NCBI GenBank assembly: GCA_016875095.1
Contig: VGSG01000042.1
Coordinates: forward strand, 1 to 36,055
From: Deltaproteobacteria bacterium
Lineage (GTDB): Bacteria; Desulfobacterota; Desulfomonilia; Desulfomonilales; Desulfomonilaceae
DNA: 36,055 nt
Direction: 5' to 3'
Below the pieces are notes generated by a model. That model worked only from the letters and a program-made list of their open reading frames with translations, was not told the DNA's origin and ran no database searches. Positions within the stretch are counted from its first letter, which is position 1. Each line of letters starts with the position of its first letter. A program made the position numbers and the translations under genes. This document shows positions 1 to 36,055 of the stretch, piece by piece.

Positions 1-205
1 CATTGGTTGCTCCGCCGTGAAGAGCGATCACGAGAGGGATCTGCCGTGCCCGACTGGGCTTGTCAGGAACAAATACGTGAAACGTCCGGGATAATCCGTC
101 CACCTTCAGCTCGTGACGCCGTGTCTCGGCACGGACCTCTCCGCTGTTCATGAGGGCAAGTATGATGGCTATGCACGGCAGGGACGATCGAGAGGCATGG
201 GGCAT
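1..205 (-). CDS. Secreted esterase, LpqC / PHB-depolymerase family, 5' part only
   Basis: The reading frame runs off the left edge; 68 codons are visible. The N-terminus has a likely signal peptide (PHASRSS, then a hydrophobic run ending near GEVRA), followed by RHELKVDGLSRTFHVFVP and then PLVIALHGGATN. The last motif is the oxyanion-hole strand (LHGG) of alpha/beta-hydrolase esterases in the LpqC/feruloyl-esterase/PHB-depolymerase group, which act outside the cytoplasm on ester polymers or feruloyl esters. The Ser-Asp-His triad lies beyond the window. I chose the ATG at 205 because a GGGAG sits about 7 nt upstream and the signal peptide follows at once. DoxX-like gene 486-947 lies upstream on the same strand, 280 nt away, and that gap shows no gene. 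Substrate cannot be told from this fragment. Confidence 0.68.
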   Translation of the reverse strand, partial: MPHASRSSLPCIAIILALMNSGEVRAETRRHELKVDGLSRTFHVFVPDKPSRARQIPLVIALHGGATN

Positions 206-485
206 GGCATCTCCCGTGTACAGCGAATCGTGTTCAGATGAGGAAGATACCATAGAATGGAAAGCAACACTCATAGGGGTTGCAGAAAGCTTTGCGTTAC
301 GCTTCTTAAACCGGCTTTCTCCTTCCGCAGGAATGGCGCCAGTCCGCTTTCAAACGGTGGAGATGACGTTGGACCAAAAGCAGCGCGGATCTGGACAAAG
401 CACAGGTCGGCGCTCCGGTATCGATCCTTCTACGAAATTTGTCTATTTTAGGGCGGTTTATGGGGTTTTCGTCGAAGATCCGGCT

Positions 486-947
486 TCAACTGTTCCGTGC
501 AGCCGTTTGCGCCGGACCTGCGCCAATGAGCTGGAAGTGGCCTCGATCAGCCACGAGGATGAAGAGAACAATGAAGAGGATCGATGAATCCCTCAGCAAG
601 GTGAGGACGGTTATTTTTCCCGCAGAATTCGCCGCGGAAGAAAAACAGCCGCACGCAATATCCAACCCGGTAAAGTAGGCGTAGAACAAAGCAGGCAAAA
701 ACACCGTAAGCATCCCGAAGATGATGAGCGCGGCCGCGGCGGTTTCGATCCCGAGAATAAGCAGCAGGCCTGCCACGAACTCGATCCAGGGCAGGGTAAT
801 AGCCACGATATTGGTCCACGCGGTCGGCAGGATCAGGTAGTTCCGTATCGCCTGAGCAAACTCTGCGGGATCGAGGATCTTATGCACACTCGCATAAATG
901 AAGAGCCCACCGATAAACAGCCGAGCAGCCAAAACGAGGTATCTCAT
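486..947 (-). CDS. DoxX/MauE-family four-helix membrane protein
   Basis: A protein of 153 aa with four predicted membrane segments, at about residues 5-22, 45-65, 72-92 and 115-135. The N-terminal pattern RLFIGGLFIYASVHKILDP is typical of DoxX-like proteins, and GLDIACGCF carries a Cys-x-Cys pair as in the MauE branch. Family members sit in the inner membrane and are linked to thiol/redox chemistry (MauE with methylamine dehydrogenase maturation), but most have no assigned reaction. The ATG at 947 is preceded by an AGGGGA-like ribosome site. It is followed on the same strand by the exported esterase at the left edge. No rhodanese or thioredoxin partner is visible. Confidence 0.8.
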   Translation of the reverse strand: MRYLVLAARLFIGGLFIYASVHKILDPAEFAQAIRNYLILPTAWTNIVAITLPWIEFVAGLLLILGIETAAAALIIFGMLTVFLPALFYAYFTGLDIACGCFSSAANSAGKITVLTLLRDSSILFIVLFILVADRGHFQLIGAGPAQTAARNS

Positions 948-1149
948 CTAGTCATCCCCTGGACGGAGCTCCGACGCGGTCGGGTGGCCGCGTCAATTGC
1001 CCGCGATCATATCTCAAAAAGAAAGGAGTGCATAGAAACACGTGCAGCTGCCTTGAACGGCTAGGGATAGTTGCCGGGAAGGCCTGCTCGTGTCTTATCC
1101 TTAGGCCTTGTAACCCCGGCTCGAGGTTCGACATGAGTCAAGGGCGGGC

Positions 1150-1177
1150 TTGACCCAGACCAAAGCGGTGGTATGTT
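1150..1177 (+). promoter_or_regulatory. Putative sigma-70 promoter of hicBA
   Basis: TTGACC at 1150-1155 and TATGTT at 1172-1177 are separated by 16 nt. Transcription would start near 1184, which leaves the ATG at 1218 as the hicB start and excludes the in-frame ATG at 1173, which overlaps the -10 box. Confidence 0.45.
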
Positions 1178-1217
1178 ACTTGACACGTGCGAGACCATCG
1201 CATCTACGGTGGTGGCT

Positions 1218-1442
1218 ATGAAACGAGTCAAGATCGTTGTAGAGAAGCATCCCGACACTTACGTGGCTTATCCTCTGGGATTGAAGGGTGTGGTGGTAGG
1301 CCAGGGAGACACGTACGAAGCAGCTTTAGCTGACGTAAGATCCGCCATTCAGTTCCATATTGAGACTTTCGGTCCCGAGATATTGGAAATCGATCCGCCG
1401 ATTTTGGAAGCGTTTATTGCGGAAGCCGGAGTGGCCGTCTGA
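1218..1442 (+). CDS. hicB: HicB-family antitoxin
   Basis: A protein of 74 aa resembling HicB antitoxins: a beta-strand start (KRVKIVVEKHPDTYVAY), then LKGVVVGQGDTYEAALADVRSAIQFHIETFG, the usual strand-helix core of the partial RNase-H-like HicB fold. It should bind and neutralise the HicA mRNA interferase and may repress its own promoter. It lacks an obvious C-terminal helix-turn-helix, so it is a short HicB. The ATG at 1218 has GGTGG just upstream. The stop codon TGA (1440-1442) overlaps the ATG at 1442 that begins the hicA frame (TGATG), the translational coupling expected of a TA operon. Confidence 0.75.
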   Translation: MKRVKIVVEKHPDTYVAYPLGLKGVVVGQGDTYEAALADVRSAIQFHIETFGPEILEIDPPILEAFIAEAGVAV

Positions 1443-1480
1443 TGTTCAAATTCCCCGTAGAAGCTCCCATCCGATAAATT

Positions 1481-1678
1481 GTGAAGGCCCTGCGCATCCT
1501 TGGATTTCAGTTGGTCAGAGAAGACAGCCACATCGCGATGGTGCGGGAAAATCCGGACGGCACGCGCACGCCTCTGACCATACCTAACCACCCCACGATC
1601 AAGAGTTCCACACTGCGTACCATTCTTACTCAATCGGGTATATCGAGAGAGGAATTCTTAAGGGCTTATAACGAATAG
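1481..1678 (+). CDS. hicA: HicA-family mRNA interferase, N-terminus cut by an in-frame stop
   Basis: HicA toxins are small dsRBD-fold RNases that cleave mRNA using a conserved His. Here VKALRILGFQLVREDSHIAMVRENPDG contains that His (EDSHIAMVR), followed by TLRTILTQSGISREEFLRAY, the standard HicA C-terminus. The natural frame seems to begin at the ATG at 1442, overlapping the hicB stop: it reads MFKFPVEAPIR, then a TAA at 1475-1477, then I-VKALRILGF. The usual family sequence would read straight through this point. Either the toxin gene is a recent pseudogene, or translation restarts at the GTG at 1481, which would still keep most of helix 1 and the catalytic His (65 aa). An error in the assembled sequence is also possible. 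Confidence 0.72.
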   Translation: MKALRILGFQLVREDSHIAMVRENPDGTRTPLTIPNHPTIKSSTLRTILTQSGISREEFLRAYNE

Positions 1679-1787
1679 TCCATGACAAGCCCTCTTCCTC
1701 TGTGTTTCCGGGCCGTATGGCTAATTTCGCCTCCAATGGACGAATCGCAACTCGTTGACATCATAGGGCGTTTCCCTTTGTTGCGGC

Positions 1788-1816
1788 TTGACACTAGGTG
1801 GTAGTTTCATTACTAT
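1788..1816 (+). promoter_or_regulatory. Sigma-70-type promoter for the 1888-2331 gene
   Basis: TTGACA at 1788-1793 and TACTAT at 1811-1816 are spaced by 17 nt. The predicted start near 1823 gives a leader of about 65 nt before the ATG at 1888. A good match by eye; not scored. Confidence 0.55.
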
Positions 1817-1887
1817 TACACCCCGTGAAGGCCGTGGAAATCACGAATGAATGTGTGTCCTGCTGACATGAAGTGAGAGGGCTGACC

Positions 1888-2331
1888 ATGCTGGGGCAGC
1901 GCAAACAGACTTGCGTGGACTGCCACTTCTTCGAGAAGATAGCAGCCCTGGTGGAACATGGCGAGAATACATTGGTGGTTAAGGAGAGTGAGAGGAACAA
2001 GGCTCTCTCTGGGGATTACTTCTGGCAGTTGGATATGTACGTGCTGGCCTGCCACTTCAACGTTTGGCGGGAAGACCCCGGCTACGATCTGCCGCGCAAG
2101 CAAGATGTCGTAATCCAGGTGGAACGCCACGACCAGTGTTTCTTCTGGAGGCACCATCCTGGTATGCTTCTTCCAGCAGCCGCAATCCTGCAGGAGCGCG
2201 AAGCAAAAGCCCGAGAAACCGGGCGTGATCGTCGCCTAACGATCTGTGGTTTATGGATCGCGGCACTTGCGCTATTAGCACAAGTGTTGTTGAAGATCGC
2301 TGAGGCTCTGAAGTGGTGGCCGGTCCGCTAA
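1888..2331 (+). CDS. Cys-rich protein with C-terminal membrane anchor, unknown function
   Basis: I do not recognise this 147-aa protein. It starts MLGQRKQTCVDCHFF, with a Cys-x2-Cys pair at residues 9 and 12; further cysteines lie at 55 (LACHF) and 84 (HDQCFFW), so four cysteines could hold one zinc or iron ion. A charged linker leads to one hydrophobic segment at about 118-135 (CGLWIAALALLAQVLL) near the C-terminus, suggesting a tail-anchored inner-membrane protein with the Cys domain in the cytoplasm. I chose the ATG at 1888 over the GTG at 1873 because GAGGG lies at suitable distance. It has its own promoter and faces the DUF3800-like gene tail to tail. It may belong to the hicBA-side accessory block. 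Confidence 0.6.
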   Translation: MLGQRKQTCVDCHFFEKIAALVEHGENTLVVKESERNKALSGDYFWQLDMYVLACHFNVWREDPGYDLPRKQDVVIQVERHDQCFFWRHHPGMLLPAAAILQEREAKARETGRDRRLTICGLWIAALALLAQVLLKIAEALKWWPVR

Positions 2332-2501
2332 AGAGGAAGGCATCATTTTATGAGAGAGTGCTGAACCTGTTGGTATCGACCGACAACCCAATATCGCTCA
2401 ATAGGTGCGCTGATCTTGGCCCGAGCCAACGCGTACACGACTACCTTCTGTAGATCCATCACACAAGAAGATCTCGAGTTGGTGACCATATCCCAGAATT
2501 C

Positions 2502-3425
2502 TTATGTTCGTCCACGTATTCGTGACTCTTCGTCTGGGTGCATCAAAATGCTGTCGCTAAACCAGAGGCCTTCTCTTCCCTCGTCTCCCATTAGGCCGTA
2601 GAAATAGGCACGCAGCTCATGGTCTCGTATGGCAGACGCTGTGTGCAAGGGTCTTCCGACCTCTTGCGGTGGCCTGGTTCGAAAAATATGCTGAATGCTG
2701 TTCGCGAGAACGTCTGCCGCCAGAACGAGATGATCCGCCCCCAGCTCGATCTCGTAATGAAGGCGTCTCATCCGCTTCATGACAGGTAGCTCGGTCCCTT
2801 TGTGTCCGAACCTTATTTCTCCATGCACGACCTTCTTTTCTTTGGGATCCCATCCCTTCACCTCAACTGTTCGGGGCCCGAAATCCGTCATTTCTCTTGC
2901 AGCAAGCCGGAATTGCTCAAGAATTGATGCATCAACCTTGTCGACAAAAATAGTAAGGACGTCGCGATCCACACTACAGTTGTCAAAGAAGAAAGCTGCC
3001 GCCTTGCAGAAAAGCCCCTGAAAGAGCTCGGCATGAAGCAAACGAGGCCGGGGACGCCACGAAATTCTCGTAGGGCTAGTGCGAGCCTTCCTGGCGCTCT
3101 CGTCGATCTCCAGGATTCGCTGATGCGCTAAATTCAGTCCTTGGACGTGAATGGCTTCGTAAGTGCACGGCAGCCCCCAGGTGCGTATGATTGAAAAAAC
3201 GGAGCTTCTGAGTTCACTGCTTTGATCCGGGGACAAGTCCCTCAAATGAGGTTTCTCGGTACTGAAGTAACGAGATGAGGTTGCCTCTAGTTTTGCGCTT
3301 ACGTCCTCGAAAAGTGGTTCTGGTATGAAGTACCCCGCAAATACTCCGGTCTCACCTGGGCACTGCTCTGGACGGTCCGCGTAACCTTTTGCTCCTGATT
3401 CATCGCAGATGAAGTACACAATCAT
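2502..3425 (-). CDS. DUF3800-like protein
   Basis: A 307-aa protein beginning MIVYFICDESG. An acidic DES(G) motif right after the first beta strand, the following GVFAGYFIPEP strand, and a C-terminal helix with acidic and alanine residues (ELGADHLVLAADVLANSI) match the DUF3800 pattern, whose fold has been compared with RNase H-like nucleases. Function is not established; such genes are frequent in mobile or defence regions. I chose the ATG at 3425 because GGAGG stands 4 nt upstream and the conserved strand begins there; the longer frame to 3467 adds only an unlikely leader. It is a stand-alone gene, followed by a 170-nt gap with no visible gene. Confidence 0.5.
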   Translation of the reverse strand: MIVYFICDESGAKGYADRPEQCPGETGVFAGYFIPEPLFEDVSAKLEATSSRYFSTEKPHLRDLSPDQSSELRSSVFSIIRTWGLPCTYEAIHVQGLNLAHQRILEIDESARKARTSPTRISWRPRPRLLHAELFQGLFCKAAAFFFDNCSVDRDVLTIFVDKVDASILEQFRLAAREMTDFGPRTVEVKGWDPKEKKVVHGEIRFGHKGTELPVMKRMRRLHYEIELGADHLVLAADVLANSIQHIFRTRPPQEVGRPLHTASAIRDHELRAYFYGLMGDEGREGLWFSDSILMHPDEESRIRGRT

Positions 3426-3639
3426 AAGGCCTCCGATGATTCTAAGCAGGCAGAAATAAGCTGCCATTTCTCGGCGAGAACGTCAATGCTCATGCTAGGT
3501 TTCAGGGCCCAGTGAGGATGAAGTGGCCGGACTCTGATGGCGCACGTCACAGCGGTAGAATCAACACTACAGGAGTGGCGAGAGCGTCTGGCGAACCCGC
3601 TGGCTAGCAGGGCCTATCCAGCCGAACACCGCCCTTGAG

Positions 3640-3668
3640 CACTGACCTGGACCTCGTCCAGGTCAGTG
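3640..3668. repeat. Perfect 13-bp hairpin, 3-nt loop
   Basis: The arms CACTGACCTGGAC (3640-3652) and its exact complement (3656-3668) flank a CTC loop. No T-run follows on either strand, so it is not a standard Rho-independent terminator. It could be an mRNA-stabilising stem or a protein-binding site upstream of the DUF3800-like gene. Confidence 0.7.
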
Positions 3669-3860
3669 GCACCCCGCGCGGTCGTGAAGCCTTTTGGGAT
3701 GGGTGCAGGGGAACCCTTTACTCTCTGCGAACAGAGTTCCTCCGGAAACAGTTCTCCATGAACGAATTGAGTTAGACAGATGCGCATTCAAAGAGTCAAG
3801 ATGGGGGAAATTTTGTTGTGAGAGAAGTACCCCCACGGCTCAGGCAAGAAATCTCCACGG

Positions 3861-3908
3861 TTTTCGGAATGCTCATTTCCTCCTAAGGAGAAATGAGCAT
3901 TCCGAAAA
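3861..3908. repeat. Perfect 19-bp inverted repeat
   Basis: The arms at 3861-3879 and 3890-3908 are exact reverse complements with a 10-nt loop. The left arm starts TTTT and the right arm ends AAAA, so on either strand the stem begins with U's pairing with A's. It lies about 90 nt beyond the bamR stop and may end or protect the bam transcript. Confidence 0.75.
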
Positions 3909-3910
3909 AT

Positions 3911-3980
3911 GGTGGAAGTTCTTGGGGAGGGGGTCGGGGAGGACCTTCTTACGAGAAGGTCCTCCCCGATTTTTACCTCT
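3911..3980. repeat. Dispersed palindromic element, copy A (hairpin with T-tract)
   Basis: A 16-bp perfect stem (3934-3949 with 3954-3969, loop TACG) is followed on the plus strand by five T's. Flanking bases on both sides also match a second, decayed copy at 12651-12716, so this is a dispersed element rather than a gene-specific terminator. It may nonetheless act as transcription terminator after bamR. Confidence 0.65.
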
Positions 3981-3997
3981 CTGAAAGCGAAGCGGTA

Positions 3998-4777
3998 TTA
4001 CTCGTTTTTCCAGGCGGGTTTGCGTTTTTCAATAAATGCGCCGATGCCTTCGTTCGCGTCGTGGGTTTCCATAAGCTCTTTGAGGTACAGACCTTCCATT
4101 TTGGGGAGGTCTTCTCGGAGCAAGCGGAAGAAGTTGGTCCGCGCGGCCTTGTTTGCGATGCGCAGCACGGACGCGCTCTTGGGAACTATGTGAGCCTCGA
4201 TCCATTTCGCGGCCGCGTCCCATGCGTCTTCACCTTCGTTCACCAGCATATTTGCCAGTCCGATCCGATACGCTTCCGCTCCATCGATGGAACGACCGGT
4301 TAAGATCAGATCGTCCGCGTACGCCTGACCCACTTTGAGGGACAGCATTACGGATGCCGGCGGCGGAAACACCGCAAGAACGATCTCAGGTTGCCCGAAG
4401 AACGCGGAACGGTCCGCGACGATGAAGTTGCAAAAAAGGGCCAATTCCATGCCTCCGCCCAGGCACTGCCCTCGCACTATCGCCATGGTGGGAATCGCGA
4501 GGTCTATGAGTTTGTGGAACATGGCATGGAACGCGTTGAGCATCATGGCTGCGTTTTCTTTGGTGTGCTCGGGGACGCTCGCGCCGAATGAGAAGTGCTT
4601 CCCAGCGCCTTCGAAGACGAGCAGCTTTAGGCTGTTGTCCTGCCTGAGAGAATCGAGGCACGCATTGATCTCCCGGAGCATTGCCGCTTCCATGACGTTT
4701 GCTTTGGGCGCGTTGAGGATAATCTTAAGGACCGCTCCGTCAAAGTGTTTTTCACACTGGATGAGCTTGTATTCCAT
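3998..4777 (-). CDS. bamR: Cyclohexa-1,5-diene-1-carbonyl-CoA hydratase
   Basis: A crotonase-fold enzyme of 259 aa. It adds water to the dienoyl-CoA made by benzoyl-CoA reductase, giving 6-hydroxycyclohex-1-ene-1-carbonyl-CoA, in the cytoplasm. Visible marks: ILNAPKANVMEAAM near residue 20, then GAGKHFSFGASVPEH (first oxyanion-hole strand with the FSFGAS signature typical of dienoyl-CoA hydratases), and RGQCLGGGMELAL (second oxyanion-hole loop). ADRSAFFGQPEIVLAVFPP follows. I chose the ATG at 4777 because GGAGGAGA stands directly upstream; the longer frame adds 16 unlikely residues. It is the last gene of the thiolase-DUF35-bamA-bamR block, 293 nt after bamA with a palindromic repeat between. 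A generic enoyl-CoA hydratase is the alternative, less likely beside bamA. Confidence 0.82.
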   Translation of the reverse strand: MEYKLIQCEKHFDGAVLKIILNAPKANVMEAAMLREINACLDSLRQDNSLKLLVFEGAGKHFSFGASVPEHTKENAAMMLNAFHAMFHKLIDLAIPTMAIVRGQCLGGGMELALFCNFIVADRSAFFGQPEIVLAVFPPPASVMLSLKVGQAYADDLILTGRSIDGAEAYRIGLANMLVNEGEDAWDAAAKWIEAHIVPKSASVLRIANKAARTNFFRLLREDLPKMEGLYLKELMETHDANEGIGAFIEKRKPAWKNE

Positions 4778-4924
4778 GACATCTCCTCCCTGACCGCAGG
4801 CTTCGGAGGACACGCGAGCCCTCATGCCGGGTTACGCACGGGATCGGGTTGTTGGTGGACTCTTGAGGCCAATGCGCCTTACCCCAGGAGGGCGCCAGAA
4901 TTAACTTGGAGGGAAGGAGTTGGA

Positions 4925-4997
4925 AAATCCCCCTGTATCCCCCTTTAGAAAAGGGGGATCGTGCCCCCCTTTATTATAAGGGGAGTTGGGGGGATTT
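4925..4997. repeat. Palindromic C-tract/G-tract intergenic repeat
   Basis: The outer arms AAATCCCCC (4925-4933) and GGGGGATTT (4989-4997) enclose two inner stems built from CCCCCTTT and AAAGGGGG-type tracts. It has the look of the short non-coding palindromic repeats common between genes in deltaproteobacteria. It lies between bamA and bamR, so it would fold in the shared transcript and could affect their relative expression. Confidence 0.7.
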
Positions 4998-5070
4998 CAG
5001 AGGGCCTTCCCGGGAATCCTTCCAAGACCTGGCAGATCTTGGAACCGCATCCGGTTATTGAATCTACGCC

Positions 5071-6201
5071 CTACTTCTGCGGCTTGCCCAAGACTTCGGC
5101 ATACTCGTCAAGAGTTGCCGGAGCCGTCGCGGCAATGTTCTGTCGGAACTTGACGAAATCGATCAAATCTTGCCCGGTGATCTTCTTGGTGTTGAACGCA
5201 TTGAACCCGAGGAAGGCCTCGTAATTCATGTTGGCCATGAGCCAATGCCTGTTGGCCAGCTTGTTCATATCCCAGAAGAACTTCTTTTTCTGCCGAATCC
5301 CGTCGATTGCCTTGATCAAGCAGCCCGGAAAGAGGTTGGTAAAGGTCCAGATAATCTTAGTCACCTCTTTGTCCAGGAGTTCGAAATCAATCGGGAGGTC
5401 CTTCATCAGGTCTTTGGCCTTCTGAGCCGCATCGCCGGTCTTGAATTCGCCGTATACGATTTCGCCGTCCTTCACGTACTCTTCGGTGATGATCGCCGGA
5501 TTGCGGATAAACTTGTCGCCCTGCTTGAGGACCGGAACGCATTTCGAGATGAGGTTCTTGGCCTTCATCTTGTATGCGCTCCATAGCTCGCAGCTCACGC
5601 AGTTCCACATCGCGTCTTCCATGTTGAGGAACCAGGGCAGGAAGTCGGTGGACCCACCGTCAGGGCTGGATCCGTGGCGAGCGCCGGCTTGCCCGAAAAT
5701 CGCCAGGTCGCTGGCAACCGCCAGGTCGCACGCCATGCCGATCTCCTGGCCGCCCGCGACCCGCATTCCATTCACGCGGCAGATGGTTGGCTTCTTGCAA
5801 TTGAGGATAGCGTCCACCATGCTGTTGAAAATATCCATGTATTCGCCGTACTCATGCGGCCGCATCGAGTAGTACTCGGCATACTCTTTGGTGTTGCCGC
5901 CCGTGCAGAACGCCCTGTCACCCGTGCCGGTGAAGACCACCGCAACCACGGAACGATCGAGGCCGGCCGCGGTAAAACCCGCTATCACGCCTTTTGCCAT
6001 CTCGGTGGTGTACGAATTGTACTGCTTCGGGTTGTTCAGGCGGACCCAGGCTACGTAAAGTCCGTCGATCACGTTTCCTTTTGGGTCGGTCAGAGGTCTC
6101 TTCTCGTAAACCGTGCATGGGGCCTCAGTTCCCCAGTGCTCGGGGCCGAAGAGCTGATGATCTTTCTTTTCGCGGTCCCGAGGTAACCATTCAAGCGCCA
6201 T
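5071..6201 (-). CDS. bamA: 6-oxocyclohex-1-ene-1-carbonyl-CoA hydrolase (ring-opening)
   Basis: A protein of 376 aa, the usual length for BamA/Oah and longer than ordinary crotonases. The enzyme adds water and hydrolytically opens the alicyclic ring, giving 3-hydroxypimeloyl-CoA in anaerobic benzoyl-CoA degradation. Visible: the start DHQLFGPEHWGTEAPC, a BamA-type extension before the crotonase fold; TGTGDRAFCTGGNTKEYAEYY, first oxyanion strand; NGMRVAGGQEIGMACDLAVASD, second; and FGQAGARHGSSPDGGSTDFLPWFL, a conserved BamA stretch. GGAGGAGG precedes the ATG at 6201. Upstream are thiolase and DUF35 genes and downstream bamR, so hydration, ring cleavage and perhaps thiolysis are grouped. The dehydrogenase step between BamR and BamA (bamQ) is absent from the window. 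Confidence 0.9.
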   Translation of the reverse strand: MALEWLPRDREKKDHQLFGPEHWGTEAPCTVYEKRPLTDPKGNVIDGLYVAWVRLNNPKQYNSYTTEMAKGVIAGFTAAGLDRSVVAVVFTGTGDRAFCTGGNTKEYAEYYSMRPHEYGEYMDIFNSMVDAILNCKKPTICRVNGMRVAGGQEIGMACDLAVASDLAIFGQAGARHGSSPDGGSTDFLPWFLNMEDAMWNCVSCELWSAYKMKAKNLISKCVPVLKQGDKFIRNPAIITEEYVKDGEIVYGEFKTGDAAQKAKDLMKDLPIDFELLDKEVTKIIWTFTNLFPGCLIKAIDGIRQKKKFFWDMNKLANRHWLMANMNYEAFLGFNAFNTKKITGQDLIDFVKFRQNIAATAPATLDEYAEVLGKPQK

Positions 6202-6354
6202 GTCTCAATCCTCCTCCTTGACTTTGATCTTCAGAATCCAAGCGTGGAATTCAGGGGATTGCGCGGTATCACGTTGCGAAGGCAAACCGGAACCCACAAC
6301 CCCTTTCAGCAGTAACGCCATATAGAATCCGGTGTTCCGTAGCGGCAACCTAGG

Positions 6355-6843
6355 CTACGTGACCGGCTCAAACGCGTAGAATACGCGCGGAATCTCTTGA
6401 ATTCCGCCCTTGACTTCCTGTGGCACCGGATCCACATCGAAGACTGCGACCCGGACCTTGTCTCCAACTTTGAGCTGACCCTCCGCGCAGTTGATCACGC
6501 GCACGAACATAGTCTTCTTACCTTGGAGATCCACCAGGGCATGGACCAGCGGCGCTTTCCCGAAACCAAGCGGCACGCCCACCACTTCTTCGGTGAATTC
6601 GATCACGGTCCCTTCGTTAGGCCAATCAATCCACTGCATATTGGTGGAAAAGCATTCCGGACACATGACGCGAGGGGGAAAGGATTCCGCTCCGCAGTCA
6701 GCGCATTTCGTAGTGGTGAATCGTCCCTGTTTGAGGTTCTCGTAAAATGCATAGACCTGATTGAATTCCTTGGACTGCTGCGGGAACAGGTCCATGGTCA
6801 CCATATATTTGCCGTCGAGCACAGAGATCCCGGGTGTGGTCAT
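6355..6843 (-). CDS. DUF35 zinc-ribbon/OB-fold protein, thiolase partner
   Basis: A 162-aa protein with a rubredoxin-like zinc ribbon, CADC at residues 47-50 and CPEC at 61-64, followed by an OB-fold: GTVIEFTEEVVGVPLGFGKAPLVHALVDL, then VGDKVRVAVFDVDP. Proteins of this family bind CoA esters and form a stable complex with an SCP2-type thiolase; known pairs are archaeal acetoacetyl-CoA thiolase complexes and BbsA in benzoylsuccinyl-CoA thiolase (BbsAB). Its ATG (6841-6843) overlaps the TGA of the upstream thiolase (ATGA), so the two are translationally coupled and probably made in equal amounts. It is followed, 153 nt later, by bamA. Confidence 0.82.
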   Translation of the reverse strand: MTTPGISVLDGKYMVTMDLFPQQSKEFNQVYAFYENLKQGRFTTTKCADCGAESFPPRVMCPECFSTNMQWIDWPNEGTVIEFTEEVVGVPLGFGKAPLVHALVDLQGKKTMFVRVINCAEGQLKVGDKVRVAVFDVDPVPQEVKGGIQEIPRVFYAFEPVT

Positions 6844-8015
6844 ACAGGCTCCCTCCCATAGACTAGAACCGTGTGAGCGGCGATGAACCCGCTCAAATTG
6901 TGGGTCAGACCGATATCCGCGCCTTTCACCTGCTGTGTTGCATCGCCACGGAGCTGTTTCATCACTTCAATGGCCTGCCGAATGCCGGTGCCGCCAAACG
7001 GATGTCCGCACCCGAGAAGGCCTCCATCCGTATTGGTGGGAACCTTGCCGCCAAGATCGTTCTGGCCTTCACCCACGAACGGACCGCCTTCGCCCTTCTT
7101 GCAAAAACCCAGATCCTCCATCTCGATGATCTCGGAAATGGTAAAGCAGTCATGGGTCATGGCCACTTTGACGTCCTTGGGCTCGATCTTCGCCTTCCGA
7201 TAGGCTTCTTGACCGGCAATCTTGAGAGCTTCCCAGGTGGTCCAACTGGGCATGTTGGCGGACATGTTGTTCACCGAAGCCTGGCCCGTGCCCCGAAGAT
7301 AGACCAGCGGTTTATCGGTCAATTGCTTGGCCTTTTCTTCCGCGCACAGGATCACGCCCGCGGCGCCGTCGGTAATCGGGCAGCAATCAAAGAGCGAGAG
7401 CGGCTGCACGATCGGGCGAGCATTCATATACTCGTCCTTCGTGATTCCCTGCTGAAATTGCGCTTTCGGGTTCAGCGCCGCATTTCGACGGTTCTTGACT
7501 GAGATTGCGCCAAGCTGTTCCTTGGTAGTGCCGTACTGCTTCATGTGCTGCTTGGCAACCATCGCGAAGACCGGCGGCGGCAAACCCAAACCTTGGGGGC
7601 CGTCCCAATCGTGATCCACTGAGGCCAGTTCGCTGTAGAAGACTTCCCACTTCTGTGGCGTGTAAAGCTTTTCTCCGCCCATCACCATCACCACATCGGC
7701 CTGGCCCGCCTTGATCAACCCGAATGCCAGGATGATGGCGGAGCTGCCGCTCGCGCACAGTAGTTCCACCCTTGCGCAGATCGATTTGGGCTTCACGCCG
7801 ATGTGCTCGGCGACAAGTGGGGCCAGATGAGTTTGGTACGAAGTGCGTTCCGTGTACGCGGATGCAACCAGTAACCCATCAATTTCCTTGGGGTTAACCT
7901 GAAGATTGTCCTCGTAGCAGGCCTTGGCCGCCTCCTGGAAGAAATCCCTCTGGCTCCCGTTCCTGACCCCCCACTTGGACATTCCTCCGGCAATGATGCA
8001 TACGTTGCGGTCCAT
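6840..8015 (-). CDS. SCP2/BbsB-type thiolase in the benzoyl-CoA operon
   Basis: A 391-aa member of the thiolase superfamily. The nucleophile is probably Cys87 in VELLCASGSSAI; the conserved GGLLGCGHPFGGTG His loop and the closing LTHNLSGFIAAHTVLVYG fit the SCP2-type branch that works with a DUF35 subunit. The branch has THN in place of the second catalytic Cys region. In this setting the best guess is thiolysis of 3-oxopimeloyl-CoA to glutaryl-CoA and acetyl-CoA, the step that follows BamA and a 3-hydroxyacyl-CoA dehydrogenase. A benzoylsuccinyl-CoA thiolase (toluene pathway) is possible, but no bss/bbs genes are seen. It is the first gene of the block; GGAGG lies 9 nt before the ATG at 8015. 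Confidence 0.8.
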   Translation of the reverse strand: MDRNVCIIAGGMSKWGVRNGSQRDFFQEAAKACYEDNLQVNPKEIDGLLVASAYTERTSYQTHLAPLVAEHIGVKPKSICARVELLCASGSSAIILAFGLIKAGQADVVMVMGGEKLYTPQKWEVFYSELASVDHDWDGPQGLGLPPPVFAMVAKQHMKQYGTTKEQLGAISVKNRRNAALNPKAQFQQGITKDEYMNARPIVQPLSLFDCCPITDGAAGVILCAEEKAKQLTDKPLVYLRGTGQASVNNMSANMPSWTTWEALKIAGQEAYRKAKIEPKDVKVAMTHDCFTISEIIEMEDLGFCKKGEGGPFVGEGQNDLGGKVPTNTDGGLLGCGHPFGGTGIRQAIEVMKQLRGDATQQVKGADIGLTHNLSGFIAAHTVLVYGREPV

Positions 8016-8633
8016 CCGTGAGTACCTCCGGGGTTGTAAGATACTGAGCCGGTCGGGTCCCGGCTCCTGCGCGCACGGAACTCTGCCCGGCGCTATTCCT
8101 TGGATTCGTCCCGGCCCGTGGTCTTTGATATTGCTCCGGGCTTACTGAGAGTTCGTTCGCGGGGCCGGGGGGCGAAATTGAAAAAGCAAGCCCTTCTATT
8201 CGGGATCGAAAAGCCTGCTTATCGGAATTCACCCGGCTGCACACGAGCGCCCAGCCATTCAATCGGCCACGACGCATTTGTGTGGCGACCCGCGCCCGTC
8301 GTTGCATTGGGAACGGCTCCGTAGAAACCTTCCTGCGGATCTCCTCATATCGGGCAATCGGCGCCGGGATCGATGCAGGCAATATGATAACTTACAGGTT
8401 TCGGCCATTCAACGCAATCTCTTTTTCCCGCGGCCGCGCAGACGAGACGGCGGCCCTTTGCAGGGATTTTCGCCATTCTTCAACCGCCGATAATATGAGA
8501 ACGCGGTTGCTGAGGTTCACAAGACTGAACAAACCCCTCCCCCGCGGAACCCCCTTTCCTGAAAGGGGGTCGGGGAATGTGAAGGGCCTCAACGGCAATC
8601 GCGTTCAAAAGCTCCCAAGCATTGCAGCCGGGC
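8016..8633. other. 618-nt gene-free region upstream of the bam block
   Basis: No frame here resembles a protein. The promoter of the thiolase-bamR operon should lie in it on the minus strand, but I find neither a clear -35/-10 pair nor a sigma-54 GG-N10-GC site. A 10-bp stem with a 2-nt loop (8549-8558 with 8561-8570, CCCCCTTTC/GAAAGGGGG type) follows the M18 gene and may end its transcript; it lacks a T-run and resembles the intergenic repeats. Confidence 0.5.
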
Positions 8634-10049
8634 CTAGCTGGCAAAAAAAACGGTGAACGCTCGGTGGCACATCCACAGGTCATCTTTGGCGGCAATTTCA
8701 AGGGGAGAATGCATGCTGAGCAAGGGCGGCCCCATGTCGATAACGTCCATACCCATTTTTGCCAGGAATTTTGCCACGGTGCCGCCTCCTCCCTCGTCCA
8801 CTTTCCCTTGGCCGCCGGTCTGCCACACGATCCCATGATCGTTGAAAAGCCGTCGCACCCACGCGGCATACTCCGCGTTCGCATCGGACGTCATGTATTT
8901 GCCTCCGTGGCCCGAGTATTTCTCCATAGTCACGCCCGAACCCATTTTGCACGCGTTTCGCTTTTCAAAAACATCGGAATAGGTAGGATCCAGGGCTGCG
9001 TTCACGTCAGCGGAAAGCGCCTTCGCGTTGGCAAACACGCGATTGAGGTTTTGGAAGCTCGGCTCGATGCCCGATCCTTCCATGAGATCCATCAGAAACA
9101 TTTCAAGAAAGCGTGACTGCGCGCCGGTGTTTCCTTCACTGCCGATCTCTTCCTTGTCGTAGAAGATCGCGACGGCGGTGTGTGTAGGCCGTTTCGTTTC
9201 CATGAGCGCGGTAAATGACGTATACGCGCAGATTCGGTCGTCCTGGCCGTACCCAGCGATCATGCTTCGATCCAAGCCCGCATCTCGAGCGGGCTCGGCG
9301 GGCACTACCTGTAGTTCCGCTGTGGTGAAATCCTCTTCCGTAAGCTGGTACTTGCTGTTGAGCAATTCCATTATTGCCAGCTTAACTCTTTGATCTGAGT
9401 CCTTGTCCGAGTACGGGAGCCCTCCCACGATCGGGTTGAGGTTCTCGGCGGGTATGAATTCGTTGGCCTTCTTCTCCATTTGCTTCTTGCCCAGATGCGG
9501 CAGAAGATCCGTTATGACGAATATGGGATCGCCCGGCGCCAAACCGATTTCCACGTCCACCCGATCGCCGTTTGCCAGAATCACCGTTCCCACAAGCGCC
9601 AAAGAGCGAGCCACCCACTGGTATTTCTTGACGCCTCCGTAGTAGTGGGTCTTCAAGAGCGCCAGATCCGTATCTTCGTAAAGCGGATTCGGTTTCAAGT
9701 CGAGTCGAGGGCAATCGGTATGAGACGCTATGAGCCGGATGCCATCGGTCATGGGTCGCTTGCCGGGAACGGCCATTGCCAGCGACTTGCCTCGAACCAG
9801 TTGATACAAGCCGGTTGCACGGGGCTTCGGTTCTCCCAGTTCCACGAACCCGCGCTTGGCAGCGGTTTCCACGAAATACGCGGCGGCGCGTCGCTCGGTG
9901 CGGGCTCGATCCAGAAATCCGCGGTATTCTTTAGCGTACTCGAAGACCGCCGCGCGCTCCTTGGCATTCAGTTTGTCCCAGACGCGGGAAGTTTCCAGGA
10001 TGAGCCTGTCCTTGAGCATTCGGGTAGCTTTCGATTCCTTGGACGCCAT
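8634..10049 (-). CDS. M18-family zinc aminopeptidase
   Basis: A protein of 471 aa of the aminopeptidase I family (tetrahedral, two-metal cytosolic exopeptidases that prefer acidic or neutral N-terminal residues). Metal and catalytic signatures: RLIASHTDCPRLDLKPNP with His110, GYGQDDRICAY with Asp near 270, YDKEEIGSEGNTGAQS with the Glu pair at 300-301, and MGPPLLSMHSPLEIAAKDD near 435-450, where the last His ligand sits. The N-terminal AAAYFVETAAKRGF helix is also typical. The ATG at 10049 has AGAGG upstream. It follows the HtrA-like gene by 50 nt on the same strand, so both may be cotranscribed as a proteolysis pair. The exact substrate is not deducible. Confidence 0.92.
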   Translation of the reverse strand: MASKESKATRMLKDRLILETSRVWDKLNAKERAAVFEYAKEYRGFLDRARTERRAAAYFVETAAKRGFVELGEPKPRATGLYQLVRGKSLAMAVPGKRPMTDGIRLIASHTDCPRLDLKPNPLYEDTDLALLKTHYYGGVKKYQWVARSLALVGTVILANGDRVDVEIGLAPGDPIFVITDLLPHLGKKQMEKKANEFIPAENLNPIVGGLPYSDKDSDQRVKLAIMELLNSKYQLTEEDFTTAELQVVPAEPARDAGLDRSMIAGYGQDDRICAYTSFTALMETKRPTHTAVAIFYDKEEIGSEGNTGAQSRFLEMFLMDLMEGSGIEPSFQNLNRVFANAKALSADVNAALDPTYSDVFEKRNACKMGSGVTMEKYSGHGGKYMTSDANAEYAAWVRRLFNDHGIVWQTGGQGKVDEGGGGTVAKFLAKMGMDVIDMGPPLLSMHSPLEIAAKDDLWMCHRAFTVFFAS

Positions 10050-10099
10050 GGGAACCTCTTCTCAAATTTCTCAATAGTCTCTAATGGGATTATAGGAAC

Positions 10100-11095
10100 C
10101 TAGCGCCCCGATTTCCAGGGTGGCGCCAGAGGATTGAACGGTTCTCCCAGGGACCGAGGCCCGTTTTCGGCCGGTCCCAGAGGCCCCGCGGCCGGCGCTG
10201 ATGCGGATTTGACTCTCGGAAATCCTGCCCTGGAAAGGAAACCTCTTGCCACATTGATGGGTGTGGCAAACCCAATGCCTTGGCTCTTCCATAGCAGGAT
10301 CGTGTTGACTCCGATAACCTCGCCCTCCAGGTTGAACAGCGGGCCTCCGGAATTTCCCAAATTCATGGCCGCGTCTATCTGAATGAGCGGGGGATAGCCC
10401 GCGCCCGGGATGACACGCTTTTTCGCGCTCACGATCCCCATCATGAGCGACTGGCCGATGCCGTAAGGATTTCCGATGCCCACCACCCAATCGCCCAGCT
10501 CCACACCGTCCGAGTCTCCCATTTGGACCGGGACAAGTTTATCCGAGATCTCTATCTTCACGAGCGCCAGGTCGTTCTTGCCGTCCTTATAAAGGACCTT
10601 TCCATCGCACTTGCGTCCGTCCAAGAGTTCGACCTCTATACGCGAGCCGTTGCGCAGCACATGCTCGTTGGTCAATATATGGCCCGCAGCCGAGACCACA
10701 AAACCCGACCCATACCCCATAGCCCGCTCTCCCTGTTCTCGCAAACTGCCCAGAGACCATGACGAGCCGGGGTCGAGCATCCGGATGGAGACGACCGACC
10801 TGTTCACCTGTTTGACCAGGTTTCGAATGTCGGGCAAGCCTGGGCGAACGGGGGCGCGGTAATCCCGCGTCTCTTCTGCGGGCTCCGGTTGATAGGGCAT
10901 GGGTGAGAAGCCCATGCGCGTCCCCCTAGACTCAGCCTGCCCCTGCTGCTGATAACGGGTGATCGGTGAAGTATCCGAGCCGGTTGCGGCTCGTCGAAGC
11001 GTGGCATCGCGCGCGGCGCAGACCGCAGGATGGAGTAACACCAATGCAGCAAAATATGATATTGTGACGAGAACGGCAATCCGGATAAGCGTCAT
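10100..11095 (-). CDS. HtrA/DegP-like periplasmic serine protease without PDZ domain
   Basis: A 331-aa exported trypsin-like protease. There is a signal peptide (IRIAVLVTISYFAALVLLHP, cleavage probably near VCA-AR), a low-complexity linker to about residue 85, then the protease core. The triad is His145 (LTNEHVL), Asp175 (KNDLALVKI) and Ser249 (NLGNSGGPLF). HtrA proteins normally continue into one or two PDZ domains; here the chain stops after the protease core (GIGFATPINVARGFL) with a tail of about 50 residues rich in Pro/Ala. It probably degrades or senses misfolded envelope proteins. GAGGAG stands 7 nt before the ATG at 11095. The M18 aminopeptidase follows after 50 nt. Confidence 0.88.
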   Translation of the reverse strand: MTLIRIAVLVTISYFAALVLLHPAVCAARDATLRRAATGSDTSPITRYQQQGQAESRGTRMGFSPMPYQPEPAEETRDYRAPVRPGLPDIRNLVKQVNRSVVSIRMLDPGSSWSLGSLREQGERAMGYGSGFVVSAAGHILTNEHVLRNGSRIEVELLDGRKCDGKVLYKDGKNDLALVKIEISDKLVPVQMGDSDGVELGDWVVGIGNPYGIGQSLMMGIVSAKKRVIPGAGYPPLIQIDAAMNLGNSGGPLFNLEGEVIGVNTILLWKSQGIGFATPINVARGFLSRAGFPRVKSASAPAAGPLGPAENGPRSLGEPFNPLAPPWKSGR

Positions 11096-11292
11096 CCGCA
11101 GGCTCCTCGATGCGGTTCCCGGAGGACTTGGTCACAAGGGCTCATTTCCGGGACGTTGGCGATGGGTATAGTCTCGGAGGCCCCGGTTGTCAATCTCTTT
11201 TTCCTGTTTTCGTAGCCAGTATCACCAGGTTTGATGTATTCATTAATGTTTTGTCTTAAGAATATGCGGACTCGCTATCTAAGGATATTACC

Positions 11293-11673
11293 ATGTATGA
11301 GGTAGAAGTTACAGCAGGCTTCTCCGCCGCCCATCGCCTGCGTGATTACAAGGGAAAATGCGAGAAGCTTCACGGCCACAATTATCGGGTGATGATTGTG
11401 GCGAGAACGAACGAGCTCTCCCCTGGGGGCATGGTGATTGATTTCGTGGAATTGAAAAAGGTTGCGGGCGCGACGCTGGAGAGACTCGACCATTCTTTCC
11501 TGAACGATTTGGAGCCCTTTGACCGCATCGAGCCCTCGGCCGAGAACATCGCTGCCTTTCTATTTCAAGAGATCGCCCGTGGTCTCGGTGACCGCGGCGG
11601 CTTATTGCACTCGGTCTCGGTCTGGGAATCGGACACGTCTCGGGCTGCCTTCATCAGAGACGAGGCGCCGTAA
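11293..11673 (+). CDS. queD: 6-carboxytetrahydropterin synthase (QueD)
   Basis: A 126-aa protein of the PTPS/QueD family. It converts dihydroneopterin triphosphate to 6-carboxy-tetrahydropterin, the second step towards preQ0 and queuosine. Zinc ligands are His14 (SAAHRL), His27 and His29 (LHGHNY); the catalytic Cys is Cys23 (C-x3-HGH, the QueD pattern). LDHSFLND and PSAENIA complete the active site, and VSVWES the substrate-binding Glu. AAGGAT precedes the ATG. The next gene, folE2, makes its substrate from GTP, so the pair covers two consecutive reactions. queC and queE are not in the window. The 197-nt upstream gap shows no preQ1 aptamer that I could recognise. Confidence 0.93.
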   Translation: MYEVEVTAGFSAAHRLRDYKGKCEKLHGHNYRVMIVARTNELSPGGMVIDFVELKKVAGATLERLDHSFLNDLEPFDRIEPSAENIAAFLFQEIARGLGDRGGLLHSVSVWESDTSRAAFIRDEAP

Positions 11674-11788
11674 GCCGCGTAAAGCAAACGAGCCTCGGGA
11701 GAGTTCAATTCCGGCGCTTGAACAAGTAGTCCGGTTTCATGTTGCTCACAATGACCGTCTGAAAGATAAAGCTTGACGGAGAGCCATC

Positions 11789-12637
11789 GTGAATTTCCAA
11801 AGATCCATACTCGATGTGCAGAGCCTTCGGGACGAGCGCAACATTCCCATTGACAAGGTTGGTGTGAGAGGTGTGCGCTATCCGATCTCCGTGCGTGATC
11901 GACGCAAGCAGCTCCAGCATACGGTGGGAGTCTTCGATCTCTTTGTGAATCTCCCGCATGATTTTAAGGGAACGCACATGAGCAGGTTCATCGAGGTGCT
12001 CAACGAGTATCGCGATGAGATTTCCATTCAGAAATTCCAGGAGATCCTTGAAAAGATCAAGACTAAGCTCAGCGCGAAGAGCGCGCATATGAACGTGGAG
12101 TTTCCTTACTTCATAGAAAAAGAGGCGCCTGTCACCAGGACCTCAAGCCTCATGTCGTACACATGCTTCATGCGAGGGGCATTGGCGGAGCGATTCGATC
12201 TTATTGCAGGCGTGGAGGTTCCGGTGACCACGGTCTGCCCGTGCTCCAAAGAGATATCGGACCACGGCGCGCACAATCAGCGGGGCCTCGTGCGGGTTCA
12301 GTTGCGATTCCGTAAGTTTTTCTGGATCGAAGAGATCATCGAAATGGTGGAAGCCTCGGTCAGTTCCGAGATTTATTCCCTGCTCAAGAGGCCGGACGAG
12401 AAATTTGTCACCGAACGGGCGTATGAGAATCCTATGTTCGTGGAAGATGTTGTTCGCGCGGCCGTGTCCCGGCTCAACGAAAAAGATAACTTCACGTGGT
12501 ACAGGATAGAAGCCGAAAACATGGAATCGATCCACAATCATAGCGCCTACGCCATGATTGAGAAGGACTTCCAGCCTCAACCCGAATGCTTTCAGGGCGC
12601 GCTCCTGGCGCAACCCTCCATCGGCTTGAAACCGTAA
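11789..12637 (+). CDS. folE2: GTP cyclohydrolase I, type IB
   Basis: A 282-aa protein of the FolE2 (GCYH-IB) family, which opens GTP to 7,8-dihydroneopterin triphosphate for folate and queuosine. The metal/active site segment VPVTTVCPCSKEISDHGAHNQRG (written here for residues about 144-166) has Cys150, Cys152, His159 and His162; ENMESIHNHSAYA near the C-terminus is also family-typical. Type IB enzymes can use metals other than zinc, which suits zinc-poor or sulfidic habitats. The start is a GTG at 11789 with GGAGAG 5 nt upstream. It lies 115 nt after queD and is probably cotranscribed with it. Confidence 0.93.
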   Translation: MNFQRSILDVQSLRDERNIPIDKVGVRGVRYPISVRDRRKQLQHTVGVFDLFVNLPHDFKGTHMSRFIEVLNEYRDEISIQKFQEILEKIKTKLSAKSAHMNVEFPYFIEKEAPVTRTSSLMSYTCFMRGALAERFDLIAGVEVPVTTVCPCSKEISDHGAHNQRGLVRVQLRFRKFFWIEEIIEMVEASVSSEIYSLLKRPDEKFVTERAYENPMFVEDVVRAAVSRLNEKDNFTWYRIEAENMESIHNHSAYAMIEKDFQPQPECFQGALLAQPSIGLKP

Positions 12638-12650
12638 TAGTGGTTGCACA

Positions 12651-12716
12651 AGTGAAGATTTTGGGGAAGGTTAGTCTGGGAGGACCTTCTTGCCAGGTCT
12701 CTCCCGATATTTCCTC
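12651..12716. repeat. Dispersed palindromic element, copy B (decayed)
   Basis: This matches copy A at 3911-3980 along most of its length, including the GGGAGGACCTTCTT core and the flanking TTGGGGA and TTTCCTC. The stem is imperfect here (GGGAGGACCT against AGGTCTCTCCC, with one bulge) and the loop differs. It sits between folE2 and dapL and is not followed by a clean T-run. Confidence 0.6.
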
Positions 12717-12769
12717 AGACGGTCACATGTCTTGAGAGGACTTCTGCATTCTGGAATCGGAGGATTTTC

Positions 12770-13948
12770 ATGAAATTTTCGCGGCGGGTGATCGATACGC
12801 CCCCTTACCTTTTCCACCTGATCGACGAGAAGCGCAAAGCCGTGGAACAAAAAGGCATTGACGTCGTGTCCCTCGCTATTGGGGACCCGGACCGTCCCAC
12901 GCCCAACTTCGTCCTTGAACTCATGGAAGAAGAGATCCGCGACCCACGGAATCATACGTACCCCAGTTACAAGGGCGAGCCTGACTTTTGTCGTATGGTG
13001 GCGGATTGGTTCGAGAAACGTTTCGGAGTCCGGCTGGATCCCGCGAAAGAAATCATGGCAAGCATCGGGAGCAAGGACGCTGTCTCCCATCTGCCCATGG
13101 TATTCCTGGACCCTGGTGACTGCGGCATCATCACGGATCCGGGATATCCCGTGTACCAGGCCGCCATTGGCTTCGCAGGCGCGGAAGCCGCGCGGATTCC
13201 GCTCCTGGAAGAACGCAATTTCTTGCCGGATCTGGACGCGATCGACCCTGAACTGGCCTACAAAGCCAAGATCATTTTCGTCAATTATCCGAACAATCCC
13301 ACCGCAGCGGTTGCGGATGTATCCTTCTTTGAAAGGCTTGTGGCCTTCGCGAAGAAATACGATCTGGTGATCCTCGCGGACAACGCGTATTCAGAGGTCT
13401 ACTTTGAGGAACAAGTGCGGCCCATCAGCATCATGCAAATCCCGGGAGCCAAGGAGACGGCTATCGAGATCCACTCGTTTTCCAAGACCTTCAACATGAC
13501 CGGGTGGCGCGTCGGGTTTGTGGTCGGGGCAGATCACCTGATTCAGGCCTTTCTCACCCTGAAGTCGAACTTCGATTCAGGCGTATTCATGGCGATTCAG
13601 AGGGCCGCGGCTCGTGCTTTGAGCCATCCCCAGGTGTTGGCATTCGGCCGTGAAAGGACTAAGCTATTCAAGGATCGCAGGGACCGGATCGCAGCCGCGC
13701 TCCGGACATCCGAGTTCAGGTTCCAGCTACCGCTCGCGAGCTATTACTTCTGGGTTCGAGTTCCCGATAAGTACAATTCCTCGGTGACCTTCTGCGCGGA
13801 CTTGCTGGAAAAGAAAGGCCTCGTGGTGACTCCCGGAGTGGGATATGGCCCCAGCGGCGAGCGGTGCTTCAGAATATCCATGACAGCCCCTGACGAGCGC
13901 ATCGATCAGGGGATGCGGCGACTTCAGGAATTTGCCAAGGAAATTTGA
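12770..13948 (+). CDS. dapL: LL-diaminopimelate aminotransferase
   Basis: A 392-aa PLP-dependent aminotransferase of fold type I. The Schiff-base lysine is Lys239 in [26 protein letters not shown] holds the conserved Asn-Pro pair, ADNAYSEV the PLP-binding Asp and Tyr, and the C-terminus has the Arg that binds the substrate carboxylate (ERCFRIS). The start [20 protein letters not shown] matches DapL, which converts tetrahydrodipicolinate straight to LL-diaminopimelate, for lysine and peptidoglycan. Related aspartate/alanine aminotransferases cannot be fully excluded. GGAGG precedes the ATG. Its TGA (13946-13948) overlaps the carA ATG, so the two are coupled. Confidence 0.82.
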
Positions 13949-15057
13949 TGAAAGCAACTCTCGTTCTTGTGGATGGCGCCGTCTTCAGAGGGACCTCCTT
14001 CGGCGCTGAAGGCGAAGTGATCGGCCAGGTGGTTTTCCACACGGGGATTACCGGCTATCAGGAAATCCTCACCGACCCCTCCTATCGCGGACAGATCGTG
14101 ACCATGACCTATCCTCATATCGGCAATACCGGCATCAATTTCGAGGACAACGAATCCGTCGCGCCTTACCTGGCCGGCTTCATCGTCAAGGAATACTGCC
14201 CTCATCCGAGCAATTGGCGCCAAGACACTGACCTGGAAACCTACCTGAGAAAACATCGCATCACGGGTATCCAGGGCATCGACACAAGAAAACTCACCCT
14301 GAACCTGAGAGAAACGGGCGCAAAAAAAGGGATCATTTCAACGCTCGATCATGACGAGGCTCGCTTACTTAAGAAGGTAAAGGAATACCCCGAGATCGAC
14401 GGCTGCGACCTGGTCAAGGAGGTGACCTGCTCCGAGCCGTACGACTGGGGCGAAGGCTCCTGGCAGTGGAGCGGGCAGCCCAAGAAATCTGAGGGGCTCT
14501 TCCGCGTGGCTGCGTATGACGGCGGTATCAAGCAAAACATCCTGCGTCTGCTCGTTGACGCGGGCTCGGCCGTGCGGGTGTTTCCCGCGTCCACGCCCAG
14601 TGAAGACGTGCTGGCGTGGGGCCCGGACGGCATATTCCTTTCCAACGGACCCGGAGACCCGGAAGGAGTGCCGTACCTCATCGAAAACGTGAGGAACCTT
14701 ATCGGAAAAAAGCCGATCTTCGGCATCTGCCTGGGACATCAGATACTCGGACTTGCCCTGGGCGGCAGAACGTACCGGCTGAACTTCGGCCACCACGGCG
14801 CGAATCACCCCGTTCGACGGCTCGACACCGGCCAGGTGGAAATCACGTCACAGAACCACAATTTCGCAGTGGATCCCGAGAGCGTCAAATCCGAGTGCGA
14901 AGTAACGCACATCAATCTCAACGACCAGACCAACGAAGGGCTGACACACAAGAAGCACCCCGTCTTTTCCATCCAGTACCATCCCGAAGCCTCTCCCGGG
15001 CCCCACGACTCGCGCTACCTCTTTGACCGCTTCCGAAAGATGATCGAAGAGGCTTAG
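13948..15057 (+). CDS. carA: Carbamoyl-phosphate synthase, small (glutaminase) subunit
   Basis: A protein of 369 aa, the normal length for CarA. The N-terminal domain begins [22 protein letters not shown] and continues [19 protein letters not shown]; the C-terminal class I glutamine amidotransferase domain has nucleophile Cys261 (GICLGHQ) and His345/Glu347 (YHPEASPGP). It releases ammonia from glutamine for CarB, which makes carbamoyl phosphate for arginine and pyrimidines. The ATG at 13948 overlaps the dapL stop (TGATG). carB is not adjacent: the next gene, 8 nt away, runs the other way. The large subunit must therefore be encoded elsewhere. Confidence 0.96.
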
Positions 15058-15065
15058 GAAAGCTC

Positions 15066-16289
15066 TCAGAACGCGCTGGAGGCCCAGCGGTAGATTTTTT
15101 CCGCTGCTTTGAAGTGTTGAGGCGAGTTTAGCACCACGACCAGGTAGTCTTTCGCATTATCATTGAAGAGGGCCACAATGCATTTCCCGGCCTTGTTGGT
15201 GAAGCCCGTCTTGGCGCCTGCCAGCGGCACGGGCTCAAAGAGGAGTCGGTCGTTGGATTTGAGTCGATAGGTCTTGGGCCTTGAATTGACGGTCTTCATC
15301 GCGTAAGTCTTTGCGCCGACGATTTGGCGGATCGCGGGATAGTCGAACGCGTGTTTCGCGATGAGGGCTACTTCCTCGGCCGAGGCTGCATTTAGATTCT
15401 TGCTCTCCAGCGCCTTGCCGTCTTTTCTGCCCAGAGTTACGCGCATGTCCAGTCCGCTGGGCGTAAAGAAGGCGCTCTGCCTGGCGCCTAGTTTCGCCGC
15501 CTTTCTATTCATGGCCTGAATGAAGCCGTCCCGACCACCGTGAGGGTACGCGCGCGCCAGAACCTCGGCGCAATCATTCCCGGAGACGATGAGCATGCCG
15601 TGGAGCAGATCTCTTACCGTGAAGCGGTCGCCCGGCTGGATACCAACCTTCTTGGGCTCTACCTCCGTGATATCTTTCGGGGTCTCCACGACCTGGTCAA
15701 GGCTCATGGCGTCAAGAACCGCCATGGCGCTCACAAGCTTGGTGATACTGGCGATAGGGAGCGGCTCCTTATCGTTCCTAGCCAGAAGCACCCTGTTGGA
15801 CGAACAATCCAAGCACAAAAGCGCCTTGGCTTGAATCGCCGGCTCCTCGTGTCCCCTGCCCCTCACCTCCGCGACCGGTAGAGGCGCGCCAAGGAGTTTG
15901 TCGATCCTCCCCGGCAGCGCACGAGGTCCTCCATTGGGCTGCGCTGCGGAGGGCGCGTGCGAAAGCGAGGCAATCCGCCCGCCATCGGGTTGTTCGGAGA
16001 TCCTGCGCGGCCCCACAGGCAGGCTCTTTGGTTGATCTATCCCCGGGGATAAAGCGGGCTGAACCGAGCGCGCCGTCGGGGGCGCAACGGTCCGTATCAC
16101 GCGGGGACGACTCTGCGCGTCACTGGACGCGGGTCGAGCGTTCGGCGCGAAGAAAGCCCCGCCCCTCTTGCCGATACTGCCCATCATATCGGTCACGGAG
16201 CTCTGAGATTGAGCCGGCTGAAAGGCAAAAGCGCTGCCCCCCAGTAGGAACAAGGCAGCGAGAATGGCAAGCGGCTTCTTCGAGAGCAA
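15066..16289 (-). CDS. D-alanyl-D-alanine carboxypeptidase, S11 family
   Basis: A 407-aa exported penicillin-binding protein. All three motifs are present: Ser-x-x-Lys at 181-184 (SITK), SGN at 236-238 and KTG at 360-362 (KTGFTNKAGKC). It trims the terminal D-Ala of peptidoglycan pentapeptides in the periplasm. The signal peptide (KKPLAILAALFLLGGSAFAF) is followed by about 120 low-complexity residues rich in Pro, Ser and Arg before the catalytic domain; the C-terminal beta domain of PBP5 is missing. I chose the TTG at 16289: it stands just before the signal peptide with CCGGAG 8 nt upstream, whereas the only longer start (TTG at 16448) lies inside the predicted -35 box. It ends 8 nt from the carA stop, in convergent orientation. 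Confidence 0.87.
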   Translation of the reverse strand: MLSKKPLAILAALFLLGGSAFAFQPAQSQSSVTDMMGSIGKRGGAFFAPNARPASSDAQSRPRVIRTVAPPTARSVQPALSPGIDQPKSLPVGPRRISEQPDGGRIASLSHAPSAAQPNGGPRALPGRIDKLLGAPLPVAEVRGRGHEEPAIQAKALLCLDCSSNRVLLARNDKEPLPIASITKLVSAMAVLDAMSLDQVVETPKDITEVEPKKVGIQPGDRFTVRDLLHGMLIVSGNDCAEVLARAYPHGGRDGFIQAMNRKAAKLGARQSAFFTPSGLDMRVTLGRKDGKALESKNLNAASAEEVALIAKHAFDYPAIRQIVGAKTYAMKTVNSRPKTYRLKSNDRLLFEPVPLAGAKTGFTNKAGKCIVALFNDNAKDYLVVVLNSPQHFKAAEKIYRWASSAF

Positions 16290-16419
16290 TGAATTGACTC
16301 CGGAGCGCGCCGCGCAAGTTGTCGGTCGCGGCGAAGCTTTTACTTCACAAAAGCAGAATAATCTACAGAATTTATTAGGGCAGTCAGCGCCCTTAACCGG
16401 GAAAGTCCCTAACGTATCA

Positions 16420-16448
16420 AAAATAAATAATAAATGACTATTTGTCAA
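16420..16448 (-). promoter_or_regulatory. Sigma-70 promoter of the D,D-carboxypeptidase gene
   Basis: On the minus strand, TTGACA (16443-16448) and TATTTT (16420-16425) are 17 nt apart in an A/T-rich stretch. Transcription would begin near 16412, giving a leader of roughly 120 nt before the TTG at 16289. Confidence 0.6.
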
Positions 16449-16608
16449 GAGGTTTGGCTTATTGACGCCGGAAAAACATGACCGGCTTCTTTCACTGGGA
16501 AGTGGGTCGGTTTCGCGGCTCGATACTCCGGTTGTCAGAAAGCAAGGCTCCTGCTGTGCTCAAAGCGCTCGCCAGTCACAGCGCGCGAGCGCGCTTCTCG
16601 CTTATTTC

Positions 16609-16638
16609 TTGACTTGTGCCCGCATCTTTATCTATTTT
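16609..16638 (+). promoter_or_regulatory. Possible promoter of the ECF sigma/anti-sigma operon
   Basis: TTGACT (16609-16614) and TATTTT (16633-16638) are separated by 18 nt. This is housekeeping-like; I did not find an obvious ECF-type AAC/GTC pair. A start near 16645 would put the usable start codon at 16673 or later. Confidence 0.4.
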
Positions 16639-16672
16639 CTTACGGATCACCTACGGAGCAGAACTGTGTCCA

Positions 16673-17332
16673 GTGCTCGCCTCCCCTGAAACAATTCTCG
16701 GTGGTTTGTGTCTAATTTTGGTAAATCTGCTGCTCGCCTCAACCTACAGACCGGAAGAGGATGAGGACAGGGAGACGGTCAAGGAGTGTGTGGAGGGCAA
16801 CCGAGATGCCTTCAACATACTTGTTGAAAAATACTACAGAAGAATCTATAACTTGGCCTACCGATTCGTCGGGGACCAGGAAGAGGCCAACGATCTGGCT
16901 CAGGATATTTTCACCGCGGCCTATCAGAATCTGAAGAGATTTCGGGGAGAATCGAAATTCTCTACTTGGCTCTTCCAGATCGCTACGAACAGAGGAAAAA
17001 ACCGATTCAAGTACCTTAAGCGCAGAGGGTACTTCGCCAATAAGGGGCCCAGTGACGGGGACGAAGATCGGGAAGGGCTTCCACGAGAACTTCCCGATTC
17101 CACCTCGAACCCGGAAGACCTGCTTGCAGGCAAGGAAATACAGAAAATCGTCCAAGAAGCCATTGATGACCTGGAACCTGATCACAAGGAGATTGTCATT
17201 CTAAGAGACATCGAAGGTTTTTCTTACGAAGAGATTGCGCGAATGCTCAATCTCCCGGAAGGAACTACCAAGTCCCGCCTGCATCGGGCGAGAATGGTCG
17301 TGAAAGAGAAACTGAAGAAGGTTTTGTCATGA
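16673..17332 (+). CDS. ECF-family RNA polymerase sigma factor
   Basis: A sigma-70 protein of the RpoE-like group; the conserved part begins at DEDRETVKECVEGNRDAFNILVEKYYRRIYNLAYR (region 2.1), continues with ANDLAQDIFTAAYQNLKRFRGESKFSTWLFQIATNRGKNRF (2.2-2.4), and ends with region 4, LEPDHKEIVILRDIEGFSYEEIARMLNLPEGTTKSRLHRAR, the -35 recognition helix. It redirects RNA polymerase to a stress regulon, probably of the cell envelope. The start is uncertain: the frame is open back to a GTG at 16616, but the predicted promoter points to the GTG at 16673, or a TTG at 16706 or 16718; no good ribosome site decides. Its stop overlaps the anti-sigma start by ATGA (17329-17332). Confidence 0.88.
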   Translation: MLASPETILGGLCLILVNLLLASTYRPEEDEDRETVKECVEGNRDAFNILVEKYYRRIYNLAYRFVGDQEEANDLAQDIFTAAYQNLKRFRGESKFSTWLFQIATNRGKNRFKYLKRRGYFANKGPSDGDEDREGLPRELPDSTSNPEDLLAGKEIQKIVQEAIDDLEPDHKEIVILRDIEGFSYEEIARMLNLPEGTTKSRLHRARMVVKEKLKKVLS

Positions 17333-18234
17333 GTGAATGCGATCAAATTTCCGGTATGTTTTTGGAGCTTCATGAGGGTAGTGTAGATTCGGAGACCAGA
17401 TCACGTTGTTATGACCATATGAACGAGTGCAGTTGCTGCCGGGAGGAATTCCAGTGGTATTCCGACGCGGTCAAAGCGCTTGCCGGTCTGGAAAGGGTCT
17501 CGCCCCCCCGCGATTTCATGGTTCATCTTGATCGTCGGCTTGACGCTGTTTCTTCCCGTTCTTGGCTTGATTTTCTTAAGGATCTCACCCTCACCGCGCC
17601 CCGCATGCCTCTGCCTGCGGGTATGGCGGCGCTTTTCTGTATCGTCCTCATCGGTTATTCGCTTTTTCGACAGCCACCCGTGGAACTCGCGCGCCACTCG
17701 GAGACTCCGGTCTCCGCGGAGGTCGCGACCGCGGAGGAGGGAGGCAAGTCGATCGCTCCGGCGCCTCGTCGCGCGACGATCACCACCATGGGCGGTGACG
17801 GCGCCCTGGCCCCAGCCTATTACTCCTCCCTTTCCAATCCTTCCACCAACCTTCCCCGAATCCCACTTACAACACCGGAATCCGGAATGAGCGGCGCTCA
17901 GGCGGCTCATAATTTGTTGCCCACAGTGGCCGATCGACTGGGAGCGGACAATCTCACTGTTGTAAGTTCTCGGCCCGAAGAGGCTCAGGAGTTGCTCAAG
18001 CGGATTCTCCCGGGCTTGCAGGGCACGGTCGTGAGGGAAGACCTTCGGCCGAGCGCTCGTGAACGTTTGGTGCGCATCATCATCCCGCCTGACGCATATG
18101 GGAGCTTGACCCGCGCTCTCGTTGACCACGGCGAAATCGAGTCCGGAGCCGGCGCGGGGGTCGATCCTCCCAAACCGGTCCAAGAGCAGGGAAACGGAAT
18201 CCTGCTCTATGTCAGATTCGTCAAACCGCAATAA
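17329..18234 (+). CDS. Zinc-binding anti-sigma factor, membrane-spanning
   Basis: A 301-aa protein coupled by ATGA overlap to the sigma factor it should inhibit. The N-terminal cytoplasmic part has the anti-sigma zinc motif His-x3-Cys-x2-Cys (His30, Cys34, Cys37 in DHMNECSCCREE). One membrane helix lies at about 95-113 (AGMAALFCIVLIGYSLF). The periplasmic part starts with a Pro/Ser-rich linker and ends with a compact domain at about 205-300 (NLTVVSSRPEEAQELLKRILPGLQG, then ERLVRIIIPPDAYGSLTRALVDHGEIE), alternating strands and helices, which could be the signal sensor and resembles extracytoplasmic domains such as DUF2275/DUF4349 by pattern only. Regulated proteolysis of the anti-sigma is the usual release route; the inducing signal is unknown. 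Confidence 0.82.
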   Translation: MSECDQISGMFLELHEGSVDSETRSRCYDHMNECSCCREEFQWYSDAVKALAGLERVSPPRDFMVHLDRRLDAVSSRSWLDFLKDLTLTAPRMPLPAGMAALFCIVLIGYSLFRQPPVELARHSETPVSAEVATAEEGGKSIAPAPRRATITTMGGDGALAPAYYSSLSNPSTNLPRIPLTTPESGMSGAQAAHNLLPTVADRLGADNLTVVSSRPEEAQELLKRILPGLQGTVVREDLRPSARERLVRIIIPPDAYGSLTRALVDHGEIESGAGAGVDPPKPVQEQGNGILLYVRFVKPQ

Positions 18235-18395
18235 GAGGCACATAGACAGCGAGCGAGGAGTTTCCGAGGTAGGGGCCTCGTCGAAGGCTGATTTGCGTGC
18301 GTGCCGCGCGCCGACCCGGTGTATCGTCGGACGCTCATCACGTCTTTTGACAAAAGGGCGCAGTCGGTCATAGCGCGCGGAAAGGATTCTCACTC

Positions 18396-19469
18396 GTGCA
18401 ACTGGGAATCATCGGTCTGCCGGGAAGCGGCAAGAGCACTGTCTTTCGAGCCTTTACCGGAGGTGTGACCGCCGGAGACCATCGGGGATATGGGGAACCG
18501 AACGTAGGGGTGGTGACGGTGGAGGACGATCGATTGGACTTCCTGAACCACTACCACAAGCCCAAGAAGGCCACCGCAGTTCATGTGGAATACCTGGATA
18601 TCGCCGGACTGATCGGAGAAGGGAAGGAAGGCGGCGCACGCGGTGATGCGATACTCTCCCACATGCGGCCGCTCGACGCGCTCGTCCACTGCGTGCGCTT
18701 CTTCGATTCCCCCCGTCTTGACCCCCCGCAACCCCTGAAAGATTTTGGACGAGTGGAAGAAGAGATGATCCTCTCGGACCTGTCCGTCGTGGAGAAGCGC
18801 TTGGAACGAGTAACGATCGATTTGAAGCGGGGCAGGAAAGAGATGGCCGATGAGTTAACTATGCTGGAGAGGGCAAGAGCTCTCCTGCAAGACGGAACAC
18901 CGCTTCGCACGGTGCCTGAGGTGGCGGGATTCGAGAAATTCCGAGGATTCGCGTTCCTGTCCGCAAAGCCGGAGCTGTTTCTGGTAAATGCGGGGGACAA
19001 CAAGCCGCGTGCTGAGATCGACACGCTGGTGGAAGAGATCTTGCAGCGTGTTACCGGCCAGCCCTATGTGGCTGCCGACTGGATCTACGCCGATGCGGAA
19101 GCGGAGATCGCTCGACTGGACCCTGACGATGCGCGGGAATTCCTTAACGATCTTGGCCTGAGTGAAGGAGCGAAGAACAGAATCATCAAGAAATCCTTCG
19201 AGCTGTTGAGGCTGATCGTCTTCTTCACCGTAAGCGACAAAGAGGTGAGGGCCTGGCCGCTCAATCGAGGCAAAACGGCTTTGGATGCGGCGGGAGTGGT
19301 TCACACCGACATGCAACGGGGATTCATCCGAGCCGAGGTGGTTTCCTTCGAGGACTTCATGAACGCGGGTTCGACCGTGGGAGCGCACAAAGGGGGGAAA
19401 TTCCGCCTGGAAGGGCGAGAATATGAGGTCCAAGACGGAGACATCATCCTTTTCCGCTTCAATGTCTAG
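18396..19469 (+). CDS. YchF-like Obg-family GTPase/ATPase (DUF933 C-terminus)
   Basis: A 357-aa P-loop protein. Walker A is GLPGSGKST at residues 7-15, followed by NVGVVTVEDDRLDFL, the switch region VEYLDIAGLIGEGKEGGARGDAIL (DxAG motif), and a C-terminal DUF933/TGS-like half with FFTVSDKEVRAWPLNRGKTALDAAGVVHTDMQRGFIRAEV. That is the YchF layout, whose members bind ATP and ribosomes and respond to oxidative stress. The P-loop has GSGK instead of the common NVGK, so it is a divergent paralogue rather than the core YchF. The start is a GTG with AAAGGA upstream. It follows the anti-sigma gene by 160 nt on the same strand; a functional link is not shown. Confidence 0.85.
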   Translation: MQLGIIGLPGSGKSTVFRAFTGGVTAGDHRGYGEPNVGVVTVEDDRLDFLNHYHKPKKATAVHVEYLDIAGLIGEGKEGGARGDAILSHMRPLDALVHCVRFFDSPRLDPPQPLKDFGRVEEEMILSDLSVVEKRLERVTIDLKRGRKEMADELTMLERARALLQDGTPLRTVPEVAGFEKFRGFAFLSAKPELFLVNAGDNKPRAEIDTLVEEILQRVTGQPYVAADWIYADAEAEIARLDPDDAREFLNDLGLSEGAKNRIIKKSFELLRLIVFFTVSDKEVRAWPLNRGKTALDAAGVVHTDMQRGFIRAEVVSFEDFMNAGSTVGAHKGGKFRLEGREYEVQDGDIILFRFNV

Positions 19470-19651
19470 AACCGGTTGATTTCTTGGGGAGAGGAGGCGA
19501 CTTCGCCGGAATCACATGTTCGATAATCTGTTGGGAGAAGTCCCGGAGACCCCGTTGAGCTAATATCTTTTGTTTATTGCTTTTTCTTGCTTTTTGGTAT
19601 ATGGTGAACCACTCCCGGACGACAAAAGATTCGCGGAAATATGGCGCCACG

Positions 19652-20965
19652 ATGGATACAGCCGTCCAGACGCTCGGTGAACCTAAGATAGATTCTCCAC
19701 TGGACTCCGCTTACTTTGTGGAGGATTCGGAGCGGGTCTTGCACAGCGCCTCCGCTGAAGAGATCTGTCGGGAGGTAAACGCGGGTCGGGAGCCGATCTC
19801 CTTTGTGAAAGCCGGTCCCAGGCGAAAGATCTATTTCGATCCGAGCAAGCTCAAGTGCGCGATCGTCACATGCGGAGGACTCTGTCCAGGGCTGAACAAC
19901 GTGATTCGGTCGGTGGTTCTCACCCTGTTTCACACCTACGGAGTGCGCAATGTGGTGGGAATCATGTATGGGCTCCAAGGATTCATCCCCCGGCACGGTC
20001 ACGCGGTTATGGAGCTGAACCCGAGCACGGTTGCGCAGATTCACGAGCTGGGCGGGACGATTCTCTCCACTTCCCGAGGACCTCAGGATCCCTCGGAGAT
20101 CGTGGACGCGTTGGAGCGGATGAACATCGGGCTTCTCTTCGTGCTTGGCGGAGACGGTTCCTTCAGGGCCGGGTTGAAGATCGCCGACGAAGTGGCGAAT
20201 CGTGGGGCCAAGATCGGAGTGGTGGGAATTCCCAAGACCATAGATAACGATATCAATTTTCTCTCCCGATCTTTCGGCTTCAACACGGCGGTGAGCATGG
20301 CTACCAGGGCGATTGGGTCGGCCCACGTGGAAGCCTTGGGTTCTCCCAACGGGGTCGGGCTTGTAAAGCTCATGGGGCGCCAGTCCGGGTTCATTGCCGC
20401 GTGGGCTTCCCTGGCTCAGCGAGATGCCAATCTGGTGCTGATCCCGGAATCGGACTTTGACATTGACGGCCCTCACGGTCTCCTTGCCTGGTTGGAGAAG
20501 CGTCTGGAAAGGCGAAAACATGCAGTGATTGTGGTCGCTGAAGGCGCAGGCCAGAAATACTGCTCGGAGGAGGGAACAGACCCATCAGGCAACGTGAAGC
20601 TCGGAGACATCGGATGGTACCTGAAGGACCGTATCGATGACCATTTCAAAGAAAAAGGGATCGAAATGAATATCAAGTATATCGATCCCAGCTACATGAT
20701 CCGTTCCGTCCCGGCAAACGCCGATGATGCGGTCTTCTGCGGCTTTCTGGGACAAAAGGCCGTTCACGCCGGGATTGCCGGAAAGACCAGTGTGGTGATC
20801 GGGACTTGGAACGATGAGTATGTGCTGATCCCGATTCGCCTGGTAGTGCAAGGGCGGAAGCAGGTGGATCTCAAAGACAGGCTCTGGACAAGCGTTCTGG
20901 AAGCCACAGGGCAACCGTCCCTCAAACCCGAAAAGGAGGAGGAAGGCCGGCAGGTGATAAACTAA
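19652..20965 (+). CDS. 6-phosphofructokinase, ATP-dependent by motif
   Basis: A 437-aa member of the PFKA superfamily in the long clade with an N-terminal extension. Motifs: TCGGLCPGLNNVIR (phosphate loop), GGDGS at 166-170, IPKTIDNDINF with the catalytic Asp pair at about 194-200, and LMGRQSGF near 240. The Gly in GGDGS is the residue seen in ATP enzymes (PPi enzymes usually have Asp there), while the Lys in PKTIDND is found in PPi enzymes and in several long ATP enzymes, so ATP use is likely but not certain. It phosphorylates fructose 6-phosphate in glycolysis. I chose the ATG at 19652 (MDTAVQTLGEPKIDSPL) because family similarity starts there; an ATG at 19601 is the alternative. Confidence 0.88.
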   Translation: MDTAVQTLGEPKIDSPLDSAYFVEDSERVLHSASAEEICREVNAGREPISFVKAGPRRKIYFDPSKLKCAIVTCGGLCPGLNNVIRSVVLTLFHTYGVRNVVGIMYGLQGFIPRHGHAVMELNPSTVAQIHELGGTILSTSRGPQDPSEIVDALERMNIGLLFVLGGDGSFRAGLKIADEVANRGAKIGVVGIPKTIDNDINFLSRSFGFNTAVSMATRAIGSAHVEALGSPNGVGLVKLMGRQSGFIAAWASLAQRDANLVLIPESDFDIDGPHGLLAWLEKRLERRKHAVIVVAEGAGQKYCSEEGTDPSGNVKLGDIGWYLKDRIDDHFKEKGIEMNIKYIDPSYMIRSVPANADDAVFCGFLGQKAVHAGIAGKTSVVIGTWNDEYVLIPIRLVVQGRKQVDLKDRLWTSVLEATGQPSLKPEKEEEGRQVIN

Positions 20966-21134
20966 CCCTTGGCCGGATCATGGCGCTCGCGAGACCGGGA
21001 CCCGGCGATTGGGCATTCGTCGGGCCTATTTAAGAGCAAGAATGGCGAAAAGAGCCTTTCCGGCAAAGGCTTGTGGGTAAAAGCTGGACGAGAGAGTTAT
21101 CAAGTTATATGATATCGGCAGATGGAGGTATGAG

Positions 21135-21470
21135 ATGACGAGGAAGATTAGCGTGGTTGTTGCCTGTGCGGTGGTTACGCTGCTCTTGGCGTCCACTGTG
21201 TACAGTGCGCCGCTCTTTGTGGCCACGGCCAAGAATTTCAGGGGCGCTCTGTACCTGGGCTACGGGCCGACGCCGACGCATGCGTCGGAACAAGCCGTGG
21301 TGAAGTGCTCACAGGACTCTTTCATCCCGCCGTCATGCAAGGTGGTGTGCGTGCGGGCTGAGTGTCCGCCACCGTGCCCCCCGCCGAAGGCGCGCAAGAC
21401 CGCCAAAGTGTACAAGCCGATCAGTTCGTCCAAGTACCAGGCGGTTCCTTATCCGACGTATCCCAAGTAG
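21135..21470 (+). CDS. Small exported Cys/Pro-rich protein
   Basis: A 111-aa protein with a clear signal peptide (ISVVVACAVVTLLLASTVYS-A). The mature part FRGALYLGYGPTPTHASEQAVVKCSQDSFIPPSCKVVCVRAEC recalls the DUF4189-type repeat (a G-Y-x-S pattern, then AxxxAVxxC and C-x-V), which is a weak resemblance seen by eye; it ends in a CPPPCPPPK cluster and a Lys/Tyr/Pro tail. Function unknown; probably periplasmic or surface exposed and disulfide-bonded. GGAGG 6 nt before the ATG decides the start. A strong hairpin follows the gene. Confidence 0.72.
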   Translation: MTRKISVVVACAVVTLLLASTVYSAPLFVATAKNFRGALYLGYGPTPTHASEQAVVKCSQDSFIPPSCKVVCVRAECPPPCPPPKARKTAKVYKPISSSKYQAVPYPTYPK

Positions 21471-21496
21471 GCGGAGGAGCTCTTTCGATTTTCATA

Positions 21497-21530
21497 CGCC
21501 CCCCGGCCTGATCGGTCGGGGGGCGGCTTT
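21497..21530 (+). terminator. Rho-independent-like terminator
   Basis: A 12-bp G/C stem (21497-21508 with 21514-21525, one mismatch, 5-nt loop) followed by GCTTT. It ends the 21135-21470 gene. It sits directly before the next gene, so its right arm adjoins that gene's ribosome site. Confidence 0.65.
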
Positions 21531-21540
21531 GAGGCTTGCG

Positions 21541-22107
21541 ATGCAGCGGGCTCTCGTGTGCGCCCTCGCGGGATTAGTGATCTTCTTGATCGCCTACAGC
21601 GGGGCCGCATTTCTGACCGGCTCCCGGACCACTCCCCAGCCTAGCGATAAGAATCCCTCCACTCTTATGGACTCTGTCACTTCGTACGCGGGCAAGAGAC
21701 TGAAGCAGTCCCTCAAAGATACCCCGGACGAAAACTTGGAAGAGGGCGCGGAGTTCGTGGCTCGAAAACTGTACCCAATCGTCAAGGGCATCCTGAAAGG
21801 ACAACTGGACGCGATAATCAGCGATACCAAACGAGATGAGGTTCCCCGCAAGATGTACGAAGCGGGCAAGGAGACCTCGGAGAAAGTGGTCAAACCTTTC
21901 GCGGAAGGTCTGGCCGAAGGCGCTTCGTCCGCGCTCAAGGACCTGGACAAGACCGTCAAGGAAGTGAGGAAATTCAAGGAAGAAAACAAGGATGTTTTTG
22001 ACGCGGTCCAACAGGGTATCGAAGACCTGAGGAAAAACTTGAAAGAGCTGCCTCCTTTGCCCCCCTTGAGCCCACCCAAGCCGCCTCCGCCTCCTCCCTT
22101 GCCCTGA
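21541..22107 (+). CDS. Exported or membrane-anchored helical protein with Pro-rich tail
   Basis: An unrecognised 188-aa protein. Residues about 4-24 (ALVCALAGLVIFLIAYSGAAF) form a signal anchor; residues 40-160 are rich in Lys, Glu and Ala and predicted helical, with amphipathic repeats such as KMYEAGKETSEKVVKPFAEGLAEGASSALKDLDKTVKEVRKF, partly coiled-coil-like. It ends in a polyproline tail (PPLPPLSPPKPPPPPPLP). The polyproline end suggests a cell-wall or envelope-spanning role, or a binding tail for a partner; translation through it would need EF-P. The ATG at 21541 has GAGG 6 nt upstream. It is probably separated from the previous gene by the terminator. Confidence 0.68.
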   Translation: MQRALVCALAGLVIFLIAYSGAAFLTGSRTTPQPSDKNPSTLMDSVTSYAGKRLKQSLKDTPDENLEEGAEFVARKLYPIVKGILKGQLDAIISDTKRDEVPRKMYEAGKETSEKVVKPFAEGLAEGASSALKDLDKTVKEVRKFKEENKDVFDAVQQGIEDLRKNLKELPPLPPLSPPKPPPPPPLP

Positions 22108-22334
22108 AATCCGGGATGACGACCGGATCCGCTACGATTTCCCCACAGTCCACCACGCGTACTGCGCAGGAATCTAGACACCAGCCCCCGGATAACCGAA
22201 TGCCTGCAAACCGCTTCTTCAACTGCTTTACAGCGCTGTGCGTTTGGGCTAGGATTCGTCGGGCACGAAAACCGCGCCGATGTGATAAGAACAGGCCGGC
22301 GAGCTTATTCAAAGCAGCGCATCCAAGGAGTTAC

Positions 22335-23693
22335 ATGTCGCGGATTTATCCTTTTCCGGAACCGGTGACGGAGAGCGTCATTTCAGACCAGGGTCATTCT
22401 AACCGTTGCGACGGCCGCAATGCTCAGGCGGGAAGCTCCCGGCATGACACTGTGGTCGATCCGTCTCGTCGCAGATTCCTGGCCGCAGCAGGCCTTTCCG
22501 CGCTCATGATCGTCGCGGGCGTGAACCAGAGCTATGCTAAGAGGAAAACGGCTCGCGTCGGCTTTCTTTTTTCAGATCAAGGCCAATGGACCGGAGAGGC
22601 TTCCTCGCTTCTCGCGGGCTTTGAGCTTTACTTCAAGGAACAGGGCGATGAAACGCTCTCTCTGGAAACAATCCGCAGAGACGTAGGCGCTGACGAGAGC
22701 GGCGCCTTGGAAGGGCTGGCATATCTGGGAATCAAACGAAAGGTTCAGTTCCTGATTGGGCCGTTCTCGCTGGAAGCAAATGAAAAGGTGATTCGCGCGG
22801 TCAAGGACGTCGAGGCTGTGCTTTTCGTGACGAATCCGTCGGTCCGGCTGGTCGCCGGTGAATTCTGCCTCCCCAACACCTTCTCGTTCTGCGCCAATAC
22901 ATATCAGACCTCTCGTCCGCTCGCCCCATGGGCCCTCGCCAATCTCGGCCAGAAGGTGTTCCTGACCGGAAGTGACGATTGGCTGGGCAATGAACAGGCT
23001 GATTTCTTTGCTCACAGCTTCGAGCGCGCCGGGGGGATCTTCACGGAGCGCGTCATGGTCGCGCAGTGGCCGGCGGGTCTGAATAAACTTCTTGAAGCAA
23101 TCAAGAAGGCTGAGCCTGATTTCGTGTTCGCAGCGTTTTCAGATCGGCAGACGGGGCCCTTCCTCAAGGCATTTCGCAAGGAATTCCAGCTCTCGAAGCT
23201 CCCGCTAGTCGGCCCGGAGTCCTTAACCGAGTATCCCCGGCCCCTGTCGGACCTTGGAAAGGATGCGCTGGGAATCCGCACTCTGACGAGCATCAAAGAC
23301 CCCGTGAATCTGGTCACACGGGCCAAACAGAAGGTGGGCCGAAGGATCACGTCGGTGTCCAGGCTTGCCGAAGGTTACGAGATTGCGGCCGCGATCTCAC
23401 TCGCCGTGCGACAAACAAACGAAGGCGCTCCGATCGGAAAGCTCGTCGATATTCTCCAGGAGAGCGCCATCAGAGGATTACGCGGCAAAATCTCCTTTGA
23501 TGCGAACCATGAACCCGTCTTGGAGATGATGGTCCGAGAATGGGAACTCAAAGGAAATGCTTACCTCAGCCGCGTGGTCCAGAACCTAGGAACCGTGAAT
23601 TCCCTTGATTTTGGATGCGGCCGAGTGGGATTTCCCAAGCCCCCGGGCCCTGAAGCTCCACCCGCCGCAGACATCGAAGAACCCCAAGACTAG
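22335..23693 (+). CDS. ABC transporter solute-binding protein, branched-chain amino acid type, Tat-exported
   Basis: A 452-aa type I periplasmic binding protein (LivJ-like; Peripla_BP_6 family). It starts with an unusually long n-region and a twin-arginine signal, SRRRFLAAAGLSALMIVAG at residues 44-62, so export of a folded protein is likely. The mature part has RVGFLFSDQGQWTGEASSLLAGFELYFKEQGD, FLIGPFSLEANEKVI and FLTGSDDWLGNEQADFF, the two-lobe pattern of this family. No permease or ATPase genes are nearby, so it is an orphan binding protein; ligands in the family include amino acids, amides and aromatic acids. I chose the ATG at 22335 because AAGGAG lies 4 nt upstream; the longer frame (from 22116) has an arginine-rich, implausible leader. 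Confidence 0.85.
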   Translation: MSRIYPFPEPVTESVISDQGHSNRCDGRNAQAGSSRHDTVVDPSRRRFLAAAGLSALMIVAGVNQSYAKRKTARVGFLFSDQGQWTGEASSLLAGFELYFKEQGDETLSLETIRRDVGADESGALEGLAYLGIKRKVQFLIGPFSLEANEKVIRAVKDVEAVLFVTNPSVRLVAGEFCLPNTFSFCANTYQTSRPLAPWALANLGQKVFLTGSDDWLGNEQADFFAHSFERAGGIFTERVMVAQWPAGLNKLLEAIKKAEPDFVFAAFSDRQTGPFLKAFRKEFQLSKLPLVGPESLTEYPRPLSDLGKDALGIRTLTSIKDPVNLVTRAKQKVGRRITSVSRLAEGYEIAAAISLAVRQTNEGAPIGKLVDILQESAIRGLRGKISFDANHEPVLEMMVREWELKGNAYLSRVVQNLGTVNSLDFGCGRVGFPKPPGPEAPPAADIEEPQD

Positions 23694-23826
23694 ACGACTG
23701 CAAAGCCGATGAGTTGCGGAACAACTCCGGGGACTGCCGAGCTAAGGGAATTCCGCTGCGCAATTCGGACAAGAAAATGTGGGCGATGGCTATAATCCAA
23801 CAATATGAATTAGTTAATTAGTTGTC

Positions 23827-23859
23827 TTGACAGTGGATTTTCTCTTCCGGTATTATAAT
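23827..23859 (+). promoter_or_regulatory. Sigma-70 promoter of the 23943 gene
   Basis: TTGACA (23827-23832) is followed after 18 nt by TATTAT (23851-23856), overlapping a perfect TATAAT (23854-23859). A start near 23866 leaves a leader of about 75 nt. The region upstream is A/T-rich, fitting a strong promoter. Confidence 0.62.
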
Positions 23860-23942
23860 GCCTTCCAAGCGCAATGAATGATCAAGGGGCGCCAGAACCA
23901 AGGCCGTTGCTGATGCGCTCCTTTCAGTGAAGGAGGGTTTCC

Positions 23943-24563
23943 ATGCAGAGAGCGACTCTCGCACGAGCGCTGATCGTGGTGACGCTACTTGCGATGGTAT
24001 GGGTCATTCCCGCCACAGCAGGCGGCCCCCCGTGTCCGCCCCCTGTCTGCGGGCCCACCATGTATGCGCCGGCGCCTATGTGCGCTCCCCCGGCCTGTCC
24101 ACCCATGAAGGTCAAGCCGATGGCCGCATGTCCGCCGCCGGCCTCCCCGCCCGCTCCGTGTGGGCCGCCGCCGTACAAACCGAAGTGCGGGCCCGGTCCT
24201 CTCGAGGCCCTTTGCAGGGGCGCCCTGAACTTGGTCACCGGCGCGATCGCTCTGCCGTTCAAAGCCGCGGATTGCCTCATAGACAAATGTCGCCGGCCAA
24301 GCGTCTGCGGGGCCCCTCCGCCTCCATGCCCTATGCCGCCGCCCGCGCCTTACTGCGGTCCTACTCCCGCCCCGGCCTATTGCGGCCCGGCGGGATCTCC
24401 AGCGCCCTTCGGGTACGGCATGGCGCCTCCTCCTGCGAAGCCTTTCGGTTTCGGCCAGGGACGTGGCCCTCGGCTCGTGCCCTTCACCGAGAAGAAATCC
24501 AAGAAAACCAAGATGATGGCTGGAGGGCTGGGGGCGGAAAGCTTCTTCGGCGCCTACTGGTAG
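23943..24563 (+). CDS. Exported Cys/Pro/Gly-rich protein, unknown function
   Basis: A 206-aa protein with signal peptide (ALIVVTLLAMVWVIPATAG). The mature chain is made of PPC, CGP and CPPP units: about sixteen cysteines among prolines. A central hydrophobic segment, LEALCRGALNLVTGAIALPFKAADCLIDKC (about residues 83-112), interrupts these units; the C-terminus is basic (FTEKKSKKTKMM) and ends GLGAESFFGAYW. Nothing in known families comes to mind; heavy disulfide cross-linking or metal binding at the cell surface are guesses. The gene has a near-consensus promoter, a GGAGG site 7 nt before its ATG and a strong terminator, so it is a well-expressed single-gene unit. Confidence 0.72.
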   Translation: MQRATLARALIVVTLLAMVWVIPATAGGPPCPPPVCGPTMYAPAPMCAPPACPPMKVKPMAACPPPASPPAPCGPPPYKPKCGPGPLEALCRGALNLVTGAIALPFKAADCLIDKCRRPSVCGAPPPPCPMPPPAPYCGPTPAPAYCGPAGSPAPFGYGMAPPPAKPFGFGQGRGPRLVPFTEKKSKKTKMMAGGLGAESFFGAYW

Positions 24564-24584
24564 CCTGATCTGTGACTTCATGTG

Positions 24585-24614
24585 AAAAGGGGACGCGCGG
24601 AGCGTCCCCTTTTT
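24585..24614 (+). terminator. Rho-independent terminator
   Basis: A 12-bp perfect stem (24585-24596 with 24602-24613), loop GCGGA, ending in a run of T's. It ends the Cys/Pro-rich gene; the A-run on its left flank would also let it serve the convergent J-domain gene. Confidence 0.85.
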
Positions 24615-24636
24615 CGCGTGGTTCAACGGAGGAAGC

Positions 24637-25419
24637 TCAGTCCCATCGCCTGATCCGGAATATCCTGTCTTTGGCGAGGTTGATGGCTTTCATCTTGTCC
24701 TCGTCGCCGCCTTCTCGATCGGGATGATGGATGCGAGCCAGATGTCTCCAGGCCCTTACCACCTCCGCGCGCGTGGCGTCCGACGAGACTTCCAACACCG
24801 CGAAGTGCTTCTTCAGGCTGAACTCAAACGGATTGATCGATGATGCCCGGTGACGCCTCTCGAATTCCGGCGGGAGTCCTTGGCCTCGTTCCCCGCGCAT
24901 CCGCAGTCTTTGCTCCAGGACCCTCTGGGCGGCAGCCAGCATGGTGAGCAACCGCCTCTTGTTGGCATAATCTTTTCGTGTCCACGGGTCGAGAGGCGCC
25001 AGCGCGGCTACCAGCTCTTCGACCAGGGTGAGACCCAGTTGACTGAAAGTCATTGCGCTCGGCCGACCCGGTCCGGTGAGGTAAGCCACTCGACGCGCGA
25101 ACGCGATCATTTCAGGATTCTCGCACTGGGAATGCTCATAGCAGCGCCCATCATTAAACTCGGGCGAATTCAGGCACTGGCGATAGCCTCTCTTGCTCGG
25201 GCCCGCCCATTCCGTGGCCGTGCATTGAGCCGGGTCTACGCCCACAATCCACACGCCGTGCTCTTGGCTGTGCACCAGTGTTCGTCCGGACAGATCCCTT
25301 TCTATGTGTCTGAATACGCGGTGGAGGCGATAGGAAGAGAGCTGGAACAGCTCGGAAAGCCGCTCTCCGGACATCCCCGGATTCTCTTCAATAATCCTCA
25401 GTATTCGCTGCGTAAGCAT
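24637..25419 (-). CDS. J-domain protein with N-terminal winged helix and zinc-site middle
   Basis: A 260-aa fusion. Residues 1-60 (TQRILRIIEENPGMSGERLSELFQLSSYRLHRVFRHIERDL) look like a winged-helix DNA-binding domain. Residues 66-99 hold Cys66, Cys82, Cys93, His96 and Cys99 (CLNSP, then DGRCYEHSQC), a small zinc-finger-like module. After a helical region, residues 203-260 are a J domain: FAVLEVSSDATRAEVVRAWRHLARI then HPD at 232-234. The HPD means it can stimulate an Hsp70 ATPase. J domains at the C-terminus of a putative DNA-binding protein are unusual; it may recruit DnaK to a DNA or phage target. The ATG at 25419 has only a weak ribosome site. Neighbouring genes give no clear partner. Confidence 0.78.
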   Translation of the reverse strand: MLTQRILRIIEENPGMSGERLSELFQLSSYRLHRVFRHIERDLSGRTLVHSQEHGVWIVGVDPAQCTATEWAGPSKRGYRQCLNSPEFNDGRCYEHSQCENPEMIAFARRVAYLTGPGRPSAMTFSQLGLTLVEELVAALAPLDPWTRKDYANKRRLLTMLAAAQRVLEQRLRMRGERGQGLPPEFERRHRASSINPFEFSLKKHFAVLEVSSDATRAEVVRAWRHLARIHHPDREGGDEDKMKAINLAKDRIFRIRRWD

Positions 25420-25536
25420 CGAGGCTCACCACGTTCCATGATTCCGGCCCCGCGCTTCAGCGCGAAGCCGGGCGAACTCTTCGTAGTATGGCCCTTTTGG
25501 ACGCCCTTGACAACGAGGCCCTGGACGAACCTGTAC

Positions 25537-25599
25537 AAAAAAAAAGAGCCCGACCGGATGGAACGAGCTGGGAGGGAGACGACCACATGCCGGTCGGGC
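25537..25599 (-). terminator. Terminator with long loop, minus strand
   Basis: A perfect 10-bp stem (25590-25599 with 25548-25557) closes a 32-nt loop and is followed on the minus strand by TC and nine T's. It should end the outer-membrane protein gene (stop at 25688). The loop is longer than usual. Confidence 0.7.
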
Positions 25600-25687
25600 A
25601 AGAGAAAGCTGGTATGCTCAGGCCGTCGACAAAAAGCGGTTGCAGAGCCGCGAGGTCCCTCCGCGTTCACCCACGGCTCCCTGCATT

Positions 25688-26716
25688 TCAGAAGAGGAAT
25701 CCTACTTTGAGGTATCCGCCATCCATGGCAGTGTCGATGCGGGTGGCGTCGCTGTAATTCTTCTTGTAGGTAAGATATCGGTAACCGCCTTCCACATACC
25801 CCCAGCGGCCGTTGCTCATGGGGATCGTGTACTTGATCCCGCTGGAGATATCGGAACCGAACGCATCGTCAAAGAAGGCGATGCCTGCTTTACACTCTAA
25901 GGAGAATGTGTTGCAGTACGGACCGGTTTTCAGGCACTTTTTGAATTCGAGGCCGGCCATTCCCATGTTGAGCTCGTTGTACAAAGCGTCGCCGCAACAT
26001 CCCGGCTGCCCGAGGCTGATCTTCTCATCGATCCGGACGTACTCCCCAAAGATGCTCAACCGTGACGCATACGTGTGGATCGGGTCATAAACCAGCCCGA
26101 CCTGATGCTGGGCCCGTTCCCACTTCGCGCGCATATTCTGTCCCGGAGTATAGGTGTTGTTGCCGAAGATAAAGGATCTGGACAGACTGGGGGAGCTGCT
26201 GGCTTCCATGGGCATGTATGAATACCGCAAAGCCCAATTCGGCCGGAAACGGTATACCGCGGTGAACATGGGGACCACGTCGTGATCGGGCAAACCCAGA
26301 TCCGCGTTCAAGTCCAAGTCCTCGTTGTAAAGACCGAAGAAGCCCAGAGTCCCGAATGTGCCGCGTAAATACCGGACCGTCCCCTTTGTCCGGGCGAAGA
26401 CCACCTGAGCGTCCAATTCCCAGCCGCGGACAGCGGTCTGGGGCAGGATGCACAGCGGGCGGTACGCGTACGCGACCCGTTCTGCGGGCTTGACCTTGTA
26501 GATCGGCTTTGTCTTGACGATCGTCTTGGGCCTTTCCTTCGCTTGCGGGGGAGCTTGCGGGGGCGGCGCCTGTTTGGCGACGGTGGGTGAGTAGATGTCT
26601 TCGCTTGCGGGGGGCGCGGCAGCCTGGACCATGGAGTAGGCGTGGGCGTTCGCCGCGACAGCCAAGAGCAAAAACACTATACATACTACTACATTATAGG
26701 GTTTTCCTAGAGACAT
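25688..26716 (-). CDS. Probable outer-membrane beta-barrel protein
   Basis: A 342-aa exported protein. The signal peptide (YNVVVCIVFLLLAVAANAHA) is followed by a Pro/Lys-rich linker to about residue 85 (QAPPPQAPPQAKERPKTIVKTKPIYKVKP) and then a domain of alternating amphipathic strands (WELDAQVVFARTKGTVRYL, WALRYSYMPMEAS, HQVGLVYDPIHTYASRLSIFGEYVRI, WGYVEGGYRYLTYKKNY), ending in GGYLKVGFLF with a terminal Phe, the usual signal for barrel assembly. Two Cys pairs (CC; CLKTGPYC) may form loop disulfides. No specific family recognised; porin-like or structural. I chose the ATG at 26716 because GGGAGGGAGGG stands right before it; the 13 extra residues of the longer frame are not needed. Confidence 0.75.
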   Translation of the reverse strand: MSLGKPYNVVVCIVFLLLAVAANAHAYSMVQAAAPPASEDIYSPTVAKQAPPPQAPPQAKERPKTIVKTKPIYKVKPAERVAYAYRPLCILPQTAVRGWELDAQVVFARTKGTVRYLRGTFGTLGFFGLYNEDLDLNADLGLPDHDVVPMFTAVYRFRPNWALRYSYMPMEASSSPSLSRSFIFGNNTYTPGQNMRAKWERAQHQVGLVYDPIHTYASRLSIFGEYVRIDEKISLGQPGCCGDALYNELNMGMAGLEFKKCLKTGPYCNTFSLECKAGIAFFDDAFGSDISSGIKYTIPMSNGRWGYVEGGYRYLTYKKNYSDATRIDTAMDGGYLKVGFLF

Positions 26717-26752
26717 ACCCTCCCTCCCAGAGGCAACGTTTTGTGATGGCGA

Positions 26753-26780
26753 CATTTACCAGAGAGTTTTTGTTTGTCAA
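26753..26780 (-). promoter_or_regulatory. Possible promoter of the outer-membrane protein gene
   Basis: On the minus strand TTGACA (26775-26780) is followed after 16 nt by TAAATG (26753-26758). A second candidate farther upstream is TTGAAT at 26836-26841 with TAATTA 17 nt on. The whole 26756-26940 stretch is strongly A/T-rich, unlike the rest of the window, and holds no gene. Confidence 0.4.
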
Positions 26781-26983
26781 GAAAAAAATGATAGAAATTT
26801 GAGATATTAGAATAATTATCTAGAAATTATATGAAATTCAAGGGATTGGATTCTTAGAAACTACTTGAGAAGATCGCGCTTATTCTTTAAATTATTATCC
26901 TTTTTTGAGCTTATTGCTTGATCACTTGTTTTGCGAAACTCATGACGTGACCACGAAATCCGCACCAAGCGCCACCCCCCAAC

Positions 26984-27886
26984 TCACCACGACCCTCCGC
27001 GCCCAAGGACCACCCTCTCCAACGCGGACAGCAAGGTCTCTCGCCCCCAACGTCCCCTCCCCACTTCCACCACTGACACCTGATCCTCAGGGGCCCACGG
27101 GGCCCACGTCCCGGGATCGGTGGCCACAAAAAGCACCGCAGAGCGCACCCCCAGGCCCGAGGCCAGATGGCTGATTCCCGAATCGCTCCCTATGAAGAAG
27201 CGCGCGCCGCCCAATTCTGCGCACAGTTCCGACAGCAACCTACCTTCGACGAGCCTCCTTCCGTCTCGGCAGGTCAGTTCGGTCCAGAGCGGGTCCTGCT
27301 TGAGGAAACCGTCCTCTTCCCCTGCCGTGATCGCCACTTCCCACCCGGTTAACTCCTGCGCGTGGTCTACTATCGCGGTCCAATCTTCCAGCGGGATGCA
27401 TTTGGCCGCGCCGCCGCTCCCGGGATGGATCCACATGAGATCTCGCCTCTCCGGCCGCGCCAGATGAAGAAGAGCCGGTTCGCGGGGGGGCACGGGCAGG
27501 CCCAGGCCTTCATGGAGATGCGCCACCAGATGTTTGCCCAGTCGCGGGGCAGGCGCCACGTGTCGAATCGTTTTGACGCCGTGTGCGCTCAGGTTCTCCA
27601 TGATCTCGTCGGCCCTGGTGAGTATGACAAACGCAGTCCGGAATTGCCTCTCGCGCAGGTTCTCCGGCGCCCCTCCTTTTCGGAAGAGCCACAGCCATCC
27701 GGGATCGTCAAAGGCCCGGAAGCTTAGCCCTGGAGGCAAGAGGCTCTTGTGCGCCCGATTGCCGAGGAACGTTATGTCCGCGTCCGGATCGAGAGAGCGC
27801 ACGGAAGAAACGAGCGGCAAGGTGAGGATCGTGTCCCCCAGAGCTCCCGGACGAATAATGAGGAAGGGTCCCTGAAGATTACGCAT
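26984..27886 (-). CDS. Glycosyltransferase family 9 (heptosyltransferase-like)
   Basis: A 300-aa GT-B enzyme. The N-terminal FLIIRPGALGDTILTLPLV is the GT9 signature of ADP-heptose:LPS heptosyltransferases; the donor-binding half has WIHPGSGGAAKCIPLEDW and FIGSDSGISHLASGLGV, also characteristic. It should add a heptose or similar sugar to the lipopolysaccharide core at the inner face of the cytoplasmic membrane. At 300 residues it is shorter than WaaC/WaaF (about 320-350). It lies 28 nt after the MFS gene on the same strand, so they are probably cotranscribed. No other LPS genes are visible, and the acceptor cannot be assigned. Confidence 0.87.
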   Translation of the reverse strand: MRNLQGPFLIIRPGALGDTILTLPLVSSVRSLDPDADITFLGNRAHKSLLPPGLSFRAFDDPGWLWLFRKGGAPENLRERQFRTAFVILTRADEIMENLSAHGVKTIRHVAPAPRLGKHLVAHLHEGLGLPVPPREPALLHLARPERRDLMWIHPGSGGAAKCIPLEDWTAIVDHAQELTGWEVAITAGEEDGFLKQDPLWTELTCRDGRRLVEGRLLSELCAELGGARFFIGSDSGISHLASGLGVRSAVLFVATDPGTWAPWAPEDQVSVVEVGRGRWGRETLLSALERVVLGRGGSW

Positions 27887-27914
27887 GGTGTCGCTTGTTT
27901 CATGAGCGTTCGTG

Positions 27915-29216
27915 TCACTTTGATGACTCGGGAGAGGTTTCCTTGATGAACAGCGAACTCACCAGGGCCGCGACGGACGCCGCGAGCAGGACAGCCAGTA
28001 GCGTGGAATAAGCTTCCAACGGGTACGAGCCGGCCGCGCTCTTCGGGTAAGCATCCAGCACGACTCCCAGGAGGACCTGCATGACCGCGCCGCCGAGGAA
28101 GGGGAAAAGATTCACTGTTCCCACTGACGTGCCCGCGATCTCCACGGGAAAAAGCTCTTTGGTGGCGGTAAACCCAATCACCACGATGGCCGACGAGACG
28201 ATGGAGAAGAGAAAAAACACCGCATACAAAGCCCATAGTGACAGACCCGTCGGATAGGAGCATAGGTAGGCCATTTCTATCACGAGCGCGAGGCTGCAGA
28301 GGACAATCACTTGTTTTCGACTCTTGAGCAATCGATCTGAGATAAGACTCAGCGCGGGAGCCCCGACGATAAGAGCCACCGCGATCATATTGAGAACATT
28401 TCCCGCCTCGGAACGGCTCATGCCGTACGCGTGCATGAGGTACGGGCCTGCCCACAGGCCGCCAAAGCTGAAGAAGACGCCGATCGCGAAAAAGAACCAA
28501 ATTGCCAGGGCCCAAAAGCGCTTTTCCGTCAGCACGCGTTTAACGCCCTCCCAAAGCGGGATCTCAATAGTAGGGGCCGCTCTTCCCGGGCCCACGTGGT
28601 CTATTTCGGCAATAGAAGGCCAGCCCATATCTTGGGGTTTGTCACGAACAACAATCCATACCACAGCCACAATGAGGGCGGTTCCCACCCCGATAAGCTC
28701 AAACGCGGCGCGCCACCCCAGCTTCTCTGTGGCGATCGCGAGCGGCGCCGCGGCGGTCAGTCCGCCCACTCCGCCCATGGTGGCGAGGATCCCGGTCATG
28801 AACGCAAACTCTCGCGGCCTGAACCACTGTGACAGAATCTTCATGGCGGGTATGAAGACCATTGAGACCCCTAACCCCACCAAAACGCGGGCAGCCACCG
28901 CCACTTCCATGCTGGGCGCAAGCCCGAACAGAACGCTCCCCGCGGCCGCAAGCGCGAGAAACGCGGTCACCGTCTTACGGGGTCCCAACGAATCCGAAAG
29001 TAACCCTGCGGGCAACTGCATCACCGCATACGGATAGAAGTACGCGGACGCCATGACACCGAGAAGGCCCGCGCTGGTCTGAAAATCGGCCTGAAGGTCA
29101 TTTGCCACCACTGCGGGGCAGAGCCGATGGAAATAGACGAAGACGTACGCCAGGGCCATCACCCAGAAGATGAGCCACCGGCGCGTGAGCGCTCGTTCCG
29201 CGTCTTGTCCGCTCAT
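27915..29216 (-). CDS. MFS transporter, sugar-phosphate/organic anion permease-like
   Basis: A 433-aa protein with about twelve membrane helices. The first loop carries the MFS motif in the form GLLSDSLGPRKTV, and the half-repeat is marked by the central charged loop at about 195-235 (VRDKPQDMGWPS through WEGVKRVLTEKRFW). The phrase YVFVYFHRLCPAVVANDL in helix 1 resembles members annotated as sugar-phosphate permeases or anion:cation symporters. The DKPQDMGW motif after helix 6 also fits that group. The substrate is unknown; aromatic acids and organic acids would fit the window's metabolism but nothing proves it. GGAGA precedes the ATG at 29216. The downstream GT9 gene follows after 28 nt. 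Confidence 0.88.
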   Translation of the reverse strand: MSGQDAERALTRRWLIFWVMALAYVFVYFHRLCPAVVANDLQADFQTSAGLLGVMASAYFYPYAVMQLPAGLLSDSLGPRKTVTAFLALAAAGSVLFGLAPSMEVAVAARVLVGLGVSMVFIPAMKILSQWFRPREFAFMTGILATMGGVGGLTAAAPLAIATEKLGWRAAFELIGVGTALIVAVVWIVVRDKPQDMGWPSIAEIDHVGPGRAAPTIEIPLWEGVKRVLTEKRFWALAIWFFFAIGVFFSFGGLWAGPYLMHAYGMSRSEAGNVLNMIAVALIVGAPALSLISDRLLKSRKQVIVLCSLALVIEMAYLCSYPTGLSLWALYAVFFLFSIVSSAIVVIGFTATKELFPVEIAGTSVGTVNLFPFLGGAVMQVLLGVVLDAYPKSAAGSYPLEAYSTLLAVLLAASVAALVSSLFIKETSPESSK

Positions 29217-29332
29217 GGGTTTAATTCTCCGGCCTTGGGACGCGCTAGGGGATAGGCCCTGTCAGCATACCAGATGAGACCGGTCGATAGTGGAGAAATA
29301 TGCCGACTCGCCCTCGGAGGGTTTTGTCAATT

Positions 29333-29361
29333 TTGACACAACCTCACAACCTTGCTATAGT
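29333..29361 (+). promoter_or_regulatory. Near-consensus sigma-70 promoter of the moeA pair, with operator-like palindrome
   Basis: TTGACA (29333-29338) and TATAGT (29356-29361) have the ideal 17-nt spacing; transcription should start near 29368. The -35 box is the right half of a small palindrome, TGTCAA-TT-TTGACA (29325-29338), which could bind a repressor. Confidence 0.75.
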
Positions 29362-29423
29362 GCGTCAGTTGTTTGTTCCACCGGATGGCGCAATCACAGC
29401 GCAAGATTCCGCGCAGATAACTC

Positions 29424-30773
29424 ATGACGAAACCCTTTCTGAAAGTTCATCCTCCGGAAAGCGCCCGGGAGAGGCTCAAGCGTTTCTCTCGGCTCGCCAC
29501 TGAAGAAGTCTTTCTGGACGACGCGCTCTTTCGAGTCCTCAGCGAACCCGTCGCGGCCGAGGATGATATGCCGGGCTTTGATCGCTCCACCATGGACGGA
29601 TTCGCCGTTCGGTCCGCGGACACCTTTGGCGCGACTGAATCCGCGCCGGCCCTGTTACAGGTGATCGGCGAGGTCTCAATGGGCCAAGTGAGCGGGACGG
29701 CGCTGGCCAAAGGCGCAACCATGAAGATCTGGACCGGCGGCGCGCTCCCTCCCAACGCGGACGCGGTGGTCCAGGTGGAACACACCCAGGAACTCGACGC
29801 CAATACCGTGGAAATACTGAAGGCCGCAGCGCCGTACGAGCACGTGGTCCGAAAGGGTGAGGATTACCACAGGGATGAGCTCCTCATGGATGCGGGGCAT
29901 AGGTTGCGGCCGCAGGACCTGGGCTTACTCGCGGCCATGGGACGATCGAGGGTGACGGTCTACCGGAAACCGGCCGTGGGGATCATGAGTTCCGGCGACG
30001 AGATCGTGCCCATCGAGCAGGAGCCGCCCCCCGGTTGCGTCAGGGATGTGAACAGGCATGCGCTCACCGCGTTGGTTCGGCAGGCGTACGCTGTTCCGCA
30101 GTGGATCGGCATAGCTCCTGACGAGCTGGAACAGCTCTCGGCCATGCTGGCGAGCGCGCTGGAAGCGTGCGACGTGGTCATAGTCTCCGGCGGCAGCTCC
30201 ATGGGGATCCGAGACCTGGTTATTACAGCCATCGAGCAAAGCACAGACTCAGAAATCCTGCTGCACGGCGTATCCATATCCCCCGGGAAGCCGCTGATCC
30301 TCGCGCGGGTGGGCCCCAAGCCGGTATTTGGTTTGCCCGGTCACCCGATTTCCGCAATGGTCTGTTTCGAGCAATTCGTCGTTCCAAGTCTTCGCAGGCT
30401 TGAGGGGGAGGATTCCGTAGAACCGTACCTGGGCGTCACAGCGCTCGCGTTTCTGAGCCGCAACGTGGCTTCCAAGGAAGGTCGGACGGATTTCGTCCGG
30501 GTCAGGCTCGAGGAGAGGGACGGTCGTCTCATTGCCCTTCCCATTCTCGGCAAATCCGGGATGACTTCCGCCATGGTTCGAGCCCACGGCCGCATCACTG
30601 TCGCGCAGGACTGTGAAGGCCTGTACAAGGGCGATTTGGTGGAGGTGCAACTTTCTGCCAACTGGATCGAGGCGCGTCTTGAGAAGAAACATTTATTTGG
30701 ACATGAAGCCGCCCGCAGAAGCTCTGGAGATCTTCTTGAAGCGGCTCAACAGGAGTTACTTTCCGGGGTCTGA
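29424..30773 (+). CDS. moeA: Molybdopterin molybdotransferase MoeA
   Basis: A 449-aa MoeA, which uses adenylyl-molybdopterin to insert Mo (or W) into the pterin cofactor. Signatures: STMDGFAVRSADT at 55-67 (substrate loop), KIWTGGALPPNADAVVQVEHT, GIMSSGDEIVP, VSGGSSMGIRD, and SPGKPLILARVGPKPVFGLPGHPISAMVCFEQFV. The usual family end (LVEVQL) comes at about residue 410; 39 further residues follow, read out of frame through the first 95 nt of the next gene, so this tail is probably a stop-loss extension. It is the first gene behind a strong promoter. The neighbouring second MoeA fusion suggests division of work between two metals or two cofactor forms. Confidence 0.92.
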   Translation: MTKPFLKVHPPESARERLKRFSRLATEEVFLDDALFRVLSEPVAAEDDMPGFDRSTMDGFAVRSADTFGATESAPALLQVIGEVSMGQVSGTALAKGATMKIWTGGALPPNADAVVQVEHTQELDANTVEILKAAAPYEHVVRKGEDYHRDELLMDAGHRLRPQDLGLLAAMGRSRVTVYRKPAVGIMSSGDEIVPIEQEPPPGCVRDVNRHALTALVRQAYAVPQWIGIAPDELEQLSAMLASALEACDVVIVSGGSSMGIRDLVITAIEQSTDSEILLHGVSISPGKPLILARVGPKPVFGLPGHPISAMVCFEQFVVPSLRRLEGEDSVEPYLGVTALAFLSRNVASKEGRTDFVRVRLEERDGRLIALPILGKSGMTSAMVRAHGRITVAQDCEGLYKGDLVEVQLSANWIEARLEKKHLFGHEAARRSSGDLLEAAQQELLSGV

Positions 30774-32613
30774 GCGCGTTCCGGTCATCCGGGCCCTGGA
30801 CCGGGTGACAGCGGCGCCGGTGTACGCGGCGATTTCTTCGCCCCATTTCCATGCGGCCGCCATGGACGGATTCGCGGTCAAAGCTCTTGACACCTTCGGC
30901 GCAGGGCCGGATCGGCCCATCCGGTTTCAGGTCGGCGCGAACGCGTGGCCGGTGAATACCGGTCGCCTTGTGCCGGAAGCAGCCAACGCAGTGATCATGA
31001 TCGAAGACGTCCACTTCATCTCGGAGGAGATCTTCGAGGTGGAGCGGGCTGTCGTCCCCTGGCAGCACGTGCGAAGAGTCGGAGAAGATTTTGTGGCGTC
31101 AGAGATGATCCTCCCCGCGCATCGCCGCATCACCGCCTACGATCAGGGAGCGCTTCTTGCAGGAGGCATCTCGGCTGTGGAAGTGGTGGAACAGCCTTCC
31201 GTGACGCTGATCCCCACCGGAACCGAACTCGTGCCTGTGGAGAGCCTCGGACGACGGGCCCCGGCGCCGGGTGAAACAATCGAATTCAACACGGTGATGC
31301 TGGCAAGTCTTGTTGAGCGCGTCGGCGGACGGGCAATCCGGACGGAGATCGTGGAGGACACTTTCGACTCCATTCGGGCTGCCATCAAAGAAGCGGCGCA
31401 GTCCGACGCTCACCTGGTGGTGGTGAACGCGGGATCATCCGCGGGGAGTGAAGACTACGCAGCCGCGGCCATACGGGATCTGGGTGAAGTGCTGGTTCAC
31501 GGCGTGGCCATGATGCCGGGCAAACCGACCATTCTGGGCATCGTGGATGAGAAGCCGGTGATCGGCAATCCGGGCTACCCGGTTTCCGCTGTGCTCTCTT
31601 TTGAGCTGTTCGGCTTGCCGACGCTTGAGCTTATGCTGGGGCTCCCGCATCGATCGCGGCCCACCATTCCGGTTCGGTCAGCGCGAAAAATCCCTTCCAA
31701 ACTGGGCCGGGAGGAGTTCTTCCGAGTAAAACTCGGTAGAGTGGGTGACCGCGTGGTTGCCGCGCCCCTTCCCCGGGGCGCGGGTTCGATCACCACCCTG
31801 ACCAAGGCGGATGGAATCATCAGAATCGGGCCGCTCGTGGAAGGGGTCGATATGGGCGCGGAAGTCAACGTGGAATTGCTCCGTGACCCTTTGGATATCG
31901 AACGAACCGTGGTGATCATCGGCAGCCACGACCTGACCTTGGACGTGCTTGCGGATGAATTGGGTTCCCGCGGCCTGTTTCTGTCTTCCAGCCATGTTGG
32001 CAGCTTGGGCGGACTGCTCGCTCTCAAGAACCGCACTTCGCACCTCGCCACGTCCCATCTGCTCGACGTTGAGACCGGCGAGTACAACTGGTCATACATA
32101 CGCCGATACATCCCGGAAATTCCCGTGAAGGTCATTCGGTGCGTGAGCCGCGAACAAGGCTTCATCGTTCCCAAAGGCAATCCCAAGGGGATCAAAGGCT
32201 TTGAAGACCTCATCAGGGATGATGTGACCTTCATTAATCGTCAATCAGGCGCGGGCACGAGAGTTCTGCTTGATTATCACCTGGACCGTTTGGGGATCGA
32301 TAGAAGCCGGATCAAAGGGTACGAACTGGAGGAATATACCCATACCGCGGTGGCGGCCGGCGTGCTCAGTGGAGTCGCAGACGTGGGTATGGGAGTTCTT
32401 GCCGCGGCCAAAGCCTTGGATCTGGACTTTGCGCCTGTGGCCACGGAAGAGTATGAGCTGGTGATCCCTGAGGAGTTCTTCGCAGACGAGAAGATCCAAG
32501 CGCTCCTGGAGGTGCTCAGGAGTGACCGATTCAAGCGGCGGGTCGCCGAGCTGGGCGGTTACGGAGTGGAGAACACCGGCATGGAAGTGACTCCAAGGCC
32601 CATGAGCCGATAG
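30679..32613 (+). CDS. MoeA fused to periplasmic-binding-like (molybdate/tungstate?) domain
   Basis: A 644-aa two-domain protein. Residues 1-410 are MoeA: AAMDGFAVKALDTFG, NAVIMIEDVHF, TLIPTGTELVPVE, VVNAGSSAGSEDY and MMPGKPTILGIVDEKPVIGNPGYPVSAVL. Residues about 425-630 are a PBP-like domain (PF12727 type): TVVIIGSHDLTLDVLADEL, LFLSSSHVGSLGGLLALKN, FIVPKGNPKGIKGFEDL, TFINRQSGAGTRVLLDYHLDRLGI and TAVAAGVLSGVADVGMGVLAAAKAL. The fusion is common in anaerobes; the C-terminal part probably senses or presents the oxyanion. I chose the TTG at 30679 (RRNIYLDMKPPAEALEIF) because GAGG lies 6 nt upstream and this N-terminus matches the family; an ATG at 30703 is the alternative. Either way it overlaps the upstream gene. 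Confidence 0.9.
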   Translation: MRRNIYLDMKPPAEALEIFLKRLNRSYFPGSERVPVIRALDRVTAAPVYAAISSPHFHAAAMDGFAVKALDTFGAGPDRPIRFQVGANAWPVNTGRLVPEAANAVIMIEDVHFISEEIFEVERAVVPWQHVRRVGEDFVASEMILPAHRRITAYDQGALLAGGISAVEVVEQPSVTLIPTGTELVPVESLGRRAPAPGETIEFNTVMLASLVERVGGRAIRTEIVEDTFDSIRAAIKEAAQSDAHLVVVNAGSSAGSEDYAAAAIRDLGEVLVHGVAMMPGKPTILGIVDEKPVIGNPGYPVSAVLSFELFGLPTLELMLGLPHRSRPTIPVRSARKIPSKLGREEFFRVKLGRVGDRVVAAPLPRGAGSITTLTKADGIIRIGPLVEGVDMGAEVNVELLRDPLDIERTVVIIGSHDLTLDVLADELGSRGLFLSSSHVGSLGGLLALKNRTSHLATSHLLDVETGEYNWSYIRRYIPEIPVKVIRCVSREQGFIVPKGNPKGIKGFEDLIRDDVTFINRQSGAGTRVLLDYHLDRLGIDRSRIKGYELEEYTHTAVAAGVLSGVADVGMGVLAAAKALDLDFAPVATEEYELVIPEEFFADEKIQALLEVLRSDRFKRRVAELGGYGVENTGMEVTPRPMSR

Positions 32614-32944
32614 AGAGTAGGCATGGGCACCCAATAGTATGGGCCTCCCTCCCGGGCCGAAAACGACGGGCAATCTCGCGCCTCGCGAGACTATCCCGCC
32701 AAGAACAGGATGTTAAGTGTTTGACCGCGCGCCGGTATAGCATTGTGCGAACCTATCATTGAGACGCAACATTACCTTGGTATGGGCCTCCCCCGCGTGA
32801 GTCTTTTCCCGATCCGAGCAACCACGCGCCATCCCAACTTTTGCTCTCATGCTCATCTATGCTAGAATCTCTCCCATAATCTCTTAGCGCCGCTTTCTTC
32901 GTGAACGGCATTGAGATGCGCGCGAAAGGTCGCCCTCCCATCGA

Positions 32945-33298
32945 GGGCATAGGCGTTAAAATAGGATTGGCCTCTGGCGCTGCACATTCCCCCCTCACCC
33001 TGCCCTCTCCCGCCAGGGGAGAGGGTTTCCGGAACCCCCTCCCTCGATGGGAGGGGGAAGGGGGCATAGGCGTTGAAATAAGGCTAGCCTCTAGTGCCGG
33101 GGTATTCCCCCTCACCCTGCCCTCTCCCGCCAGGGGAGAGGGTTTCCGGAACCCCCTCCCTCGATGGGAGGGGGAAGGGGGCATAGGCGTTAAAATAAGG
33201 CTAGCCTCTAGTGCCGGGGTATTCTCCCTCGCCCTACCCTCTCCCGCCAGGGGAGAGGGTTTCCGGAACCCCCTCCCTCGATGGGAGGGGGAAGGGGG
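32945..33298. repeat. Three tandem 117-bp repeats with palindromic G/C stems
   Basis: Units start at 32945, 33062 and 33179 (GGGCATAGGCGTT). Units 2 and 3 differ at about four positions; unit 1 is more diverged in its first 50 nt. Each unit carries two stems: CCCTCTCCC with GGGAGAGGG, and CCCCCTCCC with GGGAGGGGG. This kind of sequence is a dispersed intergenic repeat in many proteobacteria; here it is tandemly amplified. Confidence 0.85.
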
Positions 33299-33343
33299 AG
33301 GGTGATAAGGCATTGTTAACACAGCGGCCTATTCCTTAATTTG

Positions 33344-33414
33344 AACGCCTATACCCATCGAGGGAGGGGTCATAAAACCCTCTCCCCTGGTGGGAGAGGA
33401 AAGGGAGAGGGGGA
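33344..33414. repeat. Inverted, partial fourth copy of the 117-bp unit
   Basis: AACGCCTATACCCATCGAGG and then AACCCTCTCCCCTGGTGGGAGAGG read as the reverse complement of the tandem unit, with a gap in the middle. Together with the direct copies it could form a long hairpin, and the arrangement looks like past insertion and rearrangement. Confidence 0.7.
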
Positions 33415-33498
33415 GTTTACAACTCCCTTCCGTTTCTCACTTTTCACCTCACCTTCACATTGGCGCGACCCGGCGCGTCATAGGAACAGGGTTCAGAG

Positions 33499-36055
33499 AT
33501 GTACGAAATCTGGCATGCGGACCTGAAGAAGGCTGTGGCTGAGGGGGAAGCTCTCTTCATCGTGGGAACGGGCGTTTCCATCGCGGCCACGAACGGAGCG
33601 GAATGCGCATCCTGGACGGGGCTCCTGAAGCATGGAGCTCACCGCTGTGTCGATGTGGCTGTGCCCAAGCTTCGAGGGGACTGGGAGGTGGACGTTTGCA
33701 AGGAAATCGATTCCGAGGACCTCGACGATCTCTTGTCTGCCGCGGAAAAAGTCTCTCGCAAATTGCGCGCGCCTGACGGTGGTGAGTGGTCCCGCTGGCT
33801 GAGGGAATCCGTCGGCGAGCTGAAGATCCATGACCGACAGGTTCTGGAGGCACTGCGCGACCTCAACCTTCCTCTGGCCACAACCAACTATGACCATCTC
33901 CTTGCGACTGTCACGGGGCGAGAGGTGGTACCGTGGACTGAGAAGCGCAAGATTGAACAAGTTATTCGGCGCGAGCGTCAGGGAATCGTGCATCTCCACG
34001 GCCATTGGGATGATCCCAAATCGGTGGTTCTGGGCATAAGGTCTTACGAAAAGGTTCTGGGGGATGAGCACGCGCAGGCGACTCTCCGAGCGCTTGCTTT
34101 CATGAAGACGCTCGTCTTCGTAGGCTTTGACGCAGGATTGAATGACCCGAATTTTGGCGCTTTGCTGAAATGGACCGAGCAAGTTTTCGTTCAATCCGAG
34201 TATCGACGTTTTCGCTTGGTCCGAGAGAGTAAAGTCGAGCAGGTAAGAGCCCAGCACCCGATAGAACAGCGGCTCTTTGTGCTGTCGTACGGCCCGGATT
34301 ATTCGGACCTTGCCCCGTTTCTGCGCTCGTTGGGCAGTTTCCAGCCTGCACACGCGCCCGGGCCTTCCGCCTCTCCCAGCGCACGCGCGATCATTCCCGC
34401 TGCGCCCCGCATTTTCGGCCGCGAGGATAAGGTTCAAGAGCTTATCGCGGCGATCCTGGCTGATAAGCCCGATCCGATACCGGCGCTGGGCGGTCCGGGG
34501 ATCGGAAAGACCGCGGTGACGCTCGTGGCCTTGAATGACAACGCGGTGATCGCTCGGTTTGGAGACAGGCGCTATTTTGTGCGGTGCGACGCTGCCAAAT
34601 CCCGCCGGGAACTGGCCTCAACGATTGCGAAGAACATGGGCTTGTCGGCCCCGTCGGACCCTGAACAGGCCATACAAGCTTTTCTGGAGCGTGAACCCGC
34701 GCTGCTCGTTCTCGACAATGCGGAAACACCCTGGGAAAACGACCTGTTGCCTGTTGAAGAGCTGCTCGGGATTCTCGGTCGGTGTTGTTGCGGGGCGATG
34801 GTGGTGTCTATGCGGGGGCACGAACGGCCTCAGGAAGTCTCGTGGCGGCAGCCCATAGAACTGACCCGCCTCGATGACGATTCCGCGCGTGAAGCATTCT
34901 TGGAAATTGCGGGAAAGGAATTCGCGGACGACCCGCGCGTACGCGACCTGTGTAAGGAGCTGGAAGGCGTGCCCTTGGCCATTACCCTCATGGCCCTTGC
35001 CGCGCAAGGTGAGAGTGACCTGGAGGGAATCTGGTCACGCTGGCAGAGCGAGCGCACCGCTATGCTCAAACGGGATAAGGGAGATCACCCACTGACCAGC
35101 CTCGATCTCTCGTATCAGATCTCCATCCACGGCGATCGCATGAATCCCGAGGCTCGGGAGCTGCTATCAGTTCTCTCGTTGCTCCCCGACGGGCTTGCGC
35201 ATCAGGATCTACCGGAAATCCACCCACATGGGCATCGTGCCGCATCCACGCTTCGCAAAGTTGGCCTGGCATTTGACGAAGCCGGTCGCCTACGCGTGCT
35301 CGCCCCGCTTCGCGAGCACGTGACCAAGAAATATCCCCCGGAGAAGGACGCGCTGGATCCGGTGGTGTCCCATTTCGTCGAACTGGCGCTGGAGCATGGT
35401 GACACGGTGGGCCGCGAGGGGGGCGCTGAAGCGGTCCAACGACTCTCACAGGAAGTCGGGAACGTGGAAGCGATGCTGATCAGGGCTTTGACGAGGGAAG
35501 CGAGCGAAGAGACAATTCAAGCTAGCGTGGACTGGGGTGAATTCGTCCGCTTCACCGGTCTCGGGTCCATACGGCCTCTTGCAGCCGCCCTCGCCGCGGC
35601 TGAAGCCCTTGGCCTGGTACAAGACCAGGCAAACTGCATCAAGCGCCTCGGAGACATCGCCCTTCGGCGCTCCGATCACGACTTGGCCCGGGCCCAGTAC
35701 GAAAAGGCGATCCCTCTTTACCAAAAGGTCGGCTCCATACTCGGAGAGGCAAACTGCATCCAGAGCCTCGGACACATCGCCCTTCGGCGCTCCGATTACG
35801 ACTTGGCCCGGGCCCAGTACGAAAAGGCCCTTACACTTTTTCAAAAGGTCGGCGACATACTCGGAGAGGCAAACTGCATCCGGAGCCTCGGAGACATCGC
35901 TCTTCGGCGCTCCGATCACGACTTGGCCCGGGCCCAGTACGAAAAGGCGATCCCTCTTTACCAAAAGGTCGGCTCCATAGTCGGAGAGGCAAACTGCATC
36001 AAGAGCCTCGGAGACATCGCCCTGGAGCGCTCCGATCACGACTTGGCCCGGGCCC
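33499..36055 (+). CDS. SIR2 - NB-ARC - TPR (NLR-like) protein, 3' end outside window
   Basis: 852 residues are visible and the frame is open to the edge. N-terminal SIR2-like NADase domain (about 1-260): GTGVS at 23-27, TTNYD at 128-132 with Asn130, HLHGH at 165-169 with probable catalytic His167, and FVGFDAGLNDPNF at 207-219. Next an NB-ARC/STAND ATPase: FGRED near 308, Walker A GGPGIGKT at 331-338 (Lys337), Walker B LLVLDN at 402-407, VVSMRG sensor, GVPLA at 490-494, then a winged-helix part ending near LAPLREHVTKKYPP. From about 700 come TPR repeats of exactly 40 residues. This is the layout of bacterial NLR-like anti-phage proteins: the TPRs sense, the ATPase oligomerises, and SIR2 depletes NAD to stop phage growth. 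ATG at 33499 with only a weak ribosome site; no partner gene is visible. Confidence 0.85.
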   Translation, partial: MYEIWHADLKKAVAEGEALFIVGTGVSIAATNGAECASWTGLLKHGAHRCVDVAVPKLRGDWEVDVCKEIDSEDLDDLLSAAEKVSRKLRAPDGGEWSRWLRESVGELKIHDRQVLEALRDLNLPLATTNYDHLLATVTGREVVPWTEKRKIEQVIRRERQGIVHLHGHWDDPKSVVLGIRSYEKVLGDEHAQATLRALAFMKTLVFVGFDAGLNDPNFGALLKWTEQVFVQSEYRRFRLVRESKVEQVRAQHPIEQRLFVLSYGPDYSDLAPFLRSLGSFQPAHAPGPSASPSARAIIPAAPRIFGREDKVQELIAAILADKPDPIPALGGPGIGKTAVTLVALNDNAVIARFGDRRYFVRCDAAKSRRELASTIAKNMGLSAPSDPEQAIQAFLEREPALLVLDNAETPWENDLLPVEELLGILGRCCCGAMVVSMRGHERPQEVSWRQPIELTRLDDDSAREAFLEIAGKEFADDPRVRDLCKELEGVPLAITLMALAAQGESDLEGIWSRWQSERTAMLKRDKGDHPLTSLDLSYQISIHGDRMNPEARELLSVLSLLPDGLAHQDLPEIHPHGHRAASTLRKVGLAFDEAGRLRVLAPLREHVTKKYPPEKDALDPVVSHFVELALEHGDTVGREGGAEAVQRLSQEVGNVEAMLIRALTREASEETIQASVDWGEFVRFTGLGSIRPLAAALAAAEALGLVQDQANCIKRLGDIALRRSDHDLARAQYEKAIPLYQKVGSILGEANCIQSLGHIALRRSDYDLARAQYEKALTLFQKVGDILGEANCIRSLGDIALRRSDHDLARAQYEKAIPLYQKVGSIVGEANCIKSLGDIALERSDHDLARA
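35641..36055 (+). repeat. Exact-period 120-bp coding repeats (TPR units)
   Basis: Three full units (35641, 35761, 35881) and the start of a fourth (36001), each 120 bp, in frame, coding for LGDIALRRSDHDLARAQYEK and the following helix. Units 1 and 3 differ at only about 5 of 120 positions, and synonymous sites are conserved too, pointing to recent duplication or gene conversion. Confidence 0.9.

Follow-up and report, generated by a model that had tools for sequence, protein, structure and literature searches.

A DUF35-dependent thiolase linked to bamA in the Desulfomonilaceae: a candidate thiolase of the lower benzoyl-CoA pathway

Within the family Desulfomonilaceae, the gene for an SCP2-type, DUF35-dependent thiolase stands in fixed genetic linkage with bamA, the gene for the ring-opening hydrolase of anaerobic benzoyl-CoA degradation. 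The reading that best explains the data as a whole, to which we give about an even chance, is that the thiolase and its DUF35 partner constitute a two-subunit beta-ketothiolase that cleaves 3-oxopimeloyl-CoA in the lower benzoyl-CoA pathway. This reading is built on the gene identities, the family-wide linkage to bamA, the catalytic motifs, the fold and the phylogenetic place of the thiolase, from which we infer complex formation, reaction, substrate and residue roles. Some role in the lower pathway is probable; that 3-oxopimeloyl-CoA is the main substrate stands a shade below even, the other candidate being acetoacetyl-CoA, and genomics cannot decide between the two. Anaerobic breakdown of aromatic compounds has benzoyl-CoA as its central intermediate, and in the open-licence PMC literature surveyed the thiolase that acts after ring opening is mostly assigned from annotation. 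A search of the same literature found no DUF35 enzyme for 3-oxopimeloyl-CoA thiolysis, in agreement with the remark of an earlier note on this DNA that a DUF35-dependent enzyme is not commonly described for this step.

The window, by which we mean the whole stretch of DNA analysed, covers positions 1 to 36,055 of contig VGSG01000042.1 (GCA_016875095.1) from a Deltaproteobacteria bacterium of the Desulfomonilaceae; the host is a Desulfomonile-like anaerobe. The four-gene block occupies positions 3998-8015 (Table 1), and the gene calls confirm both the shared strand described previously and the coupling of the thiolase and DUF35 genes through an ATGA overlap (6840/6843). The block as a whole is not tight, with gaps of 153 nt between the DUF35 gene and bamA and of about 290 nt, including a palindromic repeat, between bamA and bamR. 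In a promoter and terminator scan, which ran near shuffle level, terminator-like sites in the region were not clearly more numerous than in shuffles; the long palindrome downstream of bamR is a possible 3' end of the transcription unit. The bamR start is likely the second ATG, which is preceded by GGGAGGAG.

Table 1. Features of the thiolase-DUF35-bamA-bamR block (positions in the window)
Feature	Position	Strand	Details
SCP2-type thiolase, 391 aa	6840..8015	-	Cys87 catalytic, HDCF 288-291, GHP His338
DUF35 zinc-ribbon/OB-fold partner, 162 aa	6355..6843	-	Cys47/50/61/64; ATGA overlap with thiolase
bamA, 6-oxocyclohex-1-ene-1-carbonyl-CoA hydrolase	5071..6201	-	TIGR03200 555.8 bits, cut-off 464.45
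bamR-like dienoyl-CoA hydratase, 259 aa from second ATG	3998..4777	-	TIGR03189 best match; ORF open to 4825
Palindromic repeat between bamA and bamR	4925..5000	no strand	Terminator-like on both strands
Long palindrome downstream of bamR	3840..3935	-	RNA fold -43.9 kcal/mol, z -8.4

The ring-cleaving hydrolase recognised earlier is secure, as BamA scores above the TIGR03200 cut-off. The dienoyl-CoA hydratase is less so: TIGR03189 (cyclohexa-1,5-dienecarbonyl-CoA hydratase, BamR) is its best model by more than 100 bits over other models, but the score of 246.3 bits falls below the cut-off of 292.5, and we therefore call the protein BamR-like; its orthologue in family genome G306 scores likewise (245). 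The thiolase carries the nucleophile, HDCF and GHP motifs of the SCP2-type, DUF35-dependent enzymes and matches Thiolase_C_1 (157 bits) in a Pfam profile search, while its scores against the acetyl-CoA acetyltransferase model NF053570 (322 bits, cut-off 600) and PRK06064 (374 bits, cut-off 420) are too low for either assignment. The small partner exceeds the Pfam cut-offs for both zf-ChsH2 (45.8 bits) and OB_ChsH2_C (36.8 bits), as expected of a zinc-ribbon partner.

All 15 further family genomes that have the thiolase preserve the thiolase-DUF35-bamA order, and bamR comes next in all 11 whose contig runs on past bamA, so that the block is more than chance; contamination and fortuitous neighbours can be rejected, since the four genes keep this order in one family genome after another. 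Thiolase conservation in the family is 82-87%. Two of the 18 family genomes lack the thiolase, and both also lack a BamA above the cut-off, although their completeness is just 81-85%. Immediately upstream of the block in G306 are a BzdP-like gene and a bzdQ that exceeds its cut-off. The conserved gene order, the joint absences and the G306 neighbours count in favour of the 3-oxopimeloyl-CoA reading, as does co-occurrence: 19 of 27 genomes with an orthologue of the window clade also contain bamA, against 7.0 expected, in plain per-genome counts. Among SCP2 thiolases on the BbsB side there is no excess of this kind (9 of 35, 8.5 expected). By eye, the M18 aminopeptidase gene adjoining the block is also found upstream of it at three other loci (L181, L182 and L184).

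Given the fixed linkage to the ring-opening hydrolase, a lower-pathway role is a reasonable assignment, with 3-oxopimeloyl-CoA among the candidate substrates; the earlier proposal of a 3-oxopimeloyl-CoA thiolase is thus supported as to pathway, and its substrate is one candidate beside acetoacetyl-CoA. In the proposed scheme, BamR would hydrate the dienoyl-CoA, BamQ (encoded on another contig) would oxidise the product, BamA would open the ring to yield 3-hydroxypimeloyl-CoA, and a dehydrogenase would convert this to 3-oxopimeloyl-CoA, which the window thiolase would cleave with CoA to glutaryl-CoA and acetyl-CoA. Cys87 would be the nucleophile, with His288, Cys290 and His338 presumably the other catalytic residues, roles that we take over by analogy with SCP2-type thiolases, and the DUF35 protein would complete the CoA-side entrance. 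That bamQ and reductase genes are absent is correct for the window but misleading for the organism, since these genes stand elsewhere in the genome: bamQ on contig C48 (452 bits, cut-off 339), a BamB cluster on C21 (BamB 1267 bits to PDB 4z3w) and BzdQ on C101 (418 bits, cut-off 380). BamB and BzdQ also rule out a true loss of the reductase genes.

Outside the family the picture is different, and it is here that the main alternative arises, namely that the window pair is an acetoacetyl-CoA (C4) thiolase ending the lower pathway and that a second DUF35-thiolase pair, encoded on contig C52 of the same genome, performs the 3-oxopimeloyl-CoA step. We regard this division of labour as possible, if on the doubtful side. 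Beyond the family, orthologues (51-79% identity) were fetched from 22 Desulfobacterota genomes, and at none of these 22 loci does bamA stand beside the thiolase; 8 of the 27 genomes with a window-clade orthologue lack bamA altogether. Both findings count against the 3-oxopimeloyl-CoA reading. At 13 of the 22 loci the thiolase instead belongs to a dehydrogenase-hydratase-thiolase-DUF35 cassette, whose dehydrogenase and hydratase, examined at one locus, best match 3-hydroxybutyryl-CoA dehydrogenase and short-chain enoyl-CoA hydratase models, albeit with NCBIfam scores below cut-off. Cassette and bam-linked thiolases hardly differ in the covering loop, and the substrate is therefore probably unchanged between them. 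Fixed differences between the two forms occur at 39 sites and do not map clearly to a change of substrate; two of them, S89 and S92, sit in the nucleophile loop, so that a common substrate is something we infer only from the covering loop. The test of whether the bam-linked thiolases without G372 are monophyletic gave p 0.096. One contig of G322 carries both the cassette and bam reductase genes, with about 32 kb between them; bam reductase genes were not found in the other stretches fetched for this comparison. The nearest fold, that of an acetoacetyl-CoA thiolase (6esq; Z 49.9, rmsd 2.1 over 368 residues), likewise favours C4 chemistry. Against it, the thiolase within its own family sits with bamA and bamR and not with C4 genes, and a gene set of similar make-up, Aromatoleum aabBCD, is assigned to C7 in the available part of its report (PMC9795900).

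The C52 clade is also more closely tied to bamA than the window clade: 60 of 77 genomes carrying it have bamA (19.9 expected), in nine it lies less than 6.5 kb from bamA, and it is present in 22 of the 27 genomes carrying the window clade, as a division of labour predicts. The genome further contains eight classical thiolases that could serve either thiolytic step, which, like the closer C52 linkage, weighs against the 3-oxopimeloyl-CoA assignment. A broad beta-ketothiolase acting at both steps, isofunctional with the C52 pair, would accommodate the presence of both clades each beside a bamA in G306 and of orthologues with and without bamA; we consider it improbable, the conservation within the family being equally expected of a specific enzyme. 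A thiolase-fold aldolase (Ltp2/Sal type) or acyltransferase (PhlC type) shares the thiolase-DUF35 architecture (Z 42.5 to 6ok1, 41.1 to 9myr, 45.1 to 5m3k) but is very improbable, as the context offers no aldol substrate and the intact HDCF rejects an aldolase, steroid aldolases having Tyr-containing motifs instead according to the part of the source available (PMC12329534).

It is conceivable, though we propose it tentatively, that recruitment of a DUF35-dependent enzyme as the ring-fragment thiolase next to BamA happened two or more times, and that these enzymes make up a standard but so far unrecognised class acting on 3-oxopimeloyl-CoA. The two recruitments would be the window clade in the Desulfomonilaceae and the C52-type clade, which has members close to bamA in Desulfobacterota as well as in records labelled Myxococcota, Krumholzibacteriota and Thermoplasmatota. 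Two clades tracking BamA over many lineages provide candidates that can be assayed for each of the two thiolytic steps; they also widen the range of roles known for DUF35 partners and supply marker genes for complete benzoate-degrading genomes.

Among known systems, BbsAB (PDB 7pxp) has the same two-subunit thiolase-DUF35 architecture and also serves anaerobic aromatic degradation, and the earlier note called the thiolase BbsAB-like and offered a benzoylsuccinyl-CoA thiolase relic as one possibility. Neither description survives, and we give this identity hardly any credence: the DUF35 protein does match BbsA, if weakly (30.9 bits, cut-off 250), but this is offset by a BbsB score of 168.3 bits against a cut-off of 750, by HDCF in place of HDAF, and by the phylogeny that the earlier note had called for (a quick tree of 89 rows and a careful one of 53, with 36 rows dropped for brevity and to remove long branches), in which BbsB forms a separate clade and a common clade with the window thiolase is rejected (AU test, p 3.6e-5); bbs genes were not recognised beside the window thiolase. 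The best match in both sequence and fold is the acetoacetyl-CoA thiolase of Methanothermococcus thermolithotrophicus (6esq, 6et9), likewise SCP2-type with a CASGS nucleophile loop, HDCF and a separate DUF35 protein, although identity is 36% over the fold alignment and the pathway context differs, no HMG-CoA synthase gene being recognised beside the window block. Likened by description, the 'thiolase family protein' of ORM2a is abundant together with a neighbouring dehydrogenase while C4 enzymes are scarce (PMC13101534), and BamN of Geobacter metallireducens (Gmet_2074) is induced 50-fold on benzoate, with no DUF35 partner mentioned in the available part of that report (PMC1924859). The hydratase-dehydrogenase-thiolase grouping of aabBCD in Aromatoleum sp. 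CIB resembles the orthologues' cassette in gene make-up, and this likeness, together with the ORM2a abundances, counts towards the 3-oxopimeloyl-CoA reading: its AabD, for which the accessible portion mentions no DUF35 partner, is called a 3-oxopimelyl-CoA thiolase, the very step proposed here for the window thiolase (PMC9795900).

As the earlier note had described, the thiolase, DUF35, bamA and BamR-like genes share one strand of the window (contig C42 of a 4.7 Mb genome in 202 contigs), and an ATGA overlap joins the first two. The thiolase and DUF35 proteins contain the expected Pfam domains and BamA exceeds its own model cut-off in a profile search; TIGR03189 is the best model for the BamR-like protein, yet falls under its cut-off. 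Given the overlap, a DUF35-bamA gap of 153 nt and a bamA-bamR gap of about 290 nt holding a palindromic repeat, co-transcription of all four genes therefore counts as a possibility.

Coordinates of the loci discussed (L-numbers, fetched loci; G-numbers, other genomes; C-numbers, contigs of the window's own genome)
Feature	Location	Coordinates	Strand	Remark
Thiolase, DUF35, bamA and BamR-like genes	Window	3998-8015	Minus	Gene calls
Tandem repeat	Window	35627-36055		Period 120 nt
Tandem repeat	Window	32945-33298		Period 117 nt
Second thiolase-DUF35 pair	C52	L101:1674-3254		No recognised bam neighbours there
BzdQ and BzdP-like activator	C101	L115:1317-3018		BzdQ above cut-off
Thiolase-like protein	C9	L104:1079-2269		YEDCF replaces HDCF; DUF35 and TRAP-transporter-like neighbours
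Second bamA, then directly C52-type thiolase and DUF35	G306	L289:6236-9073		Acyl-CoA ligase-like and transporter-like genes nearby (by eye)
Thiolase gene	G305	L193:3838-5113		Split across two frames in assembly
Further thiolase (51%) with DUF35	G305	L194:2913-4489		Away from bamA; groups with G293

Within the family, 16 of the 18 genomes searched with the thiolase (E<=1e-120), the window's own included, gave a match. The best matches in the other 15 are 82-87% identical, and the order thiolase-DUF35-bamA is kept at all 15 fetched loci, bamR coming next in 11 and the contig ending in or just after bamA in the remaining four. G302 (85% complete) and G311 (81%), the genomes with no thiolase match, also have no BamA above cut-off. 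The same four-gene block stands at five bamA loci of the named collection (L007-L011; L007, L008 and L009 are Desulfomonile records), but these are five of the 15 family contigs and the two sets are therefore not independent. On the 6,500,104 bp chromosome of G306, BzdQ and a BzdP-like gene lie directly upstream of the block.

Searching 395 Desulfobacterota genomes at E<=1e-85 gave 30 with a thiolase match, from which G237, G045 and G077 (42-43% identity) were dropped, leaving 27 with a window-type thiolase, that is, an orthologue. Outside the family lie 22 of these, at 51-79% identity, and all 22 loci (L220-L241) were fetched along with the three dropped ones. DUF35 adjoins the thiolase at every one of the 22 and bamA at none; counting same-strand genes up to 4 kb away, 15 loci have a 3-hydroxyacyl-CoA dehydrogenase and 15 an enoyl-CoA hydratase (both at 13, neither at five). 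At L230, the one locus tested, the best models for these two members of the cassette were 3-hydroxybutyryl-CoA dehydrogenase (368 bits, below the cut-off of 408) and short-chain enoyl-CoA hydratase (285 bits, below 394).

Of the 395 genomes, 102 encode BamA (E<=1e-100). Among the 27 window-type genomes, 19 have it against 7.0 expected (Fisher 6e-7, a value that, like the later one, overstates the evidence because genomes are related), as do 9 of 11 families against 3.3 expected, taking 106 families, the highest code encountered, as the total. As a negative control, BbsB-side SCP2 thiolases (at least 255 bits) had bamA in 9 of 35 genomes against 8.5 expected, with the control's 297 genomes taken as all within the 395.

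The window's genome encodes six SCP2-type and eight classical thiolases, a seventh Thiolase_C_1 match being classical and not counted as SCP2-type. One of the six SCP2-type thiolases, that on C52, clusters in the tree (100/100) with nine from the named collection that lie close to bamA, and this group with four more (100/96) from records labelled Thermoplasmatota, Krumholzibacteriota and unclassified bacterium. Among the best 80 of 583 bamA loci, many on short contigs, 18 have a thiolase-DUF35 pair, five window-type and 13 of the second group (L022 and L043, weak matches without DUF35, were left out). Because those 13 were sampled as bamA neighbours, the C52 thiolase was searched independently of bamA. 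At 57% identity or more (G140, at 49%, was dropped) it occurs in 77 of the 395 genomes; bamA is present in 60 of these against 19.9 expected (Fisher 6e-28), absent from 17, and within 6.5 kb of the thiolase in nine. The C52 type also occurs in 22 of the 27 window-type genomes against 5.3 expected. In G045 its pair has bamE-H-like genes on one side and bamQ-bamA-bamR-like genes on the other. Two DUF35-thiolases thus have ties to bamA, and of these the window pair shows the less widespread linkage. At L295 and L292 the C52-type pair has a conserved, non-obvious neighbourhood, preceded by what are presumably ruvX and mltG. The YEDCF protein on C9 is perhaps an aldolase-like enzyme.

The absence of bamQ and the reductase genes holds at the block only. 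Elsewhere in the genome, bamQ stands alone on C48 (452 bits, cut-off 339) and BamB lies on C21 (L128; 1267 bits to PDB 4z3w), followed by genes whose order and sizes fit bamC-I, BamB alone being matched by search; the genome holds a BamB-type reductase cluster plus the BzdQ/BzdP-like activators of C101.

The window pair is quite probably a thiolase of the lower benzoyl-CoA pathway. As its substrate, 3-oxopimeloyl-CoA ranks only slightly above acetoacetyl-CoA; it is favoured because the bamA/bamR linkage is fixed in the family, bzdQ is a neighbour in G306, and two parallels are published, aabBCD in Aromatoleum (PMC9795900) and an abundant dehydrogenase-thiolase pair in ORM2a (PMC13101534). Acetoacetyl-CoA, close behind, draws support from the cassette around orthologues outside the family, from the eight of 27 window-type genomes in which bamA is absent, and from the C52 clade, which is more closely bamA-linked and hence the natural candidate for the C7 step. 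Near-identity of loop 112-150, which we take to cover the substrate, suggests that bam-linked and cassette-linked thiolases share one substrate class, despite 39 fixed differing sites. The proposed BbsAB-like benzoylsuccinyl-CoA thiolase, or a relic of one, is very unlikely, as a joint clade of BbsB and the window group was rejected (p 3.6e-5) and BbsB reads HDAF where the window thiolase has HDCF, intact together with Cys87 and His338.

The earlier note's remark that a DUF35 enzyme is not commonly described for the 3-oxopimeloyl-CoA step agrees with what we found: none in the portions of the open-licence literature covered. No DUF35 partner for a lower-pathway thiolase was found in that literature, including the parts seen of PMC9795900, PMC13101534, PMC1924859, PMC11960108, PMC7773648 and PMC12329534. 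DUF35-thiolase complexes as such are an already known kind. For the structure model (mean pLDDT 77; loop 119-145 below 50), the archaeal acetoacetyl-CoA thiolase 6esq is the best match in both sequence and fold (36% identity, Z 49.9, rmsd 2.1, 368 residues), with lower fold scores for BbsB 7pxp (29% identity, Z 44.7, rmsd 2.5, 370 residues) and Ltp2 6ok1 (Z 42.5, rmsd 2.8, 362 residues).

Follow-up and report, generated by a model that had tools for sequence, protein, structure and literature searches.

A head joined to a nucleotide-binding switch and a repeat array is the layout of the NLR receptors, and the question raised by the present locus is whether a bacterial gene of this layout is a complete immune sensor and, if so, how it would act. 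The window, a stretch of 36,055 nucleotides, is the whole of contig C42 from a 4.7-Mb genome assembled in 202 contigs. An earlier note, made from the letters of the DNA, had proposed that the gene at its right-hand end is a single-gene, NLR-like antiphage system. We reexamined that gene, its relatives, and its surroundings.

Gene and domain architecture

The gene starts at ATG 33499 and its frame (33499 to 36054) continues without a stop for 852 codons to the contig edge. Pfam places in that frame a SIR2 domain, then NB-ARC, which a winged-helix region follows, and then TPR repeats, the order that the earlier note had given. Its positions for Asn130 (in TTNYD), His167 (in HLHGH), Lys337 (in GGPGIGKT), and the GVPLA motif were likewise correct (Table 1). 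Because the window is an entire contig, the gene is truncated by the assembly, and the edge falls within a TPR array of 120-bp repeats. The rest of the gene was recovered only by proxy: full-length relatives show the missing part, but the 3' remainder was not found in the organism's own assembly, where a DNA search with the repeat detected no second contig bearing TPR repeat DNA and the profile search for the C-terminal cap matched nothing beyond the repeats of this contig and unrelated proteins with TPRs. The uninterrupted relatives, of 1,085 and 1,093 amino acids, indicate that the complete gene encodes one protein with about 8 to 9 TPRs and a conserved C-terminal cap.

Table 1. Features of the truncated gene in the window
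Feature	Coordinates	Strand	Basis
SIR2-NB-ARC-TPR gene	33499..36055	+	852 codons, then contig end
SIR2_2 (FAM118-like) predicted NADase head, residues 1-281	33499..34341	+	Pfam; profile match to FAM118B
Asn130 codon	33886..33888	+	Aligns with catalytic N163 of FAM118B
His167 codon	33997..33999	+	Aligns with catalytic H206 of FAM118B
Asp216 codon	34144..34146	+	Aligns with D255 of FAM118B; invariant in nine relatives
Pro/Ala/Ser-rich linker, SIR2 to ATPase	34342..34395	+	Sequence; poorly conserved in alignment
NB-ARC (AP-ATPase), residues 309-515	34423..35043	+	Pfam, motifs, profile, fold
Walker A (GGPGIGKT, residues 331-338, Lys337)	34489-34512	+	Sequence
Walker-B-like LLVLDN (residues 402-407)	34702-34719	+	Sequence
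GVPLA (residues 490-494)	34966-34980	+	Sequence
Winged-helix/ARC region and conserved helical linker to repeats	35044..35613	+	Alignments, AlphaFold model
Tandem TPR array, 120-bp (40-aa) unit, 3.6 copies, 89% matches	35627..36055	+	Repeat analysis, Pfam

The SIR2 head resembles human FAM118B

Pfam identifies SIR2_2 at residues 127 to 245 (E = 1e-15). A profile of nine SIR2 domains matched human FAM118B over the full SIR2 domain (E = 5e-40, 141 bits), whereas ThsA, KomC, and DSR2 were matched over half the domain with E values of about 1e-12 to 1e-11. With the window protein alone as the query, FAM118B was again first (E = 1e-16). The comparison with DSR and ThsA drawn in the earlier note is a loose one, the head being much closer to FAM118B. 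Residues W39, N130, H167, and D216 align with W65, N163, H206, and D255 of FAM118B and are invariant in all nine bacterial heads; Asn130 and His167 are the TTN(Y/F)D asparagine and the HG histidine of SIR2_2/SIRim NADases. FAM118B and the nine bacterial heads all have HxHG, and a loop in them exceeds that of ThsA, KomC, and DSR2 by two residues. No CxxC pair of the zinc module of deacetylating sirtuins occurs in residues 1 to 281. In a tree of the SIR2 core, FAM118B and the nine bacterial domains split from ThsA, KomC, and DSR2 with 96% ultrafast bootstrap; the tree covers about 125 core residues from few sequences, and placement within the FAM118B-containing group lacks resolution. Judged by profile, the head is closer to human FAM118B than to any bacterial defense enzyme of solved structure found here.

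Mutation of N163 or H206 in FAM118B (N163A, H206A), or of the equivalent residues in FAM118A, abolishes NAD processing, and NAD processing by FAM118B with FAM118A requires oligomerization (PMC12700824). The head of the window gene is predicted to be an enzyme that probably destroys NAD. It is homologous to the FAM118 proteins and lies outside their clade: the vertebrate FAM118 clade (SIRal) has a reported identity to the human FAM118s of at least 41% (PMC12700824), and the identity to FAM118B in the SIR2 core alignment is about 27%. The aspartate at D255 was considered as a FAM118-specific mark and dropped once sequence alignment had placed an Asp of ThsA, KomC, and DSR2 at this point as well, where their loop is shorter by two residues. 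A structural check of the SIR2 part yielded an AlphaFold model too poor for use (pLDDT 44.5, from a shallow alignment), which was left out of the fold searches, so NAD binding is argued from sequence.

The central domain is a STAND NTPase of the NB-ARC type

By motifs, Pfam, profile, and fold, the central domain is a STAND NTPase of the NB-ARC (AP-ATPase) clade. The Pfam score for NB-ARC is 24.1 bits against a cutoff of 23.5, which makes that call real but marginal. A profile of four sequences covering the NB-ARC, winged helix, and linker, here termed the chassis, had the plant NLR ZAR1 as its best match (E = 1.9e-9), with NRC1 and other plant NLRs matched more weakly. The AlphaFold model of residues 290 to 852 reached a pLDDT of 82, and its top Foldseek match, along its length, was the Pyrococcus (archaeal) STAND-TPR protein 6mfv; Apaf-1 and ZAR1 were further fold matches. 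These profile and fold results support the NB-ARC assignment of the earlier note, in the sense of the plant/Apaf type. Its description of the NB-ARC as complete fits the nucleotide-binding motifs, which are present, but not the position of the plant MHD motif, which reads LAP; in a comparison by eye, no MHD is apparent in the region RLRVLAPLREHV. A second look with VIA-align was filled by TPR proteins (residues 325 to 563), so it says little about the NB-ARC.

Relatives and exchange of the effector head

The same three-domain order was found in several genomes. Dechloromonas sp. CZR5 (L014) has a full-length relative of 1,085 amino acids, with 50% identity over residues 8 to 697. A second, of 1,093 amino acids with about 8 TPRs and the cap, comes from a genome (L026) that we take to be a member of the Azospirillales from its order relationship to Skermanella. 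The cap is conserved among the relatives. The architecture recurs in Aerophototrophica (L013) and genome G789 (L027), where contigs stop within the array or shortly ahead of it and truncate the genes. In genome G793 (L028), the domain order is the same and an insertion sequence at L028:1369-2163 interrupts the TPR part; array and cap appear to resume past it.

The chassis also occurs with another effector. In Skermanella, a chassis 43% identical to that of the window protein, and including the winged-helix/ARC and linker region listed in Table 1, has no SIR2 domain; a TIR-domain gene lies upstream and overlaps the chassis start, ending twelve bases into the NB-ARC-TPR frame as counted from its likely start. 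Two NAD-cleaving folds, SIR2 and TIR, here serve the same switch. The window-type SIR2 domain, in turn, heads other proteins. Plasmids of Azotobacter and Agrobacterium encode one with NACHT-HEAT and one with NACHT, respectively, the latter next to mcrC, and Rhodococcus and genome G261 have STAND-like examples.

The relatives L026 and L027, from two related genomes, differ in the SIR2 core. Upstream of the two genes, 1.9 kb of flanking DNA aligns at 88%. Between the genes (L026:3123-6404 and L027:3881-5944), third-position identity is 0.93 for residues 1 to 40 and 0.94 for the chassis, against 0.62 for the SIR2 region as a whole; from residue 41 to about 320 it is mostly 0.47 to 0.57, with one 40-codon block at 0.75. 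The simplest reading of this mosaic is that recombination has replaced the SIR2 core while the rest of the locus stayed conserved, although it may instead stem from chimeric assembly of the short L027 contig. A wider and distinctly tentative reading, which we hold to be doubtful, is that these proteins are a family of bacterial NLRs with a conserved NB-ARC switch, in which heads are swapped by recombination (one SIR2 allele for another, and SIR2 for TIR) and the TPRs are rewritten by tandem duplication and homogenization, and that the human immune protein FAM118B (SIRal) comes from such a head that lost its switch.

The TPR array

Pfam identifies TPR_12 at residues 752 to 823 (E = 3e-17), which confirms the TPR repeats of the sensor array proposed earlier; only about 3.6 of them lie inside the window, and the C-terminal cap is not included. 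The identity of repeats at shared four-fold sites is 0.86 in the window gene and 0.89 in L026, against 0.28 in Dechloromonas and 0.23 in G793. These silent-site values indicate that the arrays have been recently expanded or homogenized in some members and are old in others. Fungal NLR sensors that evolve fast show such homogenization of repeats (PMC4986451). Assemblies are broken by near-identical TPR repeats, and because contigs stop inside the array or directly ahead of it for the window gene and for at least two relatives (L013 and L027), receptors of this kind are probably under-annotated.

Near-identical repeats were also seen in proteins with other sensors. In the SIR2-STAND protein of G261 (L016:3872-7030), the C terminus has tandem repeats that are almost identical (SSAWANSLDKVGSFLDVAKQHGRD...), along with a stretch that is masked or gapped; this is a further homogenized sensor array, of a repeat type other than TPR. 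The SIR2-NACHT protein of the Azotobacter plasmid (L035:3977-7162) has C-terminal near-identical repeats that are HEAT by Pfam.

Distribution and gene neighborhood

Occurrence of the chassis is sporadic. Searches of 41 further genomes of the organism's own class, of 394 others sampled from its phylum, and of 397 others sampled from the phylum of Dechloromonas did not find it; it was present in 5 of 82 genomes of the Skermanella order. Searches of viral contigs with the protein and the profiles, and of phage records with the Dechloromonas protein, gave no relative, and plasmids gave SIR2-only or partial NB-ARC matches.

The window gene adjoins moeA genes, the Dechloromonas copy sits among metabolic genes outside any defense island, and the L026 copy lies upstream of genes reading as ssb and uvrA. 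No defense-island neighbors were found in the window or at the Dechloromonas locus. The earlier proposal of a single-gene system is upheld by the two uninterrupted relatives and by the lack of a conserved partner gene in the neighborhoods inspected, the latter being consistent with a one-gene system that has moved horizontally.

Several other features of the region were recorded. At positions 29424 to 32613 of the window are two tandem, overlapping MoeA-type genes, the second fused to a periplasmic-binding-protein-like domain. Just upstream of the SIR2 gene, positions 32945 to 33413 hold 3.5 copies of a 117-bp GC-rich palindromic repeat; with 55 matches across the organism's own genome, it is a genome-wide intergenic family (MITE/REP-like) outside the system. 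No Rfam families or tRNA genes were found in the window. The host is a relative of Desulfomonile: a small contig in another genome of the host family and the plasmid of Desulfomonile tiedjei DSM 6799 are identical across the 20 kb that were compared. That 27-kb plasmid (NC_018026.1, L022) carries BREX-type ATP-binding and AbiEii-type annotations and is a defense-loaded plasmid in the host family.

Comparison with known defense systems

SIR2-STAND sensors are already known in the form of Avs5 (AVAST type 5), which is, by analogy of layout, the best functional analog of the window protein. Both are single proteins with an N-terminal SIR2 NADase (predicted here), a STAND ATPase, and a C-terminal sensor; the window protein differs in that its ATPase is of the NB-ARC/AP-ATPase type and its sensor consists of near-identical TPRs. 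Avs5 is activated by phage proteins, for example JADA of jumbo phages. Identity with Avs5 was rejected, as no curated AVAST model in PADLOC matched the window protein. No chain named Avs5 was among the PDB matches of the SIR2 profile. The PADLOC matches were LmuA, ThsA, Dsr1 (to the SIR2 part only), and one TPR model, and no system model covered the whole protein.

ThsA, DSR1/DSR2, KomC, and SIR2-APAZ share with the window protein a SIR2_2 NADase effector, predicted in its case, but use other activation modules (SLOG, large helical sensors, or partner proteins). Two of these were considered as identities and rejected: Thoeris ThsA, which has SLOG after SIR2 and ThsB as partner, because Pfam finds no SLOG domain and NB-ARC and TPR follow the SIR2, and DSR1/DSR2, which join SIR2 to a large helical sensor and have no NB-ARC, because the Dsr1 model covers residues 108 to 210 only and NB-ARC and TPR are present. 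The likeness to FAM118B/FAM118A (SIRal) comprises similarity over the full length of SIR2_2, the W/N/H/D active site, HxHG, and the longer loop. The FAM118s, however, are stand-alone domains in head-to-tail filaments, whereas the window SIR2 is fused to an ATPase of an oligomerizing type. ZAR1, Apaf-1, and 6mfv share the NB-ARC switch and C-terminal repeats; plant NLRs combine CC, TIR, or RPW8 heads with LRR repeats and Apaf-1 combines CARD with WD40, where the window protein has SIR2 and TPR. The bacterial TIR/NB-ARC-TPR pair of Skermanella has the same chassis and differs in its separately encoded TIR effector. NB-ARC-TPR effectors have been described computationally (PMC7159879, PMC8195603). 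In the literature searched, which covered few subscription journals, no tested SIR2-NB-ARC-TPR protein is described. What is new is the FAM118-like head, the swapping of heads while the chassis stays fixed, and the TIR-linked counterpart.

Proposed function and alternatives

We assign a probability of roughly 0.68 to the reading that the window gene encodes a single-gene, NLR-like STAND immune sensor that hydrolyzes NAD and acts by abortive infection against phage. That the protein works as an oligomerization-gated NADase we consider quite likely, and that its main role is phage defense, likely. The gated activity is modeled on the characterized relatives Apaf-1, ZAR1, Avs5, ThsA, and FAM118A/B; domain order, catalytic and nucleotide-binding residues, effector exchange, repeat homogenization, and sporadic occurrence are read from the DNA itself. 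At rest, an ADP-bound NB-ARC/winged-helix switch and the TPR superhelix would keep the protein inactive. A trigger, which we infer to be most likely a protein produced in the course of phage infection, would bind the TPR superhelix and lead to nucleotide exchange in the NB-ARC and oligomerization. The clustered SIR2 heads would then switch on NAD hydrolysis, and the loss of NAD would starve or kill the infected cell before the phage matures.

The alternative that survives best, although we think it unlikely, is the same NLR-like death switch triggered by plasmids, by contact with kin or non-self, or by internal damage instead of phage. The Dechloromonas locus outside defense islands would suit it, as would fungal NLRs with homogenized TPR or WD repeats, which function in allorecognition (PMC4986451), and NB-ARC-TPR proteins reported in nonphage settings such as peptide-processing conflict systems (PMC7159879). 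Against this, phage proteins are the trigger sensed by the characterized SIR2-STAND proteins of bacteria (Avs5; PMC12931631), and the rapid exchange of sensor and effector is in keeping with an arms race against a mobile parasite.

We regard as improbable a regulatory STAND protein, AfsR- or MalT-like, whose SIR2 domain modifies proteins by deacylation or ADP-ribosylation or makes a signal, with no NAD depletion. Some sirtuins do modify proteins, and the NB-ARC-TPR half matches regulators such as AfsR, weakly and in the repeats. However, no DNA-binding domain was detected in the window protein, its head belongs to the SIR2_2 subfamily without a zinc module and has no CxxC, the relatives of solved structure that lie nearest to it (FAM118, ThsA, DSR2, and KomC) process NAD, and TIR replaces SIR2 in Skermanella. 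A decaying or misassembled gene with no present function, to which the contig end inside repeats and the insertion sequence in the G793 array might point, is very improbable: 852 codons run without a stop, no catalytic or nucleotide-binding residue has been lost, and two other lineages have uninterrupted relatives of full length.

The exchange of effector and sensor around one switch offers a natural series for chimera experiments. FAM118A and FAM118B are weakly active alone. As to how this SIR2 subfamily was originally activated, a FAM118-type head on an oligomerizing NB-ARC suggests forced clustering, which can be tested, and it may also point to where the subfamily came from; a FAM118-like head on a bacterial NLR-type protein would be a concrete link from bacterial to human immunity.
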